64,000 bases of DNA. It comes from Arcobacter sp. CECT 8986 (lineage in GTDB: Bacteria; Campylobacterota; Campylobacteria; Campylobacterales; Arcobacteraceae). This document shows, piece after piece, positions 1 to 64,000 of the stretch; position 1 is the stretch's first letter; every line of letters begins with the position of its first letter. The translations under genes were made by a program, and so were the position numbers. Location: NCBI RefSeq assembly GCF_004116725.1, contig NZ_PDKG01000010.1, positions 1 through 64,000 of the forward strand, read 5' to 3'. The notes under the pieces were generated by a model. That model did not search any database. It had not been told where the DNA came from and saw only the letters and a program-made list of their open reading frames with translations.

Positions 1-59
1 GTTTTTTATATATCTAGTATATTCAGTTTATAAAGATTACTCTCTTTACCAAACTTCTC

Positions 60-71
60 TGTTAAAGAACT
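60..71 (-). promoter_or_regulatory. boxA-like antitermination site of an rRNA leader
   Basis: On the minus strand this reads AGTTCTTTAACA, very close to the rRNA boxA consensus (TGCTCTTTAACA). It lies about 45 bp downstream of a consensus minus-strand promoter. Together they indicate the leader of an rRNA operon transcribed leftwards out of the window. The 16S gene itself is not in view, so the assignment is inference. Confidence 0.6.
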
Positions 72-110
72 CTCACTTCTTCCTTTCGGCCTCAGCGAAT
101 TTGGACGGGA

Positions 111-139
111 ATTATAGTCTCTTTTTTACTCTTTGTCAA
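111..139 (-). promoter_or_regulatory. Consensus sigma70 promoter, probable rRNA P1
   Basis: Minus strand shows TTGACA (139-134), a 17-bp spacer and TATAAT (116-111): both hexamers match the consensus exactly. The discriminator after the -10 is GC-rich (TCCCGTCC), typical of stringently controlled stable-RNA promoters, and an A/T-rich stretch resembling an UP element lies upstream (about 140-175). A boxA follows. This is the strongest promoter-like sequence at this end of the window and points to an rRNA operon beyond position 1. Confidence 0.7.
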
Positions 140-464
140 GAGCTTACGCTTAATTAAAGCTTAAATTTGCAATTTCTTTCGCCTTATGTCTTTATATTAC
201 CGTTTCTTTGGGTGCTTTTATTGTCGTTCTCTATATCTTATAGAGATTATCTTTGCCTTTTCTCTTTATACCCTCTTCTCTTTTATATATTAATAGTTTA
301 TATATCTATTATGTTTACTTTATATACTAGTTGTTAATAATTCATTTATATTAATTAAGTATTATTTTAATAGTGTGATAGCAACTATATGTTTAATGAA
401 TTAATTAATAAAAACATATTAGAATTACATCACTATATTATAAGAATAAAAAAAAGGATTTAAA
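140..464. other. Intergenic region between rRNA-type promoter and BI-1 gene
   Basis: About 325 bp without a convincing gene. It holds the A/T-rich upstream side of the minus-strand rRNA-type promoter, a 7-bp inverted repeat (TCTCTAT at 228-234 with ATAGAGA at 240-246), and very AT-rich sequence that must carry the promoter for the plus-strand gene at 465. A TATTAT-like -10 lies near 436-441, but no clear -35 is visible. Nothing else recognised. Confidence 0.5.
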
Positions 465-1160
465 ATGTATAATAGAGATTATTTAGAACAATCTCAAAAT
501 CATACAGCACACGACTCTTCAAGAGTTGAACTTATGAGCTTTTTAAAAGCTACATATCAATTATTTGCGGGATCACTTTTAGCAGCTACTGCAGGTGCAT
601 ATATCGGTTTAGATATTGTTGCATATCTTGCAGGTCCATTAATGTGGGTATTATTTGCTGTTGAATTAGGGTTAATTTTCTTTGTAATCCCTAGAGTAAA
701 ACATACTCCAGGTGTAAACCTTGCAGTATTATTTGCATTTACATTTATTACAGGACTTACAATTGCTCCTTTATTAACAGCGATATTTGCAATGCCTAGT
801 GGTGCTGCTATAGTTGGTCAAGCATTTTTAATGACTGCTGTAGCGTTTGGTGGAATTTCAATGTTTGCTATGACAACAAAAAGAGATTTTTCATCACTTG
901 GTAAGTTTTTATTTATTGCATTAATTATTATGATTGTTGCAGGTATTTCTAATATCTTTATTCAATCATCAATGTTTCAATTAATTATTGCAAGTGCAGG
1001 TGCTTTACTATTTTCTGTATTTATCCTTTTTGATACACAACAAATCATTAGAGGTGGATACGATTCTCCAGTTGAAGCAGCTTTATCACTATATTTAGAT
1101 TTCTTTAATCTATTTGTATCTTTATTACAAATTTTAGGAATTATGAATAGTGATGATTAA
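465..1160 (+). CDS. Bax inhibitor-1 / YccA family membrane protein
   Basis: A 231-residue integral membrane protein with about seven hydrophobic segments. The C-terminal part has the family signature around FDTQQII (about residues 189-195), followed by the conserved acidic and leucine-rich end (YLDFFNLFVSLLQILG). Bacterial BI-1 proteins such as YccA are inner-membrane proteins linked to membrane-protein quality control and ion leakage; the exact role here is unknown. The start is supported by AAAAAGGA about 6 nt upstream. It appears to be a single-gene unit, with a hairpin immediately after the stop. Confidence 0.85.
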   Translation: MYNRDYLEQSQNHTAHDSSRVELMSFLKATYQLFAGSLLAATAGAYIGLDIVAYLAGPLMWVLFAVELGLIFFVIPRVKHTPGVNLAVLFAFTFITGLTIAPLLTAIFAMPSGAAIVGQAFLMTAVAFGGISMFAMTTKRDFSSLGKFLFIALIIMIVAGISNIFIQSSMFQLIIASAGALLFSVFILFDTQQIIRGGYDSPVEAALSLYLDFFNLFVSLLQILGIMNSDD

Positions 1161-1163
1161 TTA

Positions 1164-1187
1164 GTAACTCCTCTTTTTAGGAGTTAC
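1164..1187 (+). terminator. Hairpin after the BI-1 gene
   Basis: GTAACTCCT (1164-1172) pairs with AGGAGTTAC (1179-1187) around a 6-nt loop CTTTTT. The downstream sequence is only weakly T-rich, so termination may be partial. Confidence 0.5.
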
Positions 1188-1203
1188 TTCACTAACTACA
1201 AAT

Positions 1204-1608
1204 ATGAACAGAAATAACTTACGATTAATTGATGCTAATTTAAATAGATTACGAGAAGGTATTAGAGTAGTAGAAGATATCTTTAGATATATCTATGATG
1301 ATAAAGAGAATGCATCAAGACTTAAACAACTAAGACACAAAGCACGAATTGATTTAAATAATGACTTATTATCATCAAGAGATATTAAAAATGATGTATT
1401 AAAAAAGTCTACAAAAAGTGAACAAAATAGAGATAGTCTTTACTCAATATTAGTAGCAAACTTTAAAAGAGCTCAAGAGAGTGCAAGAGTACTTGAAGAG
1501 TTTACTAAATTAATTTCAACTAATGATAGTGAAAACTTCAAATATATTAGATATGAACTTTATGATTTAGAAATTGTCTTAACAAAAATAACTTCAAACT
1601 CTAAATAG
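1204..1608 (+). CDS. Stand-alone ThiD2-like domain protein
   Basis: A 134-residue, mostly helical protein. It resembles the N-terminal domain fused to thiamine-phosphate synthase (ThiE) in cyanobacteria and some other bacteria (ThiD2-type family). Visible family features are LRLIDANLNRLREGIRV near the start, a conserved RH pair (LKQLRHKAR), the RDIKNDV segment, and a second helix NFKRAQESARVLEEF. No ThiE domain follows, so the domain is free-standing. The pathway (HMP or HMP-P handling in thiamine synthesis) is inferred from the family. Its 3' end overlaps the convergent methyltransferase gene by 49 bp. Confidence 0.6.
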   Translation: MNRNNLRLIDANLNRLREGIRVVEDIFRYIYDDKENASRLKQLRHKARIDLNNDLLSSRDIKNDVLKKSTKSEQNRDSLYSILVANFKRAQESARVLEEFTKLISTNDSENFKYIRYELYDLEIVLTKITSNSK

Positions 1609-2252
1609 TTAAGAGTATATTCTTTATATAACTTCTTAGCATCTTTGAAAGATAAAGAGCTTCCTCCACTTACACCAGAGTTTTTAATATAATCAAACAT
1701 CAATTTTTTATCATCAAACTCTAAATTATAATTATAAATTTCAAATTCACAATTAAAACTATGTTCAAACGCTTTTTTTATCTCTATTGATGAAAGTATT
1801 GGTGATTTGCTATTTGTGATTTCTTGAATAGTTTTAAAGGTATTAGAAGTAAATAAAACAGCATTTATATTATCAGTACACTCTTTAAGCTTTGATACTA
1901 ATTTTGTCAAATCTTTTGACCATTGCATTGCAGAAGAAGATAAAACAATATCAAAATGTTTATCTTTTAAAAAATCAAAAAAGTCTTTTGAATCAAAATC
2001 AAAACAATTAATTTTAATATTATTTGCTCTTGGATGTAATTGACACATTGAACTTGAGAAATCAATAGCATCATACTCTTTGATATTCCAATTTATATTT
2101 TTATAAACTTGTCCTGAACCACATCCTAATTCTAAAATCGTTTCTGGATTGTTTTTTATTTCTCGAACTAATGCTTTTGCAATGATTTGTTGTATTATAT
2201 TATTGTTGTTATAATCTTTAGCGTGTTTTGTAAATTCATTTTTTACAGACAT
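1560..2252 (-). CDS. SAM-dependent methyltransferase, BioC-like
   Basis: A 230-residue class I methyltransferase. The SAM-binding motif I is ETILELGCGSGQVY (about residues 37-50), and there is an acidic residue after the second strand (YDAIDFS). The SSSAMQWS segment is characteristic of BioC-type malonyl-ACP O-methyltransferases, which start pimeloyl synthesis for biotin. No other biotin gene is nearby, so the BioC function is a guess from sequence resemblance. It is convergent with the ThiD2-like gene and overlaps its tail by 49 bp, so the last 16 codons of each are read on both strands. Confidence 0.65.
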   Translation of the reverse strand: MSVKNEFTKHAKDYNNNNIIQQIIAKALVREIKNNPETILELGCGSGQVYKNINWNIKEYDAIDFSSSMCQLHPRANNIKINCFDFDSKDFFDFLKDKHFDIVLSSSAMQWSKDLTKLVSKLKECTDNINAVLFTSNTFKTIQEITNSKSPILSSIEIKKAFEHSFNCEFEIYNYNLEFDDKKLMFDYIKNSGVSGGSSLSFKDAKKLYKEYTLNYLEFEVIFVKTISKS

Positions 2253-2367
2253 TTGTTAGAATTATCTCTTTTTAAATAATTTGTTAAATATACTTAAGGA
2301 TTATTTTAGCTTTTTCTTAATAAGTTTTAGATAAAATATACAGCATTTTTAAAAAAGGACAACAAAT

Positions 2368-2715
2368 ATGACCTCTACACTATTAATAGTTCAATTTGTA
2401 TTAGCTATTATATTAACAATAACAATCTTACTTCAAAAAAGTTCAAGTATTGGACTTGGAGCATACAGTGGAAGTAATGATTCTTTATTTGGGGCTAAAG
2501 GACCAGGTAACTTTTTATCTAAAGCTACAATGGCACTTGGACTAATTTTTGTAATTAATACATTAGTTCTTGGGTATATGTATAATCAAGATAAAACAAA
2601 AAGTGCTGTAGATACAGTAAAAATCGACACACTAATTCCAAATAAACCAGAACAAAATACACAAAAAACTGCACCAGCTGCACCAACTGCACCTAGTGTT
2701 CCACAAACAAAATAA
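2368..2715 (+). CDS. secG: Preprotein translocase subunit SecG
   Basis: A 115-residue protein with two membrane segments (about 3-22 and 50-70) separated by the conserved Gly/Ser-rich cytoplasmic loop (SSIGLGAYSGSNDSLFGAKGP). This is the SecG pattern, the accessory subunit of the SecYEG channel. The C-terminal tail is Pro/Ala/Thr-rich and longer than in E. coli SecG, as is common in Campylobacterota. AAAAAAGGA precedes the start. It begins a run of same-strand genes (deacetylase, frr, pyrE, RDD, MFS). Confidence 0.9.
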   Translation: MTSTLLIVQFVLAIILTITILLQKSSSIGLGAYSGSNDSLFGAKGPGNFLSKATMALGLIFVINTLVLGYMYNQDKTKSAVDTVKIDTLIPNKPEQNTQKTAPAAPTAPSVPQTK

Positions 2716-2733
2716 TAAAAAGAAGTAGGAAGT

Positions 2734-3684
2734 ATGAGATTTTTACTACTTCTTTTTATCTCTTATTATTACTTAAATGCAAATGCTCACATATTTGTAT
2801 ATCATAGATTTGGGGATATAAAGCATGCAAGTACAAATACAACGTTAAAAGAGCTTGAAAAAGAGTTTAAGTACTTTAAAGATAATGGATACGAAGTAGT
2901 AAAATTATCAAAAATAGTAGAAAGAATAAATAGTAAAAAAGAAGTTCCTGATAATTGGGTTGCTTTAACTATTGATGATTCATATAAAAGCTTTTATGAA
3001 AATGGTTTACCTATATTTAAAAAATATAATTACCCTTTCTCTTTATATGTTTATGTAAAAGCAACTCAACAAAGATATGGTGATTTTATGTCTTGGAAAG
3101 AGATAAAAGAGGCATCAAAATATGGGGAGATTGGATTACACTCTTACTCTCACCCTCACCTTACAAAAATCTCTTTGGATAAAGTTAAACAAGATACGAA
3201 AAAATCTCTTGAAATTTTTGAAAAAAATTTAGGATTCAAGCCAAAATCTTATGCTTATCCTTATGGAGAGTATAATCAAAAAGTTCAAGATCTTATAAAG
3301 TCTTTTAATTTTGATTATATACTAAATCAAAATACAGGAACTGTAACAAAAAATTCAAATGTTTATGACATTAATAGAATTGCGCTTGTTGGAAAAGTAA
3401 ATTTAGAACAAAAACTAAAATACAAAACATTAGATGCACAATGGATAGAACCAAAAGAGTATCCTAAGAATGGTATTTTAAAAAAAGTAAAAGCCAAAAT
3501 CAATCCAAGTATAAAAGAGATAAAACTTTATGTTACAGGATATGGTTGGCAAAATATAAAAGTTAAAAATGGTATAATTGACAAAAAATTAGACCTTCAA
3601 CTTAAAAAATCAAGAACTAGAGTAATATTAAGTACAGATTACTTTACTATTGCAAATAAAATTATAATTCAAGATAAAAAATAA
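2734..3684 (+). CDS. Polysaccharide deacetylase family protein, exported
   Basis: A 316-residue protein with an N-terminal signal peptide (about 1-18, ending LNANA). The NodB/CE4 fold is shown by LTIDDSYKSF (catalytic Asp/metal Asp motif, about 78-87), the metal-binding HSYSHPH (about 136-142) and YAYPYGEYN (about 173-181). The family removes acetyl groups from peptidoglycan or other glycans in the periplasm. The final ~80 residues form an extra region of unknown role. It starts 18 bp after secG and ends 9 bp before frr. Confidence 0.8.
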   Translation: MRFLLLLFISYYYLNANAHIFVYHRFGDIKHASTNTTLKELEKEFKYFKDNGYEVVKLSKIVERINSKKEVPDNWVALTIDDSYKSFYENGLPIFKKYNYPFSLYVYVKATQQRYGDFMSWKEIKEASKYGEIGLHSYSHPHLTKISLDKVKQDTKKSLEIFEKNLGFKPKSYAYPYGEYNQKVQDLIKSFNFDYILNQNTGTVTKNSNVYDINRIALVGKVNLEQKLKYKTLDAQWIEPKEYPKNGILKKVKAKINPSIKEIKLYVTGYGWQNIKVKNGIIDKKLDLQLKKSRTRVILSTDYFTIANKIIIQDKK

Positions 3685-3693
3685 GGAGAATAT

Positions 3694-4251
3694 ATGTTAG
3701 AAGATATCTACGCTGAAACAAAAGAGAATATGGATAAGTCTATTGATTCTTTAAAAAGAGACTATAAGACTTTAAGAACTGGTAAAGTTTCTACATCAAT
3801 TTTAGATGGAATTAAAATTGACTATTATGGAACACCTACAGAGTTAAACCAAGTAGCTTCAGTTCTTGCTCCAGATGCAACAACAATTGTAATTTCACCA
3901 TGGGAAAAACAACTTGTAAGTGATATTGAAAAAGCTATCAATGAAGCAAACATAGGTGTAAATCCAAATAATGATGGTGAAGCAGTTAAACTTTTCTTCC
4001 CTCCAATGACTGTTGAGCAAAGAAAAGAGACAGCAAAACATGCAAAAACTATGACTGATAATGCTAAAGTTGCAATTAGAAATGTAAGAAAACACTCTAA
4101 TGATAAAGTAAAAACATTACACAAAGATAAAGAAATCACTGATGATGAAAACAAAAAAGCATTAGATGAAATTCAAAAAATCACTGACGGATATGTAGCT
4201 AAAGCTGATGAGACTTTAAAAGTTAAAGAACAAGAAATTTTAACGGTATAA
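3694..4251 (+). CDS. frr: Ribosome recycling factor
   Basis: 185 residues, the normal family length. The N-terminal [14 protein letters not shown] region, the small beta domain ([10 protein letters not shown]) and the long helical C-terminal part ([16 protein letters not shown]) are diagnostic. With EF-G it splits post-termination ribosomes. AAGGAG lies 6 nt before the ATG. The stop is 4 bp before the pyrE start, so co-translation is likely. Confidence 0.95.
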
Positions 4252-4255
4252 TCTA

Positions 4256-4864
4256 ATGAACGTAGAACAAATATATAAAGATGCTAGTGCTTTACTAGAG
4301 GGACATTTCAAATTAAGTAGTGGTAACCACTCACAATTTTATCTTCAATCTGCAAAAGTTTTAGAAGATCCAAAAACTGCAAAACTTTTAGCAGAAGAAC
4401 TTGCTAAACAGATTAAAGATAGTGGACTTAAAGTTGATGCTGTTTGTTCACCTGCTCTTGGTGGATTAATTGCAGGGTTTGCTTTAGCAACTGCTCTTGA
4501 TGTAAGATTTATTTTCGCAGAAAGAGTTGATGGAGAGATGACTATTAGAAGAGGTTTTGAAGTAAAAGAGGGTGAAAAATACATTATTTGTGAAGATATT
4601 ATCACAACTGGTGGAAGTGCACTTGAAGCTGCAAAACAAGTAGAAAATGCAGGTGGAAATATTCTTGCATATGCAGCTCTTGCAAATAGAGGTTTTTGTT
4701 CAAGAGTTGGAAGTGATTTAGAAGCTAAAGATAATTGTAAATTACCTTTAGATAAACCACTTTTTGCATTAGATGATTTTACATTTGAAATGTATTCTCC
4801 TGAAGATTGTCCAATGTGTAAAGAAGGAAGCGTTGCTTATAAGCCAGGAAGTAGAGGAAACTAA
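4256..4864 (+). CDS. pyrE: Orotate phosphoribosyltransferase
   Basis: A 202-residue cytosolic enzyme making orotidine 5'-phosphate from orotate and PRPP in pyrimidine synthesis. The PRPP-binding signature [15 protein letters not shown] (about 115-129) is intact, as is the [15 protein letters not shown] loop carrying catalytic basic residues. The length suits the campylobacterial type. Its TAA overlaps the following ATG (TAATG), so translation is probably coupled to the RDD gene. Confidence 0.93.
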
Positions 4865-5334
4865 TGGCTAAATGGAGAGATGTAAAACAAAATAGAATAA
4901 AAAATGATTCTAATAAAGTTCAAGAAGAGTATAAATCTTCTTGTGCATCTCTTTTTTCTAGATTTAAAGCCTTTGTTACAGACTCATTCTTAATCACTAC
5001 TCCTATTATTTATATTGTTATTTATTTAGTATTTGGAAGTGGTGATGCATTTTCTCAAAATAGACTTTTAGGATGGAGTTATATTCTAAGTACCGTTTTA
5101 ATTATCATAAGCTTTTTTTGGTATGTTAAAACACAAACTCCAGGAATGAAAGCATACAGCCTAAAAATTGTAACTTCAACAAAACAAAGAATTAATATCT
5201 TTCAAGCAGTGATAAGATATATCGCTACACTTATATCAATAGTAACTCTATTTTTACTGTTGCTACCATTTTTTAATAAAGATAAAAAGACTTTTCAAGA
5301 CTATATTTCAAGAACAATAATAATTGAAGAATAA
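4864..5334 (+). CDS. RDD family membrane protein
   Basis: A 156-residue membrane protein with three hydrophobic segments (about 40-58, 72-92 and 118-138). The RDD-type pattern is seen: the first helix with Arg and Asp (SRFKAFVTDSFLI), TPGMKAYSLKIV after helix 2, and a final QDYISRT motif (the usual SKT/D motif). Function is unknown in most members. It overlaps pyrE upstream and the MFS gene downstream by one base each. Confidence 0.8.
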   Translation: MAKWRDVKQNRIKNDSNKVQEEYKSSCASLFSRFKAFVTDSFLITTPIIYIVIYLVFGSGDAFSQNRLLGWSYILSTVLIIISFFWYVKTQTPGMKAYSLKIVTSTKQRINIFQAVIRYIATLISIVTLFLLLLPFFNKDKKTFQDYISRTIIIEE

Positions 5335-6413
5335 TGCTATTTTTTAGATTATCAGCATTTTACTTTTTCTATTTTGCTGCAGTTGGTATTTATGTAATTT
5401 TCTTACCAAAAGTTTTAAATGATTTAGGATATACAGAATTACAAATCGGTGTTATTTTTGCACTAGCTCCTTTAATGAAATTTATCACTCCTTTTTTATT
5501 TTTAAAACATATAACACTTAATCAAAATGTCTTTAAGTTTGCACTATTTGGTTCTGTACTTTGCTCTTTTTTATTATATATTACACTTAATAACTTTTAT
5601 TTACTAATGTTAAATAACGCAATATTAGGTGCTTGTTTAAGTATGATATTGCCCTATTTAGAAGTAATTTCAGTAAAAGACTTAGGTAAAGACAAATATG
5701 GTAAATCAAGGCTTTTTGGTTCTATTGGTTTTATGATTATTACTTTAGTTCTTGCAAGAGTTTTAAATGAACCCACAACAGCAATACATTTCTATCTTTT
5801 TGTAAATATCTCAACTGTTATATTTGCATTGTCTTTATTAAAGTATGATACAACTTATGAGAAGAAAGATGAAGATACACAAGAGCCCTTCTCTTTTATG
5901 AAACACTGGACTTTTTGGTTAAGTCTATTTTTCATGCAGATAAGTTTTGGAGGGTTTTATAACTTCTTTACAATTTATGAAACATCACATGGTGTTGATA
6001 TAAAAACTGTATCTTATCTTTGGACTTTTGGAGTTTTATGTGAGATTGCAATGCTTTACTATCAAGCACCAATTTTACAAAAGAATTTAGTTGGTATAAT
6101 AAAATTTTGTTTATTAATAACATCATTTAGATGGTTACTACTTTATCTTTTCCCTGATTCACTTATGGTTACATATATAACACAAGGAATCCATGCTTTC
6201 TCTTTTGCATTATTTCACAGTGCAGTACTTATGTATCTATACTCACTTTATGATAATAAAAAACTTGCTCAACAATTTATGTTTGGTGTAGCATATGGAC
6301 TTGGTGGATTTTTAGGTGCATTAATTGCTGGTTACTTATATGGGGAAAATCTATTTTTATATTGTAGTATTTTTGCTTTCTTTGCTTTTGTTTCTATATT
6401 CAAAAGAAAATAG
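5334..6413 (+). CDS. MFS transporter, HcaT-like
   Basis: A 359-residue protein with about ten to twelve hydrophobic helices and no signal peptide. The opening (FYFFYFAAVGIYVIFLP) and the SRLFGSIGFM loop resemble the MFS_1-like/3-phenylpropionate transporter group. The substrate cannot be read from the sequence. It is the last gene of the run from secG and ends in a hairpin shared with the convergent yaaA-type gene. Confidence 0.75.
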   Translation: MLFFRLSAFYFFYFAAVGIYVIFLPKVLNDLGYTELQIGVIFALAPLMKFITPFLFLKHITLNQNVFKFALFGSVLCSFLLYITLNNFYLLMLNNAILGACLSMILPYLEVISVKDLGKDKYGKSRLFGSIGFMIITLVLARVLNEPTTAIHFYLFVNISTVIFALSLLKYDTTYEKKDEDTQEPFSFMKHWTFWLSLFFMQISFGGFYNFFTIYETSHGVDIKTVSYLWTFGVLCEIAMLYYQAPILQKNLVGIIKFCLLITSFRWLLLYLFPDSLMVTYITQGIHAFSFALFHSAVLMYLYSLYDNKKLAQQFMFGVAYGLGGFLGALIAGYLYGENLFLYCSIFAFFAFVSIFKRK

Positions 6414-6428
6414 AGAGTTACTCTATTT
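6408..6428. terminator. Bidirectional hairpin covering two stop codons
   Basis: AAATAGAG (6408-6415) pairs with CTCTATTT (6421-6428) around AGTTA. The plus-strand stop TAG (6411-6413) and the minus-strand stop (6420-6418) both lie inside the structure. Confidence 0.6.
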
Positions 6429-7155
6429 CCATTATCAATAATTTAATATTCTTTTTTTCTTGAATCTCTACTAATTTCAAGCCTTCAACATTTGTTGCCA
6501 TAAATTCTGCAATAGTTTCAGTATTATTAACTGCTAAATGCTTTAATAAAGCACCTCTATAATGTTTCGCCCAATGACTTACTACTTTTCCATCTTTAAT
6601 AAATTTAAATGTTAAAACATTAGCTTTTTTGATTTTGTAGAACTTCTCATAATACCCTGCTCTTAAATCAATTATCTCTTCACCTAAGTATTTATCTAAA
6701 CTATCTGTGAAATTATCTTGATAAAACTTTTCTACATTTATATTAGGAAGTTTTGAACCTTGCTTATATTTATAATCAGGAATTAAATCATCTGCTTTAA
6801 TTGGACCAAATAGATTTGAAAAAAGTACTACATTACTATCTATGTACTCTTTTTGTTTCTCATCTAAACTATTATATTCTATTGCGTCAAAAGCAACACC
6901 ATTATATCTTTGAATAGCTTTCATAGTTGATTTATCTTTTAAACTTTGTTTATACTTTTGTACTTCATCAAGTTTTTTTAAACCAAACCATTTTGACAAC
7001 TCTTCTATTGATGATTTTCCTGTAAAATCTTCATATATATCAAAAACTTCTTCTCTTTTTTCAAATAACTCTTCTAAAAAAAAGTTTTGTTTACAAAAAG
7101 GCTTATCTTGCCCTCCACTATTTTTTGTCTCTGCTGGTGCTAATAGTATCTTCAT
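6418..7155 (-). CDS. yaaA: YaaA family peroxide-stress protein
   Basis: A 245-residue protein of the YaaA/DUF328 family. It opens with MKILLAPAETKN, close to the family opening (MLxLISPAKTLD), and keeps the YNGVAFDAI and FSNLFGPIKADDLIPDYKYK segments and the late SHWAKHYRG motif. E. coli YaaA lowers free iron during peroxide stress and binds DNA. The next minus-strand gene (YchJ-type) starts upstream with a 9-bp gap, so the two probably share a transcript. Confidence 0.85.
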   Translation of the reverse strand: MKILLAPAETKNSGGQDKPFCKQNFFLEELFEKREEVFDIYEDFTGKSSIEELSKWFGLKKLDEVQKYKQSLKDKSTMKAIQRYNGVAFDAIEYNSLDEKQKEYIDSNVVLFSNLFGPIKADDLIPDYKYKQGSKLPNINVEKFYQDNFTDSLDKYLGEEIIDLRAGYYEKFYKIKKANVLTFKFIKDGKVVSHWAKHYRGALLKHLAVNNTETIAEFMATNVEGLKLVEIQEKKNIKLLIMEIE

Positions 7156-7164
7156 TTATTACCT

Positions 7165-7575
7165 TTATAAAAAAACTCCATCAATATAATACCATCTACC
7201 ATCAACTTTTAAAAATCTACTTTTTTCTGTAAATGATGCATCTAATCCATTTTGTGATAGTTTTGCTTTAAAACTAACAAAACTCTCTTTATTACCATCT
7301 TTAAAGTCTAATATTGTAAGAGCCTGAAAGTCTGTATATTCACAGAAGTTGTTTATATCATTTATCCACGTTTGTCTATTGTGAGTAAATTCCACATTAT
7401 CTTTATGAGTAGTTTCTATAATATAGTTTGCATTGCCAAGGGCATATGCACTAAATCTTGAACGCATTAACTCCAATGCATTTTTTGGTAATTTGCCATC
7501 GTGGAACTCTTTACAGCACTTTTTATACTTTTTATCACTTCCACATATACATTTTGAATTAACTGATATTTTCAA
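7165..7575 (-). CDS. YchJ-like SEC-C motif protein
   Basis: A 136-residue protein of the UPF0225/YchJ type. It starts with the zinc-binding SEC-C motif (CICGSDKKYKKCC, residues 10-22). The LMRSRFSAYALGNANYIIETTH segment and the RWYYIDGV end are diagnostic. The start is a TTG (7575-7573) preceded by AAGGA; no better ATG exists in frame. Part of the Shine-Dalgarno sits in a hairpin. Probably co-transcribed with yaaA. Confidence 0.8.
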   Translation of the reverse strand: MKISVNSKCICGSDKKYKKCCKEFHDGKLPKNALELMRSRFSAYALGNANYIIETTHKDNVEFTHNRQTWINDINNFCEYTDFQALTILDFKDGNKESFVSFKAKLSQNGLDASFTEKSRFLKVDGRWYYIDGVFL

Positions 7576-7582
7576 GTTTTTC

Positions 7583-7615
7583 CTTGTGATTTTTTATATA
7601 GAATTTTATCACAAG
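7583..7615 (-). promoter_or_regulatory. Hairpin touching the ribosome site of the YchJ-like gene
   Basis: CTTGTGAT and ATCACAAG (7583-7590 and 7608-7615) form an 8-bp stem with a 17-nt loop. On the minus strand the 3' arm ends in CAAG, which is the start of the AAGGA Shine-Dalgarno before the TTG start. The structure could damp translation, or be a remnant of a terminator. Confidence 0.35.
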
Positions 7616-7625
7616 TTTTTAAAAA

Positions 7626-7651
7626 TTTCACAAAAGCAAAGAAGCTTTTGT
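7626..7651 (-). terminator. Terminator of the ComEA-like gene
   Basis: ACAAAAGC (7630-7637) pairs with GCTTTTGT (7644-7651) around AAAGAA. Read on the minus strand the stem is followed by GAAATTTTTAAAAAC, a modest T run. Confidence 0.55.
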
Positions 7652-7665
7652 AAAACTATTTTTTA

Positions 7666-7908
7666 TTATGATTTTGTAGAATTTTTAATTTTGTTAACTA
7701 ATTTCTTTCCAAAACCTTTTATCTTTTCTAAATCTTCAACACTATTAATTTTATTACTCTTTCTATAATCAATTATAGATTGTGCTTTCTTTTGACCAAT
7801 TCCTTTTATACTCATTAGCTCTTGTTTTGAAGCTTTATTAAAATCCATTGCTGCAAAAAGCATCACACAAGATAGTATTACTCCTAAGAATATTTTTTTC
7901 ATTTTCAC
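7666..7908 (-). CDS. ComEA-like exported helix-hairpin-helix protein
   Basis: An 80-residue protein with a signal peptide (about 1-20, ending FAAM) and two helix-hairpin-helix motifs (LMSIKGIGQKKAQSIIDYR and LEKIKGFGKKLVNKI). Such small periplasmic HhH proteins correspond to the DNA-binding part of ComEA, which captures incoming DNA for transformation. No other competence gene is adjacent. It is preceded by a good AGGAGTG ribosome site and followed by its own terminator. Confidence 0.85.
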   Translation of the reverse strand: MKMKKIFLGVILSCVMLFAAMDFNKASKQELMSIKGIGQKKAQSIIDYRKSNKINSVEDLEKIKGFGKKLVNKIKNSTKS

Positions 7909-7958
7909 TCCTAATAAATAATTTTTTATATTATAATAAAATAATTTATTAGGTTATC

Positions 7959-8096
7959 TTAAAGAATATTTTTTTTAGTCTTTCTTTTTTTCTTTTTTTG
8001 TTTTTCATAAATTTTATTTGAAAAAACTAATTCAAGAGTATAATAAGTAACTGGAATAACCATCAAACATATAAATATTATATATACTAAATCTAT
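7959..8096 (-). CDS. Possible 45-residue membrane protein with an AUA start
   Basis: A frame open from about 8170 down to the TAA at 7961-7959. It encodes one long hydrophobic helix (IDLVYIIFICLMVIPVTYY) and a very basic tail rich in Lys. An AAAGGA (8108-8103 on the minus strand) lies 6 nt before an AUA codon (8096-8094), exactly the spacing used by neighbouring genes, as if ATG had become ATA. The only in-frame ATG (8063) would give 34 residues without a ribosome site. It is either a real gene with a rare start or a recently damaged one. Confidence 0.35.
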   Translation of the reverse strand: MDLVYIIFICLMVIPVTYYTLELVFSNKIYEKQKKKKRKTKKNIL

Positions 8097-8132
8097 AACT
8101 AATCCTTTTAAAATATTATTATACTTTAATGT

Positions 8133-8161
8133 TTTACAATTTAGCCAAAATTTTGTATTAT
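8133..8161 (+). promoter_or_regulatory. Promoter of the 8188 gene
   Basis: TTTACA (8133-8138), 17-bp spacer, TATTAT (8156-8161), then AAAGGA 9 nt before the ATG at 8188. One mismatch in each hexamer relative to consensus. Confidence 0.5.
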
Positions 8162-8187
8162 ATAAATATTACTTTAAAGGATAAATT

Positions 8188-8583
8188 ATGACTCAATTAC
8201 AATTTCCAATTGAAACTGTATCTTCTACAATATCTATTATTATTGTTTTAGGAATTTTTATTAAATTTTTCCAATATAAACAAAAACTTGATGTGCTAAA
8301 AGAGTTGGATAAAAGAAAAGATATATCAAAATTAACAACTGAAGATAAAAACTATATCAAGAAAAATTGTAAAGAGTATAAAGAAAAACAAATAAAAGTT
8401 GATGCACTAACTAGGCTTATATTTCCAATATTTATAACTATTGCAGCTATTTTATTTTTCTTTCTTCCACTTGAAAAAACATTGATACACTTAAATGTTA
8501 TTATTGTTTTATACATTTACTTGCAGGTGCATAGAATCCATACAAGAAACTATGCTAAATTTTTAGAAGAGTTAAATAGCTAA
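8188..8583 (+). CDS. Small membrane protein of unknown function
   Basis: 131 residues with three hydrophobic segments: about 11-29, then a pair at 78-95 and 99-114. The Lys/Glu-rich segment between them (KLTTEDKNYIKKNCKEYKEKQ) is predicted to be cytoplasmic. I do not recognise the family. The AAAGGA ribosome site and a recognisable promoter support expression. Its last 12 bases overlap the convergent gene at 8572. Confidence 0.7.
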   Translation: MTQLQFPIETVSSTISIIIVLGIFIKFFQYKQKLDVLKELDKRKDISKLTTEDKNYIKKNCKEYKEKQIKVDALTRLIFPIFITIAAILFFFLPLEKTLIHLNVIIVLYIYLQVHRIHTRNYAKFLEELNS

Positions 8584-8973
8584 AAGTTTATTGTATGTTT
8601 TAAAATCATCTTTATTATAAACTTCAAAATCAACAGGATATAAACTATTTGATTTTAAATATGATATACAATCATAAATACAAGATTGTGTATCATTGCA
8701 ATATATATAAAATTTCATATCACCTTCAAAAATATCTACTGCAACTAATGAAAGCTTTTTTTCTTCTTCTAATTTTTTTAAATGGTTTTGTTCAAAACTT
8801 GTAAAAAAAGCCAAACATGCTGGGTCTGGAAACATAATATCATCTGCAATATGATATTTATGTTTTATAACTAATAGATTTTTCATAGATATCATATCTA
8901 TTGCATCTAAAGACTCTTTTATTCTCAACATTTGATTTATATTTGATGTTTGTTTTAATTGCCAATTTTCCAT
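8572..8973 (-). CDS. Conserved hypothetical protein, possibly DUF695-like
   Basis: 133 residues, soluble, no signal peptide. The C-terminal half (FEGDMKFYIYCNDTQSC, then YPVDFEVYNKDDFKTYNKL) looks like the DUF695 pattern, in which a strand pair is followed by an aromatic-Pro-acidic motif. This is a weak visual match. It lies 3 bp downstream of ung on the same strand and probably shares its transcript. Confidence 0.6.
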   Translation of the reverse strand: MENWQLKQTSNINQMLRIKESLDAIDMISMKNLLVIKHKYHIADDIMFPDPACLAFFTSFEQNHLKKLEEEKKLSLVAVDIFEGDMKFYIYCNDTQSCIYDCISYLKSNSLYPVDFEVYNKDDFKTYNKLLAI

Positions 8974-8976
8974 ATA

Positions 8977-9642
8977 TTACCAATCGATTGTAGTTTTATT
9001 TAGTGATTTTAAAATCTCATTTGTTTTACTAAAGTGTTTACATCCTAAAAAACCTCTATATGCAGATAAAGGACTTGGATGAACTGAAGTTAAAATATGA
9101 TGTTTTTTCTCATCAATTAATTTTGATTTTGATATTGCAGGAGTTCCCCAAAGTAAAAAAACAACATCTTTACAATTTTCATTTATATACTTAATAATAT
9201 TATCTGTAAAGATTTCCCATCCTAGCTTATGATGAGATTTTGGTTTTGATTTTTCTACTGTTAAAATAGTATTTAATAATAACACTCCTTGTTTTGCCCA
9301 AGAAGTTAAATCACCATCACTACAAGTTGACTCTTTTTGTAAATCTTGATTTATCTCTTTTAAAATATTTACCATTGAAGGAGGATTTTTTATCTCTTTT
9401 GGTGTAGAAAAAGCCAATCCTTGTGCTTGACCCTCTCCATGATAAGGGTCTTGTCCTAAAATCACAACTTTTAAATTATCTAAAGAAGTAAGTTCAAATG
9501 CCTTAAAAATATTCTCATATTTTGGATAAACTATTGAAGTTTTATATTTCTCATCAATATCTAACATTAATTTTTTAAAATAATCTTTTTTCTTTTCTAT
9601 TTTTATTACTTGTTCCCAAGTATCCATTTTATTCCTTAGCAA
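8977..9642 (-). CDS. ung: Uracil-DNA glycosylase
   Basis: A 221-residue family-1 enzyme removing uracil from DNA in base-excision repair. The catalytic water-activating motif GQDPYHGEGQAQGLAFS (about 63-79) and the minor-groove loop HPSPLSAYRGF (about 188-198) are intact. It starts in a divergent arrangement with lemA. The hypothetical gene at 8572 follows within 3 bp. Confidence 0.95.
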   Translation of the reverse strand: MLRNKMDTWEQVIKIEKKKDYFKKLMLDIDEKYKTSIVYPKYENIFKAFELTSLDNLKVVILGQDPYHGEGQAQGLAFSTPKEIKNPPSMVNILKEINQDLQKESTCSDGDLTSWAKQGVLLLNTILTVEKSKPKSHHKLGWEIFTDNIIKYINENCKDVVFLLWGTPAISKSKLIDEKKHHILTSVHPSPLSAYRGFLGCKHFSKTNEILKSLNKTTIDW

Positions 9643-9710
9643 TAAATATTCATTTTCTATTAATTAAAATTTCAATACTATATCATAATTTAAAAAAACG
9701 AAGGTTTAAA

Positions 9711-10301
9711 ATGAAATCATTTCTTATTACTATTGGTGTAATAGTTTTAGCATTTTTCATACTTATTGCTACAAATATTAATAATATTCCAAAGCTAGAT
9801 GAAAATGTAAATGCATCATGGGCACAAGTACAAAATCAATATAAAAGAAGAGCAGATTTAATTCCTAATTTAGTATCAACTGTAAAAGGATATGCTAATC
9901 ATGAGAAATCTACTTTAGAAGAAGTTACAAAAGCAAGAGCAAGTGTAGGTAAAATAAATGTATCTGAAAATATGCTTTCAAATGCACAACAATTCCAACA
10001 ATTCCAAAAAGCACAAGGTGCATTAAGTTCAGCCCTTTCAAGACTTATGGTTGTTGTAGAAAAGTATCCACAATTAAAAGCTGACAAAAACTTTCTTGCT
10101 TTACAATCACAACTTGAAGGTACAGAAAATAGAATCTCAGTTGCAAGAAGAGATTATATACAAACAGTAAAAGAGTATAACACAGAACTAAGAACTTACC
10201 CTGGAAAAATTGTAGCTGCAATTTTATACCCAGATGCAAAAGTTAAACCAACATTTACAGCATCTGCAACGGAGCAAGAAACACCAAAAGTAAACTTCTA
10301 A
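9711..10301 (+). CDS. lemA: LemA family protein
   Basis: 196 residues with one N-terminal membrane segment (about 4-23), then the long helical LemA domain. The landmark is WAQVQNQYKRRADLIPNLV (about 42-60), followed by KTVKEYNTELRTYPGK. Orientation is mainly outside the cytoplasmic membrane. The role is unknown, but LemA genes commonly sit beside TPM-domain genes, as here: the next start is 1 bp after its stop. Confidence 0.9.
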   Translation: MKSFLITIGVIVLAFFILIATNINNIPKLDENVNASWAQVQNQYKRRADLIPNLVSTVKGYANHEKSTLEEVTKARASVGKINVSENMLSNAQQFQQFQKAQGALSSALSRLMVVVEKYPQLKADKNFLALQSQLEGTENRISVARRDYIQTVKEYNTELRTYPGKIVAAILYPDAKVKPTFTASATEQETPKVNF

Positions 10302-10302
10302 A

Positions 10303-11187
10303 ATGAAAAAGTTTATTTTTATAGTTGTATCACTTTTTTTATTTAATCTATCTGTCTTTGCACAACCAGATTTTCCCAAACTTACAGGAAGAGTAGTTGA
10401 TAATGCAAATTTATTAACTACTTCTCAAAAACAGACTTTAACATCAACTTTAAAACAACATGAAGATGAAACTTCTAATCAAATTGTAGTTGTTACTTTA
10501 GATAGTTTAAATGGTTATGATATTGCTGATTATGGTTACCAGTTAGGTAGATATTGGAAAATTGGTCAAAAAGACAAAAATAATGGAGTATTACTTATAG
10601 TATCCCTAAAAGATAGAAAACTAAGAATTGAAGTTGGATATGGTTTAGAAGGAGCATTAACAGATAAGATTTCACATGAAATAATAGAATATACATTAAA
10701 GCCTGAATTTAAAAAAGGTAATTATTACAAAGGAATCTCTAAAGCTGTTACTTTGATTATTCAAAGTATCAAAGGTGAATATAAACAATCAAATATAAAT
10801 AATCACCATTCATCATCTGGCTTTATTCATTATACTAATTACTTTCTTTCTCAAATTCCCGATGGACTTTTTGGATTTTTGGCAATTATTATTTTTGTAT
10901 TTATGCCAAAAGTTATAAGATTAATTGGGTTTTCTTTATTGTTTGGATTTTTATTCTCTTTGGTTGCTTTAACAATCACTCAAAGTGTTATTGCATTTTT
11001 TATTGTTTTTATTATTGCAACAATTTTTATTTTTATAAAAATGAAAAATAGTAAAGCAAGTAGTTCCAATTATAGTTCAAGTTCAACTTATGGAAGTTCT
11101 TCTGGATTTAGTAGTTTTAGTAGTGGCTCTAGCTTTAGTGGTGGAGGAGGAAGCTTTGGTGGCGGTGGAGCCAGTGGGAGTTGGTAA
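10303..11187 (+). CDS. TPM-domain protein, YgcG type, exported
   Basis: 294 residues. Signal peptide (about 1-20), TPM domain (about 28-150, opening GRVVDNANLLT and containing DRKLRIEVGYGLEG), two or three membrane helices (about 185-250), and a Ser-rich then Gly-rich tail ending GGGGASGSW. This is the YgcG layout, a membrane-anchored periplasmic domain encoded next to lemA. It has been called a phosphatase or chaperone domain in other organisms; the role here is unknown. Confidence 0.85.
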   Translation: MKKFIFIVVSLFLFNLSVFAQPDFPKLTGRVVDNANLLTTSQKQTLTSTLKQHEDETSNQIVVVTLDSLNGYDIADYGYQLGRYWKIGQKDKNNGVLLIVSLKDRKLRIEVGYGLEGALTDKISHEIIEYTLKPEFKKGNYYKGISKAVTLIIQSIKGEYKQSNINNHHSSSGFIHYTNYFLSQIPDGLFGFLAIIIFVFMPKVIRLIGFSLLFGFLFSLVALTITQSVIAFFIVFIIATIFIFIKMKNSKASSSNYSSSSTYGSSSGFSSFSSGSSFSGGGGSFGGGGASGSW

Positions 11188-11798
11188 TGTATTTAAGTGA
11201 AAATGAAAAAAATCAAATCTCAAAAGAGATTGAAAATTTAGAGAAAAGAAGTTCTGTTGAGTTAGTTGCTGTTATTGCAAAAAGTTCATCAAGTTATAAA
11301 TATGAAGGATTGTTAGTATCTTTAGGAATAACAACATTAATATCTATAATATCAATATTTTTAGATATGAATAGTAAACTATTTTTTCAGTTACAAATAT
11401 TAGTTTTTACGCTTAGTTATTTGCTAATATATAAATTTAATAATATTCCACTATTATTTATGAGTAAAAAATATAAACAATTAAAAGCTTCACAAAAAGC
11501 AAAAAAAGAGTTTAACTATTTAGGTATAAAAAATACAAAAACTCGACAAGGTATAATGTTTTATGTATCAATTGAAGAAAAATATGTAGAGATTATAACA
11601 GATGAGGAAATACAAAAGAAAATTCCAAATAAATATTGGCAAGATATTATAGATGAGTTTATCATAGATATAAAAAACAATGAATTTTCAAAAGGCTATT
11701 TAAAAGCAATTAAATCTTGCTCAAATAGATTAGTAGCTGACTTTCCTATTCAAAAAAATGATATAAATGAACTTAGCAACGAGGTTATAGAGTTATGA
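11187..11798 (+). CDS. Second TPM-domain membrane protein
   Basis: 203 residues from the ATG at 11187, which overlaps the previous TAA as TAATG. A TTG six bases earlier is possible but less likely. The protein has a TPM-like opening (LSENEKNQISKEIENLEKRSSVELVAVI), two adjacent membrane helices (about 43-83) and then the second half of the domain (GIMFYVSIEEKYVEIITDE). It lacks a signal peptide and the Gly-rich tail. LemA plus two TPM proteins form a compact operon that also includes gph. Confidence 0.75.
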   Translation: MYLSENEKNQISKEIENLEKRSSVELVAVIAKSSSSYKYEGLLVSLGITTLISIISIFLDMNSKLFFQLQILVFTLSYLLIYKFNNIPLLFMSKKYKQLKASQKAKKEFNYLGIKNTKTRQGIMFYVSIEEKYVEIITDEEIQKKIPNKYWQDIIDEFIIDIKNNEFSKGYLKAIKSCSNRLVADFPIQKNDINELSNEVIEL

Positions 11799-12448
11799 AT
11801 AAACAAAAAGCAATTATATTTGATTTAGATGGAACTTTAATTGATTCTGTTCTTGATATTGCATTATGTATGAATGAAGTTCTTGAAGAATTAAATCTAC
11901 AAACATATGAAATAGAAGAGTATAACTATTTCCTCGGTGGAGGAGTTGATGTACTTGTTGATAATGTTTTAAAAAATCCAACACAACAATTAAGACAGAA
12001 AGTAACTCAAAGATTTAAAGAAGTTTATGATTTAGCTATTCATACAAATACAAAAGCATATGAAGGTATTTATGAACTACTTGATGAACTAGAAAAATTA
12101 GATTTTAAATTAGCTGTTTTATCAAATAAACCTCATAAATTTACAATTGCTTATATAAATAGACTTTTTGATAAATATAATTTTATAGAAGTTCATGGAC
12201 AAAAAGAAGATACTCCTAAAAAACCCCATCCAGCAGGTGCACTACTTATTTCTGAAAATTTAAATATTCCATGTGAAGATATATATTTTGTAGGAGATAC
12301 AAAAGTTGATATGCAAACAGCAACAAATGCAAATATGACTTCAATTGGTGTTTTGTGGGGATTTAGAAATGAAGAAGAGTTGAAACAATACAATGCAAAC
12401 TTTATTGTAAATGAGCCTTTGGAGATTTTAAATATTGTAAAAAAATAA
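11795..12448 (+). CDS. gph: Phosphoglycolate phosphatase-like HAD hydrolase
   Basis: 217 residues, HAD superfamily. Motif I DLDGTLIDS (about 10-18), motif II LSNKPH (about 109-114), the conserved Lys region (KKPHPAGAL) and motif III VGDTKVDMQTA (about 168-178) are all present. The family dephosphorylates 2-phosphoglycolate, but related HAD enzymes accept other substrates. It overlaps the preceding gene by ATGA, so translation is coupled. Confidence 0.8.
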   Translation: MNKQKAIIFDLDGTLIDSVLDIALCMNEVLEELNLQTYEIEEYNYFLGGGVDVLVDNVLKNPTQQLRQKVTQRFKEVYDLAIHTNTKAYEGIYELLDELEKLDFKLAVLSNKPHKFTIAYINRLFDKYNFIEVHGQKEDTPKKPHPAGALLISENLNIPCEDIYFVGDTKVDMQTATNANMTSIGVLWGFRNEEELKQYNANFIVNEPLEILNIVKK

Positions 12449-12487
12449 AATCTAAGTCATAAATATATTTTTAACCCTAAAGAAAGA

Positions 12488-12511
12488 TTGTATATGCAAC
12501 TATTCCAATAG
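12488..12511 (+). promoter_or_regulatory. Candidate MarR operator
   Basis: Two small dyads lie in the 78-bp leader of the marR gene: TTGTATATGCAA (12488-12499, nearly palindromic) and CTATT-CC-AATAG (12500-12511). MarR-family regulators usually bind such sites in front of their own gene. The match is suggestive only. Confidence 0.35.
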
Positions 12512-12526
12512 GAAAAAGGATTTTTT

Positions 12527-12949
12527 ATGACTGAAGAATTAAATAGATCTATTGGCTTTAAAATAAACCAAACTGCAAATAAATTAAATCAACAATTTAA
12601 CCATATTCTACAAGATTACGATATTGCTTTAGAACAAAGAGTAACTTTAGAGATAATTAGTGCTGATAAAAATATAACACAAACAAAAATATCATCAATT
12701 TTAGGAAAAGATAAAACTACAATTTGTAGAACTTTGAACTCTTTAGAGAAAAAAGGTCTTATTACAAAAGAAGAGAATAAAGAAGATAAAAGAGTTAATA
12801 TTATCAAACTAACACAAAAAGCTTATAAAGTTTTAGAAGATACAGAAGAGATAATTCAAAATTATAGAAATGTATTATCATCAAATTTAGAAGAAGAAGA
12901 GATATCAGCTCTTTTTAGAATTTTAGAAAAATTAAGTATTAAAATATAA
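12527..12949 (+). CDS. MarR family transcriptional regulator
   Basis: 140 residues. Winged helix-turn-helix with the recognition helix around KDKTTICRTLNSLEKKGLI (about 65-83) and the wing EENKEDKRVNIIKLT (about 84-98), the typical DxRxxxxxLT pattern. It lies 10 bp before a Bcr/CflA-type exporter on the same strand. By analogy it probably represses this pair and is released by the exported compound. Confidence 0.85.
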   Translation: MTEELNRSIGFKINQTANKLNQQFNHILQDYDIALEQRVTLEIISADKNITQTKISSILGKDKTTICRTLNSLEKKGLITKEENKEDKRVNIIKLTQKAYKVLEDTEEIIQNYRNVLSSNLEEEEISALFRILEKLSIKI

Positions 12950-12959
12950 AGGAAAATAT

Positions 12960-14117
12960 TTGAGAAAATCAGTAAATCATATATATCTAATAATCTTATT
13001 AGCTATATTATCTTCAGTTGCACCAATTGCAATTGATACTTATATACCTTCAATACCAAATATAGCAAAACATTTTGATGTTAGTATTGAAAAAATAGAA
13101 TTAACGCTATCAATATTTTTAATAGGATTCTCTATTGGACAGGTTTTTGGAGGAACATTCTCAGATAGAATAGGAAGAAGAAAATCTTCAATTATTGGTC
13201 TTGTTGGATTTAGTTTTTTTAGTTTTCTTATTATTTTAAGTACTGATGTTCTTCAACTTTGGATATTTAGATTTTTTGAAGCTTTTTTTGGAGGATTTGT
13301 TGTAGTAAATTCAAATGCCATAGTAAGAGATATGTTCCATGGAAAAGAAGCTGCAAAGATATTTTCACTTATTGGAACAGTAAGAAGTATTGCGCCATTA
13401 GCTGCACCTGCAATTGGGGCATTTATTATTCACTTTTATTCATGGAAATATGTATTTTTATTTTTATGTTGTTACTCTTTATTTATAGCATTTATTGTAT
13501 TTAAAACATTAAAAGAGACATTTACATACACAAAACAAAATGTAATAGAATCATATAAAACAGTACTAAAAGACAAAATGGCAATGAAAGCTATGCTTGT
13601 TCTTGCCCTTGGTTTTTCAGGATTTTTTATACTGATTGCAAAATCATCATTTATATATATTGAGTATTTTAATATCTCAACTGATTATTTTCCTTTCTTT
13701 TTTGGATTAAACTTTATTATTCTTGTTTTAATGATTAGGGTTAATGTAATTATGCTTAAATACTTTACTCAATTAGATTTAATAAAAATTGCATTGATTA
13801 TTCAAGTTATTGCAGGAAGTCTATTTGCATATTTTTCAAATAGTTTAACTTTAATTCCAACTATGATTTTAATAGCTTCTTATATGAGTATGATGGCTTT
13901 TGTATTTGGTAATAGTATGGCTTTAGCAATGGAGCACTTTTCAAAAAATGCAGGAGTTGCATCTTCTGTAATTGGTGTATTACAGTTTGGATTTGGAGCA
14001 GTTATATCTTCAATAGTTTTAATGTTTCATACACAATCATTTATGCCCATTGGAATGAGTATTGCAACTATATCTTTGGTGGCCTATTTTGTAATTCGAA
14101 CATACAAGAATAAGTAA
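12960..14117 (+). CDS. Bcr/CflA family drug-resistance MFS transporter
   Basis: A 385-residue, 12-helix exporter. Helix 1 contains the IDTYIPSIP motif, followed by the MFS motif A region GGTFSDRIGRRKS (about 60-72) and motif C-like APLAAPAIG (about 142-150). All are typical of the Bcr/CflA group (drug/H+ antiporters). The start is TTG at 12960, preceded by AAAGGA; no ATG fits. It is probably regulated by the upstream MarR protein. The gene ends inside a 14-bp-stem hairpin. Confidence 0.85.
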   Translation: MRKSVNHIYLIILLAILSSVAPIAIDTYIPSIPNIAKHFDVSIEKIELTLSIFLIGFSIGQVFGGTFSDRIGRRKSSIIGLVGFSFFSFLIILSTDVLQLWIFRFFEAFFGGFVVVNSNAIVRDMFHGKEAAKIFSLIGTVRSIAPLAAPAIGAFIIHFYSWKYVFLFLCCYSLFIAFIVFKTLKETFTYTKQNVIESYKTVLKDKMAMKAMLVLALGFSGFFILIAKSSFIYIEYFNISTDYFPFFFGLNFIILVLMIRVNVIMLKYFTQLDLIKIALIIQVIAGSLFAYFSNSLTLIPTMILIASYMSMMAFVFGNSMALAMEHFSKNAGVASSVIGVLQFGFGAVISSIVLMFHTQSFMPIGMSIATISLVAYFVIRTYKNK

Positions 14118-14137
14118 AGAGTATCTTTACTTATTCT
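14107..14137. terminator. Bidirectional terminator hairpin over both stops
   Basis: A perfect 14-bp stem: AGAATAAGTAAAGA (14107-14120) with its complement (14124-14137), loop GTA. The MFS stop (14115-14117) and the convergent gene's stop (14133-14131) lie in the two arms. Confidence 0.75.
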
Positions 14138-14529
14138 ACACCTATTTCAAAAAAGTGTTCTTCAACTTTTTCATATTTTGCGATTGAACATGTTATTTTC
14201 AAAGCATTTTTATAATCTTTAAACTCTTGAATAAAAAAATCTTGAAGTTTTTTTGCATCAGTTGCTCTAAAAATAAAATATCCCAAAATATTTGTACCTC
14301 GTGAACCCGCTTTTTCTATACCAAAACTGTCAAATTTCCAATCAACACCTTTAGCAAAGAAAAATACCTCTTCTATTCTTCTAATTAGCTCATCTCTTAC
14401 ACTATTATTATACTCATTTAAATGTACATAAAAAGCTACATTTGTATTATAATCTTGTTGTACAAGTTTTTTTTGACTTTGTGTTATTGGCTCATTTGTT
14501 ATTTTAAAATTTTCTTTCTCGATATCCAT
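14131..14529 (-). CDS. Conserved hypothetical protein
   Basis: 132 residues, soluble and mixed alpha/beta. A central region reads FDSFGIEKAGSRGTNILGYFIF, and aromatic residues recur. I do not recognise the family. The ribosome site is AAGGAAAAT before the ATG. It stands alone between the MFS gene, with which it shares a terminator, and the dksA-like gene upstream on the same strand. Confidence 0.6.
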   Translation of the reverse strand: MDIEKENFKITNEPITQSQKKLVQQDYNTNVAFYVHLNEYNNSVRDELIRRIEEVFFFAKGVDWKFDSFGIEKAGSRGTNILGYFIFRATDAKKLQDFFIQEFKDYKNALKITCSIAKYEKVEEHFFEIGVE

Positions 14530-14610
14530 AATTTTCCTTTGGTAACAACTCTAATTGTAATTATATAAAAGAAAGATAAAAATTAGGAAAAATAAGAGGT
14601 TAGGTAGGAT

Positions 14611-14637
14611 AAAAAAGCTTGGAAAAGTTCCAAGCTT
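14611..14637 (-). terminator. Intrinsic terminator of the dksA-like gene
   Basis: AAGCTTGGAA (14615-14624) pairs with TTCCAAGCTT (14628-14637), loop AAG. On the minus strand the hairpin is followed by TTTTATCC. The 5' arm contains part of the stop codon of the dksA-like gene. Confidence 0.75.
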
Positions 14638-15010
14638 AGTGTTCTTTTTTCTCGTTGTCTATGAAGCTTCTACAATCAATACAATATCTTGCGTGAGGTT
14701 TAACTCTCAATCTTTTAATAGTAATTTCACTATCACACATCTCACAAAGACCTGTATACTCACCTTTTTCTATCTTTTTTAATGAGTGTTCAATTAACTC
14801 TAATTCTTGTTTTTGTTGTTTTTTGATATGAATATCATTTGTGTAATCTCTACTAGCAGCTGCAAAGTCACCCTCGTCTTTTAAATCCATTGTACTTAAA
14901 GACTCATGATCTTCATCAATTTTTCTTAAAGCTGTTTCAATTTTTTCTTTATTTTGTAATAATAAAGTTTTTATCTCTTCAACTTGCTTTTCATTTAATG
15001 CTTTAGCCAT
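14636..15010 (-). CDS. dksA: DksA/TraR-type C4 zinc-finger protein
   Basis: 124 residues. An N-terminal coiled coil (about 5-75) with the DEGDFAAASRD tip region is followed by a four-cysteine zinc finger (CEMC about 92-95, CIDC about 113-116). This is the DksA layout: a protein entering the RNA polymerase secondary channel to modulate transcription with ppGpp. It is slightly shorter than E. coli DksA (151 residues). It may also be a TraR/YbiI-type relative, so the gene name is tentative. Confidence 0.8.
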   Translation of the reverse strand: MAKALNEKQVEEIKTLLLQNKEKIETALRKIDEDHESLSTMDLKDEGDFAAASRDYTNDIHIKKQQKQELELIEHSLKKIEKGEYTGLCEMCDSEITIKRLRVKPHARYCIDCRSFIDNEKKEH

Positions 15011-15099
15011 AACACATCCTAAATTTTTTGCGCATTATACATAAATACTTCTGTGTTATTTATAAAATGTGACAGTTTTCTAACAATTTTACAATTTAG

Positions 15100-16329
15100 T
15101 TATAATTTACTTAATGATTTACCCACTAAATATCCACTTGACCAAGCAAAATGAAGATTGAAACCTCCCCTATTTCCAACTATGTCTAAAACCTCTCCGG
15201 CAAAGTATAAATTTTTGCATAATTTACTTTCATAAGTTTTATTGTCAACCTCATCAGTTCTTACTCCACCGCCACTTGCCTCTGCATGTTTAAAGCCTTG
15301 AGTTCCTTCTATTTTAAATCTCATATTTGTCAAAGTATTAATAATTGCTCTTATATTTTTTGCATTTATATTAGATGATTTTATATCTTTATCTATATTA
15401 TTCATCTCTAATAAAACAGAAGCTAATTTTTTAGGTACTATACCTGTTAAAGCATCAACTGCATCTGCATTTGGAATTGTTTTGAAAAGAGTTTCAAGAG
15501 TTCCTAACAGTTCATTTTTTGTTAATTTTGGAAATAGATTTATTGAAATAGCAACATCTTGATATAAACTCAAAGCATAAACAGCATATTGTGAAATATC
15601 TAAAATAGCAAAACCAGATACTCCATACTTTGTAAAAAGTATATCTCCTGTTATCTCTTTTTCTTTTTGTTTATCTATATATAGTGTAACTGTTGCTTCT
15701 TTTTTTACACCTTGTAATTTACTTTTTTGTTCAAACTGTGTATGAAGTCCCACTAAAGAAGGATAAGTTGGATTAAAACTATGATTAAATGTTGAAGCTA
15801 TTGTTATTCCATCCTCAGTTGAGTTTAATTGTGGTGCAGCTTGTAAACCACTACTTATTAAAACTTTATCATAATCTTTAAACTCTTTATCTTCTGATTT
15901 TAAAATAAAACTATCTTCTTTTTTTATTACCTCTTCTATTTTAGTTTCTAATATTTGATTTATTTGTAAATTCTCAAGCTCTTTTTCTAATAAAAGTACA
16001 ACAGATTTTGCTTCATTTGATAATGGATAAACTTTACAGCTATCTTTTATATCTAAAATTAATCCTATACTTTTACAAAAATTTTCAAATGCTTTAAAAT
16101 CAAACTCTTTTAATGCTTGATTTACAAAACTTGGATTTTCTCCTATATAGTTATATTGAGTAATTGTTGTATTTGAAATATTGCATCTACCATTTCCAGA
16201 TGCAAGTATTTTTTTTCCTATTGCACTATTTATATCAAATATATCTATATGTAAATCTTTATTTAATCTTTTTGCTCTAATAGCAGCAATAACACCTGCT
16301 GCTCCTGCTCCAATAATTGCTATTTTCAA
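15100..16329 (-). CDS. HI0933/YhiN family flavoprotein
   Basis: A 409-residue FAD-binding oxidoreductase-like protein. The N-terminal Rossmann motif IIGAGAAGVIAA is followed by GKKILASGNGRCNISN (a family signature), and the C-terminal end contains LYFAGEVLDIVGNRGGFN. I place the start at a TTG (16329-16327) preceded by AAGGA at good spacing, 8 bp after the cupin stop; an upstream frame extension would overlap the cupin gene. The family function is unknown; NAD(P)/FAD-dependent reduction is assumed. Confidence 0.8.
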   Translation of the reverse strand: MKIAIIGAGAAGVIAAIRAKRLNKDLHIDIFDINSAIGKKILASGNGRCNISNTTITQYNYIGENPSFVNQALKEFDFKAFENFCKSIGLILDIKDSCKVYPLSNEAKSVVLLLEKELENLQINQILETKIEEVIKKEDSFILKSEDKEFKDYDKVLISSGLQAAPQLNSTEDGITIASTFNHSFNPTYPSLVGLHTQFEQKSKLQGVKKEATVTLYIDKQKEKEITGDILFTKYGVSGFAILDISQYAVYALSLYQDVAISINLFPKLTKNELLGTLETLFKTIPNADAVDALTGIVPKKLASVLLEMNNIDKDIKSSNINAKNIRAIINTLTNMRFKIEGTQGFKHAEASGGGVRTDEVDNKTYESKLCKNLYFAGEVLDIVGNRGGFNLHFAWSSGYLVGKSLSKL

Positions 16330-16337
16330 AATATTCC

Positions 16338-16652
16338 TTAATAAAATATTGCCAACCAAACTGTTGGTTCATTTTCATTTGTGTATTTTACCCTATGCTT
16401 TCTGTGAGAATCTATATTTAAATAATCACCTTTTTTTAATTGTACTTCACTATTTTCAAACTCTATAATAGCATCACCACTTAATAATATTACAAACTCA
16501 TTTTCTTCTTGGTCATACCAAAAATCTTCTTTGCTTTTTTGACCATTAGATACTATCTTTTCAATTTTTATATTTTTAGTATCTATTAAAGAGATAAATT
16601 GCTCTGCACTTTTATCAATTTTTATATCATCAAATATATTTTTTACTTGCAT
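16338..16652 (-). CDS. Single-domain cupin protein
   Basis: 104 residues with the cupin beta-barrel pattern: FWYDQEENEFVILLSGDAIIEFE (motif 1, about 44-66) and GDYLNIDSHRKHRVKYT (motif 2, about 76-92). The first metal-His motif is altered: only Glu/Asp residues appear where two His are usual, so metal binding is uncertain. It is probably transcribed with the downstream flavoprotein gene 8 bp away. Confidence 0.75.
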   Translation of the reverse strand: MQVKNIFDDIKIDKSAEQFISLIDTKNIKIEKIVSNGQKSKEDFWYDQEENEFVILLSGDAIIEFENSEVQLKKGDYLNIDSHRKHRVKYTNENEPTVWLAIFY

Positions 16653-16942
16653 TTTTATCCTTTATTATTATAAGATTATATCAAATTTATTAAAATATTC
16701 CTCTTTTTTAATCTTTACTAAAATACTCAACTTTATTTTTTAGACTTTTTTAACAAATTTTATATTTAATCCTTTTTATACAATACAAAGCTTTATCCTT
16801 TTTTTGATATTCTATACAGATGTACTATTTTATGGTACTTATATAAATTAACAAATAGTTTAATTTTAAAAGTATAGTAATTTAATAAAGATTAAAATAG
16901 AAGCGAAATTATAGTCTTTAGTTTTAATCTTAATAACTTTAC
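16653..16942. other. Upstream part of the cupin-metY intergenic region
   Basis: This part of a 347-bp gene-free stretch is very AT-rich. It contains a possible upstream promoter for metY (TTGATA 16804-16809, 16-bp spacer, TATTTT 16826-16831) with an inverted repeat over its -10. Nothing resembling a SAM or T-box riboswitch, tRNA or ORF was seen. Confidence 0.4.
16822..16838 (+). promoter_or_regulatory. Inverted repeat upstream of metY, possible Rrf2 operator
   Basis: GTACTAT-TTT-ATGGTAC is a 7-bp dyad with one G/T mismatch. It overlaps the -10 of a possible upstream promoter. An Rrf2-type cysteine regulator is encoded just after metY, which makes this a candidate binding site; the link is inference. 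Confidence 0.3.
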
Positions 16943-16969
16943 TTGACATTACTTTTAAAATTGTATAAA
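16943..16969 (+). promoter_or_regulatory. Probable metY promoter
   Basis: TTGACA at 16943-16948 and TATAAA at 16964-16969 with a short 15-bp spacer. The short spacer suggests a weak or activator-dependent promoter. Confidence 0.4.
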
Positions 16970-16999
16970 CTTTCATCATAAAAATCAAAAGGGAAAAAA

Positions 17000-18271
17000 A
17001 TGCAAAAAGAGACTATTGCAATACATGCAGGTTACAACAAAAAAGAGGGACATGGATCAATGAGTGTTCCTATCACTCAAACAACTGCATATGCATTTAG
17101 GGATTCTGAACATGCAGCAAATTTATTTGCACTAAAAGAGTTAGGTCCAATTTATGGAAGATTAACTAACCCTACTACTGATGTATTAGAGCAAAGATTT
17201 GCTGCACTTGAAGGTGGAGCAGCTGCAATTTGTACATCAAGTGGTCAAGCAGCTATATTTTTTGCTATTGCAAATGTTGCAGAAGCTGGTGATAATATAA
17301 TTATTTCAGATAAATTATATGGTGGTGCTGTTACATTACTTACTCATACTATTAAAAGATTTGGAATTGAAGCTAGAGTTTTTAATAGTGAAGAAGTAAA
17401 TGATTTAGAAGAACAAATAGATGATAAAACAAAAGCTATTTTCTTTGAATCATTATCAAATCCACAAATTGCTATTGGAGATATTGAAAAAATTGTTGAA
17501 ATAGCAAAAAGAAATGGAGTATTAACTGTTTGTGATAATACAGTTGCAACAGCAGCTTTATTTAACCCAATCAAATGGGGTGTTGATGTTGTTGTTCATT
17601 CAACTTCAAAATATACAAATGGTCAAGGTACAGCTATTGGTGGAATTGTAGTAGAAAGAGAAGGTCTTGCAGAGTTCTTTAAAAAGAACAATAAAAGATA
17701 CTATCACTTTAATGAACCAGATGCAAGTTACCATGGATTAGTTTATACTGAAGTTCCATTACCAAACTTTTGTCTTAGAATTAGACTTGCATTATTAAGA
17801 GATTTTGGAGCAACTCAATCTCCTCATAATTCATGGCTTTTAATTCAAACTTTAGAGACTCTATTATTAAGAGTTGATAAACATTCAGATAATGCTTTAG
17901 AGGTTGCAAAATATTTACAATCTCATCCAAAAGTAAAATCTGTAAATTATCCAGGTTTAAAAGAGAGCCCATATTATGATAAAGCTCAAAAATACTTCAA
18001 AGGTGGAAAAGCATCTGGACTTATCTCATTTGAAGCTGAGAGTTTTGAAGAAGCAAGAAAAATCATTGATAGCACTAAATTATTTAGTGTAGTTGTAAAT
18101 ATTGGAGATAGTAAATCTTTAATTACTCACCCAGGAAGTACAACACACTCACAATTAAGTGAAGAAGAGTTAATTGCTGCTGGTATTAATCCATCAACAA
18201 TTAGATTAAGTATAGGATTAGAAGATCCTAAAGATTTAATTGAAGATTTAGATCAAGCATTAAATAAATAG
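17000..18271 (+). CDS. metY: O-acetylhomoserine (thiol)-lyase / sulfhydrylase
   Basis: A 423-residue PLP enzyme of the Cys/Met metabolism family. Visible signatures are HAGYNKKEGHGSMSVPI at the N-terminus, YGRLTNPTTDVLE, and the PLP lysine in HSTSKYTNGQG (Lys about 206). The length fits MetY (about 425) better than cystathionine gamma-synthase. It makes homocysteine from O-acetylhomoserine and sulfide and is the first gene of a sulfur-assimilation block. Confidence 0.9.
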   Translation: MQKETIAIHAGYNKKEGHGSMSVPITQTTAYAFRDSEHAANLFALKELGPIYGRLTNPTTDVLEQRFAALEGGAAAICTSSGQAAIFFAIANVAEAGDNIIISDKLYGGAVTLLTHTIKRFGIEARVFNSEEVNDLEEQIDDKTKAIFFESLSNPQIAIGDIEKIVEIAKRNGVLTVCDNTVATAALFNPIKWGVDVVVHSTSKYTNGQGTAIGGIVVEREGLAEFFKKNNKRYYHFNEPDASYHGLVYTEVPLPNFCLRIRLALLRDFGATQSPHNSWLLIQTLETLLLRVDKHSDNALEVAKYLQSHPKVKSVNYPGLKESPYYDKAQKYFKGGKASGLISFEAESFEEARKIIDSTKLFSVVVNIGDSKSLITHPGSTTHSQLSEEELIAAGINPSTIRLSIGLEDPKDLIEDLDQALNK

Positions 18272-18287
18272 GAAATAGGAAAAAGAA

Positions 18288-18701
18288 ATGCCATTAATTT
18301 CAACAAAGGGAGTGTACGGATTGTCTGCTATGCATGAGTTAAGTAAACATAATAAGGATACTCCCATGCAAATTAAAGAGATTTCCAAAAATGCAAATAT
18401 CCCGCAGAACTATTTAGAGCAACTTTTAGGAAAATTAAGAAAAGCGGGATTGGTTAAGAGTATTAGAGGGGCAAAAGGTGGCTATATATTAGCCCAAGAA
18501 GCAAAAGATATTTGTATTGGAGATATCTTGGCTGTTTTAGAAGATGATTTAAAAGTTATCGACCAAAGAAGCCAAAATCCAATTTTAAATCTTTTCTTCG
18601 AAGATGCAAAATTAAATATAAGAACTTTTTTTAATGTGAATCTATCTAAGTTAGATGAATATCAAGAAAAGTATAATGAATTTTTACACTATAGCATATA
18701 A
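18288..18701 (+). CDS. Rrf2 family regulator, CymR-like
   Basis: 137 residues. N-terminal winged helix with the family pattern GLSAMHELSKH, MQIKEISKNANIPQNYLEQLLGKLRKAGLVKSIRGAKGGY (about 26-65). The Fe-S cysteines of IscR are absent, so it belongs with the CymR-like, cluster-free group, which senses O-acetylserine through CysK in Bacillus. The location between metY and cysK fits a repressor of cysteine synthesis, and CysK could be its partner; this is inference. Confidence 0.85.
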   Translation: MPLISTKGVYGLSAMHELSKHNKDTPMQIKEISKNANIPQNYLEQLLGKLRKAGLVKSIRGAKGGYILAQEAKDICIGDILAVLEDDLKVIDQRSQNPILNLFFEDAKLNIRTFFNVNLSKLDEYQEKYNEFLHYSI

Positions 18702-18719
18702 TTTTACAAGGAGTTAATT

Positions 18720-19652
18720 ATGAAGTATGCAAAGAACGTTACGGAATTAGTTGGAAATACACCTTTAGTTGAACTTCAAGGTGCATCTAAAAAAAGTGGT
18801 GCTACAGTTCTAGGAAAATGTGAGTTTATGAACCCTACTCACTCAGTAAAAGATAGAATTGGTACAAATATGATTAAAACTGCTATTGAAAATGGTTTAA
18901 TCAATGATACTACAACAGTAATTGAACCAACAAGTGGTAATACAGGTATCGCACTTGCTTCTGTTTGTGCTGGTCTTGGAATTAAATTAATCTTAACAAT
19001 GCCAAGTTCAATGAGTATTGAAAGAAGAAAACTTTTAAAAGCTTTAGGTGCAGAACTTGTACTTACTGAGCCAGAAAAAGGAATGAAAGGTGCTGTTGAA
19101 AAAGCTGATGAATTAAGTAAAGAGATTGACAATTCGTTTGTTCCTCAACAATTTGCAAACCAAGCAAATCCAGATATTCACAGAAAAACAACTGCGAAAG
19201 AGATTTTAGCAGATACAGATGGTAAAGTTGACATTTTTGTTGCTGCTATTGGTACTGGTGGAACATTAACAGGAACTGGTGAGATTTTAAAACAACACAA
19301 CCCTGATATTAAAATCATTGCAGTTGAGCCTGAAGCTTCTCCTGTATTAAGTGGTGGTAAACCAGGTCCACATAAAATTCAAGGTATTGGTGCTGGATTT
19401 GTTCCAGATGTATTAGATACTAAACTTTATGATGAAGTTGTAACAGTATCAAATGATGATGCAATCGAAAGTTCAAGAAGATTAGCTAAAGAAGAAGGTT
19501 TATTAGTTGGTGTTTCTGCTGGTGCAAATGTAAAAGTAGCACAAGATATCGCATCAAGACCAGAAAATAAAGGTAAAACAATTGTAACAATCCTTTGTGA
19601 TACAGGTGAAAGATACTTAAGTTCTGGATTATATGAATATGATGATGAGTAA
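18720..19652 (+). CDS. cysK: Cysteine synthase A
   Basis: 310 residues. PLP lysine in HSVKDRIG (Lys about 42), the substrate loop TSGNTG (about 69-74) and the phosphate-binding GTGGTLTG (about 177-184). It makes cysteine from O-acetylserine and sulfide. It follows the Rrf2 gene by 18 bp with an AAGGAG ribosome site. The stop codon lies inside a small hairpin, and a second hairpin covers the next gene's ribosome site. Confidence 0.93.
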
Positions 19653-19694
19653 AATACTCATCCTCATATGAATTAGCTTTAAACCATATGAGGA
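19644..19694 (+). promoter_or_regulatory. Adjacent hairpins; second one occludes the DUF2061 ribosome site
   Basis: Hairpin 1: GATGAGTA (19644-19651) with TACTCATC (19655-19662), loop AAA. Hairpin 2: TCCTCATATG (19661-19670) with CATATGAGGA (19685-19694), loop of 14 nt. The arms share 19661-19662, so they compete slightly. The AGGA ending hairpin 2 is the Shine-Dalgarno of the gene at 19704. This could act as an attenuator or as an mRNA stabiliser for cysK. Confidence 0.5.
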
Positions 19695-19703
19695 AATAAA
19701 AAA

Positions 19704-19934
19704 ATGCATGAAAAACCCTACAGATCAATAGTAAAATCACTATCATGGAGAACATTGGGTACAATGGATACTATGATTATCTCTTATTTTATTACTGGTA
19801 ATTTTGTTATGGCAGCATCTATTGGCTCTATCGAAGTTTTTACAAAGATGGTTTTATATTATTTTCATGAAAGAGCTTGGAATAAAATTCCACTTGGTAG
19901 AATAGAACCAACACAAAATGATTATCAAATTTAG
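19704..19934 (+). CDS. DUF2061 small membrane protein
   Basis: 76 residues. It matches the DUF2061 pattern: KPYRSIVKSLSWRTLGTMDTMIISYFITG (about 4-32), a second hydrophobic helix, and KMVLYYFHERAWNKIPLG (about 48-65). The family has two membrane helices and often sits beside assimilatory sulfate-reduction genes, as here between cysK and cysH. The exact role is unknown; membrane association with sulfate uptake or reduction is a guess. Confidence 0.85.
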   Translation: MHEKPYRSIVKSLSWRTLGTMDTMIISYFITGNFVMAASIGSIEVFTKMVLYYFHERAWNKIPLGRIEPTQNDYQI

Positions 19935-19942
19935 GTAGAAAA

Positions 19943-20641
19943 ATGGAAATTATTAATAAATTAAATGAAGAATTAAAAGATGTTTCAACATTAGAAGTGA
20001 TTGAGTATTTTTTAAAAGAGTACAAAGATAAAATTGCACTAGCTTCAAGTTTAGGAGCTGAAGATCAAGTTTTAACGGATATGATTTTAAAAACAGATAA
20101 AGATGCGAAAATTTTCACTTTAGATACAGGAAGATTAAATCCAGAAACATACAATGTAATGGATGCAACAAATCTAAAATATTCAGTAAAACTTGATGTT
20201 TATTTTCCGAAGTTAGAAAATGTTGAAAACTTATATAAAACTCAAGGTGTAAATGGTCACTTTGAAAGTATAGATAATAGAAAAAACTGCTGTAAAATAA
20301 GAAAAATCGAACCTTTAAAAAGAGCATTAAAAGGACTTGATGTTTGGTTTACTGGACTTAGAAGTTCTCAAAGTGTTACAAGAGAAGAGATGAAATTAGT
20401 TGAATGGGATGAAGCTTTTGGTTTAATCAAAGTGAACCCTTTAATTAATTGGAGTGAAGATGATGTTTGGACATATATCAAAGAAAATAGTGTTCCTTAT
20501 AACAAACTTCATGACCAAGGATATCCAAGTATTGGATGTGCACCCTGTACCAGAGCCGTTAAGGACGGTGAAGATATTAGAGCCGGAAGATGGTGGTGGG
20601 AGAACCCTGAACACAAAGAGTGTGGTTTACATAAAAAATAG
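19943..20641 (+). CDS. cysH: Assimilatory adenylylsulfate (APS) reductase
   Basis: 232 residues. The PAPS-reductase fold has [14 protein letters not shown] (about 35-48). Both cysteine pairs of the [4Fe-4S] APS-reductase type are present: CC in [13 protein letters not shown] (about 115) and CAPC in SIGCAPCTR (about 199). The catalytic Cys is in the C-terminal ECGLH. The substrate is therefore predicted to be APS, reduced to sulfite with thioredoxin. This suits the absence of a cysC domain in the cluster. Confidence 0.9.
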
Positions 20642-20700
20642 TTGATATTTTCAAACCTTTAATTTGGAATATATTTAAAAGTTTATTTGATGGAGAGATT

Positions 20701-21612
20701 ATGTTAGATACGAAAAGATTAACTCACTTAAAACAATTAGAAGCTGAGTCAATTCATATTATTAGAGAAGTTGTAGCAGAATTTAATAACCCTGCAATGC
20801 TTTATTCAATTGGTAAAGATTCTGCTGTGATGCTTCACTTAGCAATCAAAGCCTTTGCTCCTGCAAAGTTACCTTTCCCTTTACTTCATGTTGATACGAC
20901 ATGGAAATTTAAAGAGATGATTGAGTTTAGAGATAAAAGAGCAAAAGAGCTTGGTGTTGAATTACTTGTTCATATTAATCAAGATGGTGTTAAACAAGGT
21001 GTAGGGCCTTTTACTCATGGTAGTGCAGTTCATACAGATATTATGAAAACACAAGGTTTAAAACAAGCATTAAACAAATATAAATTTGATGCAGTTTTTG
21101 GTGGAGCTAGACGTGATGAAGAGAAAAGTAGAGCAAAAGAGAGAATCTACTCATTTAGAGATAAAAATCACAGATGGGACCCAAAAAACCAAAGACCTGA
21201 ACTTTGGAATATCTATAATGGAAGAGTTCACAAAGATGAATCAATAAGAGTATTTCCTCTTTCAAACTGGACAGAGTTAGATATTTGGCAATATATCTAT
21301 TTAGAACAAATTCCTATTGTTCCTTTATATTTTGCTAAAAAAAGACCTGTTGTTGTAAAAGATGGTGTAAAAATCATGGTAGATGATGACAGAATGCCTA
21401 TTGAAGAAGGTGAAGAGATTAAAGAAGAGATGGTTAGATTTAGAACCTTAGGTTGTTATCCATTAACTGGTGCAGTAGATAGTTCAGCAACTACTTTACC
21501 TGAAATTATCCAAGAGATGTTACTTACTAAAACAAGTGAGAGACAAGGAAGAGTTATTGACCAAGACCAAGCAGGGTCAATGGAAAAGAAAAAAATAGAG
21601 GGGTATTTTTAA
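20701..21612 (+). CDS. cysD: Sulfate adenylyltransferase subunit 2
   Basis: 303 residues. The ATP pyrophosphatase loop appears as [13 protein letters not shown] (about 36-48), followed by [21 protein letters not shown] (about 136 onward), diagnostic of CysD. It forms APS from ATP and sulfate with the GTPase subunit CysN. AGAGATT precedes the ATG, and cysN begins 2 bp after the stop. Confidence 0.95.
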
Positions 21613-21613
21613 G

Positions 21614-23023
21614 ATGTCACATCAATCAGATTTAATAGAATCAAATATTGAACAATATTTAAAAGAACATGAAAATAAAGAGTTATTAAAATTTATTACT
21701 TGTGGTAGTGTTGATGATGGTAAATCAACTCTAATTGGTAGACTTTTACATGATTCAAAAATGATTTTCGAAGACCAATTAGCAGCAATAAAAAGAGACT
21801 CTAAAAAAACAAATACAACTGATAAAGAGTTTGACTTAGCACTATTAGTTGATGGATTACAAAGTGAAAGAGAACAAGGTATTACTATTGATGTAGCATA
21901 CAGATATTTTAGTACTGATAAAAGAAAATTTATTATTGCGGATACTCCAGGTCATGAACAATATACAAGAAACATGGCAACTGGTGCATCAACTGCAGAT
22001 TTAGCAATTATTTTAATTGATGCTAGATATGGAGTTCAAACACAAACAAAAAGACACTCATTTATTACTAAACTATTAGGTATTAAAAATATCGTAGTTG
22101 CTGTTAATAAAATGGACTTAGTTGATTTTAGTGAAGATAGATTCAATGAAATCAAAAAAGATTATGTTGAGTTTGCAAAAGAGTTAGGACTTGAAAATAT
22201 TATATTAGTTCCTATTTCTGCACTTAATGGAGATAATGTAGTTAACAGAAGTAAATTATCACCTTGGTACAAAGGTGAAACTCTAATGAGTACACTTGAA
22301 ACTATTGAAATTTCGAAAGATAGAGATTTAGCTCACTTTAGAATGCCTGTTCAATATGTAAATAGACCAAACTTAGACTTTAGAGGTTTTTGTGGGACAA
22401 TTGCTTCTGGTGTAATTTCAGTAGGAGATGAAATAACTGTTCTTCCTTCTGGTAAAACATCAAAAGTAAAAGAGATTGTTACATATGAAGGTAATTTAGA
22501 GTATGCATATGTAGAACAAGCAATTACATTAACATTAGAAGATGAAATAGATATTAGTAGAGGTGATATCATTGTAAAAAGTGATGAGCAACCAAATCAT
22601 GCTAGTAGCTTAGATGTTGATGTTGTATGGATGAGTGATGAGCCTTTAACAAAAGGAAAATCTTATTATATTAAAAGAGCAACAACTTTTACTTCAGGTA
22701 GTGTTGAGTCATTTTATTACAAAACTGATGTTAATACTCTTGAAAAAGATGAAAATGCAAGTGTATTAAATCTAAATGAAATTGCTCATGTAAAATTAAA
22801 CCTAGAACAAGAAGTGGCATTTGATTCTTATGAAAAAAATAAAACTATGGGAAGTTTTATAATCATTGATAGAATTACAAATAATACTGTTGGTGCAGGT
22901 ATGATAAGAAATAAATCAAAAGAGCAATCAAAAACTGAATCTAACTACTCTGATTTTGAGATTGAATTCAATGCTTTAGTTAGAAAACACTTTCCTCATT
23001 GGGATGCAAAAGTTATAAAATAG
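21614..23023 (+). CDS. cysN: Sulfate adenylyltransferase subunit 1 (GTPase)
   Basis: 469 residues. EF-Tu-like GTPase: G1 [19 protein letters not shown] (about 31), G3 [13 protein letters not shown]4 NKMDLVD and G5 SAL. Two beta-barrel domains follow. No APS kinase (CysC) domain is fused, so the product is APS, in line with the APS-type CysH. The GTPase drives APS formation by CysD. Confidence 0.95.
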
Positions 23024-23031
23024 GTATTTTG

Positions 23032-24129
23032 ATGAAAGAAACAAAATCTCAAGAAATAGAGAGAATCAAAAGTGAAAAGAGTGCAGTAGATGTCTTAGCA
23101 GACATCTACTTGTACGCTGTACTAGGTGAACCTGTAAGCGATGATGACATACAAAGATTTAACTGGTATGGATTAACTTTACAAAAAAAAGACAAATCAA
23201 ATCTATATTTCACTCTAAAAGTTAAGATTTTAAATGCAAAATTAACAATAAAACAAATTGATGTTCTTGCAAAAATATCAAAAGAGTTTGCAAATGGAAG
23301 TGCTAGATTTGTTGCTAGACAAAATTTAGAGTTTGATAATATTAAAATTTTTGATATTCCTGCAATTTTTAATCTATTAGATAGTGTAAACTTACACTCA
23401 ATCTTTGCAAGTGGTCATGTTCCAACAAATATTATGTCTTGCCCTATTAATGGATATAATAAAAATCAAACAACAGATGTATCAGATATTGTTTTAAAAT
23501 TAAATGAAGATTTTGAAGGAAATAAAAACTTCTCAAACCTTCCTAATGAATTAAAAATAATTGTTGATGGCTGTGGTTGTGTGGGACAAGATTGCGAAGA
23601 TAATGATCTATTTTTTAAAGCAATTAAGAGTTCAAATGGTAAAATTCAATTTAAAGTTAATGTTAGTGGTGCAAATGAGATAAAAACTATTGGATTTATA
23701 GCACCTTCACAAGTTGTTCCCCTTGCTAAAGCAGTTGCTAAAATATATAGAGACTTTGGGCAAAGAGGAGATGAGAAACATTCTAAACTTGCTTATTTAG
23801 TTGATGATTGGGGTATAGATAAATTTATTTATATTATTCAATCAGAACTTACATTTAAAATAAAAGAGTCTTATGACTATATTGATACTAAAAAAGAGTT
23901 TGAAAACTACAATGGTATCTTTGAAAGCAATAAAAAAGATTTTAGTTTTCTAGGGTTTGAATTAATAGACAAAAATATAAACTCAGATGGATTAGAAAAA
24001 CTGTATAATATATTAAAAAGTCATAATGCAACAACAATAAAAATTACTCCAAAAGAGAATATTATAGTTTTAGATGTTCCAAATACAAATGCAAGTTCAC
24101 TTGAAAAGGAATTAAAACAAAATTTTTAA
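23032..24129 (+). CDS. Nitrite/sulfite reductase-like protein lacking the catalytic half
   Basis: 365 residues from the ATG at 23032. It shows the N-terminal ferredoxin-like half of NirA/sulfite reductases (ARFVARQNLEFDNIK, about 97-111), the first siroheme-domain repeat (MSCPINGYN, then GNKNFSNLPNELKIIVDGCGC), and a second ferredoxin-like half (LGFELIDKN). Full-size enzymes are about 530-570 residues and carry C-X5-C...C-X3-C for the [4Fe-4S]-siroheme centre in a second repeat. That repeat and the canonical motif are missing; only CGCVGQDC is seen. The position after cysN suggests a sulfite-reduction role, but catalysis by this protein alone is doubtful. Confidence 0.7.
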   Translation: MKETKSQEIERIKSEKSAVDVLADIYLYAVLGEPVSDDDIQRFNWYGLTLQKKDKSNLYFTLKVKILNAKLTIKQIDVLAKISKEFANGSARFVARQNLEFDNIKIFDIPAIFNLLDSVNLHSIFASGHVPTNIMSCPINGYNKNQTTDVSDIVLKLNEDFEGNKNFSNLPNELKIIVDGCGCVGQDCEDNDLFFKAIKSSNGKIQFKVNVSGANEIKTIGFIAPSQVVPLAKAVAKIYRDFGQRGDEKHSKLAYLVDDWGIDKFIYIIQSELTFKIKESYDYIDTKKEFENYNGIFESNKKDFSFLGFELIDKNINSDGLEKLYNILKSHNATTIKITPKENIIVLDVPNTNASSLEKELKQNF

Positions 24130-24177
24130 GTTGATGTTTCTATAACTTGTAGAACAAATCAAGACAAAAGATGGTTA

Positions 24178-25464
24178 ATGAAAAGAAATCTATTTAGAAA
24201 AATTATTGATTCTAAAGACATAAAAAAACATATTATTGGTCAACATAAAAATTTGTATTTTGATTATACAGCTTCAGGATTGGCATTTGAGCCAATTGAA
24301 GCTCGTATAAATGAAGTTCTTCAAACATATGCAAATACACACTCAAAAGAAGCCTCAATGGCTAATACTACAAATAACTATTTTGAAGAAGCAAGAGAAA
24401 ATCTAAAAAAAATGTTTGAATTAACAGAAGATTTTACTATCTTACCAAATGGATGTGGAGCAACTGCAGCCATTAAACATTTTCAAGAGATTATGGGAAT
24501 TTACATACCACCTGCAACAAAAGAGAGATTTAATATCCAAGTAGATAAATCAAAACTTCCTTTAGTTTTAGTAGGACCATATGAACACCACTCAAATGAT
24601 GTAAGTTTTAGAGAAGCTTTATGTGAGAAGATTAGAATCAATCTTGATAATAATGGTCTTGTGGATTTAAATCACCTAGAAGAAGTACTTAAAAAAAATC
24701 AAAATAGAGAAATTATAGGAAGCTTCTGCATTGCTTCAAATGTTACAGGAATTATAAGTGATTACAAAAATATATCAAAAATACTAAGAAAATATAATGC
24801 TGTTGTTTGCTTTGATGCTGCAGCAAGTTCTCCTTATATGAATGTTCCATGTGAATATTATGATGCAATGTTTGTTTCTCCACATAAATTACTTGGAGGT
24901 CCAGGAAGCTGTGGTCTTTTACTAATAAGAAAATCTCTTGTAAATAATGAAATAAGCCCTACTTTTGCTGGTGGTGGAACAGTTTTATATGTAAATAAAG
25001 ATACACAAGAGTACGATAAAAAAATTGAAAATAGAGAAAATGCAGGAACGCCAGGAATATTACAATTTATTAGAGCCTCTTTAGCTTATCAATTAAGAAA
25101 TGAGATTGGGTTTGAATATATAAAAGAGAAAAAAGAGAAGTTAACAAAATATTTTATTGACCAATTACAAAAAGTTCCAAATATTACAGTATATGGAAAT
25201 TTAGAAGCTTCAAATATTGGTATTGTATCTTTTAATATCAAAAATCTAAGTCCTTATGACTTGTGTGCTAGATTATCAAATATCTTTGGTGTACAAACAA
25301 GAGCGGGTTGTTCTTGTGCAGGACCATATGGACATGATTTACTAGGAATTGAAAAAATTGATTTAGCAAATAAGCCAGGTTGGGTTAGAGTATCTGTTCA
25401 CTATACAATGGAAAAAGAAGATATTGATAATCTTCTAACTGCTATAAAAGATAGTATCAACTGA
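24178..25464 (+). CDS. Class V aminotransferase / cysteine desulfurase-like protein
   Basis: A 428-residue PLP enzyme. The fold is shown by NLYFDYTASGLAFEPIE (start), FDAAASSPYMNVP (PLP Asp), and the PLP lysine in VSPHKLLGGPGSCG (Lys about 238). The C-terminal TRAGCSCAGPYGHDLLG contains cysteines near the desulfurase active-site loop. It differs from SufS and IscS in spacing and size. In this cluster, sulfur transfer or release from cysteine is plausible; the substrate is not known. Confidence 0.75.
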   Translation: MKRNLFRKIIDSKDIKKHIIGQHKNLYFDYTASGLAFEPIEARINEVLQTYANTHSKEASMANTTNNYFEEARENLKKMFELTEDFTILPNGCGATAAIKHFQEIMGIYIPPATKERFNIQVDKSKLPLVLVGPYEHHSNDVSFREALCEKIRINLDNNGLVDLNHLEEVLKKNQNREIIGSFCIASNVTGIISDYKNISKILRKYNAVVCFDAAASSPYMNVPCEYYDAMFVSPHKLLGGPGSCGLLLIRKSLVNNEISPTFAGGGTVLYVNKDTQEYDKKIENRENAGTPGILQFIRASLAYQLRNEIGFEYIKEKKEKLTKYFIDQLQKVPNITVYGNLEASNIGIVSFNIKNLSPYDLCARLSNIFGVQTRAGCSCAGPYGHDLLGIEKIDLANKPGWVRVSVHYTMEKEDIDNLLTAIKDSIN

Positions 25465-25474
25465 TACTATCTTT
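25447..25474. terminator. Bidirectional hairpin covering two stop codons
   Basis: Perfect 13-nt arms: AAAGATAGTATCA (25447-25459) and its complement (25462-25474), separated by AC. The aminotransferase TGA (25462-25464) and the first bases of the chemoreceptor stop lie in the hairpin. Confidence 0.75.
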
Positions 25475-28013
25475 AGTTATTTAACTCTTTAATTTTATCT
25501 AATAATTCAAATACTTTAATTATATCTTCTTCAACTATTTTTGTTTGATTTAATATTTCATTATTAGATTTTTCTTCTGAAAAGAATTCAACTGTTTTTT
25601 GTACTTCTTGATGTACTTTTTTATGTAAAATTTTCAACTCTTCCCATTGTGGTGTTTGAGCAAATTCTTTATCTTCATTATTATCTATCCATTTACCAAG
25701 TTCACAATCATGGTGTTGTTTTACAGTAAATTTATTACCAACTTCACATTTAGCAAATGAGCTATTTTTAAATACAATATGGTCAGATTTCAATTTATTT
25801 AGACTAAATATCATCTCTGGATTAGAAATTCTTTTTTTAGACTCTTCATTATATGAAGTGTTATTTATTGCATTTGTTAAATCTCTTACTAGATTTTGTG
25901 TATTTTGAGCCATAGAACTAATTGTTGTAGATAATGAAGCATTTTCTTGTGTTGCTCTATCTAAATTATTTACTGTATCATTTATTTGACTAATTGCACT
26001 TTGTTGCTCTTTTGAGGCATCTGCAACCTCTTTTATTAGCTCAATTGTAGTATTAATTGTCGCATCTAAATGGTTATAACCATTTAACATTTTATCAGTA
26101 ACTTCTTTACCCTCTTGTGCTTTTAAAGTTGCATTTCCTACTATTTGTTTTATCTCTTGTGCTGCTTGTGCACTTCTGCTTGCAAGATTTCTTACTTCTT
26201 GTGCTACAACTGCAAATCCTTTTCCTGCTTCACCAGCACCAGCTGCTTCTACTGCTGCATTAAGTGAAAGAATATTTGTTTGAAATGCTATTTGGTCTAT
26301 TACTGTTATTGCTTCATTTATTGATATAACTTCTTCATTTAATTTACTCATCGCATCAACTGTAAGATGTGCTAATTTTTTTCCCTCATCATTTGATTTA
26401 ATTACATCATTTGTGTATGTACGCATTTTTTGCGCATTTTCACCACTTTGAAAAATAGTAGAAGTAATCTCTTCTATTGCAGCTGCTGTCTCTTCTAATT
26501 GTGCTGCTTGTAAATTTGATGATTCACTTAATTTTCTCGATGCATTTGATAACTCATCTGAACTTTTTGATAATTTGATATTTGCATCATCAATCAATGC
26601 CATAACTTCTGATATAGTTGATTGTGTTACTTTTACTCCATCCAATAAAGATGCTATAAGACCTGTTATTCCTTCTATTTTTGGAACTTTGATATCATAT
26701 TTTGCATGGGATAATTCTATAAAAGTATCAGATAAAATTGATAAATTATTACCCATTTTTTTTATCATTTCATTTATAACTTGAATTAATAATGTAACTT
26801 GTTTTGAGTTAGCCTCTTTTTTTATATTATCATTAAATAAGCCTGCATTAACTTTTTCCATAACGACTCTTGCTTCTTCAATAACCTCTCTATCTTTTTG
26901 TATTCCTATTTCAATACTATCAAGATAAGAGTTGAAACTTTTAACAACATCGCCTATTTCATCATTATTTTTAACTTCTATATGTTTTGCATCGGTATTA
27001 GTCCCATGACTTATATTATCTATTGCCATTTTTAGATTTTTAATAGGAGAGATAATATTCTTTTTCATATTTAATAAAGAGATTACTACACTAATTAATA
27101 GTGATATAAATAAAATAAGTAATGATATAAAAATAATATGCGTAACTTGATAAACTGCCATATTTACAATCTTATCTAATCTTCCTATTAAAGCAATTCC
27201 AACAACATTACCTTGAAAATCTTTTATTTGAGTATATGTATAAACATATTTACTTGTAACATAAATTTTATTTTTTAATAGTTCTTGTAGATTAATCTGT
27301 TTTGCATCATTTAAAAAATTTTTATTAATAAATTTTTGTGAAATCACATATTTATTTAAAAAAATCTTCTCATTTGGAACTTTTGATACTAAAAGATTTT
27401 TATCCATAAGTAATAAAAATGCGTCTTTATCTTTGTCAAATGCCTTTGCAACAGAATTAATACCTTGCATAAATTCTAAAGAGCCTAGATGTTCATTATT
27501 CTCATCAATTATAGGAACAACTGACCTTATACTTAATCCAGCTTTACCTACTTCAAAAGTATTTATACTCTTTAGATTTTTATTTACAGATACCACACTT
27601 TTTCTAAATGAACTTAAATCATCTGCAAATTTATTTGGTTTCCAACTTCTTAAAAAAGAGTGATTGTCTTTAGTATGAATATGCACTTTAATATTTTTAA
27701 AAGGAGTATTTTCTTTCATATTCAAAGATAGTTTTGATAAAGCATTAATAGCAAGTTGCCTATTGTTATCTTTTAAAGCTTTTTTTATTGATTGATCATT
27801 TGCTATTGATATAGCATTTGAAATTCCTACATCAAATTTATTTTTAATTCGATTTAATGCAAGATTTTGTAAATCTTTTTGTAATTTAATATATACATCT
27901 TCAGTTAAATTAGTTTTGTAATAATTTAAAACAAAATAACCAACACCCATTGTAAGTACCGCAAATACGAGAGATATAAGGGTAAATTTTTTTGATATTG
28001 TAAAATTTTTCAT
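25473..28013 (-). CDS. Methyl-accepting chemotaxis protein with double Cache and CZB domains
   Basis: 846 residues. Membrane helix 1 (about 10-30), a large periplasmic Cache-type sensor (about 35-285), helix 2 (about 290-315) and HAMP follow in order. Then comes a signalling coiled coil whose tip reads [29 protein letters not shown] in segments. The last ~105 residues are a chemoreceptor zinc-binding domain: [16 protein letters not shown] and LHKKVHQE supply its His/Cys ligands. CZB domains sense zinc or oxidants, so this receptor probably integrates a periplasmic ligand with a cytoplasmic signal. The ligand is unknown. Confidence 0.9.
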
Positions 28014-28126
28014 CTACATACCTTCCCAAGCTAAGATTACCTATTATAGTTCAACTAATATAAAATTTTTATTTAATTTTTATTATTTATTCATATTTCA
28101 TTTATGTTAATAGTTTATAATTACAT

Positions 28127-29254
28127 ATGCGTTTTATAATATTTAGTACAATTTTTATTGCTGTTTTTGCTTTAATGAGCCTTTATATCTCAAAAAGATT
28201 TATAAATAAACTTCATTTTAAAAAAGTTTATAAAAACTATTTAAACTACTTTTTGATTATAAATTTAATTGGAGTTTTTTGTTATTTTCTATTTAGAAGA
28301 TATCCTTTAATTCCTAATGAAATATACTTTTTACTTAGTATTCCAATAGGTTTGATATTTTTACTATTTTCTACAACAATAATATATGATTTATCATCTT
28401 TACTAGTAAACAAAAGTGTAAAAGATAGCTCACGAAGAGAGTTTTTGAAAAAAACACTTGATTTTAGTGCAGTTGCAGTTGCTGCTGGAATAAATACAAA
28501 AGCTATTTATAATGCCAAACATACAGAACTTGAAAAAGTTGCAGTAAAACTAAAAAATTTAAAACAAAAATATAATATTGTACAAATAAGTGATGTACAC
28601 ATTGGTGGGTTAATAGATAAAAAATTTATTGCATCAATGGTAACAAAAATAAATAGTTTAAATACAGATGCAATAGTTATAACAGGAGATTTGGTTGATA
28701 CAAATCTAAAATTTGCAAAACCAGCTCTTGAACAGTTAAAGCATTTAAATAGCAAATATGGAACATACTTTATAGTTGGTAATCATGAATATTTTCATGG
28801 TGTAGATAAAATTATCTCTTATTTAAAAACATTAAATATTACTGTTTTAGAAAATAGCAACGTTTATATTGGTGAAAAAGATAATGGATTTAATCTTGCT
28901 GGAGTATATGATAGATTTGGAGAGAAATTTGGAAGTTTTAAACCAGATATTAAAGCGTCTTTGGAAAAAATAGATAAAAATTCACCAACTATTCTTTTAG
29001 CACACCAACCAAAATATATAGAAGAGATAAAAGATACATCAAATATAGATTTAGTTCTAAGTGGTCATACACATGGAGGACAAATTGTGCCTTTTAATTT
29101 ATTAGTAAAGCTACAACAGCCATATATAAAAGGTTTACATCAACATAATAAAAATACTCAAATTTATGTTAATAAAGGAACTGGATTTTGGGGACCACCA
29201 ATGAGACTTGGTGCAAGTTCTGAAATTACATATATAAATCTAATTCCATCTTGA
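28127..29254 (+). CDS. Membrane-anchored metallophosphoesterase
   Basis: 375 residues. Three N-terminal hydrophobic segments (about 1-20, 42-57 and 65-92) are followed by SRREFLKKTLDFSAVAVAAG (about 102-121), which resembles a twin-arginine signal. The metallophosphatase motifs follow: DVHIG (about 155), GDLVD, GNHEY and GHTHGGQ (about 313). This is the YkuE/YaeI-type layout. A paralog without the membrane region is encoded at 37668. The substrate may be a lipid or nucleotide phosphodiester; this is not certain. Confidence 0.8.
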   Translation: MRFIIFSTIFIAVFALMSLYISKRFINKLHFKKVYKNYLNYFLIINLIGVFCYFLFRRYPLIPNEIYFLLSIPIGLIFLLFSTTIIYDLSSLLVNKSVKDSSRREFLKKTLDFSAVAVAAGINTKAIYNAKHTELEKVAVKLKNLKQKYNIVQISDVHIGGLIDKKFIASMVTKINSLNTDAIVITGDLVDTNLKFAKPALEQLKHLNSKYGTYFIVGNHEYFHGVDKIISYLKTLNITVLENSNVYIGEKDNGFNLAGVYDRFGEKFGSFKPDIKASLEKIDKNSPTILLAHQPKYIEEIKDTSNIDLVLSGHTHGGQIVPFNLLVKLQQPYIKGLHQHNKNTQIYVNKGTGFWGPPMRLGASSEITYINLIPS

Positions 29255-29311
29255 TTTTAATCATTGTTTTTTTCATCTTAAATTTATAAAATATAATAAA
29301 AAGATTTTATA

Positions 29312-29659
29312 ATGACAGATAAAAAATTTGAATCAGAGACTAATACCCTAAAAAAATTCTATGAATTTTACTGCAAAAATAACCATACAAATCAAAAACA
29401 TAATAGTATTAAATTAACATACAAAGATAAGATATATAATATTGAGTTATTACTATGCAAAGAGTGCATAAATAATATAAACTACTCTTTTGAAAGATTA
29501 CAAGAGTGTAAACATGAAGTTAAGCCAAGATGTAGAAACTGTCCAGAAACTTGCTATGATAAAATACATTGGAAAAAAACTGCTAAGGTTATGAAATATA
29601 GTGCTATTAGATTAGGGTTATCTTCAATAAAACAGAAAGTAAAGAATATATTCAAGTAA
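29312..29659 (+). CDS. Nitrous oxide-stimulated promoter family protein
   Basis: 115 residues. It matches the small cysteine-rich family carrying this odd name: LKKFYEFYCKNNH at the start, LLLCKECINNINYSFERLQECKHE in the middle, and the diagnostic PRCRNCPETCYD followed by VMKYSAIRLGL. Eight cysteines suggest metal binding. Function is unknown. It is a single gene ending in a hairpin. Confidence 0.85.
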   Translation: MTDKKFESETNTLKKFYEFYCKNNHTNQKHNSIKLTYKDKIYNIELLLCKECINNINYSFERLQECKHEVKPRCRNCPETCYDKIHWKKTAKVMKYSAIRLGLSSIKQKVKNIFK

Positions 29660-29677
29660 AGTAAAACTTTACTTGAA
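29651..29677. terminator. Terminator hairpin
   Basis: TTCAAGTAAAGT (29651-29662) pairs with ACTTTACTTGAA (29666-29677), loop AAA. It includes the stop codon of the upstream gene (29657-29659) and can serve the convergent hsp20 gene as well. Confidence 0.7.
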
Positions 29678-29727
29678 TAACTCAAAAATTAAGTGCTATA
29701 AAAATAAGTATTTTCTAATTATTCTTG

Positions 29728-30135
29728 TTATTTAATTTGAATAATTTTTTTGTGCTTTTCTTCTGCTAATTTTGGAACTACTATTTCTAATACTCCATCT
29801 TCATAATTAGCATCAATATTTTCAATATCTGCATTTTCTGGTAAAGTAAAGCCTCTACTAAATTTACCAAATGATGTTTCAACTTTATAATAGTCTTCTT
29901 CTTTTATCTCTTCTTTTGTTTTTCTTTCACCTGAGATTGTTAAAACATCTTTATGAATATCAACTTTTATATTCTCTTTTTTTACACCTGGTAAATCAAC
30001 ATCAATGTGATATGCAAATTCACCTTCTCTTGTATTTACCATAGGAACAAATCCACTTACACCTTCATTTGTTTTGTAGAATCGTTTTTCAAATTCAGCA
30101 AGATCTTTAAATGGATCAAATTTTGTAAGTAACAT
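29728..30135 (-). CDS. Small heat-shock protein, Hsp20/IbpA family
   Basis: 135 residues from the ATG at 30135, which has AAAGGAG 6 nt upstream; a longer in-frame start has no ribosome site. The alpha-crystallin domain runs about 40-130, with VDLPGVKKENIKVDI, LTISGERK and the closing GVLEIVVPK. The C-terminal I-X-I-type tail is KKIIQIK. It is an ATP-independent holdase. Heat-shock control by HrcA is strongly suggested by two CIRCE operators on its promoter. Confidence 0.92.
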   Translation of the reverse strand: MLLTKFDPFKDLAEFEKRFYKTNEGVSGFVPMVNTREGEFAYHIDVDLPGVKKENIKVDIHKDVLTISGERKTKEEIKEEDYYKVETSFGKFSRGFTLPENADIENIDANYEDGVLEIVVPKLAEEKHKKIIQIK

Positions 30136-30189
30136 AATCGTCTCCTTTAAATTAAAAATACTTGATGTAATTCCTATCAAGTTGGTGTA

Positions 30190-30218
30190 ATTATAACAAA
30201 TATTTTAGCACTTGTCAA
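30190..30218 (-). promoter_or_regulatory. Perfect sigma70 promoter of hsp20
   Basis: Minus strand: TTGACA (30218-30213), 17-bp spacer, TATAAT (30195-30190), both exact consensus. The first CIRCE element overlaps the -35 and the spacer, so repressor binding would block RNA polymerase. Confidence 0.8.
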
Positions 30219-30231
30219 TACTAAGTGCTAA
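30205..30231. promoter_or_regulatory. CIRCE operator 1 (HrcA site)
   Basis: TTAGCACTT-N9-AAGTGCTAA, differing from the standard TTAGCACTC-N9-GAGTGCTAA only in the last base of each half. The symmetry extends outward: AAATATTTTAGCACTT (30198-30213) mirrors 30223-30238 exactly. HrcA is the known CIRCE repressor; its gene is not in this window. Confidence 0.85.
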
Positions 30232-30236
30232 AATAT

Positions 30237-30263
30237 TTAGCAGTTTTTATATATAAGTGCTAA
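30237..30263. promoter_or_regulatory. CIRCE operator 2 (HrcA site)
   Basis: TTAGCAGTT-N9-AAGTGCTAA, with one mismatch to the first operator. It is centred 32 bp upstream of operator 1, about three helical turns, on the same face. It lies between the hsp20 promoter and the stop of the small ORF upstream. Confidence 0.65.
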
Positions 30264-30265
30264 TT

Positions 30266-30358
30266 TTAACTAGCTATTGCTATAAAAGTTGTACTTATAG
30301 TTATGAAATATATAGCTAAAACTATTATATAATCTTTTTTATTTGTATTAATTTTCAT
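30266..30358 (-). CDS. 30-residue single-helix membrane protein
   Basis: An ORF too short for routine calling. It starts MKINTNKKDY and continues as one hydrophobic helix (about residues 11-29). An AAGGAG Shine-Dalgarno lies 7 nt before the ATG, as good as any in the window. Upstream, two competing hairpins involve TATAGGAG, CTCCTATA and the AGGAG itself. It precedes the CIRCE/hsp20 unit on the same strand. I do not recognise the protein; it resembles small membrane proteins that accompany larger complexes. Confidence 0.6.
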   Translation of the reverse strand: MKINTNKKDYIIVLAIYFITISTTFIAIAS

Positions 30359-30364
30359 TTTTTT

Positions 30365-30396
30365 CTCCTTCTTATAGGAGAAAAAAATCTCCTATA
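30365..30396 (-). promoter_or_regulatory. Alternative hairpins before the 30-residue ORF
   Basis: On the minus strand, TATAGGAG (30396-30389) can pair with CTCCTATA (30380-30373), leaving the ribosome site free. Alternatively CTCCT (30380-30376) can pair with AGGAG (30369-30365), hiding it. The two are mutually exclusive. This may be a simple switch or chance in a repetitive leader. Confidence 0.35.
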
Positions 30397-30462
30397 TTAA
30401 TATTTTAAATTTATCCTAAGACAATCAGTCATATGTGTTCTTTCCCATTTTTTAGATATAAA

Positions 30463-30496
30463 AAAAGGGAAAGAGCTAAAAAACTCTTTCCCTTTT
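30463..30496 (-). terminator. Intrinsic terminator of typA
   Basis: A 13-bp stem, AAAAGGGAAAGAG (30463-30475) with CTCTTTCCCTTTT (30484-30496), loop of 8. On the minus strand the stem runs into a T tract. It lies 19 bp after the typA stop. Confidence 0.85.
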
Positions 30497-30515
30497 AAAT
30501 AGATTTTTCTATTTA

Positions 30516-32330
30516 CTAAGCGTATTTAGTCTTTTTAGCTGTTCTTTTTCTTGCTGTTGGATCAAGCTCTCTTTTTCTAACCCTAATAGAAATAGGAGTT
30601 ACTTCAACAAGCTCATCATCTTCAATCCACTCTAATGCATTTTCTAATGACATCTTTCTTGGTGGTACAAGTTTAATTGCTTCATCTGCACCAGAAGATC
30701 TAACGTTTGATTGTTGTTTCCCTTTAATAGGGTTAACATCTAAATCATTAGATTTTGCATGCTCACCAATTACCATACCAATGTAAACTTTGTCTTGAGG
30801 TTTGATAAACATACTACCTCTATCTTGTAAATTGAATAGAGAATAACCTAATGCTTCACCATTTTCCATAGAAACTAGTGCACCATATTTTCTACTTTCA
30901 ACTACACCTGAGTGTGGTCTAAACTCTAAGAATGAGTGGTTAAGTACACCCTCACCTTTTGTTTCAGTTAAGAACTCAGTTCTAATACCAATTAAACCTC
31001 TTGCAGGAATTTCAAATTCTAATCTTGTAGAACCTTCACCCATTGGTACCATATTTGTCATATTTGCTTTTCTTTTTCCAAGCTTTTCAATAATTGCACC
31101 AGAATACTCATCAGGTGTATCAATTACTAAGTGCTCAAATGGCTCAAGTTTTACACCATTTTCTTCTTTAATAATTACTTCTGGTCTTCCAATTGAGAAT
31201 TCAAAACCTTCTCTTCTCATATTTTCAGCAAGAATAGTAATTTGAAGTTCACCTCTTCCGTTTACTTTAAACTTACCTTCACCAATTTGCTCATAATTCA
31301 TAGCAATATTAGTGTTCATTTCAGCTTTTAATCTTTCATCAATTTTATTTGAAGTTACAAATTTACCTTCAGTACCTGCTAATGGTGAATCATTTACTGC
31401 AAATGTAACTGAAAGTGTTGGCTCTTCAATGTGCATAGGGTCAAGTGGCATTGGGTTATTTAAATCACATAAACTATCACCAACATCAATTGCTTCAAAC
31501 CCTGCAACAGCACAGATATCACCAGATTCTACTGTTTTAACTTCGATTCTTTCAAGTCCTTTAAAACCAATAAGTTTTGTAACTCTACCTTTAATTTTTT
31601 CACCATTTGCTTTACAAAGCATAACAGTTTCACCTTGAGAGATAGTTCCATTAAAAATTCTTGCAATACCAATTTTTCCAATAAAGTTATCATAATCTAA
31701 AGTAAATACTTGAAGTTGTAAACCATTTTCATCAGTTCCATTTGGTTTTGGAACCTCTTTTAATATTGTTTCTAATAAAGGTTTTACATCTTTCTTTTCG
31801 TCTTCTAAATCTAAAATCGCATATCCATCTTTTGCTGCTGCATAAACTACTGGGAATTCTAGTTGTTCTTCAGTTGCATCCATTTGTGCAAAAAGGTCAA
31901 ATACTTCATCAACAACTCTATCTGGATCTCCAGCAGGTTTGTCAATTTTATTTACAACTACAATTGGTCTATGACCTAATGATAATGCTTTTTTTACAAC
32001 GAATTTAGTTTGAGGCATAACACCTTCTTGTGCATCCACAAGAAGTAAAACAGAATCAACCATTTTTAAAACCCTCTCAACTTCACCACCGAAATCGGCG
32101 TGACCTGGAGTGTCAATGATATTAATTCTTACACCTTCATAATCAATTGCAGTGTTTTTTGAAAGAATAGTAATTCCTCTTTCTTTTTCAATATCATTAC
32201 TATCCATAACTCTTTCATCAACTGCTTGATGAGCAGAAAAAGTTCCTGATTGTTTTAGTAATTCATCTACTAATGTTGTTTTACCGTGGTCAACGTGTGC
32301 GATTACGGCAATATTTCTAATATCTCTCAT
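30516..32330 (-). CDS. typA: Translational GTPase TypA/BipA
   Basis: 604 residues, full length. GTPase: [15 protein letters not shown] (G1), RGITI (G2), DTPGHADFG (G3), NKID (G4). The EF-G-like domains follow, and the TypA-specific C-terminal domain contains [19 protein letters not shown]. It acts on ribosomes under stress and in 50S assembly. A TATAAT box (32364-32359) on the minus strand is the likely -10. It forms a single transcription unit with a strong terminator. Confidence 0.95.
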
Positions 32331-32418
32331 TTACTCTCTTTAAAGTTAAATTTTCGCGATTATACTAAAAACTAACTTAAAGTGTGTGTAATTCTTGAAA
32401 CTAACCTTAAAAAAGAAA

Positions 32419-32458
32419 TATGAATTTTTCTTCATATTTAATTCATAAGTAATTCATA
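32419..32458 (+). promoter_or_regulatory. Phased TTCATA repeats before the ABC/redox operon
   Basis: TTCATA occurs at 32431, 32442 and 32453, exactly 11 bp apart. The first also forms an inverted repeat with TATGAA at 32419 (TATGAA-N6-TTCATA). An 11-bp direct-repeat period is characteristic of OmpR/PhoB-family binding sites. Similar sites precede the response-regulator gene (38391) and eptA (40485). Confidence 0.5.
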
Positions 32459-32496
32459 CTAACTAGTTACATTTTCAAAAAATAAAAGGATTTTAT

Positions 32497-33579
32497 TTGT
32501 TGAAATTATCTTTAAAAGCCCTAAAAGCCAATAAGTTAAAGACTTCATTAATTATATTAAGTCTTGTTTTTTCTATTACTTCAATATTTTTAATAACTTC
32601 AATATCAAATGGTGTTATATCAATGTACTCATCTATGTTAAAAAGTGATGGAGATATTATTATCACACAAAAAAATATTTCAGATACATTTTTTTCTAAT
32701 GTAGATATTAAATTAATTGATAAATTAAAACAACAAGAAGGAGTAAAAAAAGCATCTGCTTTAATAGTTGGAGCCTCTATTGTAGAAGATTTACCAATTG
32801 TTGCTGTTTATGGTGTTACAAAAAATAGATTTAATAATTATGATTTAAAAGAAGGAGAGTATCCAAAACTTGGAGAAGTTTTAGTTGGTAAATCTATATT
32901 TGAATCACTTAAAAATAAAAAAGAAGTATTAATTTCAAATAACAAATTTAAAATCGCAGGTGTTTTTCAAAGCAAAATTGGTTTTGAAAATGGAGGAGTT
33001 GTACTAAATATTCAAGATGCAAGTAATATTTTTAATAAAAGTGCATCAATGATAATGTTAAATTGCAAAATAGATACTAATATAGATGAATTAGTAAAAA
33101 AAATAAATAAAATAGATACAAACATTCAAGCTAAATCTACTACTAACTTTGTAGATAACTATAATCAATTTAAAATAATCAAAACTTCATCAAATGTAAT
33201 ATCTTTTATCTCATTTTGTATGGGATTATTAACTATTGCATCAATTTTAAGTATCACAATAAATCAAAGAAAAACAGAGTTTGGGATTAAAAGAGCAATT
33301 GGTATTTCTATGAAAAAAATACTTCTTCAAATTATGAGTGAGAGTATTATATTAGCAATTGTTAGTTTTATTATCTCTATTTGTATTTCAAATATTATTC
33401 TATTTTTAATCAAAAATATCTCTTACTTACATGGATATGTAAATGGAGAGATATCTTTTGATATTGCAATATTTATATTTATAACTTCTCTTTTAATAGC
33501 CCTACTTGGCTCTATTATTCCAGCACTTAATGCATCAAAAATAGATCCTATTATTTTAATACAAGGAAATAAAATATGA
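32497..33579 (+). CDS. FtsX/MacB-type ABC transporter permease
   Basis: 360 residues with the MacB/LolCE topology. An N-terminal helix (about 15-38) is followed by a periplasmic domain (about 40-235) and three C-terminal helices (about 237-258, 285-315 and 323-345). FGIKRAIGISMKKI precedes the third helix, the usual cytoplasmic coupling region, and the end is IDPIILIQG. The start is one of two adjacent TTG codons after AAAGGA. It pairs with the following ATPase (ATGA overlap). Such pairs export, or mechanically act on, envelope lipids or proteins. Confidence 0.8.
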   Translation: MLKLSLKALKANKLKTSLIILSLVFSITSIFLITSISNGVISMYSSMLKSDGDIIITQKNISDTFFSNVDIKLIDKLKQQEGVKKASALIVGASIVEDLPIVAVYGVTKNRFNNYDLKEGEYPKLGEVLVGKSIFESLKNKKEVLISNNKFKIAGVFQSKIGFENGGVVLNIQDASNIFNKSASMIMLNCKIDTNIDELVKKINKIDTNIQAKSTTNFVDNYNQFKIIKTSSNVISFISFCMGLLTIASILSITINQRKTEFGIKRAIGISMKKILLQIMSESIILAIVSFIISICISNIILFLIKNISYLHGYVNGEISFDIAIFIFITSLLIALLGSIIPALNASKIDPIILIQGNKI

Positions 33580-34196
33580 TTAGTATAAAAAATGTTTCAC
33601 ACAAATATGAAAAAGACTTTGTATTAGAAGATATAAATCTTGAGATAAAAAAAGGCTCTTTTATAACTTTAACAGGAGAGAGTGGAAGCGGTAAAACTAC
33701 ACTTTTATCTATTCTATCAACACTTTTAAAACCTACAAGTGGAGAGCTTTATTTTGAAGGTATAAATTATAAAGATATTAAGAATATAGATGAATTTAGA
33801 CAAAAAAATATTGGATTTATTTTTCAATTTCACTACTTAATTAATTATTTAACAGTTAAAGAAAATATTCAATTAGCAAATGAAAAAGCAAGTGAAACAA
33901 AAATAAGAGAAGTATTAAGACAGTTAAATATTGAAGATTTAATTGATTGCTATGCAAATGAGATTTCAGGAGGACAAAGACAAAGAGTTGCTATTGCAAG
34001 AGCTTTAATTAATAATCCAAAAATAATTTTTGCAGACGAACCAACAGGAAACTTAGATTCTCAAAATTCAATAAATGTTTTTAATATATTTCAAGAACTT
34101 ATCAAACAAGGTGTAACTCTTGTAGTTGCAACACATGATAAAAATTTAGCAAGTTTATCAGATATAAACATTGAGGTAAAAGATGGACAACTTTAA
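33576..34196 (+). CDS. ABC transporter ATPase, LolD/MacB type
   Basis: 206 residues. Walker A GESGSGKTTLLS (about 34-45), Q-loop GFIFQFHYL, signature ISGGQRQRVAIARAL (about 130-144), Walker B IIFADEPTGNLDS and the switch His in VATHDKN. It is the energy subunit for the upstream permease. It overlaps the next gene by 14 bp, so the transporter and the oxidase-like protein are probably made together. Confidence 0.9.
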   Translation: MISIKNVSHKYEKDFVLEDINLEIKKGSFITLTGESGSGKTTLLSILSTLLKPTSGELYFEGINYKDIKNIDEFRQKNIGFIFQFHYLINYLTVKENIQLANEKASETKIREVLRQLNIEDLIDCYANEISGGQRQRVAIARALINNPKIIFADEPTGNLDSQNSINVFNIFQELIKQGVTLVVATHDKNLASLSDINIEVKDGQL

Positions 34197-35745
34197 TTTA
34201 TTTATAGAAAAACAGTTTAAGATTTCAGCTGTATTTCTATTCTTAGGACTTTTTTTTGGTATTTTATACTCTATTAATTTACTTGGATACTTTGTTGATT
34301 CTACTACATTAAATCCTGTAAATATAAGAGCAATTCATATTTCACTTATGCTTTATGGATTTGTTCCTTTGATGCTATCTTATTTACCATTTTTATTAAT
34401 AAATAAAGAAGTAGGAAATAGTAAAGAAGGACTATTTTATCTAAACTTATATACTATTTTTTGGTATATATTTTTAATTTTTATGGTTAATACTTTACTA
34501 TTTGGAAATACAAGAGGATTAGCTTTTTATGATTTTGCATATGAATTAAATTTTATTTTAGCTTTTGCAGGATTATTTTATATTATTGCTTTATATAAAT
34601 TTATAAAACTATATAAAGTAAAACCAACTTGGGTAAAAGTATCTTTATATATAGTTATATCAGCGCCTTTTGCACTACTTATTTTAATGAATCCAACAAT
34701 AGGACAAGTTGAAAGTACTGTTTCTGGTCCACATGGAGATAACACTTTAGGAATGAGCTTTGCTTTAATTCCAATTTACTATTTAATAATTAAATTTTTA
34801 AGTAAAAATGATTTCAAATCAAGATGGAATATTTTTTGGATTATACCTCTTGTATTTTATATATTATCTGTTTTGCATAGAAGCTTCATTGGGCATTTAA
34901 CTTATAATCAAGAGTGGTTTTTTCAATATCTTACACTATTTTATATTCCTTTACTTTATAGATGGTACAAAGATGCAGATATTGAAAAATACTCAAAACT
35001 TGCACTTTTAATATCAATTGCTGCATTTTTATTTGTAGATATTGAAGGGAATATTCTATTTATTCCTGAACTTAGATGGGTTTTTCATAGAAATGACTTA
35101 GTTATAGCACATGCTCACGTAGCTATGGGAATTGGTGTATTTTTTATGGTAATTTCAATGTTTGTTTCATATATAAAACAGCTTCAAAAACTACATTTTT
35201 ATATTCTTTATTTAGCAGGTTTAGTAGGAATTTTTACAGTTTTAACACTAAGTGGATTTGCACAAGCTTCTATGTTAGATGCTTCAACTTATACATTATG
35301 GGAGTTTAGAACATTTTTTGGAGTTGTTACATTTTTATCAATAATTGCATTTATTCAAATAAGAACAAAATATTCTTTATTAGAAAAATATAATATTTTT
35401 GGTGTTTTAAGTGATGGATTGGGTGGAATCTTTTTGATTTTATTATCTAGTTATTTATATCCACTTTTTGGGTTTAGTTTTCAAGGTAAATATGAATATG
35501 TGGTTTTTGCTTTTGTAAGTATAACAGGAGTAATTCATTTTCTAGCTTTTAAATATAAAGAGTATGAAAATATTCTTACAAAACTTACTGTTTTTATTAG
35601 AGTATTTGTAAGTTCAATATTTTTCTCTTTATATTTAGCAAAATCTCTTCATATAGTTGCACTATTAATATCTTTATTTGATATTTCAATGGTTGTTTTT
35701 TATCTAGTTTATATTTATAAAAAGGAGCAATTATGCAAAAACTAA
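34183..35745 (+). CDS. Heme-copper oxidase subunit I-like membrane protein
   Basis: 520 residues with about 13-14 membrane helices. It resembles cbb3-type subunit I. RAIHISLMLYGF (His 52) matches the helix-II heme ligand. NDLVIAHAHVAMGIG (His 310 and His 312) matches the paired heme ligands of helix X. The helix-VI motif normally GHNAVG reads GDNTLG, losing the CuB His. In helix VII, where HH is expected, only one candidate (His 238) is seen. I infer a heme protein without a complete CuB centre, so not a normal oxygen reductase. It overlaps both neighbours. Confidence 0.6.
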   Translation: MDNFNLFIEKQFKISAVFLFLGLFFGILYSINLLGYFVDSTTLNPVNIRAIHISLMLYGFVPLMLSYLPFLLINKEVGNSKEGLFYLNLYTIFWYIFLIFMVNTLLFGNTRGLAFYDFAYELNFILAFAGLFYIIALYKFIKLYKVKPTWVKVSLYIVISAPFALLILMNPTIGQVESTVSGPHGDNTLGMSFALIPIYYLIIKFLSKNDFKSRWNIFWIIPLVFYILSVLHRSFIGHLTYNQEWFFQYLTLFYIPLLYRWYKDADIEKYSKLALLISIAAFLFVDIEGNILFIPELRWVFHRNDLVIAHAHVAMGIGVFFMVISMFVSYIKQLQKLHFYILYLAGLVGIFTVLTLSGFAQASMLDASTYTLWEFRTFFGVVTFLSIIAFIQIRTKYSLLEKYNIFGVLSDGLGGIFLILLSSYLYPLFGFSFQGKYEYVVFAFVSITGVIHFLAFKYKEYENILTKLTVFIRVFVSSIFFSLYLAKSLHIVALLISLFDISMVVFYLVYIYKKEQLCKN

Positions 35746-36701
35746 CATTAATTTTTTTCATAGCTTTTGAACTATGTTATTACTTATTAATAGCACAAAC
35801 AGGAATTGTAGAACACTACTCTTCTAATATATTTGCAATAGCTTTTTTACCAATTGGTGGTATTATTGGTTCTATTTTAAGTTTTGCTATTAAAGTTTCT
35901 GAAAAGAAGAAAATTATTGGTTTTCTAATAATTCAGTTAATTGTTAGTTTGTTTTATCCAAATATAAACTCTTTTTTACTTTTTATATTAGGAATAAGTG
36001 TTGGTGCTTTAGCTCCTTTATTAATAAATGAATTAAAAAAAGCATCAAATATCCAACTTGGATTTGCTTTAGCAATATCTTATGCACTTGGAACTTTTAT
36101 GTTTACATATGATGCAAGTAAAAGAACAAGTATCGCTATTTTATTTACTATCATTACTCTAATCTCATCATTTTTTCTTGATATGAAAAAACATAAAGAT
36201 TTGACTAAAAATAGTTCAAATTTCCCTCTTTATGTGATGGTATTATGGATATTTTTAGATTCATGTCTATTTGAAACACTATCAAGAGATATGGATATTT
36301 CTATTTGGAGAGATGGTTTTAGTTTAGAAATAGCAACATTTCATATTATTGGTGTTGTATGCGCATTCTATTTTAAAATAGAAAAAGTTCAAAAAGAGCT
36401 ACTGATTATAACTTTATTTGCACTTTCATATCTATTCTATTTTTTACAAGAACCATTGATTTTATCAATAGTTTACCCTTTTGTTATATCTTTTTACAAT
36501 GTAGTGATTCTTCAAACAATCGTAAAAAAAGATATAAAAACATTAGGTATTTATATGGTATTTATTGGTTGGGCTGCATCTGGAGCTGGATTATTTGTAG
36601 CTTTAGAAAACCTAATTTTATATGTACCATTAATGTTTTTCATTTCACTAATAAAAATTTTAATTACACAAATTCAAAACAAGGAGATTGCATATGTATA
36701 G
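35733..36701 (+). CDS. Multi-spanning membrane protein, possibly MFS-like
   Basis: 322 residues with about ten hydrophobic helices and few charged residues apart from short loops. The order of helices and loops such as VSEKKKI and KKDIKTLG is vaguely MFS-like, but no family signature is clear. It overlaps the oxidase-like gene by 13 bp and the YceI gene by 8 bp, so it belongs to the operon. Partner or substrate unknown. Confidence 0.6.
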   Translation: MQKLTLIFFIAFELCYYLLIAQTGIVEHYSSNIFAIAFLPIGGIIGSILSFAIKVSEKKKIIGFLIIQLIVSLFYPNINSFLLFILGISVGALAPLLINELKKASNIQLGFALAISYALGTFMFTYDASKRTSIAILFTIITLISSFFLDMKKHKDLTKNSSNFPLYVMVLWIFLDSCLFETLSRDMDISIWRDGFSLEIATFHIIGVVCAFYFKIEKVQKELLIITLFALSYLFYFLQEPLILSIVYPFVISFYNVVILQTIVKKDIKTLGIYMVFIGWAASGAGLFVALENLILYVPLMFFISLIKILITQIQNKEIAYV

Positions 36702-37218
36702 ATTATTAATGTTAGCGTTTTTTGCAATTGCATTAAATGCCCAAAATTTAGATTTTTCTGATGGAAAAATTTTAGCACATACTGAAGTTTTTGGAGATAG
36801 TAATATCAACCCATTTTCTCAAAATATAAGCTCACATCTTAGAATGGATGATAAAATTGATACTATAAAAGGAGAAGTTGAACTAAATACTATTACTTTA
36901 CATAGTGAAAATAGTGATAGAGATGAACATATGTATGAAGTTTTACATACAAAAAACTTTCCTAAAATAAATTATTTGATTTCTGAAGTTAGAAAAGTTG
37001 ATGATGGTTATGAAATAAATGGTATTTTAACACTAAATGGCATAAAAAAAATAGTATCATCAAAAGCTACAATAATTGATGAAAATAATCATATTATTTT
37101 TGATGGAAAATTTAGCATCAATTTAACTTCATTTAATTTAGAACCACCAACAATGTTCTTTTTAACGGTTAGAGATCAAATAGATATAACTTACCATTTA
37201 GATTATATAAAAGGATAA
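36694..37218 (+). CDS. YceI family protein, exported
   Basis: 174 residues. I choose the ATG at 36694, which has AAGGAG 7 nt upstream; a TTG six bases earlier is too close to the ribosome site. Signal peptide (about 1-17), then a YceI lipocalin-like barrel: IKGEVELNTITLHSENSDRDEHM, LHTKNFPKINYLI, GILTLNGIKK. YceI proteins bind polyisoprenoids, including quinone-like lipids, in the periplasm. A second YceI protein is encoded at 57661. Confidence 0.8.
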   Translation: MYRLLMLAFFAIALNAQNLDFSDGKILAHTEVFGDSNINPFSQNISSHLRMDDKIDTIKGEVELNTITLHSENSDRDEHMYEVLHTKNFPKINYLISEVRKVDDGYEINGILTLNGIKKIVSSKATIIDENNHIIFDGKFSINLTSFNLEPPTMFFLTVRDQIDITYHLDYIKG

Positions 37219-37221
37219 GTT

Positions 37222-37671
37222 TTGAAAAAAATACTTTTACTTATCTGCTTAGTTTTTTTTGCTAATGCAAAAGAGTTTCATATTGGAGATAATATAGGAA
37301 GTTTCTCTTTACTTGACCAATTTGATACAAAACATACTATAAACAAAGATGTAAAAACAATTCTTGTTTCATTTGAAAAACAAACAAGTAAAGATATAAA
37401 TGAGTTTTTAAACTCAAAAAGCCCTACTTTTTTAAAAGAGCATAATGCTGTTTTTATAGCCAATATTTCAGGTATGCCATCAATTATTACAAAACTTTTT
37501 GCACTACCTAAAATGAGAGATTACAAACATAAAATTTTATTAATTTATGACGAAGCAGATACAAGATTTAAAAGTGCTGAAGAAAAATCAACTCTATATA
37601 GGTTAGAAGATGGTGTAATAAAACAAATTGAGTTTATTACGAAAGATGATTTAGAAAAAGTTTTTAAATGA
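37222..37671 (+). CDS. Thioredoxin-like periplasmic protein without cysteines
   Basis: 149 residues, TTG start preceded by AAAGGA. Signal peptide (about 1-16, ending ANA). The remainder resembles a redoxin fold: IGDNIGSFSLLDQFDTKHTI, then KTILVSFEK at the position of the usual CXXC strand. The mature protein has no cysteine at all, so it cannot act as a thiol reductant. A structural or binding role in the operon is more likely. Confidence 0.6.
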   Translation: MKKILLLICLVFFANAKEFHIGDNIGSFSLLDQFDTKHTINKDVKTILVSFEKQTSKDINEFLNSKSPTFLKEHNAVFIANISGMPSIITKLFALPKMRDYKHKILLIYDEADTRFKSAEEKSTLYRLEDGVIKQIEFITKDDLEKVFK

Positions 37672-38387
37672 AACTTCCAAATATATCAACTTTGAATATA
37701 AATATAAAAAATGAAGATTTGCACAATATGCAAATTCTTCATTTAAGTGATTTGCATATAAATACAAAAACTTCAAATAAAGATATTGAACTTCTAGTAA
37801 ATAACTGCAATAATACAAAATATGATATTTTGGTAATTACAGGTGATATAATTGATTGCAAGGTAAAAAAAATAGAAGAAAAGTTAAAAATATTAAATAA
37901 ATTAAAAAAAGTTTATTATATTAGTGGCAATCATGACTTATTTTATGGAATAAAAGATTTAGAAAAGATATTAGATAATTTTAATTTTATAGATAATAAA
38001 ACTCTATTTATAAAATACAATAATAAGAATATTGCATTAGCAGGACTTAGTGATAGATTTTCTAAATTTTTTAAAATAAAAAGAGAAGAGATAAAAGTTT
38101 TTAAATTTTTAAATGAAAATAAAAACTCAATTTTATTAGCTCATCAACCAAAAGATTACAACTTTGCAGTAAATACAAACACAAATCTTTTCTTATGTGG
38201 TCATACACATGGAGGCCAGATATTTCCTTTTCACTACCTTGTAAGATTAGTACAACCTTTTTTAGCAGGACTTTTTTATAGAAAAAATAGTGCAATTTAT
38301 GTAAATAAAGGCTTAGGAACTTGGGGTATTGATTTTAGATTTAAAGCAAATAGTGAGATAACTTTACTCAAATTATTATACAAATAA
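37668..38387 (+). CDS. Metallophosphoesterase
   Basis: 239 residues. Phosphoesterase motifs: LSDLHINT (about 28), TGDIID (about 64), SGNHDL (about 89), LLAHQPKD and CGHTHGGQ (about 184). It shares long stretches with the membrane-anchored enzyme at 28127 (for example AHQPK, GHTHGGQI, IYVNKG) but lacks the anchor and Tat-like region. It overlaps the previous gene by ATGA and is the last gene of the run from 32497. Confidence 0.8.
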   Translation: MKLPNISTLNINIKNEDLHNMQILHLSDLHINTKTSNKDIELLVNNCNNTKYDILVITGDIIDCKVKKIEEKLKILNKLKKVYYISGNHDLFYGIKDLEKILDNFNFIDNKTLFIKYNNKNIALAGLSDRFSKFFKIKREEIKVFKFLNENKNSILLAHQPKDYNFAVNTNTNLFLCGHTHGGQIFPFHYLVRLVQPFLAGLFYRKNSAIYVNKGLGTWGIDFRFKANSEITLLKLLYK

Positions 38388-38390
38388 CTA

Positions 38391-38425
38391 TTCATTTAAT
38401 ATTCATATTTTTTTTGTATTATAAT
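38391..38425 (+). promoter_or_regulatory. Promoter and phased repeats of the two-component system
   Basis: TTCATT (38391-38396) and TTCATA (38402-38407) are 11 bp apart and lie over the -35 position of a consensus -10 TATAAT (38420-38425). This is the arrangement of promoters activated by OmpR/PhoB-type regulators and suggests autoregulation. Confidence 0.45.
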
Positions 38426-38451
38426 AAATAATTAAAAATATTGAGGCCAAT

Positions 38452-39120
38452 ATGAAAATTTTAGTAATAGAAGATGATGAAAAGATTGTAAACTTCCTAA
38501 AAAAGGGTTTGGAAGAAGAAGCATATGTGGTTGATTATTCATTTAATGGTGATGAAGGTATATACTTAGCAACTGTAAATGAGTATGACTTAATACTTCT
38601 TGATATAATGATACCTGTAAAAGATGGTATTGAAGTATGTAAAACTCTTAGAAACTCAAATATAAATACTCCTATTATTATGTTAACTGCAAAAGATTCA
38701 ATTGAGGATAAAATAAAAGGTTTAGATATTGGAGCTAATGATTATTTAGCAAAACCTTTCTCATTTAGTGAACTATTAGCTAGAATTAGAGTTCAATTAA
38801 GAACAAGCTACTCAAATCAAACTATACTTAAAATTGATGATTTAGAACTAAATATTCTAACAAAATCTGCAAAAAGAGGCGAAGATAATATAAACTTAAC
38901 AGCAAAAGAGTTTGCTCTTTTAGAATACTTGATAAAAAATAAAGATAAAGTATTATCTGAAAGTGTTATTAGTTCAGCTTTAAGTAATATGGATGATACA
39001 AATATTAGTAATATAGTAAATGTTTATATCTATAGATTAAGAAATAAAATAGATAAACCATATGAAAAAAAATTAATTAAAACTATGAGAGGATTGGGAT
39101 TTAAAATAAGTGATGAATAA
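38452..39120 (+). CDS. OmpR-family response regulator
   Basis: 222 residues. Receiver domain with acidic pocket EDD (7-9), phosphoacceptor Asp 51 (LLDIMIP) and MLTAKDS Lys. The C-terminal winged helix (about 125-222) contains LTAKEFALLEYL and SNIVNVYIYRLRNKID. It overlaps the kinase gene. Direct TTCATA repeats at its own promoter, at the 32497 operon and at eptA make these candidate targets. Confidence 0.9.
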   Translation: MKILVIEDDEKIVNFLKKGLEEEAYVVDYSFNGDEGIYLATVNEYDLILLDIMIPVKDGIEVCKTLRNSNINTPIIMLTAKDSIEDKIKGLDIGANDYLAKPFSFSELLARIRVQLRTSYSNQTILKIDDLELNILTKSAKRGEDNINLTAKEFALLEYLIKNKDKVLSESVISSALSNMDDTNISNIVNVYIYRLRNKIDKPYEKKLIKTMRGLGFKISDE

Positions 39121-40483
39121 TTTATCTATCAAAAAAAAGCTATTAATTTATAATATTTTAATTCAGACAATAATACTTTTATTATTCTCTTTTTCATTAT
39201 ATAAAACACTTGAATCTTCTTCAAAAGATAAACTTGAGTCAACTTTAAAAGTTATTGTTCTTGATGTTGTTGATGATATTGTAGAACATAAAGATAGACT
39301 TGCAAAAAGAGTATTTAATGAAGAAAAAGAGTATAAGTTTAAACCCTTATACATTAGACTTTTAAAAGTTGATGATACATATGAAGTAGTTAATTCTACT
39401 ACTTTTCCAGACGACATAACAGAAGATATAAAACAGTTAAATAGTATACATAAAAATAGTATTTCATTTAATTATCAAAAAGATTACATAATTAGTCAAA
39501 TGAAACTATTTTTAAATAATCAAAATTATGTGGTTGAAGTTGCTACAAATTTTGATGCAATAAACTCTACTTTAGATAATATTTTATATATACTATTTTT
39601 TATCGTTCCAATAATTTTAATCATTTCAATTATTGCGGGTTATTTTCTAATTCATAAATCTTTTGCTCCAGTTGAAAATATGCTAGGCAATTTAAAAAAT
39701 ATAAATGCTAGTGATTTATCAAAAAGATTAAAAGCAAATAATATGAATGATGAAATTGATTTATTAGCAAATGAGATAAATAATTTACTACAAAGACTAC
39801 AACTATCTTTTGAAAAAATATCTCAATTTAGTAGTGATGCTTCCCATGAATTAAAAACCCCACTTACAATTATTCGTGGAGAAATTGAAATAGCATTAAG
39901 AAAAGATAGATCAATTCAAGAGTACAAAGATAGCTTTGAAAACTGCTTAGATGAGATATTAGTTATCCAACAAACAATTGATGATTTACTATTTTTAGCA
40001 AAAGAAGAGTATGAAGTTTTAGAAAAAACTAAAGAGGATGTTTATCTAGATGAAGTTACAAATGAAGCTTATAAAGAGATGCTATCTTTTGCAAAATTGA
40101 GACAAATAAAACTTCAATGTAAAATAGATGAAGCAATTCAAATAAAAGGTCACCACAAACTACTTAAAATTGCCATAAAAAACATCATTAAAAATGCTAT
40201 TACATTTAGCTTTAAAAATGAAGAAGTTTGTATCAAAAATTATAGTGATGATAAGTACTTTATTATTAGTGTTAAAGATAAAGGAATTGGTATTTCAAAA
40301 AAAGACCAAGATAAGATATTTGAAAAGTTCTTTAGAACAGACAAAAGCCGAAATAAAGAGTCTGGTGGAACAGGTTTAGGAATGTCAATTGTGAAAAAAA
40401 TAGTTAAAATTCATAATGGAGAAATTGAGTTAAAAAGCCAAGAAAACAAAGGAACTTGTGTATACTTTAAATTCTTAAAATGA
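39113..40483 (+). CDS. Sensor histidine kinase
   Basis: 456 residues from the ATG at 39113 (a GTG three bases earlier is possible). Helix 1 (about 12-28), periplasmic sensor (about 30-155), helix 2 (about 157-180), HAMP, H-box FSSDASHELKTPLT (phospho-His about 248), N-box KNIIKNAITFS, G1 KDKGIGI and G2 GGTGLGMSIV. Partner of the preceding regulator. The signal is unknown; the adjacent eptA-dgkA genes suggest envelope stress or cationic peptides. Confidence 0.9.
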   Translation: MNNLSIKKKLLIYNILIQTIILLLFSFSLYKTLESSSKDKLESTLKVIVLDVVDDIVEHKDRLAKRVFNEEKEYKFKPLYIRLLKVDDTYEVVNSTTFPDDITEDIKQLNSIHKNSISFNYQKDYIISQMKLFLNNQNYVVEVATNFDAINSTLDNILYILFFIVPIILIISIIAGYFLIHKSFAPVENMLGNLKNINASDLSKRLKANNMNDEIDLLANEINNLLQRLQLSFEKISQFSSDASHELKTPLTIIRGEIEIALRKDRSIQEYKDSFENCLDEILVIQQTIDDLLFLAKEEYEVLEKTKEDVYLDEVTNEAYKEMLSFAKLRQIKLQCKIDEAIQIKGHHKLLKIAIKNIIKNAITFSFKNEEVCIKNYSDDKYFIISVKDKGIGISKKDQDKIFEKFFRTDKSRNKESGGTGLGMSIVKKIVKIHNGEIELKSQENKGTCVYFKFLK

Positions 40484-40484
40484 A

Positions 40485-40513
40485 TATGAATTTTTGTTCA
40501 TAAATTGTTAAAC
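40485..40513 (+). promoter_or_regulatory. TATGAA-N6-TTCATA site before eptA
   Basis: TATGAA (40485-40490), TTTTTG, TTCATA (40497-40502), followed 11 bp later by a weaker TTAAAC. The same 18-bp site, with one base different in the spacer, precedes the 32497 operon. Confidence 0.4.
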
Positions 40514-40564
40514 ATTTATTAATGGTTACCTTATATAATTTCTTTATCAAAATAAAGGAATTAT

Positions 40565-42175
40565 ATGAAAAAAATCTCCCAATATAGACTTATTACTTAT
40601 GTCTCTTTGCTTTTTGCAACTTTTTACAATTTTTCGTTTTTTAAAAACTTCTTTTTAGCTTATAGCTTTCATGGAATAAATATTGTTTATTTTTTTAGTG
40701 TTTTCTTTACACTTTTCTTATTTATCTCTTTTGTGTTATCACTATTAAGCTCTAGATATTATGTAAAACCATTTTTAATTATTTTATTAATTGTTTCATC
40801 ATTTACAGCTTATTTTATGGACACTTATAATATTGTTATTGATAGAGAAATGATTAGAAATGTTTTAGAAACAAACTTTAATGAAAGTCTTGATTTATTT
40901 AGTTTTCAATTAGTTTTATACGTAATATTTTTAGGAATACTTCCAAGTTTTTTTGTTTATAAAACAAATATTGATTATGGGACATTTAAAAAAGAGAGTT
41001 TTAGAAAAATTAAAACATTAATTTTACTTTTACTTATTATTATTGTTACTTTATTTAGTACAAGTAAATTTTATACATCATTTTTTAGAGAACACAAAAC
41101 TTTAAAATATTATGCAAATCCAACTTACTGGATGTTTGCAATAGTAAATTATACTAAAAAAACATATTTTACAGGAAAACTTGTTGTTAAAAAAACAGGA
41201 GATGATGCACTAATTGATGAGCCACCAACACAAAGAAAAGAGTTAATTATGATGGTTGTAGGAGAAGCTACAAGAGCAGATAGATTCTCTTTAAATGGTT
41301 ATGAAAGAGAGACAAATCCTTTATTGAAAAAAGAAGATGTATATAATTTTTCAAATATGTCATCATGTGGAACATCAACAGCATACTCTGTACCTTGTAT
41401 GTTTTCAAAGTTTACAAGAAAGACTTATGACCATAAAAAAGGTATCACAAATGAAAACTTACTTGATGTTTTAAAACATACAAAAGATGTAAATATTTTA
41501 TGGAGAGATAATAACTCTGATTCAAAAGGTGTTGCTCTAAGAGTTAAATATGAAGATTATAAATCTGATAAATTAAACACAATTTGTGAAAATGGCGAGT
41601 GTAGAGATGAAGGTATGCTAGTTGGATTAGATGATTTCATCAAAAATAGTGGGAATAATGATGTATTTATTATATTACACCAAATGGGAAATCATGGACC
41701 TGCTTATTATAAAAGATATCCAAAAAGATTTGAAAAATTCAAACCTGTTTGTAAAACTAACCAACTAGAAAAATGTACAAAAGAAGAGATTACAAATGCA
41801 TATGATAATGCAATTTTACATACAGATTATTTCTTATCACAAGTAATAAATTTTCTAAAACCTTACTCAAATAAATATGATACTGCAATGTTTTATATGA
41901 GTGACCATGGAGAAAGTTTAGGTGAAAATGGAATGTATTTACATGGAATGCCTTATTTTATGGCTCCAAAAGAGCAAACACATGTAGCATCACTTATGTG
42001 GTTTGGTGATGGTATGAAAAAACAACTTGATTTAAATAAATTAAATAGTATAAAAAATAATAATTTATCTCAAGATAATCTATTTCATACAATTCTTGGT
42101 TTATTTGAAGTACAAACAGATGAATATGATAAAAAACTAGATATCTTATCAACAGTTAGAAAAGAGGAAAAATGA
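40565..42175 (+). CDS. eptA: Phosphoethanolamine transferase, EptA type
   Basis: 536 residues. Five N-terminal membrane helices (to about residue 170), then the periplasmic alkaline-phosphatase-like domain: VVGEATRADRFSLNGYERETNP (metal Glu), SSCGTSTAYSVPCMF (catalytic Thr), HQMGNHGPAYYKRYP and SDHGESLGENGMYLHG. It adds phosphoethanolamine from phosphatidylethanolamine to lipid A or other envelope targets, which lowers negative charge. AAAGGA precedes the ATG. It overlaps dgkA, which recycles its diacylglycerol product. Confidence 0.92.
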   Translation: MKKISQYRLITYVSLLFATFYNFSFFKNFFLAYSFHGINIVYFFSVFFTLFLFISFVLSLLSSRYYVKPFLIILLIVSSFTAYFMDTYNIVIDREMIRNVLETNFNESLDLFSFQLVLYVIFLGILPSFFVYKTNIDYGTFKKESFRKIKTLILLLLIIIVTLFSTSKFYTSFFREHKTLKYYANPTYWMFAIVNYTKKTYFTGKLVVKKTGDDALIDEPPTQRKELIMMVVGEATRADRFSLNGYERETNPLLKKEDVYNFSNMSSCGTSTAYSVPCMFSKFTRKTYDHKKGITNENLLDVLKHTKDVNILWRDNNSDSKGVALRVKYEDYKSDKLNTICENGECRDEGMLVGLDDFIKNSGNNDVFIILHQMGNHGPAYYKRYPKRFEKFKPVCKTNQLEKCTKEEITNAYDNAILHTDYFLSQVINFLKPYSNKYDTAMFYMSDHGESLGENGMYLHGMPYFMAPKEQTHVASLMWFGDGMKKQLDLNKLNSIKNNNLSQDNLFHTILGLFEVQTDEYDKKLDILSTVRKEEK

Positions 42176-42525
42176 GAAATCAACCAAAATATAATTTTAT
42201 AAAAAATACATCATATGCACTTGAGGGATTAAAAGATTTAATAAAAAGTGAAAGTTCATTTAAAATTGAACTTCTCTTTGCCATTATTCTTTTGCCAGTT
42301 ATATATTTTGTTGATGAATCACTAACAAATAAACTTCTTTTATTTATCACTTTTAGTGGTGTTTTATTAGCAGAAATAATAAATAGTGCAATAGAAAGAA
42401 CTGTTGATTTAGTGACTTTAGATTTTCATCATATGGCAAAAAGAGCTAAAGATGCAGGAAGTGCTATTGTTTTTTTAAGCATCTTTATTTGTACTATTAC
42501 TTGGTTATCTATTCTTTTAGATTAG
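42172..42525 (+). CDS. dgkA: Diacylglycerol kinase
   Basis: 117 residues, three membrane helices. The family motifs are present: ALEGLKDLIKSESSFKIEL at the start and LLAEIINSAIERTVDLV (catalytic Glu/Asn, about 66-82), followed by KRAKDAGSAIVFL. It phosphorylates diacylglycerol to phosphatidic acid. The ATGA overlap with eptA matches the need to recycle diacylglycerol released by phosphoethanolamine transfer. Confidence 0.92.
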   Translation: MRNQPKYNFIKNTSYALEGLKDLIKSESSFKIELLFAIILLPVIYFVDESLTNKLLLFITFSGVLLAEIINSAIERTVDLVTLDFHHMAKRAKDAGSAIVFLSIFICTITWLSILLD

Positions 42526-42527
42526 GT

Positions 42528-43496
42528 TTATTTTCCAAATTTTACTAAAAGAATTAATCCAAAAATAGTTAAAAATATTCCAATAAAACTTAAAGTAGTT
42601 GGCATAGGAGCACTTAAAAATATAATTTCTGCTACCAAGGCAAAGAACACCTCTCCTGATTGAGTTGCGTCAACTACTACAAGTTTAGAAGAACTATTTG
42701 CAATACTTCTTGCATATAAAAAAAGTGAAGTTGCTATAACTCCTGAAAGTAAAGAGACCATTGCTACACTAATTAACTGTCCATTTGAAGGCATTGGTGG
42801 AAGTGTAATAAAATATAAAATCACCCAAAATGGAAAAGAACCTAAAGTTATCAAAAATACCTTAACAAATGAGTTATTTAAAATATCATTTGAATAACCA
42901 TTCTGTTTTCTTCTTATTTTTTCTTCCCACATAAGTTGATTACCCAAAGGATAAGAAAAAGCTGCAATTAGTACAGGAATAAAGCCTAAAAGTAAAAAAT
43001 TTAAGTTTGTAAAACTAAAGTGTGCTAAATTAACAATTGTAACACCTATAAAAACTATAATAGTAAATACCCAAGTCATTTTTGATACTCTTTTTTTAAA
43101 AAAAACAAGAACAATAAGTGAAGCTATAATAGTTAATTGCCAAGTAGTTGCTACAATCCATCCAGGTGCAAAATCAGATGCATAACATAACATTGAATAA
43201 AAAAATCCAAAACCAAAAGTACCACAAATAGTATAAAACCAAAACTTTGATATATAATCTTTAATTACTATTTTAAAATAGTTAAATCCTTTAAAGAATA
43301 TAAGTCCTATTGACAAAAAAATAATCGTATAAAAAAATCTTAAAGAAGCAGTCCAATACCAATGTCCACCCTCTAAAGATATTGCTCTATTTATAACAAA
43401 GGTTGCACTAAAGAATAGTGCTGATAAAAGACCTATTAACAGAAGATATGATGAGTTATTTTCATAATTTTTTAGTAATATTTTAATTTTGTTCAA
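42528..43496 (-). CDS. DMT/EamA-type transporter
   Basis: 322 residues, about ten helices in two repeated halves. The opening LLSALFFSATFVINRA and the later DATQSGEVFFALVAEIIFL and SFIGIFLTIFGLILL fit the drug/metabolite superfamily. The long loop MWEEKIRRKQNGYSND separates the halves. The substrate cannot be predicted. It is convergent with dgkA, 2 bp apart; a weak hairpin with a 24-nt loop (42511-42554) spans the junction. Confidence 0.75.
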   Translation of the reverse strand: MNKIKILLKNYENNSSYLLLIGLLSALFFSATFVINRAISLEGGHWYWTASLRFFYTIIFLSIGLIFFKGFNYFKIVIKDYISKFWFYTICGTFGFGFFYSMLCYASDFAPGWIVATTWQLTIIASLIVLVFFKKRVSKMTWVFTIIVFIGVTIVNLAHFSFTNLNFLLLGFIPVLIAAFSYPLGNQLMWEEKIRRKQNGYSNDILNNSFVKVFLITLGSFPFWVILYFITLPPMPSNGQLISVAMVSLLSGVIATSLFLYARSIANSSSKLVVVDATQSGEVFFALVAEIIFLSAPMPTTLSFIGIFLTIFGLILLVKFGK

Positions 43497-43676
43497 GTAT
43501 TTTATCCTATATAAAAATTATACCTATTTAATGTATTTTTTTATATTTAATTAGTTTAATTTTTAAACAATTTTAAACTCATTAATCTAAAAAAGTAAAA
43601 AAAAATTTACCTTTTTAATACATTTTAATATTATTATTGATAATATTTCAGCAAGATTTGTGGTACAAATTGACAT

Positions 43677-43731
43677 CTTGAATTTTTCTTTCAAGTTCTG
43701 TCATAATTATTCTAAATATTGATTTTAGAAT
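43677..43731 (+). promoter_or_regulatory. Dyads in the yedE upstream region
   Basis: CTTGAA (43677-43682) and TTCAAG (43690-43695) form a dyad in a possible promoter (TTGAAT 43678-43683, 18 bp, CATAAT 43702-43707). ATTCTAAA (43709-43716) and TTTAGAAT (43724-43731) form an 8-bp hairpin in the likely mRNA leader. The rest of the 262-bp gap is AT-rich with nothing recognised. Confidence 0.35.
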
Positions 43732-43758
43732 TTCTTATTTTAGCTCTTAGGAGTATTT

Positions 43759-44955
43759 ATGAATTTTTGGAAAAATTTCAAAAAAGATTTTTTAGTTAAC
43801 TTTTGGTCACCTATTCCTGCAGTAATTGCACTTGGTGTTTTATCTGCTTATTATTTTGGGATAACAGGAACATACTGGGCTGTAACAGGTGAGTTTACTA
43901 GATGGGGAGGTCATGTTTTACAGGCTTTTGGTGTAGATTTATCAACATGGGGATATTATCAAATAATGCATATGGATGGCAACTCATTTACAAGAGTTGA
44001 TGGAGTTATGATTATTGGTATGTTTGCTGGTTGTATAGCTGCTGCATTTTGGGGAAATAATATTAAACTAAGAATGCCATCAAGTAAAATTAGAGTATTT
44101 CAAGCACTTATAGGTGGAATAATTGCAGGTTTTGGTGCTAGACTTGGTATGGGTTGTAACCTTGCTAGTTTCTTTACTGGAATTCCGCAATTTTCTGTTC
44201 ATGCATGGATTTTTACAATAGCAATGATTATTGGTGTATATTTTGGTGCAAAATTTACACTTTTACCTATGTTTAGATCAAAAATGAAAATGAAAAAAGT
44301 ATCTTGCGTAAAACCTTTAGAAAAAGATGAAACAAAAGTTAATAATGTATTTAAATTAGGAAGTATTGTTTTTATTGCAATTATTATTTGGGCATTATAT
44401 TTAATATTTTTTCAAAATAGTACGAAACTTGGTATGGCAATGCTTTTTGGTAGTGCATTTGGGTTAATTATTGCAAAAGCTCAAATTTGTTTTACATCAG
44501 CTTTTAGAGATTTATTTATAACAGGAAGAAGCCAAATGGCTAAAGCAATTGTAATTGGTATGATTGTTGCAACAATTGGTGTATTTTCATATATTATGAT
44601 GGGACAACCTCCTAAAATTATGTGGGCAGGTCCAAATACAATTATTGGTGGTTTACTATTTGGATTTGGTATTGTTCTTGCAGGTGGTTGCGAATGTGGT
44701 TGGATGTATAGAGCAGTTGAAGGTCAAGTCCATTTTTGGATAGTAGGTGTTGGAAATGTTATTGGTTCAACTCTTTTAGCTTTTGTATGGGATGATATTT
44801 CTGTAAGTTTAGCAACAAGCTGGCCAAAAATAAATTTACTAGAATCATTTGGAAATTATGGTGGTTTATTTTTTAATTATGGATTACTATTTTTACTATT
44901 TGTATTAATTTTAATTTTAGAAAAAAGATATTTAAATAAATCAAAAAATAGATAA
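43759..44955 (+). CDS. yedE: YeeE/YedE family sulfur- or selenium-compound transporter
   Basis: 398 residues with about ten helices. The two repeated YeeE signatures are GFGARLGMGCNLASFF (about 128-143) and FGIVLAGGCECGWMYRAVEG (about 307-326), each with the conserved Cys used for thiosulfate relay in characterised members. It is followed 11 bp later by a TusA-like gene, the YedE-YedF pairing linked to selenium or sulfur trafficking. Whether the cargo is thiosulfate or a selenium compound cannot be decided. Confidence 0.8.
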   Translation: MNFWKNFKKDFLVNFWSPIPAVIALGVLSAYYFGITGTYWAVTGEFTRWGGHVLQAFGVDLSTWGYYQIMHMDGNSFTRVDGVMIIGMFAGCIAAAFWGNNIKLRMPSSKIRVFQALIGGIIAGFGARLGMGCNLASFFTGIPQFSVHAWIFTIAMIIGVYFGAKFTLLPMFRSKMKMKKVSCVKPLEKDETKVNNVFKLGSIVFIAIIIWALYLIFFQNSTKLGMAMLFGSAFGLIIAKAQICFTSAFRDLFITGRSQMAKAIVIGMIVATIGVFSYIMMGQPPKIMWAGPNTIIGGLLFGFGIVLAGGCECGWMYRAVEGQVHFWIVGVGNVIGSTLLAFVWDDISVSLATSWPKINLLESFGNYGGLFFNYGLLFLLFVLILILEKRYLNKSKNR

Positions 44956-44965
44956 AGGAAATAAG

Positions 44966-45205
44966 ATGAAAATTGAAGATATTATCCCAGATTTTAGACT
45001 TGATATGCAAGGTGAACCTTGTCCTTATCCAGCATTTAATGCACTTGAAGCGATGAAAGATTTGCAAAAAGGACAAATTCTTGAAGTTATAAGTGATTGT
45101 CCACAAAGTATTAATAATATTCCAGCAGATGCAAAAGCACATGGATATGAAGTACTAAATGTTGATAGCAGTGGTCCAACAATCAGATATATAATAAAAA
45201 AATAA
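44966..45205 (+). CDS. TusA/YedF family sulfur carrier
   Basis: 79 residues. The signature LDMQGEPCPYPAFNALEAM has the catalytic Cys 19 in a CPxP motif, and ends with GPTIRYIIKK. Small TusA-like proteins carry persulfide. The upstream transporter may feed sulfur or selenium to it. Confidence 0.88.
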   Translation: MKIEDIIPDFRLDMQGEPCPYPAFNALEAMKDLQKGQILEVISDCPQSINNIPADAKAHGYEVLNVDSSGPTIRYIIKK

Positions 45206-45263
45206 TCTTTTACATTTATATTTTTGTATTGTATAATATTTCTCATTTTTTTAAGGATTATAT

Positions 45264-46184
45264 ATGAATTATCAAAAAATATTAGAAGATATACAAGAAC
45301 AAATACAACCAGAACTAATAAAAGGAAATGTAGCAGATTATATTCCAGCACTTAAAAATGTAAAAGAAGATGATTTTGCGATGAGTATAAGACTTTTAGA
45401 TGGTCAAACTTTTAATGTGGGATGTTTTGATAAAAAATTTTCTATTCAAAGTATTTCAAAAGTCTTTACTTATTCAATGGCACTAAAAATTTATAGCAAA
45501 GAACTTTATAGTAGAGTTTGGTATGAGCCATCTGGAAACCCATTTAACTCATTAGTTCAACTTGAATATGAAAAAGGAATACCTAGAAATCCATTTATAA
45601 ACGCAGGTGCAATTGTTACAACAGATAGTTTAGTAACTCACTTTAAAGATAAAAATATTGCTATTAAACAAATCAATGATTTTATAAACAAACTTAGTAA
45701 AGATAATATCTTAATTAATGAAGATATTTATATGTCTGAACTTAAAACAGGACATAGAAATAGAGCCTTAGCAAATTTAATGAAAAGTTTTTCTAATATA
45801 AAAAACCCTATAAATAATACTTTAGAAACTTATTTTAAACACTGCTCTTTTATGATGAATACACAGCAATTAGCAACAACAATGCTATTTTTAGCAAATC
45901 ATGGAACAGACCCTTTAACAAAAGAGGAAATTATCACCTCATCAAAAGCTAAAAGGATAAACTCATTAATGCTTACATGTGGTCACTATGATGCATCTGG
46001 AGATTTTGCTTTTCATGTTGGCTTACCTGGTAAAAGTGGAGTTGGAGGAGGAATTGTTGCAATAGTTCCTAAAAAAATGGCAATTTGTGTATACTCTCCA
46101 AGACTAAACTCAAAAGGAAACTCTCTTGCTGGAACAAAAGCATTGGAGCTATTTACTACTATTACGGGATTATCTATTTTTTAA
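45264..46184 (+). CDS. glsA: Glutaminase
   Basis: 306 residues, the serine-dependent beta-lactamase-like family. Catalytic SISK motif in FSIQSISKVFTYSMAL (about 58-73), NPFINAGAIVTTD (about 110-122), YMSELKTGHRNRALA, and the KSGVGGGIVAIVP end. Hydrolyses glutamine to glutamate and ammonia. Single gene with AAGGA before the ATG. Confidence 0.93.
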   Translation: MNYQKILEDIQEQIQPELIKGNVADYIPALKNVKEDDFAMSIRLLDGQTFNVGCFDKKFSIQSISKVFTYSMALKIYSKELYSRVWYEPSGNPFNSLVQLEYEKGIPRNPFINAGAIVTTDSLVTHFKDKNIAIKQINDFINKLSKDNILINEDIYMSELKTGHRNRALANLMKSFSNIKNPINNTLETYFKHCSFMMNTQQLATTMLFLANHGTDPLTKEEIITSSKAKRINSLMLTCGHYDASGDFAFHVGLPGKSGVGGGIVAIVPKKMAICVYSPRLNSKGNSLAGTKALELFTTITGLSIF

Positions 46185-46207
46185 AATGAAAAAATAGTAA
46201 TTAAAAA

Positions 46208-46224
46208 TTCACCTATTATTCATA
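46208..46224 (+). promoter_or_regulatory. Possible phased repeat before the cytochrome b561 gene
   Basis: TTCACC (46208-46213) and TTCATA (46219-46224) are 11 bp apart, resembling the sites at 32431 and 38391. The first half is degenerate and such motifs are not rare in AT-rich DNA, so confidence is low. Confidence 0.25.
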
Positions 46225-46265
46225 TTTATTATCTATAATTTATTATATTAATAAAGGAATTTTAG

Positions 46266-46982
46266 ATGAATAAATCATATATTTGGTCTCTTCCCACAAG
46301 AGTTTTTCATTGGCTTTTTACAGTTATTATATTGATTGCTTTTTTAACAGATGATGATAAATTGCTTTTTTATCATGCAATTGCTGGTTACTCTATTTTT
46401 ATACTTTTAATGTTTAGATTCTCTTGGGGATATATTGGTCCAAAATTTTCAAAATTTAAAGATTTTGATTTAAATATCAAATCTGTTAAATCATTTATAA
46501 AATCTTTATTTATAAAAGATAGTGAGTATTTAGGTCATAATCCATTGGCTTCATATGTTATGATTAGTATGCTTATAATAACTACTTTAATTGTCATTAC
46601 TGGCGTTTTTACATATGGTATTGAAGAGAAAAAAGGTATTCTTAGCTTCTTAGGATATTCATTTTTAAAAGATTTTAAAAGTATGGATAATATTCATGAG
46701 TTTTTTGCAAATCTATTACTTTTTTTAATAGGATTACATTTAATTGGAATAGTTATTGATAAACTTCTACATAAACAAAAAGCTACATTAAAATCAATTT
46801 TTACAGGTTATAAAATAAGTAATAGTAGCATCAATATAAAATTAAACCTTTTTCAAAAACTATTTGCATTTTTGATGTTTGTTTTACTAATTTCATTTTT
46901 AATATTTAATATCATTAAACCTGATAATAGATTAGTTGTTTTTAATAACATAAATAAAAATATAACAACAATAACTACATAA
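46266..46982 (+). CDS. Cytochrome b561-like membrane protein
   Basis: 238 residues, four to five helices. Candidate heme-b ligands: SLPTRVFHWLFT (His 15), FYHAIAGYSIFILLMFRFSWG, and NLLLFLIGLHLIGIVIDKL. This is the pattern of b-type cytochromes that pass electrons between quinones and soluble c-type proteins. An additional C-terminal helix (about 198-220) ends with a short tail. No redox partner is adjacent. Confidence 0.8.
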   Translation: MNKSYIWSLPTRVFHWLFTVIILIAFLTDDDKLLFYHAIAGYSIFILLMFRFSWGYIGPKFSKFKDFDLNIKSVKSFIKSLFIKDSEYLGHNPLASYVMISMLIITTLIVITGVFTYGIEEKKGILSFLGYSFLKDFKSMDNIHEFFANLLLFLIGLHLIGIVIDKLLHKQKATLKSIFTGYKISNSSINIKLNLFQKLFAFLMFVLLISFLIFNIIKPDNRLVVFNNINKNITTITT

Positions 46983-47048
46983 ACAAACACTATTCATTTA
47001 AACTTAGAACTTTTTATGATAAAATTCCCAAAAAATAAAAGGTAGACA

Positions 47049-47654
47049 ATGAGTGCATTAGAATTAGCTGATATTATAGGAATTATATCATTTGCACTCA
47101 GTGGATTTTTAATAGCAGTTCATTATAAACTAGATATTTTAGGTGTATTTATTTCATCTTTTTTAACTGCTCTTGGAGGAGGAATGGTAAGAGATGTTAT
47201 TTCAAATAAAACACCATATATCTTTACTCATACAACTCCAATAATACTAGTAATTGTGACAATACTATTATCTTTTGTTTTTAAACTTCACAATATAAAT
47301 AATTTAGAGAGTAAAACTGCTTTTATAGTATCAGATGCCATTGGACTTGCTTCATTTTCAATTACAGGTTCACTTGTAGCAATTGATAATGAATTTAATT
47401 TCTTGGGAGTTTTAATTTTAGCTTTTCTAACAGCAGTTGGAGGAGGAACAACAAGAGATATTCTTATAAACAATGTTCCTTTTATTTTAGTTTCTGAATT
47501 TTATGCAACCGTATCAATTATTGTAGGTTTAATTACTTATATACTTCATCTTTTTGATTTGATAAGTATTTTATCTTTAACTATTGTTTTTATTTTTGGT
47601 ACAAGTTTAAGATTATTAGCGTTTTATAAAAAGTGGAATTTACCTAAACTATAG
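47049..47654 (+). CDS. TRIC/YicG family membrane protein
   Basis: 201 residues, seven helices. Two internal repeats each carry the family glycine motif: TALGGGMVRDVI (about 46-57) and TAVGGGTTRDIL (about 132-143). Prokaryotic trimeric intracellular cation channel-like proteins conduct monovalent cations. Its end overlaps the convergent purN gene by 11 bp. Confidence 0.85.
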   Translation: MSALELADIIGIISFALSGFLIAVHYKLDILGVFISSFLTALGGGMVRDVISNKTPYIFTHTTPIILVIVTILLSFVFKLHNINNLESKTAFIVSDAIGLASFSITGSLVAIDNEFNFLGVLILAFLTAVGGGTTRDILINNVPFILVSEFYATVSIIVGLITYILHLFDLISILSLTIVFIFGTSLRLLAFYKKWNLPKL

Positions 47655-48216
47655 TTTTTAGCGCTTCAACTATCGCTTTTTGTTCTAAATCTTTTATTTT
47701 TTGCTCTAGGGAATCTACTGTTTCATCTTTTGATAAATCAATTGATTTTTGTAATATATATTCACCTTCATCATAGTTTTCATCTACATAATGAATAGTA
47801 ACTCCTGATGTAGTTTCATCTGAGTTAATTACAGCTTCATGTACATTTCTTCCATACATTCCTTTTCCACCAAATTTTGGTAGAAGTGCTGGATGAGTAT
47901 TTATGATTTTTTTATCAAACTCTTTTAAAATCTCTTTTCCGATTTTTTTCATATATCCAGATAAAAATATAATATCGCAGTTATACTCTTTTAATAAATT
48001 TGTAATTATTAAATCAAGATTTTCATTTTCATAAGTTTTACTATTTACTATAAAATTTGGAATATGAAAAGATGCAGCTTTTTGTAAAACCTTAGCATTG
48101 CTATTATTTGATATTACAACTACAACATTTGCATCTAAAACTTTATCTTCACACGCTTTTTGAATATACTCAAATCCACTTCCATTGTGTGATGATAATA
48201 TTCCAATTCTTTTCAT
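47644..48216 (-). CDS. purN: Phosphoribosylglycinamide formyltransferase
   Basis: 190 residues. Formyl-transferase motifs: ILSSHNGSGFEYI (phosphate loop), ISNNSNAKVLQKAASF, INTHPALLPKFGGKGMYG (catalytic His) and TTSGVTIHYVDENYDEG (catalytic Asp). The usual family motif is HPSLLPxFxGxxA, so this is the variant seen in Campylobacterota. It transfers formyl from 10-formyl-THF in purine synthesis. It lies downstream of ruvC on the same strand (80-bp gap). Confidence 0.88.
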   Translation of the reverse strand: MKRIGILSSHNGSGFEYIQKACEDKVLDANVVVVISNNSNAKVLQKAASFHIPNFIVNSKTYENENLDLIITNLLKEYNCDIIFLSGYMKKIGKEILKEFDKKIINTHPALLPKFGGKGMYGRNVHEAVINSDETTSGVTIHYVDENYDEGEYILQKSIDLSKDETVDSLEQKIKDLEQKAIVEALKTIV

Positions 48217-48295
48217 AAATATTTCCTAAAACTTTTTTGAAGGCGAATTATATTTAAATTTATAAAAAATATCAAAACCTTTAAAAGTTAATTTT

Positions 48296-48763
48296 TTATT
48301 TTAATCTTTGAGAGTGAGTCAATGCAATTGCTATTGCATCAGTAATATCAAGAGGTTTAATCTCTTTTTTTATTCCCAACATTCTTTTTACCATAAAAGC
48401 TACTTGTTCTTTTTGTGCTTTTCCATTTCCTGTTACCGCTTGTTTTACTTGTAAAGGAGTATACTCTGCAAAATTACCAAATTCAAGTAATACCTTTAAA
48501 GATATTGCTCCTCTAAATTGTGCAAGTTTTATAACTGTTTTAGGGTTGTATGCATAAAACATATCTTCAATTGCAACCTCATCAATTGCAAACTTTTGAA
48601 ATATCATATCAAGACCTTCTGTCATCTCAACTATTTGCTCTTGTAAAATCTTTGTTTTTATCTTAATCAGCCCTGCTTCTAAAAGTTTTATATCTCTTCC
48701 ATTTTTATCAATAATTGCATAACCACAATTTCTTGTTCCTGGATCTATTCCCAAAATCTTCAC
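48296..48763 (-). CDS. ruvC: Holliday junction resolvase RuvC
   Basis: 155 residues. Catalytic acidic residues are in [14 protein letters not shown] (Asp 6), [13 protein letters not shown] and [12 protein letters not shown]. It cuts Holliday junctions with RuvAB. The start is GTG at 48763; the region just upstream belongs to the replication origin, and a DnaA box begins 4 bp before it. This gene order next to dnaA is typical for the phylum. Confidence 0.93.
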
Positions 48764-48766
48764 TAC

Positions 48767-48998
48767 TTATTCACCTTTTATTCATCACATATTTTTCAAG
48801 TTTTCAACTTTTCACTTTAGTTTAATTCACGTTATTCACATATAAAAACTATGGAATAATCGTTAATCTTTCATAAATATTCACTTAATCACAATATTTT
48901 TTCACTATAAAATTATAAATTTATTCACTTGTTGATTAACTTTTTTATAATTATTTAGATATAATATTTATCAATTATGAATAAAGAGTATATATTAT
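48767..48998. other. Replication origin part 1 (oriC1) between ruvC and dnaA
   Basis: A cluster of TTCAC-core DnaA boxes, all in the same orientation. TTATTCACC is at 48767, TTATTCACA at 48832, ATATTCACT at 48877, TTTTTCACT at 48898 and TTATTCACT at 48921; further TTCAC cores are at 48811 and 48826, and TTAATCACA is at 48885. The strongest box is at 48832. AT-rich DNA follows up to the dnaA start. The TTCAC core is the established DnaA-box hallmark of Campylobacterota. Confidence 0.8.
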
Positions 48999-50315
48999 AT
49001 GACAAATAAAGAGTTTTTATCAATTATAAAAGAAGAATCAAATTCTATAGATTATAACAGATATTTAAAACAGCTTGTTTATAAAAAAATTTCATCCGAT
49101 GAAAAAATTGCTGTATTTGAAGTATCAAATAAATATATTGCATCTTGGATAAAGAGCAAATATAGAAATCTTATTCAACACTGCTTTGAAACTATTGATG
49201 GAACAAAACCAGAAATAGAGATAAAAGTTGCTGGAGAAAAGAAAACAAAAAAAGAGATAATTACTGAAAAACTTAAAAATGATACTGCTGAAAGTACAAT
49301 ACTAAATCCATCTTATACTTTTGATTCATTTGTTGTTGGAAGTTCCAACCAAATGGCATATAACGCCTCTTTAGCTGTATGTAAAAAACCAGGTATTCAA
49401 TATAATCCATTATTTATTTATGGTGGAACTGGACTTGGAAAAACTCACCTTTTACAAGCAATTGGAAATGATGCAATTGCTCAAGGTAAAACTGTAATTT
49501 ATGTAACAATCGAACAGTTTATGAATGATTTTACATTCTCTATCAAAAATAAAAATATGGAACATTTTAGAAATAAATATAGAAAATGTGATGTTTTACT
49601 TATAGATGATATTCAGTTTTTAAGTGGGAAAGAACAAACTCAAGAGGAATTCTTCCACACTTTTAATGAACTACATAATGCTAAAAAACAAATAGTTATG
49701 ACTAGTGATAGGCTTCCATCACAAATTGCTGGACTTGTTGACAGATTAAAATCAAGATTTGAATGGGGATTAACAGCAGATATCCAAATTCCTGGACTTG
49801 AAACAAAAATAGCAATTATTGAAAAGAAAAGTGAATTAAATGGTATTCATTTAAGTAGAGAAATTATTAACTTTATAGCTACTAACTTAGATAACTCAAT
49901 CAGGGAAATTGAGGGGGTTCTAATTAGAATTAATGCTAGTGCTTTATTATTAAATCAAGAGATAAATTTAGAGTTAGTTCAAGGTTTATTAAAAGAGCAA
50001 ATTAAAGAGACAAAAGAGAATATCAAGCTACCAGATATTATAAATGTCGTAGCAAGAGAATTAAATATCAAACCAAGTGATATAAAATCAAGAAAAAGAA
50101 CTGCAACAGTTGCAAATGCAAGAAGAGTTGTAATATACCTTGCAAGGGAACTTACACACAACTCAATGCCTGATATTGCTAAGTTTTTAGGAATGAAAGA
50201 TCACAGTTCTATTTCACATAATATTAGAAAAGCAAATGAATTAATAGAAAAAGATGAAAACTTCAAATTAATCATTGAAAATTTAAAAAATAAAATCATA
50301 AATAAGGAGTGGTAA
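48999..50315 (+). CDS. dnaA: Chromosomal replication initiator DnaA
   Basis: 438 residues. AAA+ domain with Walker A GGTGLGKTHLLQA (about 141-153), Walker B VLLIDDIQFL (about 201-210), the initiator-specific arginine region (VDRLKSRFEWGL), and the DNA-binding signature MKDHSSISHNIRKA (about 405-418). It binds the flanking boxes and opens the origin. The gene is flanked on both sides by DnaA-box clusters. Confidence 0.98.
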   Translation: MTNKEFLSIIKEESNSIDYNRYLKQLVYKKISSDEKIAVFEVSNKYIASWIKSKYRNLIQHCFETIDGTKPEIEIKVAGEKKTKKEIITEKLKNDTAESTILNPSYTFDSFVVGSSNQMAYNASLAVCKKPGIQYNPLFIYGGTGLGKTHLLQAIGNDAIAQGKTVIYVTIEQFMNDFTFSIKNKNMEHFRNKYRKCDVLLIDDIQFLSGKEQTQEEFFHTFNELHNAKKQIVMTSDRLPSQIAGLVDRLKSRFEWGLTADIQIPGLETKIAIIEKKSELNGIHLSREIINFIATNLDNSIREIEGVLIRINASALLLNQEINLELVQGLLKEQIKETKENIKLPDIINVVARELNIKPSDIKSRKRTATVANARRVVIYLARELTHNSMPDIAKFLGMKDHSSISHNIRKANELIEKDENFKLIIENLKNKIINKEW

Positions 50316-50335
50316 AAAAAAAGTTTTAGAAGCTT

Positions 50336-50466
50336 GTGTGAAAAGGTGTGAATATAAATATTTTATTATTCACTTTCATTTCGTACGATGAAATGGAAGT
50401 TTACTCTATATTTTCATCTTTTCACACGCTCTACTGCTACCACTAATTAAAAGAAATAATAAGAGG
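50336..50466. other. Replication origin part 2 (oriC2) with DnaA-trio and likely unwinding site
   Basis: Two minus-oriented boxes (GTGTGAAAA at 50336, GTGTGAATA at 50346) and two plus-oriented boxes (TTATTCACT at 50366, TTTTCACAC at 50419) flank a hairpin centred on CGTACG (50382-50387). After the last box and GCT, the triplets CTA CTG CTA CCA CTA (50431-50445) give GAT-like DnaA-trios on the lower strand. AT-rich DNA follows (50446-50465). This is the order DnaA box, GC spacer, trios, unwinding element known from Bacillus. Confidence 0.75.
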
Positions 50467-50474
50467 AGATCAAA

Positions 50475-51548
50475 GTGAGATTTATCATCACAAAACATAT
50501 CATTGAAAATATCGTTTCTTCAATGCAACCGTTTCTAGAAAAAAAAGATGCTAGTTCAATTACTTCACATATATATTTAGAAGTTAATAATGATAAATTA
50601 ATTATGAAAGCAACAGATTATGAGATAGGATTAGAGTCTCAAATCGATGAACTAAATGAAAGTGCAAATGGTAAAGCAACTGTAAATGGTACTAATCTAT
50701 TAGGAATATTAAAAAGATTAAAAGATTTAGAAATAATTGTTGAAACAGAAAATAACAATCTTATTATTAGACAAAATAAATCAACTTTTAAATTACCAAT
50801 GTATGATCCAGAAGAATACCCTACTTTACCAAAAGCTCAAAGTGATAATAAATTAGATATTAGTATGTTAAATCTTATTAATTCTATTAGAAAAATTACA
50901 CCTGCAATTGATAATAACAATCCTAAGTTTGAATTAAATGGTGCATTAGTAGATATTAAAAATAGTAAAATCAACTTTGTAGCTACTGATACTAGAAGAT
51001 TAGCAGTATCACATTTACAAAATATATCTAACAATACAGAAAATCAATTTATTATTCCTAAAAAAGCAATAATTGAAATTCAAAAACTATTTTTAGATGA
51101 TGCATTAATTTCATATGATGAAACTAATTTAGTAATTTCAAATGAAAAGATGACTTTCTTTACAAAATTAATTAATGGTAAATTCCCTGATTATGATAGA
51201 ATTATTCCAAAAAGTCTAAAATATAATTTCTCTTTACCTAAAAATATGTTAATTGAATCAATCAAATTAGTTACATCACTATTTTCAAACATAAAAATTA
51301 CATTTAATAATGATAATATTATATTTGAAAGTTTAGATGAAGATAGTGAATCAAAAACTCAAATTGATATTAATTTAAATATTGAAAAATCATTTTATTT
51401 AGCAGTTAATGCAAAATACCTATTAGATTTTTTAAGTTTAACAAACAACGAAAATATTACTATTGGATTTAATGAATCAAATTTACCATTTTATTTAGAA
51501 GATGAAAAATTCTTCACAATAGTAATGCCAATTGTATTAGAAAAATAA
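50475..51548 (+). CDS. dnaN: DNA polymerase III beta clamp
   Basis: 357 residues, the normal clamp length, with three repeats of the clamp fold. The opening MRFIITKHIIENIVSSMQPF and the last residues (FTIVMPIVL, which ends the usual MPxRL-type motif) support it. GTG start with GAGGAG 8 nt upstream. It tethers polymerase III and is the second gene of the origin group. Confidence 0.95.
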   Translation: MRFIITKHIIENIVSSMQPFLEKKDASSITSHIYLEVNNDKLIMKATDYEIGLESQIDELNESANGKATVNGTNLLGILKRLKDLEIIVETENNNLIIRQNKSTFKLPMYDPEEYPTLPKAQSDNKLDISMLNLINSIRKITPAIDNNNPKFELNGALVDIKNSKINFVATDTRRLAVSHLQNISNNTENQFIIPKKAIIEIQKLFLDDALISYDETNLVISNEKMTFFTKLINGKFPDYDRIIPKSLKYNFSLPKNMLIESIKLVTSLFSNIKITFNNDNIIFESLDEDSESKTQIDINLNIEKSFYLAVNAKYLLDFLSLTNNENITIGFNESNLPFYLEDEKFFTIVMPIVLEK

Positions 51549-51575
51549 AAGAAACAAAAGTAAGGATATAGATAG

Positions 51576-53886
<2,311 letters not shown>

Positions 53887-53888
<2 letters not shown>

Positions 53889-53912
53889 AAAAGAGGCTCC
53901 TTCCTCTTTTTT
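53887..53912 (+). terminator. Intrinsic terminator of gyrB
   Basis: AAAAAAGAGG (53887-53896) pairs with CCTCTTTTTT (53903-53912), loop CTCCTT, followed by more T residues. Starts at the stop codon. Confidence 0.85.
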
Positions 53913-53953
53913 ACTTTTTTAAACTATCCTTTTAAATATAATTTGGAGACTTT

Positions 53954-54475
53954 ATGAGAAAAAAAAGAGGCTTATCCTATGAGGCTAAAGTAATTTTAGT
54001 CATCATTGCTATTTTAGTGCTTATTTTTGCACCTATTAATATTTTAGATAATGTTTTAACAACTGAAAACAGTATCAAAAACTTTTATGAAAAATATATA
54101 AATATCTATCCTATATATCTACAAATATTTGTAATCTTATTACCATTTATTATATATTTTGTAGTAAAACAAGTAAGAAAAAATAGATGTTCATACAAAG
54201 AAGATATTATTTATAATCTAAAATGGAAATGGGATTGGTCAAAAGATAAAATTATAAATTTACAATGCTATTGTCCACATTGTGGTAGTGAAGTTTACTA
54301 TGATGATACAATTTCTAATTATGATAAATTAGCAATTAGTAAATTGGAGTTTATTTGTGATAATTGTAATAAAGTTGTTGCATCTCTTCCAAATACAAAT
54401 AGTACAAAAAGATCTGCTGCAAATATTCAAAATGAGATACAAAGAGTTATAAACATTAGAGTAAGTAAAATGTAA
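53954..54475 (+). CDS. Membrane protein with a C-terminal zinc ribbon
   Basis: 173 residues. Two membrane helices (about 11-32 and 54-73), then a basic region and a four-Cys zinc-ribbon (CPHC about 111-114, CDNC about 137-140). The family is not recognised. The first helix follows a basic RKKRG start. It is convergent with the lysE-type gene and shares its terminator. Confidence 0.65.
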   Translation: MRKKRGLSYEAKVILVIIAILVLIFAPINILDNVLTTENSIKNFYEKYINIYPIYLQIFVILLPFIIYFVVKQVRKNRCSYKEDIIYNLKWKWDWSKDKIINLQCYCPHCGSEVYYDDTISNYDKLAISKLEFICDNCNKVVASLPNTNSTKRSAANIQNEIQRVINIRVSKM

Positions 54476-54486
54476 ATTTTACTTAC
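54461..54486. terminator. Bidirectional hairpin covering two stop codons
   Basis: GTAAGTAAAA (54461-54470) pairs with TTTTACTTAC (54477-54486), loop TGTAAA. It contains the stop of the zinc-ribbon gene (54473-54475) and that of the LysE gene (54481-54479). Confidence 0.75.
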
Positions 54487-55120
54487 AAAATATATCAACT
54501 AAAATAAAAATGGCAATCAATAGAAGAATAAAACCTGATATTTTTTCTATTTTATTATAGTATGTTTGAATATAAACTCTATTTTTTTCATGACTTACTA
54601 AATATACTATAAAAATATCCCATATTAAAACTGCAAAAAACATCCATAAAGCATATGAGTATTGATAAATTAAGCTAATATGTTCATTTGATGAAATAGA
54701 AAACATAGTAAAATAAAAAATAGAATTTTTTGGATTTAATATTGCAGATAAAAATCCTTTAAAGAAGTTGTTAAATAGCTCTTTTTTTCTTTTGTTATTA
54801 CTTCTTATATTTTTAAATAACTCTCTTTTTTTTGAATTTATTAGATGGTATGAGATATATAATAAATATAATGAACCCAAAAATTTTATACTTTCAAATA
54901 AAAATTCATTATTTGTAATAAACATAATACCAAATAGCGCTAATAAAATATAAATTCCATTTGATATAGCAATTCCAATTGCTGTTAATATCCCAGCTAA
55001 TTTGCCCTGTTTTGATGAGGTTGATAAAAGTATAAAGAAATCTGCTCCAGGACTTAATAAAGCTATAAAATGAGCCGTAGCTAAAGGAATAAAACCTTGT
55101 AAAAAAATATCTAAATTCAT
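54479..55120 (-). CDS. LysE/RhtB family amino-acid exporter
   Basis: 213 residues with six helices. The family pattern is clear: FIALLSPGADFFILLSTSSKQGKLAGI (about 18-44), FLGSLYLLYISYHLI, and FFKGFLSAILNPKNSIFYF (about 119-137). It exports an amino acid or similar small molecule. It lies 45 bp downstream of an AraC-type regulator on the same strand, a common pairing. Confidence 0.88.
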   Translation of the reverse strand: MNLDIFLQGFIPLATAHFIALLSPGADFFILLSTSSKQGKLAGILTAIGIAISNGIYILLALFGIMFITNNEFLFESIKFLGSLYLLYISYHLINSKKRELFKNIRSNNKRKKELFNNFFKGFLSAILNPKNSIFYFTMFSISSNEHISLIYQYSYALWMFFAVLIWDIFIVYLVSHEKNRVYIQTYYNKIEKISGFILLLIAIFILVDIFCK

Positions 55121-55165
55121 AAATCTCCTTTGAAAAAAGAAATTCTATAAAAATTAGAAAATTAA

Positions 55166-55960
55166 TTATTGTACAAAGTTGTCTTTATACTCTTTTGGAG
55201 TTGAAGCAGTAATTTTTAAAAAGTTTCTATGAAAATGGCTTTGGTCGTAAAAACCACACTCTAAAGCTACTTCTACAATTGTATAACTCTTTTTTAGTAA
55301 TTTTTTTGCAAGCTCTATTTTTAAATTTAAAAAAAATGAATATACAGATATTCCAAACTCTTTTTTAAAAAGCTTTATAATATAAAATTTTGAAAGATTA
55401 AATTTTTTTGAGAGTTCTTCTAGTGTGATATTTTCTTTTACATTATCTTCTAAAAATTTAACTAATAAATCGATTTTTGTACCATTTTTTATTTTTAGAG
55501 GCTCTATATTTGAGTAGTTATTATAAATTTTAGAAATAAAATCTATTAATTTTAACTCTTTTTCTAAATATAATTTATTTGAGAAGATAGTTTCACATAC
55601 TTCAATAAACTCAATAAATAGATATTTATCTTGAATTAGCTCTTCTTTAAACTCAATAAACTCTTCTTGATTTAAAATATCACAAATCCAGTTTTTATTT
55701 AAATAAAGCATATAATATTCACTTTTATTTGATTCTTTACAGTTGCAACTATGTATTACATCTGGATTTACAATAGCCAAATCATTTTTTGATATTTCAT
55801 ATTTATTATTTTTATTTGTGTACTCTCTTTTTCCATTTATAACTGCTCCAATAGAAAAAATATCATGGTGAAAATGCTCTTTATATGATAAATTAGAGTA
55901 AGAGTATCTCAATTCTAAAAATGGTAAATTTTTATCAATAAATATTTTAGTTTTGCTCAT
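55166..55960 (-). CDS. AraC family transcriptional regulator
   Basis: 264 residues. An N-terminal cupin-like sensor (KEHFHHDIFSIGAVINGKREY, about 27-47; DLAIVNPDVIHSC) and a C-terminal double HTH (about 165-264) with LEELSKKFNLSKFYIIKLFKKEFGIS and the final VALECGFYDQSHFHRNFLKITASTPKEYK signature. It probably controls the adjacent LysE exporter. Confidence 0.88.
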   Translation of the reverse strand: MSKTKIFIDKNLPFLELRYSYSNLSYKEHFHHDIFSIGAVINGKREYTNKNNKYEISKNDLAIVNPDVIHSCNCKESNKSEYYMLYLNKNWICDILNQEEFIEFKEELIQDKYLFIEFIEVCETIFSNKLYLEKELKLIDFISKIYNNYSNIEPLKIKNGTKIDLLVKFLEDNVKENITLEELSKKFNLSKFYIIKLFKKEFGISVYSFFLNLKIELAKKLLKKSYTIVEVALECGFYDQSHFHRNFLKITASTPKEYKDNFVQ

Positions 55961-55998
55961 AGTTTTGCATTATATATAAATTTGCATAAGGATTAATT

Positions 55999-56031
55999 AT
56001 GTTAGATTTATTAGCATTGCTATCTTTGTAA
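55999..56031 (+). CDS. Possible leucine-rich leader peptide before queF
   Basis: ATG to TAA encodes MLDLLALLSL (10 residues, six Leu). AAGGA lies 6 nt upstream with the spacing used by real genes here. It ends 49 bp before queF. Leader peptides often regulate the following gene, but queF has no obvious link to leucine. A short ORF like this could also be chance. Confidence 0.25.
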   Translation: MLDLLALLSL

Positions 56032-56080
56032 GTATTTTTTTGATAAAATTGGCAAAAATTAATATTTAAAAGGTTATTTA

Positions 56081-56464
56081 ATGGAAATGAAATATGGTGA
56101 AAAAGAGATTGTTGAATTTGATATAAATAGTAGTGAACACTATTGGCCAAATAACAATGATAAAAACTATATAATTGATATTGAACTTCCAGAATTTATG
56201 GCAAAATGTCCAAGAAGTGGATATCCTGATTTTGCTACAATTAAATTACAATATACTCCAAACAAAAAATTAATTGAGCTAAAAGCTATAAAAATTTATA
56301 TAAATACATTTATGTATAGATCAATTTCTCATGAAAACTCTGCAAATGAAATATTTGATACTTTATACAAAAACTTAGAACCAAAATGGATGAAAGTTGT
56401 TGCAGATTTTAAACCAAGAGGTAATGTACATACTGTAATAGAAATAGACAGTTCAAAAATGTAA
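56081..56464 (+). CDS. queF: NADPH-dependent preQ0 reductase
   Basis: 127 residues, the single-domain QueF type. Catalytic Cys in MAKCPRSGYPDFATI, the NADPH-loop residues ELKAIKIYINTFMYRSISHENSANEIF (QueF motif), and the VHTVIEID end. It reduces 7-cyano-7-deazaguanine to preQ1 for tRNA queuosine. AAAAGG before the ATG. No preQ1 riboswitch is visible upstream. Confidence 0.92.
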   Translation: MEMKYGEKEIVEFDINSSEHYWPNNNDKNYIIDIELPEFMAKCPRSGYPDFATIKLQYTPNKKLIELKAIKIYINTFMYRSISHENSANEIFDTLYKNLEPKWMKVVADFKPRGNVHTVIEIDSSKM

Positions 56465-56473
56465 GGATAAGTC

Positions 56474-57088
56474 TTGGAGAGATTAGTAACCACATCTCAA
56501 GCTGCACAAATATTGGGCTTATCTCTTCAAGGTGTACATTATAGAATTAAAAATAATCAGTTAAAATCTATTAAAAAATCTGGCAAAACATACGTTTATA
56601 TAAGCGAATACGTAGAAGATAAATCAAAAACAAATGATACTCAACCACAAATAGTAGAAATCAAAGAGATAATCAAAGCAAAAGATGAACAGATAAATCT
56701 GCTTAAAAAAAATATAAAGTGGATGAGAAAACAGTATAATTCAGAAATAAATAGATTAGAAAGAAATCAAAAAAAGATAATAACAGTCTTTAATAGAGAG
56801 ATAGAGCTACTACAAAGCGCTTTTAATGAGATGCGTTCAATATATAAACCTCAAATAGAAAATAAGCAAGAAACTAAAGAAAAAACTTCAAATGAACAAA
56901 AAATGAGTGAAGTAAAATATCTTACTTTACAGCAGTTTGCAAAAATGATGAAAGCATATGGAAAAAATGACTTAGAGATTAAGACAATTATCCTTACAGC
57001 TATCAAATCTCAAGATTCTAGGTTCTTATATAATAAAAAAACAAAAAAGATATTAATAAGAGATACTGATTTTAGGGACTTTTTATAG
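56474..57088 (+). CDS. Excisionase/MerR-type HTH protein with coiled coil
   Basis: 204 residues, TTG start (GGATAAG upstream). N-terminal winged HTH of the helix-turn-helix 17 type: VTTSQAAQILGLSLQGVHYRIKNNQLKSIKKSGKTYVYI (about 4-42). It is followed by a long charged coiled coil (about 65-125) and a C-terminal region of unknown fold. It lies 10 bp after queF. It could be a DNA-binding regulator or a nucleoid protein; target unknown. Confidence 0.7.
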   Translation: MERLVTTSQAAQILGLSLQGVHYRIKNNQLKSIKKSGKTYVYISEYVEDKSKTNDTQPQIVEIKEIIKAKDEQINLLKKNIKWMRKQYNSEINRLERNQKKIITVFNREIELLQSAFNEMRSIYKPQIENKQETKEKTSNEQKMSEVKYLTLQQFAKMMKAYGKNDLEIKTIILTAIKSQDSRFLYNKKTKKILIRDTDFRDFL

Positions 57089-57115
57089 AAATTTTAAAAA
57101 TTTCTTTTTTTACTC

Positions 57116-57145
57116 TTGACATTTAATACTAATTAGTAGTATAAT
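57116..57145 (+). promoter_or_regulatory. marR promoter with palindromic operator
   Basis: TTGACA (57116-57121), 18-bp spacer, TATAAT (57140-57145): consensus hexamers. A perfect palindrome TACTAATTAGTA (57127-57138) fills the spacer. The same palindrome precedes the next gene (57636-57647). This strongly suggests autoregulation by the MarR protein. Confidence 0.75.
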
Positions 57146-57166
57146 TTCACAAATGAAAGGAAAATG

Positions 57167-57619
57167 ATGCAAAAAACAAGTCTTAAAAGTTATGGAAAAA
57201 GAACTGATAAAGTTATGAAGACTGTTGTAAGACTAGAAAGAGCAAGTCTTAAACTTCATAATATGACTGTAAATTATTTAGCAGATCATAACCTTACATT
57301 CAATCAGTTTAAAGTTTTAGAAGTACTGTACCATAGAGGTGATTTAAATGTAAGTTCAATTACAAAACTTACAATGAGTACACCAGGTAATATTACAGTA
57401 GTAATTAGGAACTTAAAAAGAGATGGCTGGATTACTTCAGTTAAAGATCCTAATGATAGTAGAGCTTCTATTTTAACTATTACATCTAAAGGCAGAGATA
57501 TAATAAAAAGTGTGTTTCCTTCTCATGCCCAAAATCTTCATGATTCCCTTGAAATTTTAGATGATAATGAGTTAGATAAGTTATATGAGCTTCTAAATAA
57601 AGTGTATAAAGCAAATTAA
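57167..57619 (+). CDS. MarR family regulator of the YceI gene
   Basis: 150 residues from the second of two consecutive ATG codons; the first (57164) is only 2 nt from AAAGGA, too close. Winged HTH: NVSSITKLTMSTPGNITVVIRNLKRDGWI (about 62-90) and wing DPNDSRASILTITSKG. It lies 41 bp before the YceI gene, and both have the TACTAATTAGTA operator. The inducer is unknown. The YceI target suggests control by a lipid-like, quinone-like or redox-active compound. Confidence 0.88.
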   Translation: MQKTSLKSYGKRTDKVMKTVVRLERASLKLHNMTVNYLADHNLTFNQFKVLEVLYHRGDLNVSSITKLTMSTPGNITVVIRNLKRDGWITSVKDPNDSRASILTITSKGRDIIKSVFPSHAQNLHDSLEILDDNELDKLYELLNKVYKAN

Positions 57620-57634
57620 AAATTTAAATAAAAA

Positions 57635-57648
57635 GTACTAATTAGTAC
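57635..57648 (+). promoter_or_regulatory. Palindromic operator before the YceI gene
   Basis: GTACTAATTAGTAC, a perfect 14-bp palindrome, containing the same TACTAATTAGTA as the marR promoter. It sits directly before the AAAGGA ribosome site of the YceI gene, so a bound repressor could block readthrough from marR. Confidence 0.7.
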
Positions 57649-57660
57649 AAAGGAAAAAAG

Positions 57661-58230
57661 ATGAAAAATTTAGTAAAATTAGGTTTAGTTTCAATAGTAG
57701 CAGCAGGTTCATTATTCGCTGGAACATATAATGTTGATGCATCACATTCAAATGTTGGTTTTAAAGTAAAACACTTAATGATTTCAAATGTTACAGGTAA
57801 ATTTGATAAATTCAGTGGTTCTTTTGAATATGATGAAAAAACAAAAACATTAAAAAGTTTAACTGGTAATGTAGATGTTGCATCTATTAACACTGAAAAT
57901 GAAAAAAGAGATGGTCACTTAAAATCAAAAGATTTCTTTGATGCAGCGAACTTCCCTAAATTAACTTTCAAATTAAAAAAAGTTGAAGATGATAAAGCAT
58001 ACGGTGTATTAACTATGAAAGGTGTTTCTAAAGATGTAGTTTTTGATTTTGAAAACAATGGAACTGTTAAAGATCCATGGGGAAATCAAAGAGTTGGTTT
58101 AGAATTAAGCGGAAAAATTAATAGAAAAGACTTTGGATTAAACTGGAATAAAGCACTAGAAGCTGGTGGTGTAATGGTTGGTGAAAACGTTAAATTAAAT
58201 ATCGAATTAGAAGGTATTCAAGCTAAATAA
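57661..58230 (+). CDS. YceI family periplasmic lipid-binding protein
   Basis: 189 residues. Signal peptide (about 1-20, ending SLFA), then the complete YceI barrel: YNVDASHSNVGFKVKHLMISNVTGKF, VASINTENEKRDGHLKSKDFFDAANFPKLTF, MKGVSKDVVFDFE, and NRKDFGLNWNKALEAGGVMVGENVKL. It binds polyisoprenoid lipids. It is clearly a different member from the 174-residue YceI protein at 36694. Regulated with the preceding marR gene. Confidence 0.93.
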   Translation: MKNLVKLGLVSIVAAGSLFAGTYNVDASHSNVGFKVKHLMISNVTGKFDKFSGSFEYDEKTKTLKSLTGNVDVASINTENEKRDGHLKSKDFFDAANFPKLTFKLKKVEDDKAYGVLTMKGVSKDVVFDFENNGTVKDPWGNQRVGLELSGKINRKDFGLNWNKALEAGGVMVGENVKLNIELEGIQAK

Positions 58231-58231
58231 T

Positions 58232-58252
58232 TAAAGGGGTACTTCCCCTTTA
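58232..58252 (+). terminator. Terminator of the YceI gene
   Basis: TAAAGGGG (58232-58239) pairs with CCCCTTTA (58245-58252), loop TACTT, followed by TATTTAGG. GC-rich stem core, modest T run. Confidence 0.65.
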
Positions 58253-58269
58253 TATTTAGGAGTAAAGCC

Positions 58270-59031
58270 ATGATTCCATCTTTATTTATATCACACGGTG
58301 GCCCTAATACAATTTTACACGATAACACAACAAAAAAAAGTCTAAAAAATATAACAAACGTTTTAAAAAATCCAAAATATATAGTTATTGTTTCTGCACA
58401 CTGGTCAACTAGAAGTTTAGAGATAATAAGCCCTAATGCAAATAAAATAATGTATGATTTCTATGGCTTTGAAAAAGAGTTATATGAATACAAATATAAA
58501 ATAAAAAGTGATTTAAAATATACAAATAAAGTATTAGATAAATTACAAAGTTTTGATGTTAGATTAAGTAACAAAGATAGCTTTGACCACGGAGTATGGA
58601 CAGTTTTAGCAATGATGTATAAAAAACTTGATATACCTGTAATAAATATTAGTTTACCACTTGGTTATAGTGCTGAAAAACTATTTTTATTAGGACAAAG
58701 TCTAAAAAGTTTAAGAGATGAAGCTCTTCTAATATTTAGTGGTTCAATAACTCATAATTTATATGATTTATACCCAAGTTTAGATGCTCCTGTTAAAAAG
58801 TATGCATATACTTTTAATGAAAAAATAAAACAAATTTTAAAAACAGGTGACAAAGAGCAGTTATTGAATTATGAAAATATAGAGTACTTTAAGCAAAACC
58901 ACCCTACTAAAGAGCATTTTCTTCCATTGCTAATTGCTTTAGGTACTTCAAAAAGCTATAAAGCTAAAAGTTTTAATAGTGAGATTGTTTATTCTAATTT
59001 ATCAATGGAAAGCTACATTTTCGAAGATTAA
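58270..59031 (+). CDS. DODA-type extradiol dioxygenase family protein
   Basis: 253 residues. It resembles YgiD/4,5-DOPA dioxygenase-like proteins: PSLFISHGGPN (metal His, about 3-13), SAHWSTRSLEI (about 43-53), FDHGVWTVL (about 100-108), FSGSITHNL (about 158) and HPTKEHFLPLLIALG (about 214-228). These single-domain enzymes bind a metal with His/Glu and open catechol-like rings. Its last ~50 bp are duplicated 1.9 kb downstream, beyond an insertion. Confidence 0.85.
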   Translation: MIPSLFISHGGPNTILHDNTTKKSLKNITNVLKNPKYIVIVSAHWSTRSLEIISPNANKIMYDFYGFEKELYEYKYKIKSDLKYTNKVLDKLQSFDVRLSNKDSFDHGVWTVLAMMYKKLDIPVINISLPLGYSAEKLFLLGQSLKSLRDEALLIFSGSITHNLYDLYPSLDAPVKKYAYTFNEKIKQILKTGDKEQLLNYENIEYFKQNHPTKEHFLPLLIALGTSKSYKAKSFNSEIVYSNLSMESYIFED

Positions 59032-59065
59032 CAGACAAAAAAAAAGAGTGTTATAAAGCACTCTT
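58980..59065 (+). repeat. Direct repeat, left copy (about 86 bp)
   Basis: Starts in the 3' end of the dioxygenase gene and runs through the terminator hairpin (AAAGAGTG 59043-59050 with CACTCTTT 59059-59066). Identical to 60913-60997 except for one A more in the A run (9 versus 8) and one T/C difference in the hairpin loop side (59051 versus 60983). Confidence 0.9.
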
Positions 59066-59066
59066 T
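59043..59066 (+). terminator. Terminator of the dioxygenase gene (left repeat copy)
   Basis: AAAGAGTG pairs with CACTCTTT around TTATAAAG. In the right copy one base (C) extends the stem; here it is T, leaving a G-U wobble in plus-strand RNA. Confidence 0.6.
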
Positions 59067-59126
59067 AGAATCTTATATAATTTTTATAAGTACTTATAGA
59101 AATATTTCTTTTAGTGCACCAAAAAA

Positions 59127-59568
59127 TTAATTTATTTGCCATACAGCTTCAATTATTTTCATTTTAGTTGATTCACTTAATTCATCTTCATTAATAATTG
59201 ATACTAGAATTTCCAGTAATAATTTATCATTTATTTTACCTTCAGCGAGCCAAACTACAATTTCTTCCATATGATACATAAATCTTTTTATACAATAATC
59301 ATATCCATTAATTTCTAAAAAATATGCCCTAGTACTAAACTAGAACGTTTATTTCCATCATTAAATGGATGAAATTTATTTACAGCAATTATTAAATGTT
59401 TTAATTTTTCTTCAATTGTAGGATAATATAAATCATGTTGAATATGTTCTAAGGCACTTTCAAGTAAATGAATTTCTCTGTTTCCACACAAGCCACCACT
59501 TTTTTTATAATCCAATCATGTACTTCAATAGCATGCTTTATATTAAAATAAAATATTGTTGAACTCAT
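59127..59568 (-). pseudogene. Doc/Fic-family toxin with two frameshifts
   Basis: Read continuously the protein would be about 147 residues: ATG at 59568, IKHAIEVHDWII, then after the first break GGLCGNREIHLLESALEH, the catalytic HPFNDGNKRSS, and after the second break LEINGYDYCIKRFMYHME to the TAA at 59127. Break 1 is in a run of seven A (59490-59496 region; eight would keep frame). Break 2 is in GGG at about 59328 (four G would keep frame). Both look like single-base losses in homopolymers: a decayed gene or sequencing error. The start overlaps the end of the HTH gene region. Confidence 0.75.
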
Positions 59569-59569
59569 T

Positions 59570-60586
59570 TTATCTATCTTTTAGTCGTTTTAAAATAGCT
59601 AGTGTTTCTGGGTCTGAAAGTCTTTCTTCTAATGTTTTACTTTTTTCTCCTAAGAATTTATCAAAATCCACTTTAGGAACAGATTCTACGTAATTTTCAA
59701 GTTTTTCATGTAATGCATCTCTGAAACATAAATCCCGACTTGCCATTTTAGCTCTAGCATCATTAATATGTGGAGTAAGATATGGATTTTTAGCTGCTTT
59801 ATCAAAAAGGTGATTTAATTCATCTGTAGATAATTTTCTTCCTAAATCTTCAAATTTTTCTTTCATTTCAGTAGCAATTCCATGTTCAAAAGAGGCAATA
59901 GCATTAAGAACTTCTGCATACATAGTGTCTCTTACACTATCTTTATCTTTTAAAGATAATATTTTTTTATATTCCTTTGCATTTTCTAGAAAAATAATTT
60001 GATATATTTTATTTGTATAAGTTGCATATTTCCATTTACTATTTGAATCTAAATATAAATCTAATGCATCAGTGAATTCTTTTCTATAACTAAATTCTTT
60101 ATATGCTGAAGGTAGATATGATTCATCTCTTTGATTAATGAATTTTGTATGTCCACCTGATTTTTCAGCCATAACATCCAATACAATATCTAATATTTTA
60201 TTTCTTATTTCTTTTGCTCTTTTACTCTCCGTAACTAACATTGCTAAGTTTAATACAGTACGAAAGGTAAATAACCCTAAAGAAGGACTTTGTGATATGT
60301 CACCGACACCAATGTCGGAGAGATAATTCTTAAAACTTTTAAGTTCTAAACCTTTAAGAACTTTATATCCATTTTTAGTTAGTTCTTCATTATGATTTTC
60401 TAAGTATCTTTCAATAGTACGAACATTTACATCTAATATTTCTGCTACTTTAACTTTACTAAAAATAGCTTCATTCTTCCAATATAATCCACCTAAATTT
60501 AGGTTTTCTTCTATTTTTTCAATGGCATAACCGTTATTTAAAATATTTTGTCTATTAGTAGTTGATGAAGTTAAATCTTTTTTCAT
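59570..60586 (-). CDS. HTH protein paired with the Doc/Fic gene, possible antitoxin
   Basis: 338 residues. The N-terminal region has a helix-turn-helix (VKVAEILDVNVRTIERYLENH, about 45-65), then GDISQSPSLGLFTFRTVLNLAMLV and a conserved C-terminal part (MYAEVLNAIASFEHGIA; LSTDELNHLFDKAAKNPYLTPHINDAR). I do not know a characterised homolog. Such DNA-binding proteins are often encoded next to Fic/Doc toxins in type II toxin-antitoxin-like units. It is intact, while the toxin is broken. Confidence 0.7.
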   Translation of the reverse strand: MKKDLTSSTTNRQNILNNGYAIEKIEENLNLGGLYWKNEAIFSKVKVAEILDVNVRTIERYLENHNEELTKNGYKVLKGLELKSFKNYLSDIGVGDISQSPSLGLFTFRTVLNLAMLVTESKRAKEIRNKILDIVLDVMAEKSGGHTKFINQRDESYLPSAYKEFSYRKEFTDALDLYLDSNSKWKYATYTNKIYQIIFLENAKEYKKILSLKDKDSVRDTMYAEVLNAIASFEHGIATEMKEKFEDLGRKLSTDELNHLFDKAAKNPYLTPHINDARAKMASRDLCFRDALHEKLENYVESVPKVDFDKFLGEKSKTLEERLSDPETLAILKRLKDR

Positions 60587-60912
60587 ATTTTCTCTTTTAT
60601 TTTATTAAAAAAACTTTTCTAGATTATACCTTTAAGTAGTTTAGATGAATACTTTTTTAATATTATATAATGATAATAATTTATTTTTCAAATTTTAGCT
60701 ATTGTTCACCGATTAATTCAAAGTTGTTCTTTTCCCTTTTGTCAGATTGACTTGGACTTGCAAATTTAAATTTTCATAGTTTTTTCCAGTAAGTTTAACA
60801 ATAATCCATCTACTTAAGTTATTTAGGCTTGAGATTTTTAAGTTTTATATCTACTAAAGTTTTAGAAATTTTTTCATATCATTACATCAATGGTACATTG
60901 GATAAAATTAAT
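60587..60912. other. Non-coding remainder of the inserted segment
   Basis: About 325 bp without an intact gene. On the minus strand a 40-codon open stretch (including LNNLSRWIIVKLTGKN and ending in a TAA near 60705) and a second short open frame look like the degraded end of a protein gene, but no family is recognised. The promoter of the HTH gene should lie near 60600-60680. Confidence 0.4.
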
Positions 60913-60997
60913 TGAGATTGTTTATTCTAATTTATCAATGGAAAGCTACATTTTCGAAGATTAACAGACAAAAAAAAGAGTGCTATAAAGCACTCTT
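60913..60997 (+). repeat. Direct repeat, right copy (85 bp)
   Basis: Repeats 58980-59065. It contains the orphan last codons and stop of the dioxygenase gene, the A run and the hairpin AAGAGTGCT (60976-60984) / AGCACTCTT (60989-60997). On the minus strand that hairpin plus T8 terminates the SRP RNA. Confidence 0.9.
60970..60997 (-). terminator. Terminator of the SRP RNA gene
   Basis: On the minus strand AAGAGTGCT, loop TTAT, AGCACTCTT, then a run of T (60977-60970). A textbook intrinsic terminator, which must originally also have served the dioxygenase gene in the opposite direction. Confidence 0.8.
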
Positions 60998-61099
60998 CTC
61001 CAGATACCCAAACACACCACTAAGTAAGGTGCCTTGCTGTGTTCCCACCCTGGGGCGTTGTCTTAAATAATGATTGCAAGGGTCTAAAGAAGAGCACTC
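60990..61099 (-). ncRNA. ffs: Small SRP RNA (4.5S type)
   Basis: The minus strand contains CCAGGGTGGGAACACAGCAAGG (given here in parts: CCAGG, GT, GGGA, AC, ACAGCAAGG). This is the conserved helix-8 tip bound by Ffh: CAGG and AGCA strands and a GNRA tetraloop (GGGA). The 5' part CTCTTCTTTAGACCC pairs with the 3' part GGGTATCTGGAGAAGAG, closing the long hairpin of about 110 nt. A TATAAT box lies upstream (61148-61143) and a terminator follows. The ends are estimated from pairing. Confidence 0.8.
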
Positions 61100-61142
61100 A
61101 AAATACTAAAAAATATTTTCAGTGCTTCACTTTAGAACGGAT

Positions 61143-61148
61143 ATTATA
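61143..61148 (-). promoter_or_regulatory. -10 box of the SRP RNA gene
   Basis: TATAAT on the minus strand, with a GC-containing discriminator (CCGTTC) after it and no clear -35. A leader hairpin (GCACT...AGTGC, about 61095-61126) separates it from the RNA. Confidence 0.5.
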
Positions 61149-61240
61149 ACTAAAAAAACTTAAAACAACTTTTAAGTAAAAAGTATAGTTTAAGATTTTT
61201 TGGATATAACTCTATTCTTATTTTATCAAAAGAGTATGAA

Positions 61241-62158
61241 TTGAATAATAAATATAATTTACTTGGAATTTTTTCACTAATTTTTGCAATGTTTATTTGG
61301 GGAAGTTCTTTTATAGGACTTAAAATTGCCCTAGAATCATATAATCCATTTACAATTATTTTTATAAGAATGGTTTTTGCTTCTTTATGTTTTACATTTT
61401 TTATAAAAGAGTTTTTAAAATACGATTTTACAAAAAAAGATTTTTTTTATATTCTATTATTATCACTATTTGAACCTTGTTTATATTTTATTTTTGAAGT
61501 AAATGCTTTACAGTTAACTACTGCTTCACAAGCTGGAATGATTACTTCTTTAATGCCTTTAGTAACATCAATAGCAGCTGTATTTGTTTTGAAAGAGTTA
61601 GTATCAAAACAGTTTATCTTTGGTTCATTTCTTGCTGTTTTTGGTTCTATTTGGCTAAGTTTAGAAGCAACTTCATCTTTAAGTGCTCCAAATCCTATTT
61701 TAGGTAATTTCTTAGAGTTTTTAGCTATGACTTGTGCAGCTGGATATACAATAGTTGCAAAACACTTAACTTATAAATTTTCTGCACTTTTTATAACTGC
61801 TGCTCAAGCTTTTGTAGGAGCAATATTTTTTCTACCTTTTTCATCATATGAGTTTGCTACAAGTGAGTTTGTATTTAATTTAGAAGGGTTTTTATGGATT
61901 ATGTATTTAGGTGTTGTGGTTACTTTAGGAGGTTATGGTTTATATAACTTTGCTTTGACAAAAATCACAGCTTCAAAAGTATCTATTTATATTAATTTAA
62001 TACCTGTATTTACACTTATTTTAGCCTTTTTGATACTAAAAGAGAAACTATCTTTTAGTGAAATTTTTGCATCATTTGTAATTTTATTTGGTGTATTTAT
62101 ATCTCAAATAAAAATCGTAATACCAAAAAAGATATATAATTTTTTTAATAAAGCATAA
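61241..62158 (+). CDS. EamA family (DMT) transporter
   Basis: 305 residues, ten helices in two EamA repeats. Repeat 1 begins FAMFIWGSSFIGLKIALESYNPFTIIFIRMVFA, and repeat 2 ends YINLIPVFTLILAFLILKEKLSFSEI, where the PVF and KE signature lies. It starts with TTG; the ribosome site is weak. Function: export of small metabolites, substrate unknown. It overlaps the DedA-like gene by one base. Confidence 0.82.
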   Translation: MNNKYNLLGIFSLIFAMFIWGSSFIGLKIALESYNPFTIIFIRMVFASLCFTFFIKEFLKYDFTKKDFFYILLLSLFEPCLYFIFEVNALQLTTASQAGMITSLMPLVTSIAAVFVLKELVSKQFIFGSFLAVFGSIWLSLEATSSLSAPNPILGNFLEFLAMTCAAGYTIVAKHLTYKFSALFITAAQAFVGAIFFLPFSSYEFATSEFVFNLEGFLWIMYLGVVVTLGGYGLYNFALTKITASKVSIYINLIPVFTLILAFLILKEKLSFSEIFASFVILFGVFISQIKIVIPKKIYNFFNKA

Positions 62159-62577
62159 TGGTTTATATAACTCTTTTTTTTATTAGTTTAATCTCTGCAA
62201 CCCTATTTCCTTTAGGAAGTGAGGCTTTGCTTATTTATAACATAAATGAAGGATACAACCTATATGCGCTTTTATTTTTTGCAACTTTTGGAAATGTCCT
62301 TGGTTCTATTATTAATTATATTTTAGGATTAAAAGGTGAGCAGTTTTTACAAAATAGAAAAATATTAGATGAAAAAAAACTCTATAAATATAAGAATTTT
62401 TTTCAAAAGTATGGATTTTATTCTCTGTTTTTAGCATGGGCTCCAGTTATTGGTGACCCTATAACTTTAATTGCAGGTGTTTTAAAATATGATTTTAAAA
62501 AGTTTGTTTTGATTGTATCTATCTCAAAATTTTTAAGATATCTTTTTTTGTGTATAGCAACTTTATATTTAGTATAA
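62158..62577 (+). CDS. YqaA/DedA-like small membrane protein
   Basis: 139 residues, about four helices. SATLFPLGSEALLIY (about 13-27), FGNVLGSIINYILG (about 44-57) and the loop FFQKYGFYSLFLAWAPVIGDPITLIAGVLK (about 78-107) match the YqaA group of the DedA/SNARE-associated superfamily, including the APVIGDP motif. DedA proteins move phospholipids or undecaprenyl phosphate. The stop overlaps the convergent kinase gene by 9 bp. Confidence 0.82.
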   Translation: MVYITLFFISLISATLFPLGSEALLIYNINEGYNLYALLFFATFGNVLGSIINYILGLKGEQFLQNRKILDEKKLYKYKNFFQKYGFYSLFLAWAPVIGDPITLIAGVLKYDFKKFVLIVSISKFLRYLFLCIATLYLV

Positions 62578-62579
62578 AG
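62561..62579. terminator. Hairpin over the stops of two convergent genes
   Basis: CTTTATA (62561-62567) pairs with TATAAAG (62573-62579), loop TTTAG. It contains the minus-strand stop (62571-62569) and overlaps the plus-strand stop (62575-62577). Short AT-rich stem, so strength is uncertain. Confidence 0.4.
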
Positions 62580-64000
62580 GAAGCTTGATTATGAAGTTTG
62601 CTCCATAATACTCTTTTTGTTTTATTTCAAAACTACAGTTTTCTACTATTAGTTTTCCTTTCATATGTTTTTCAATTATTTCTCTACTCATATAAAGCCC
62701 TATTCCAGTACCATTTTCAGCCTCTTTTGTAGTAAAATATGCATCAAAGATTTTATTTATAATCTCATTATCTATTCCACCAGCATTGTCTTTTATTGAG
62801 ATAATTAATTCTTCTTCTTTTTTATATGTTTTTATAAAAATAAGTTTATTTTCTATATCTTCTTTTATCATCAATTGGTCTCTTGCATTATTCAAGATAT
62901 TTATAAGTACTTGAATTAGTTCATTTTCAAGTTGAAATAGTTCAACATTTTCTATTTGTTTTATTATTTCAATATTTTTAGACCTAAATTGTGCTGAGAT
63001 TAGATTTATACTTTTTTCTAAAATATCAGCTGTTGTGAAAGCAGTCTTATTTTTATTTGGTTTAAAAAAGTTTTTAAAATCATCAATTGTAGTTGATAGA
63101 TGAACAGTCGCATCTGTAATTGTTTTTATATCATCATCAAGGTCTTTATCATTTAGTATTCCAAACTCTTTTTGAATTTTTATACCAGATGCAGCTGTTG
63201 AGATAAGTGATAGTGGTTGTCTCCATTGGTGAGCAATATTTCCTATCATTTCTCCCATAGTCGCCATTTTTGATTGTTGTGTTAAAAGGCTATCTTTTTT
63301 TCTATTTTTATCAACTTCTTCATAAATAATCTCTTTATATTTTATAAATCTTTTTTTGATTTGATTTGATAAATAGCAAGATATAAGTAATAAAACTAAT
63401 GTTGTAGAGATACATATAAACAAAATATTTATTATGTACTCTTTTTTCATTTTATCAGCTTCAATTTTCTTTTGTTTTATTATATTTTCTAATTTGTCTT
63501 TATAAAACCCCATACCAATTGCCCAATGCCATTGAGGAATATTTTTAATAAATGAAGTTTTATCTCTTTTTTTATCAGTAATTAGGCTCTCACTATAAGA
63601 TAAAAAGCCTTCATTTTTATTTTTTGCAATATCAACTACTTTTTCTATAATATCATTATTTAAAAGTTCAGATTTTTTATTTATTTTTTCTAGTGCTTTG
63701 TGTCCTAAGATATCTTTTTTATAATTTATTATAAATAGATATTTGTCATTTATTTTATTGATTTTATTTACATATTTTAAAATATCTTTTTTTATACCAT
63801 TTTCAAAATCGTGTAGATACTCCCCTGTTCCTATTGATATATTCAATGGAGCAAAATATTTATAAAAAGATATTTTTTTATGAACTCTATCTTGTTCTTT
63901 TGAAGGTTTACTCCAATAATAAGTGTCAAAAGATTCTGTTTTATTTTTGATTGTATCTACAATTTTTTTTACAAAAAAGTGCTCTTTTTTATCTTTTAAG
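62569..64000 (-). CDS. Sensor histidine kinase with Cache domain (partial, runs off the window)
   Basis: The frame stays open to the window edge (at least 476 residues), so the true start lies beyond 64000; an internal ATG at 63846 is not the start. Before it the frame reads DTYYWSKPSK and FAPLNISIGTGEYL, a typical single-Cache (sCache_2) sensor. Then comes a membrane helix, a coiled coil and the kinase core: NIAHQWRQPLSLIS (H-box with the WRQPL form common in Campylobacterota), NILNNARDQL (N-box), DNAGGID and GTGIGLYMSREII. No response regulator gene is adjacent in view. Confidence 0.9.
   Translation of the reverse strand, partial: LKDKKEHFFVKKIVDTIKNKTESFDTYYWSKPSKEQDRVHKKISFYKYFAPLNISIGTGEYLHDFENGIKKDILKYVNKINKINDKYLFIINYKKDILGHKALEKINKKSELLNNDIIEKVVDIAKNKNEGFLSYSESLITDKKRDKTSFIKNIPQWHWAIGMGFYKDKLENIIKQKKIEADKMKKEYIINILFICISTTLVLLLISCYLSNQIKKRFIKYKEIIYEEVDKNRKKDSLLTQQSKMATMGEMIGNIAHQWRQPLSLISTAASGIKIQKEFGILNDKDLDDDIKTITDATVHLSTTIDDFKNFFKPNKNKTAFTTADILEKSINLISAQFRSKNIEIIKQIENVELFQLENELIQVLINILNNARDQLMIKEDIENKLIFIKTYKKEEELIISIKDNAGGIDNEIINKIFDAYFTTKEAENGTGIGLYMSREIIEKHMKGKLIVENCSFEIKQKEYYGANFIIKLPLY

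Follow-up and report, generated by a model that had tools for sequence, protein, structure and literature searches.

A predicted Doc/HTH gene pair appears to have entered a dioxygenase/SRP RNA site in Arcobacter with a long target duplication

Comparison of the dioxygenase/SRP RNA locus of Arcobacter sp. CECT 8986 with its congeners indicates that a recombinase-free insert has entered this site and is flanked by an 85-bp duplication of its target, the two copies of which were identical at the earliest state that can be recovered. The insert carries a Doc-family gene and a helix-turn-helix (HTH) gene of the PDC-M59 module, and we consider that this module probably entered by insertion with long target duplication. 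How small defence or toxin gene pairs that are free of transposases get into genomes is an old open question, and the M59 pair makes the mechanism testable in one gene family, with an insertion that has an empty site, a second target and about nine scarred loci.

The insertion site and its empty counterpart

Coordinates refer to the window, the whole 64,000-nt stretch analysed (G000:C10), on the forward strand. The features of the locus are as follows.

56750-60962, no strand: mosaic block shared with Arcobacter sp. CECT 8985 (G002), ending inside the right repeat (identity along the alignment)
58270-59031, plus: intact LigB-family (4,5-DOPA-dioxygenase-like) gene (PF02900, E = 5.4e-26)
58980-59065, plus: left repeat, comprising the last ~50 bp of the dioxygenase gene and a terminator hairpin (aligned with G002 and G005)
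59066-60912, no strand: insert, missing from the congener G005 (comparison with congeners)
~59127-59569, minus: M59B, predicted Doc-family toxin gene, disrupted by two 1-bp deletions (PDC-M59B, TIGR01550 and phrog_577, from the intact G002 copy)
59570-60586, minus: M59A, intact, 338-aa HTH protein (PDC-M59A, E = 1e-98)
60587-60912, minus: operon leader with a near-consensus sigma-70-like promoter at 60691-60662 (sequence analysis)
60913-60997, plus: right repeat, comprising a truncated dioxygenase end and the native SRP RNA terminator (sequence; alignment with G002 and G005)
60972-61001, minus: SRP RNA gene terminator, at the end of the right repeat (sequence analysis)
60994-61090, minus: SRP RNA (ffs; RF00169, 48.3 bits)

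The direct repeats, 86 bp on the left and 85 bp on the right of a 1,847-bp spacer, share an exact stretch of 65 bp and differ by a C/T change in the hairpin and one A of an A-run, as the first-pass annotation had described. A genome-wide search with the repeat returned these two copies and none further (E = 2.5e-39 and 2e-35). The right copy does contain, as had also been proposed, the natural terminator of the SRP RNA gene on the opposite strand.

Alignment with close relatives (one genome per species), the check that had been suggested, revealed an empty site in G005, in which the dioxygenase gene (88% identical to that of the window), one copy of the repeat with its hairpin, and the SRP RNA gene are joined without the insert. 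This single-copy site bears out the earlier proposal that an element with a Doc-type toxin gene and an HTH gene separated a dioxygenase/SRP RNA pair that had shared a terminator. The site of CECT 8985 is filled, with the insert and both repeat copies. Relatives that all carried both copies had been named as an argument against a recent insertion; CECT 8985 does carry both, apparently by way of a later transfer between species, and G005 carries one.

The reverse history, in which the insert is ancestral and G005 arose by precise deletion between the repeats, is highly improbable in our view. Homologous recombination between 85-bp repeats would be expected to delete the insert, but in a search of 100 relatives M59A was absent from all members of the genus other than CECT 8986 and CECT 8985 and from nearly all the remaining genomes, no such insert is present at the SRP RNA gene in G001, G003 or G004, and the duplication itself would still need explaining.

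The right copy of the window is identical to the left copy of CECT 8985 at 85/85 bases, from which it follows that the two copies of the duplication were probably identical when made; the differences in the left copy of the window (C to T, and one extra A) are most simply read as later changes. Identity between CECT 8986 and CECT 8985 reaches 95-100% between about 56750 and the right repeat, against mostly 70-93% in the flanks, and over most of the region CECT 8986 is closer to G005 than to CECT 8985. At 57001-58979, the site pattern grouping CECT 8986 with CECT 8985 against G005 occurs 186 times, and the other two patterns 20 and 8 times. This mosaic block, taken with the site counts, thus indicates that the element was transferred between species by homologous recombination, together with about 2.2 kb of its left flank, after the insertion had taken place. 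Past GATTA, the right copy of CECT 8985 takes on the G005-like state (GTAGACA), and the right breakpoint of the transfer falls within or beside the right repeat.

The PDC-M59 cargo

M59A and M59B are adjacent, and both match the PADLOC PDC-M59 models (E = 1e-98 and 9e-29, the latter for the intact Doc protein of CECT 8985); we suspect that this candidate module serves in phage defence. Aligned with the intact 147-aa gene of CECT 8985, the doc gene of the window has two single-base deletions, both in short runs, which may reflect either decay or sequencing error. The Doc protein of CECT 8985 scores 42.5 bits against TIGR01550 (cut-off 38.65) and also matches solved Doc chains, and the M59B alignment contains HPFNDGNKR, which fits the Doc motif HxFxDGNKR; profile and motif together mark M59B as a Doc-family member and a predicted toxin. 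M59A has weak ORF6N/HTH matches, and its moderate-confidence structural model (pLDDT 79.6, pTM 0.45) weakly resembles in fold the DNA-binding protein DdrC (E = 5e-4, TM < 0.4).

No recombinase, transposase or integrase was found among the ORFs or profile matches of the 1,847-bp insert, in agreement with the first-pass annotation. A sequence search for the source of the 326-bp leader gave low-complexity AT matches only, and a literature search for PDC-M59 by name found no paper in the collection searched. Elsewhere, homologs of the M59 region in the Streptococcus satellite phages Javan313 and Javan319 are labelled 'CiaB protein', probably a misannotation, and one 56-kb viral contig (IMGVR_UViG_2837715220) carries two M59A copies (L234 and L235) near its two ends.

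Repeats at other M59 loci and the route of entry

M59A relatives are encoded by 329 candidate stretches, and scanning genome contigs recovered 80 M59A loci, 76 of which, with G237 and G395 from the class search, make up the 78 usable loci; one of these (L094) is the CECT 8985 element, that is, the same insertion event as in the window. Close direct repeats of at least 40 bits bracket the gene pair at 10 of the 78 loci. In the controls, such repeats turn up in 8 of 6006 pairs taken across loci and in 2 of 343 segments of equal size from the same contigs (10/78 against 2/343, Fisher P = 1.4e-6; 9 against 1, P = 1.5e-6, when the integron locus G395 is left out). These controls gauge chance and local repeats rather than how often other gene pairs carry such scars genome-wide. 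The repeats, 85 bp in the window, measure 57, 201, 106, 83, 80 and 38 bp at other M59 loci and are nearly all unrelated in sequence. They fall at the ends of dioxygenase, oxidoreductase, methyltransferase and hsdS genes and at the start of a DUF2130-like gene, several of these names having been taken by eye from translations. The hsdS repeats are conserved tails, which may be what is left of a second hsdS gene. Restriction-modification genes lie within 6 kb at at least 32 of the 80 loci.

Copies at several of the other bracketed loci are 82-95% identical, and empty sites were demonstrated for two insertions, that of the window and that of L105. In the latter case the site is empty in the relative L175, where typA and an oxidoreductase gene converge on one hairpin, an arrangement identical to that of the window. 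An empty site for the G237 insertion was sought through its Fic neighbour, whose sole close homolog (G067) has unrelated surroundings.

Three further loci are worth recording in their own right. A control segment (L158, ~400-3050) has a strong flanking repeat, with a score of 96, and is possibly another such insertion. At L059 (G395), repeats at ~9733-9650, 8135-8065 and 6135-6070 surround the M59 pair and a DUF262 gene; by eye these are attC-like integron sites and were rejected as target duplications, and the M59 module there appears to be a cassette of a chromosomal integron. L099 has an 806-aa methyltransferase-like gene (3543-5963) beside M59 at the same typA/oxidoreductase site as L105, and the L105 leader (5871-6000) resembles by eye the promoter region of this gene, which suggests that the gene was lost in L105.

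On the reading that we favour, insertion with long target duplication, the module would have been brought in on DNA whose ends did not match the target, probably taken up by transformation or delivered by a plasmid or satellite, and repair of a break or of replication would have joined it at two points 85 bp apart on the target, with the stretch between the staggered joints copied to both sides of the insert and no fixed site recognised by any enzyme. Because the duplicated stretch covers a gene end and a terminator, the ends of both neighbours would remain intact and the inserted minus-strand operon would gain a terminator, a role for which the hairpin and T-tract of the left repeat appear suited. 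Spread of the element with its left flank by ordinary recombination would have come later. Against this account, whose joining step we infer, we count that neither a donor molecule nor a circular form was seen, that the copies at several other bracketed loci reach no more than 82-95% identity, and that the hsdS tails may have the other origin given above. A broader proposal, that the M59 pair is a minimal mobile unit entering gene ends across phyla by a common sequence-independent route that leaves long target duplications, perhaps with the help of M59A as a DNA-binding protein, we regard as unlikely.

The first-pass annotation had likened the repeat to an att-type integration, in which a recombinase, since lost or acting in trans, would have used the dioxygenase 3' end and left the 85 bp as attL and attR. 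Although the gene end is rebuilt, the copies are nearly identical, an M59 relative in G252 adjoins a tyrosine recombinase, and M59A homologs are present in Streptococcus satellite phages, this reading fails on two points and is improbable in our estimation: the element has no recombinase gene, and the repeats of the family share no common core, lying at different gene ends or even at a gene start. Unrelated long repeats at unrelated targets are more readily explained by sequence-independent duplication than by a fixed att core. The suggested search for a matching att site elsewhere gave nothing: no further copy in the genome, no exact match to a 27-mer of the repeat in the viral contigs searched, and no match covering the repeat among the phages and plasmids searched.

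A serious rival, above all for L105, is one-sided homologous (homology-facilitated illegitimate) recombination, in which an incoming dioxygenase end linked to the module was anchored by homology and the other side joined by chance 85 bp upstream. It would explain the duplication of gene ends without an enzyme, and the block transfer at the window is anchored in the left flank. At L105, where the two copies are ~7% apart and L099 has the same doc/oxidoreductase junction but a different one on the other side, one-sided joining fits better than copying. For the window we hold it to be unlikely, given that the copies trace to 85/85 identity whereas the congeners are ~5-20% apart around the locus, and that it requires an earlier insertion beside the dioxygenase gene in the donor.

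Very unlikely, in our judgement, is Campbell integration through a single homologous crossover of a circle that carried the module together with 85 bp of the dioxygenase end, excised, for example, from another strain through its flanking repeats. RecA would suffice for such an event, which would produce identical copies and could account for renewed spread at the same site, but it leaves the first insertion at each target unexplained, and a plasmid search found none with the sequence.

Comparison with known systems

The proteins of the window match both members of the PADLOC PDC-M59 module, with the differences that the Doc gene of the window is frameshifted and that its defence role is here a predicted one. 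M59B resembles the toxin of the Phd-Doc type II toxin-antitoxin system in its profile, its structural matches and its motif, but its partner is the 338-aa HTH/ORF6N-like protein with the weak fold match to DdrC rather than the small antitoxin Phd. The duplicated gene end and intact target gene recall genomic islands placed at gene 3' ends by tyrosine recombinases, from which the M59 insert differs in having neither a recombinase nor a common core.

The closest parallel is the insertion with long target duplication known for restriction-modification genes in Helicobacter, described by Nobusato et al. 2000 (Gene 259:99) and Furuta et al. 2010, as relayed in the citing papers PMC1643837, PMC3874152 and PMC3031569. 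According to these papers, such inserts involve no known mobile element, are bounded by direct duplications of ~100 bp and variable length, correspond to a single copy in an insert-free relative, and likewise occur in Campylobacterota. The M59 insertions share with them an empty single-copy relative (G005 for the window, L175 for L105), duplications of variable length, and an insert free of transposase and integrase genes. They differ from the cases as relayed there in that such scars accompany the same M59 pair in several phyla and in that the cargo of the window is a Doc/HTH pair; since the insert has no restriction-modification gene, which we take as a trait of the first cases rather than of the mechanism, we class the window insertion as a variant of insertion with long target duplication.
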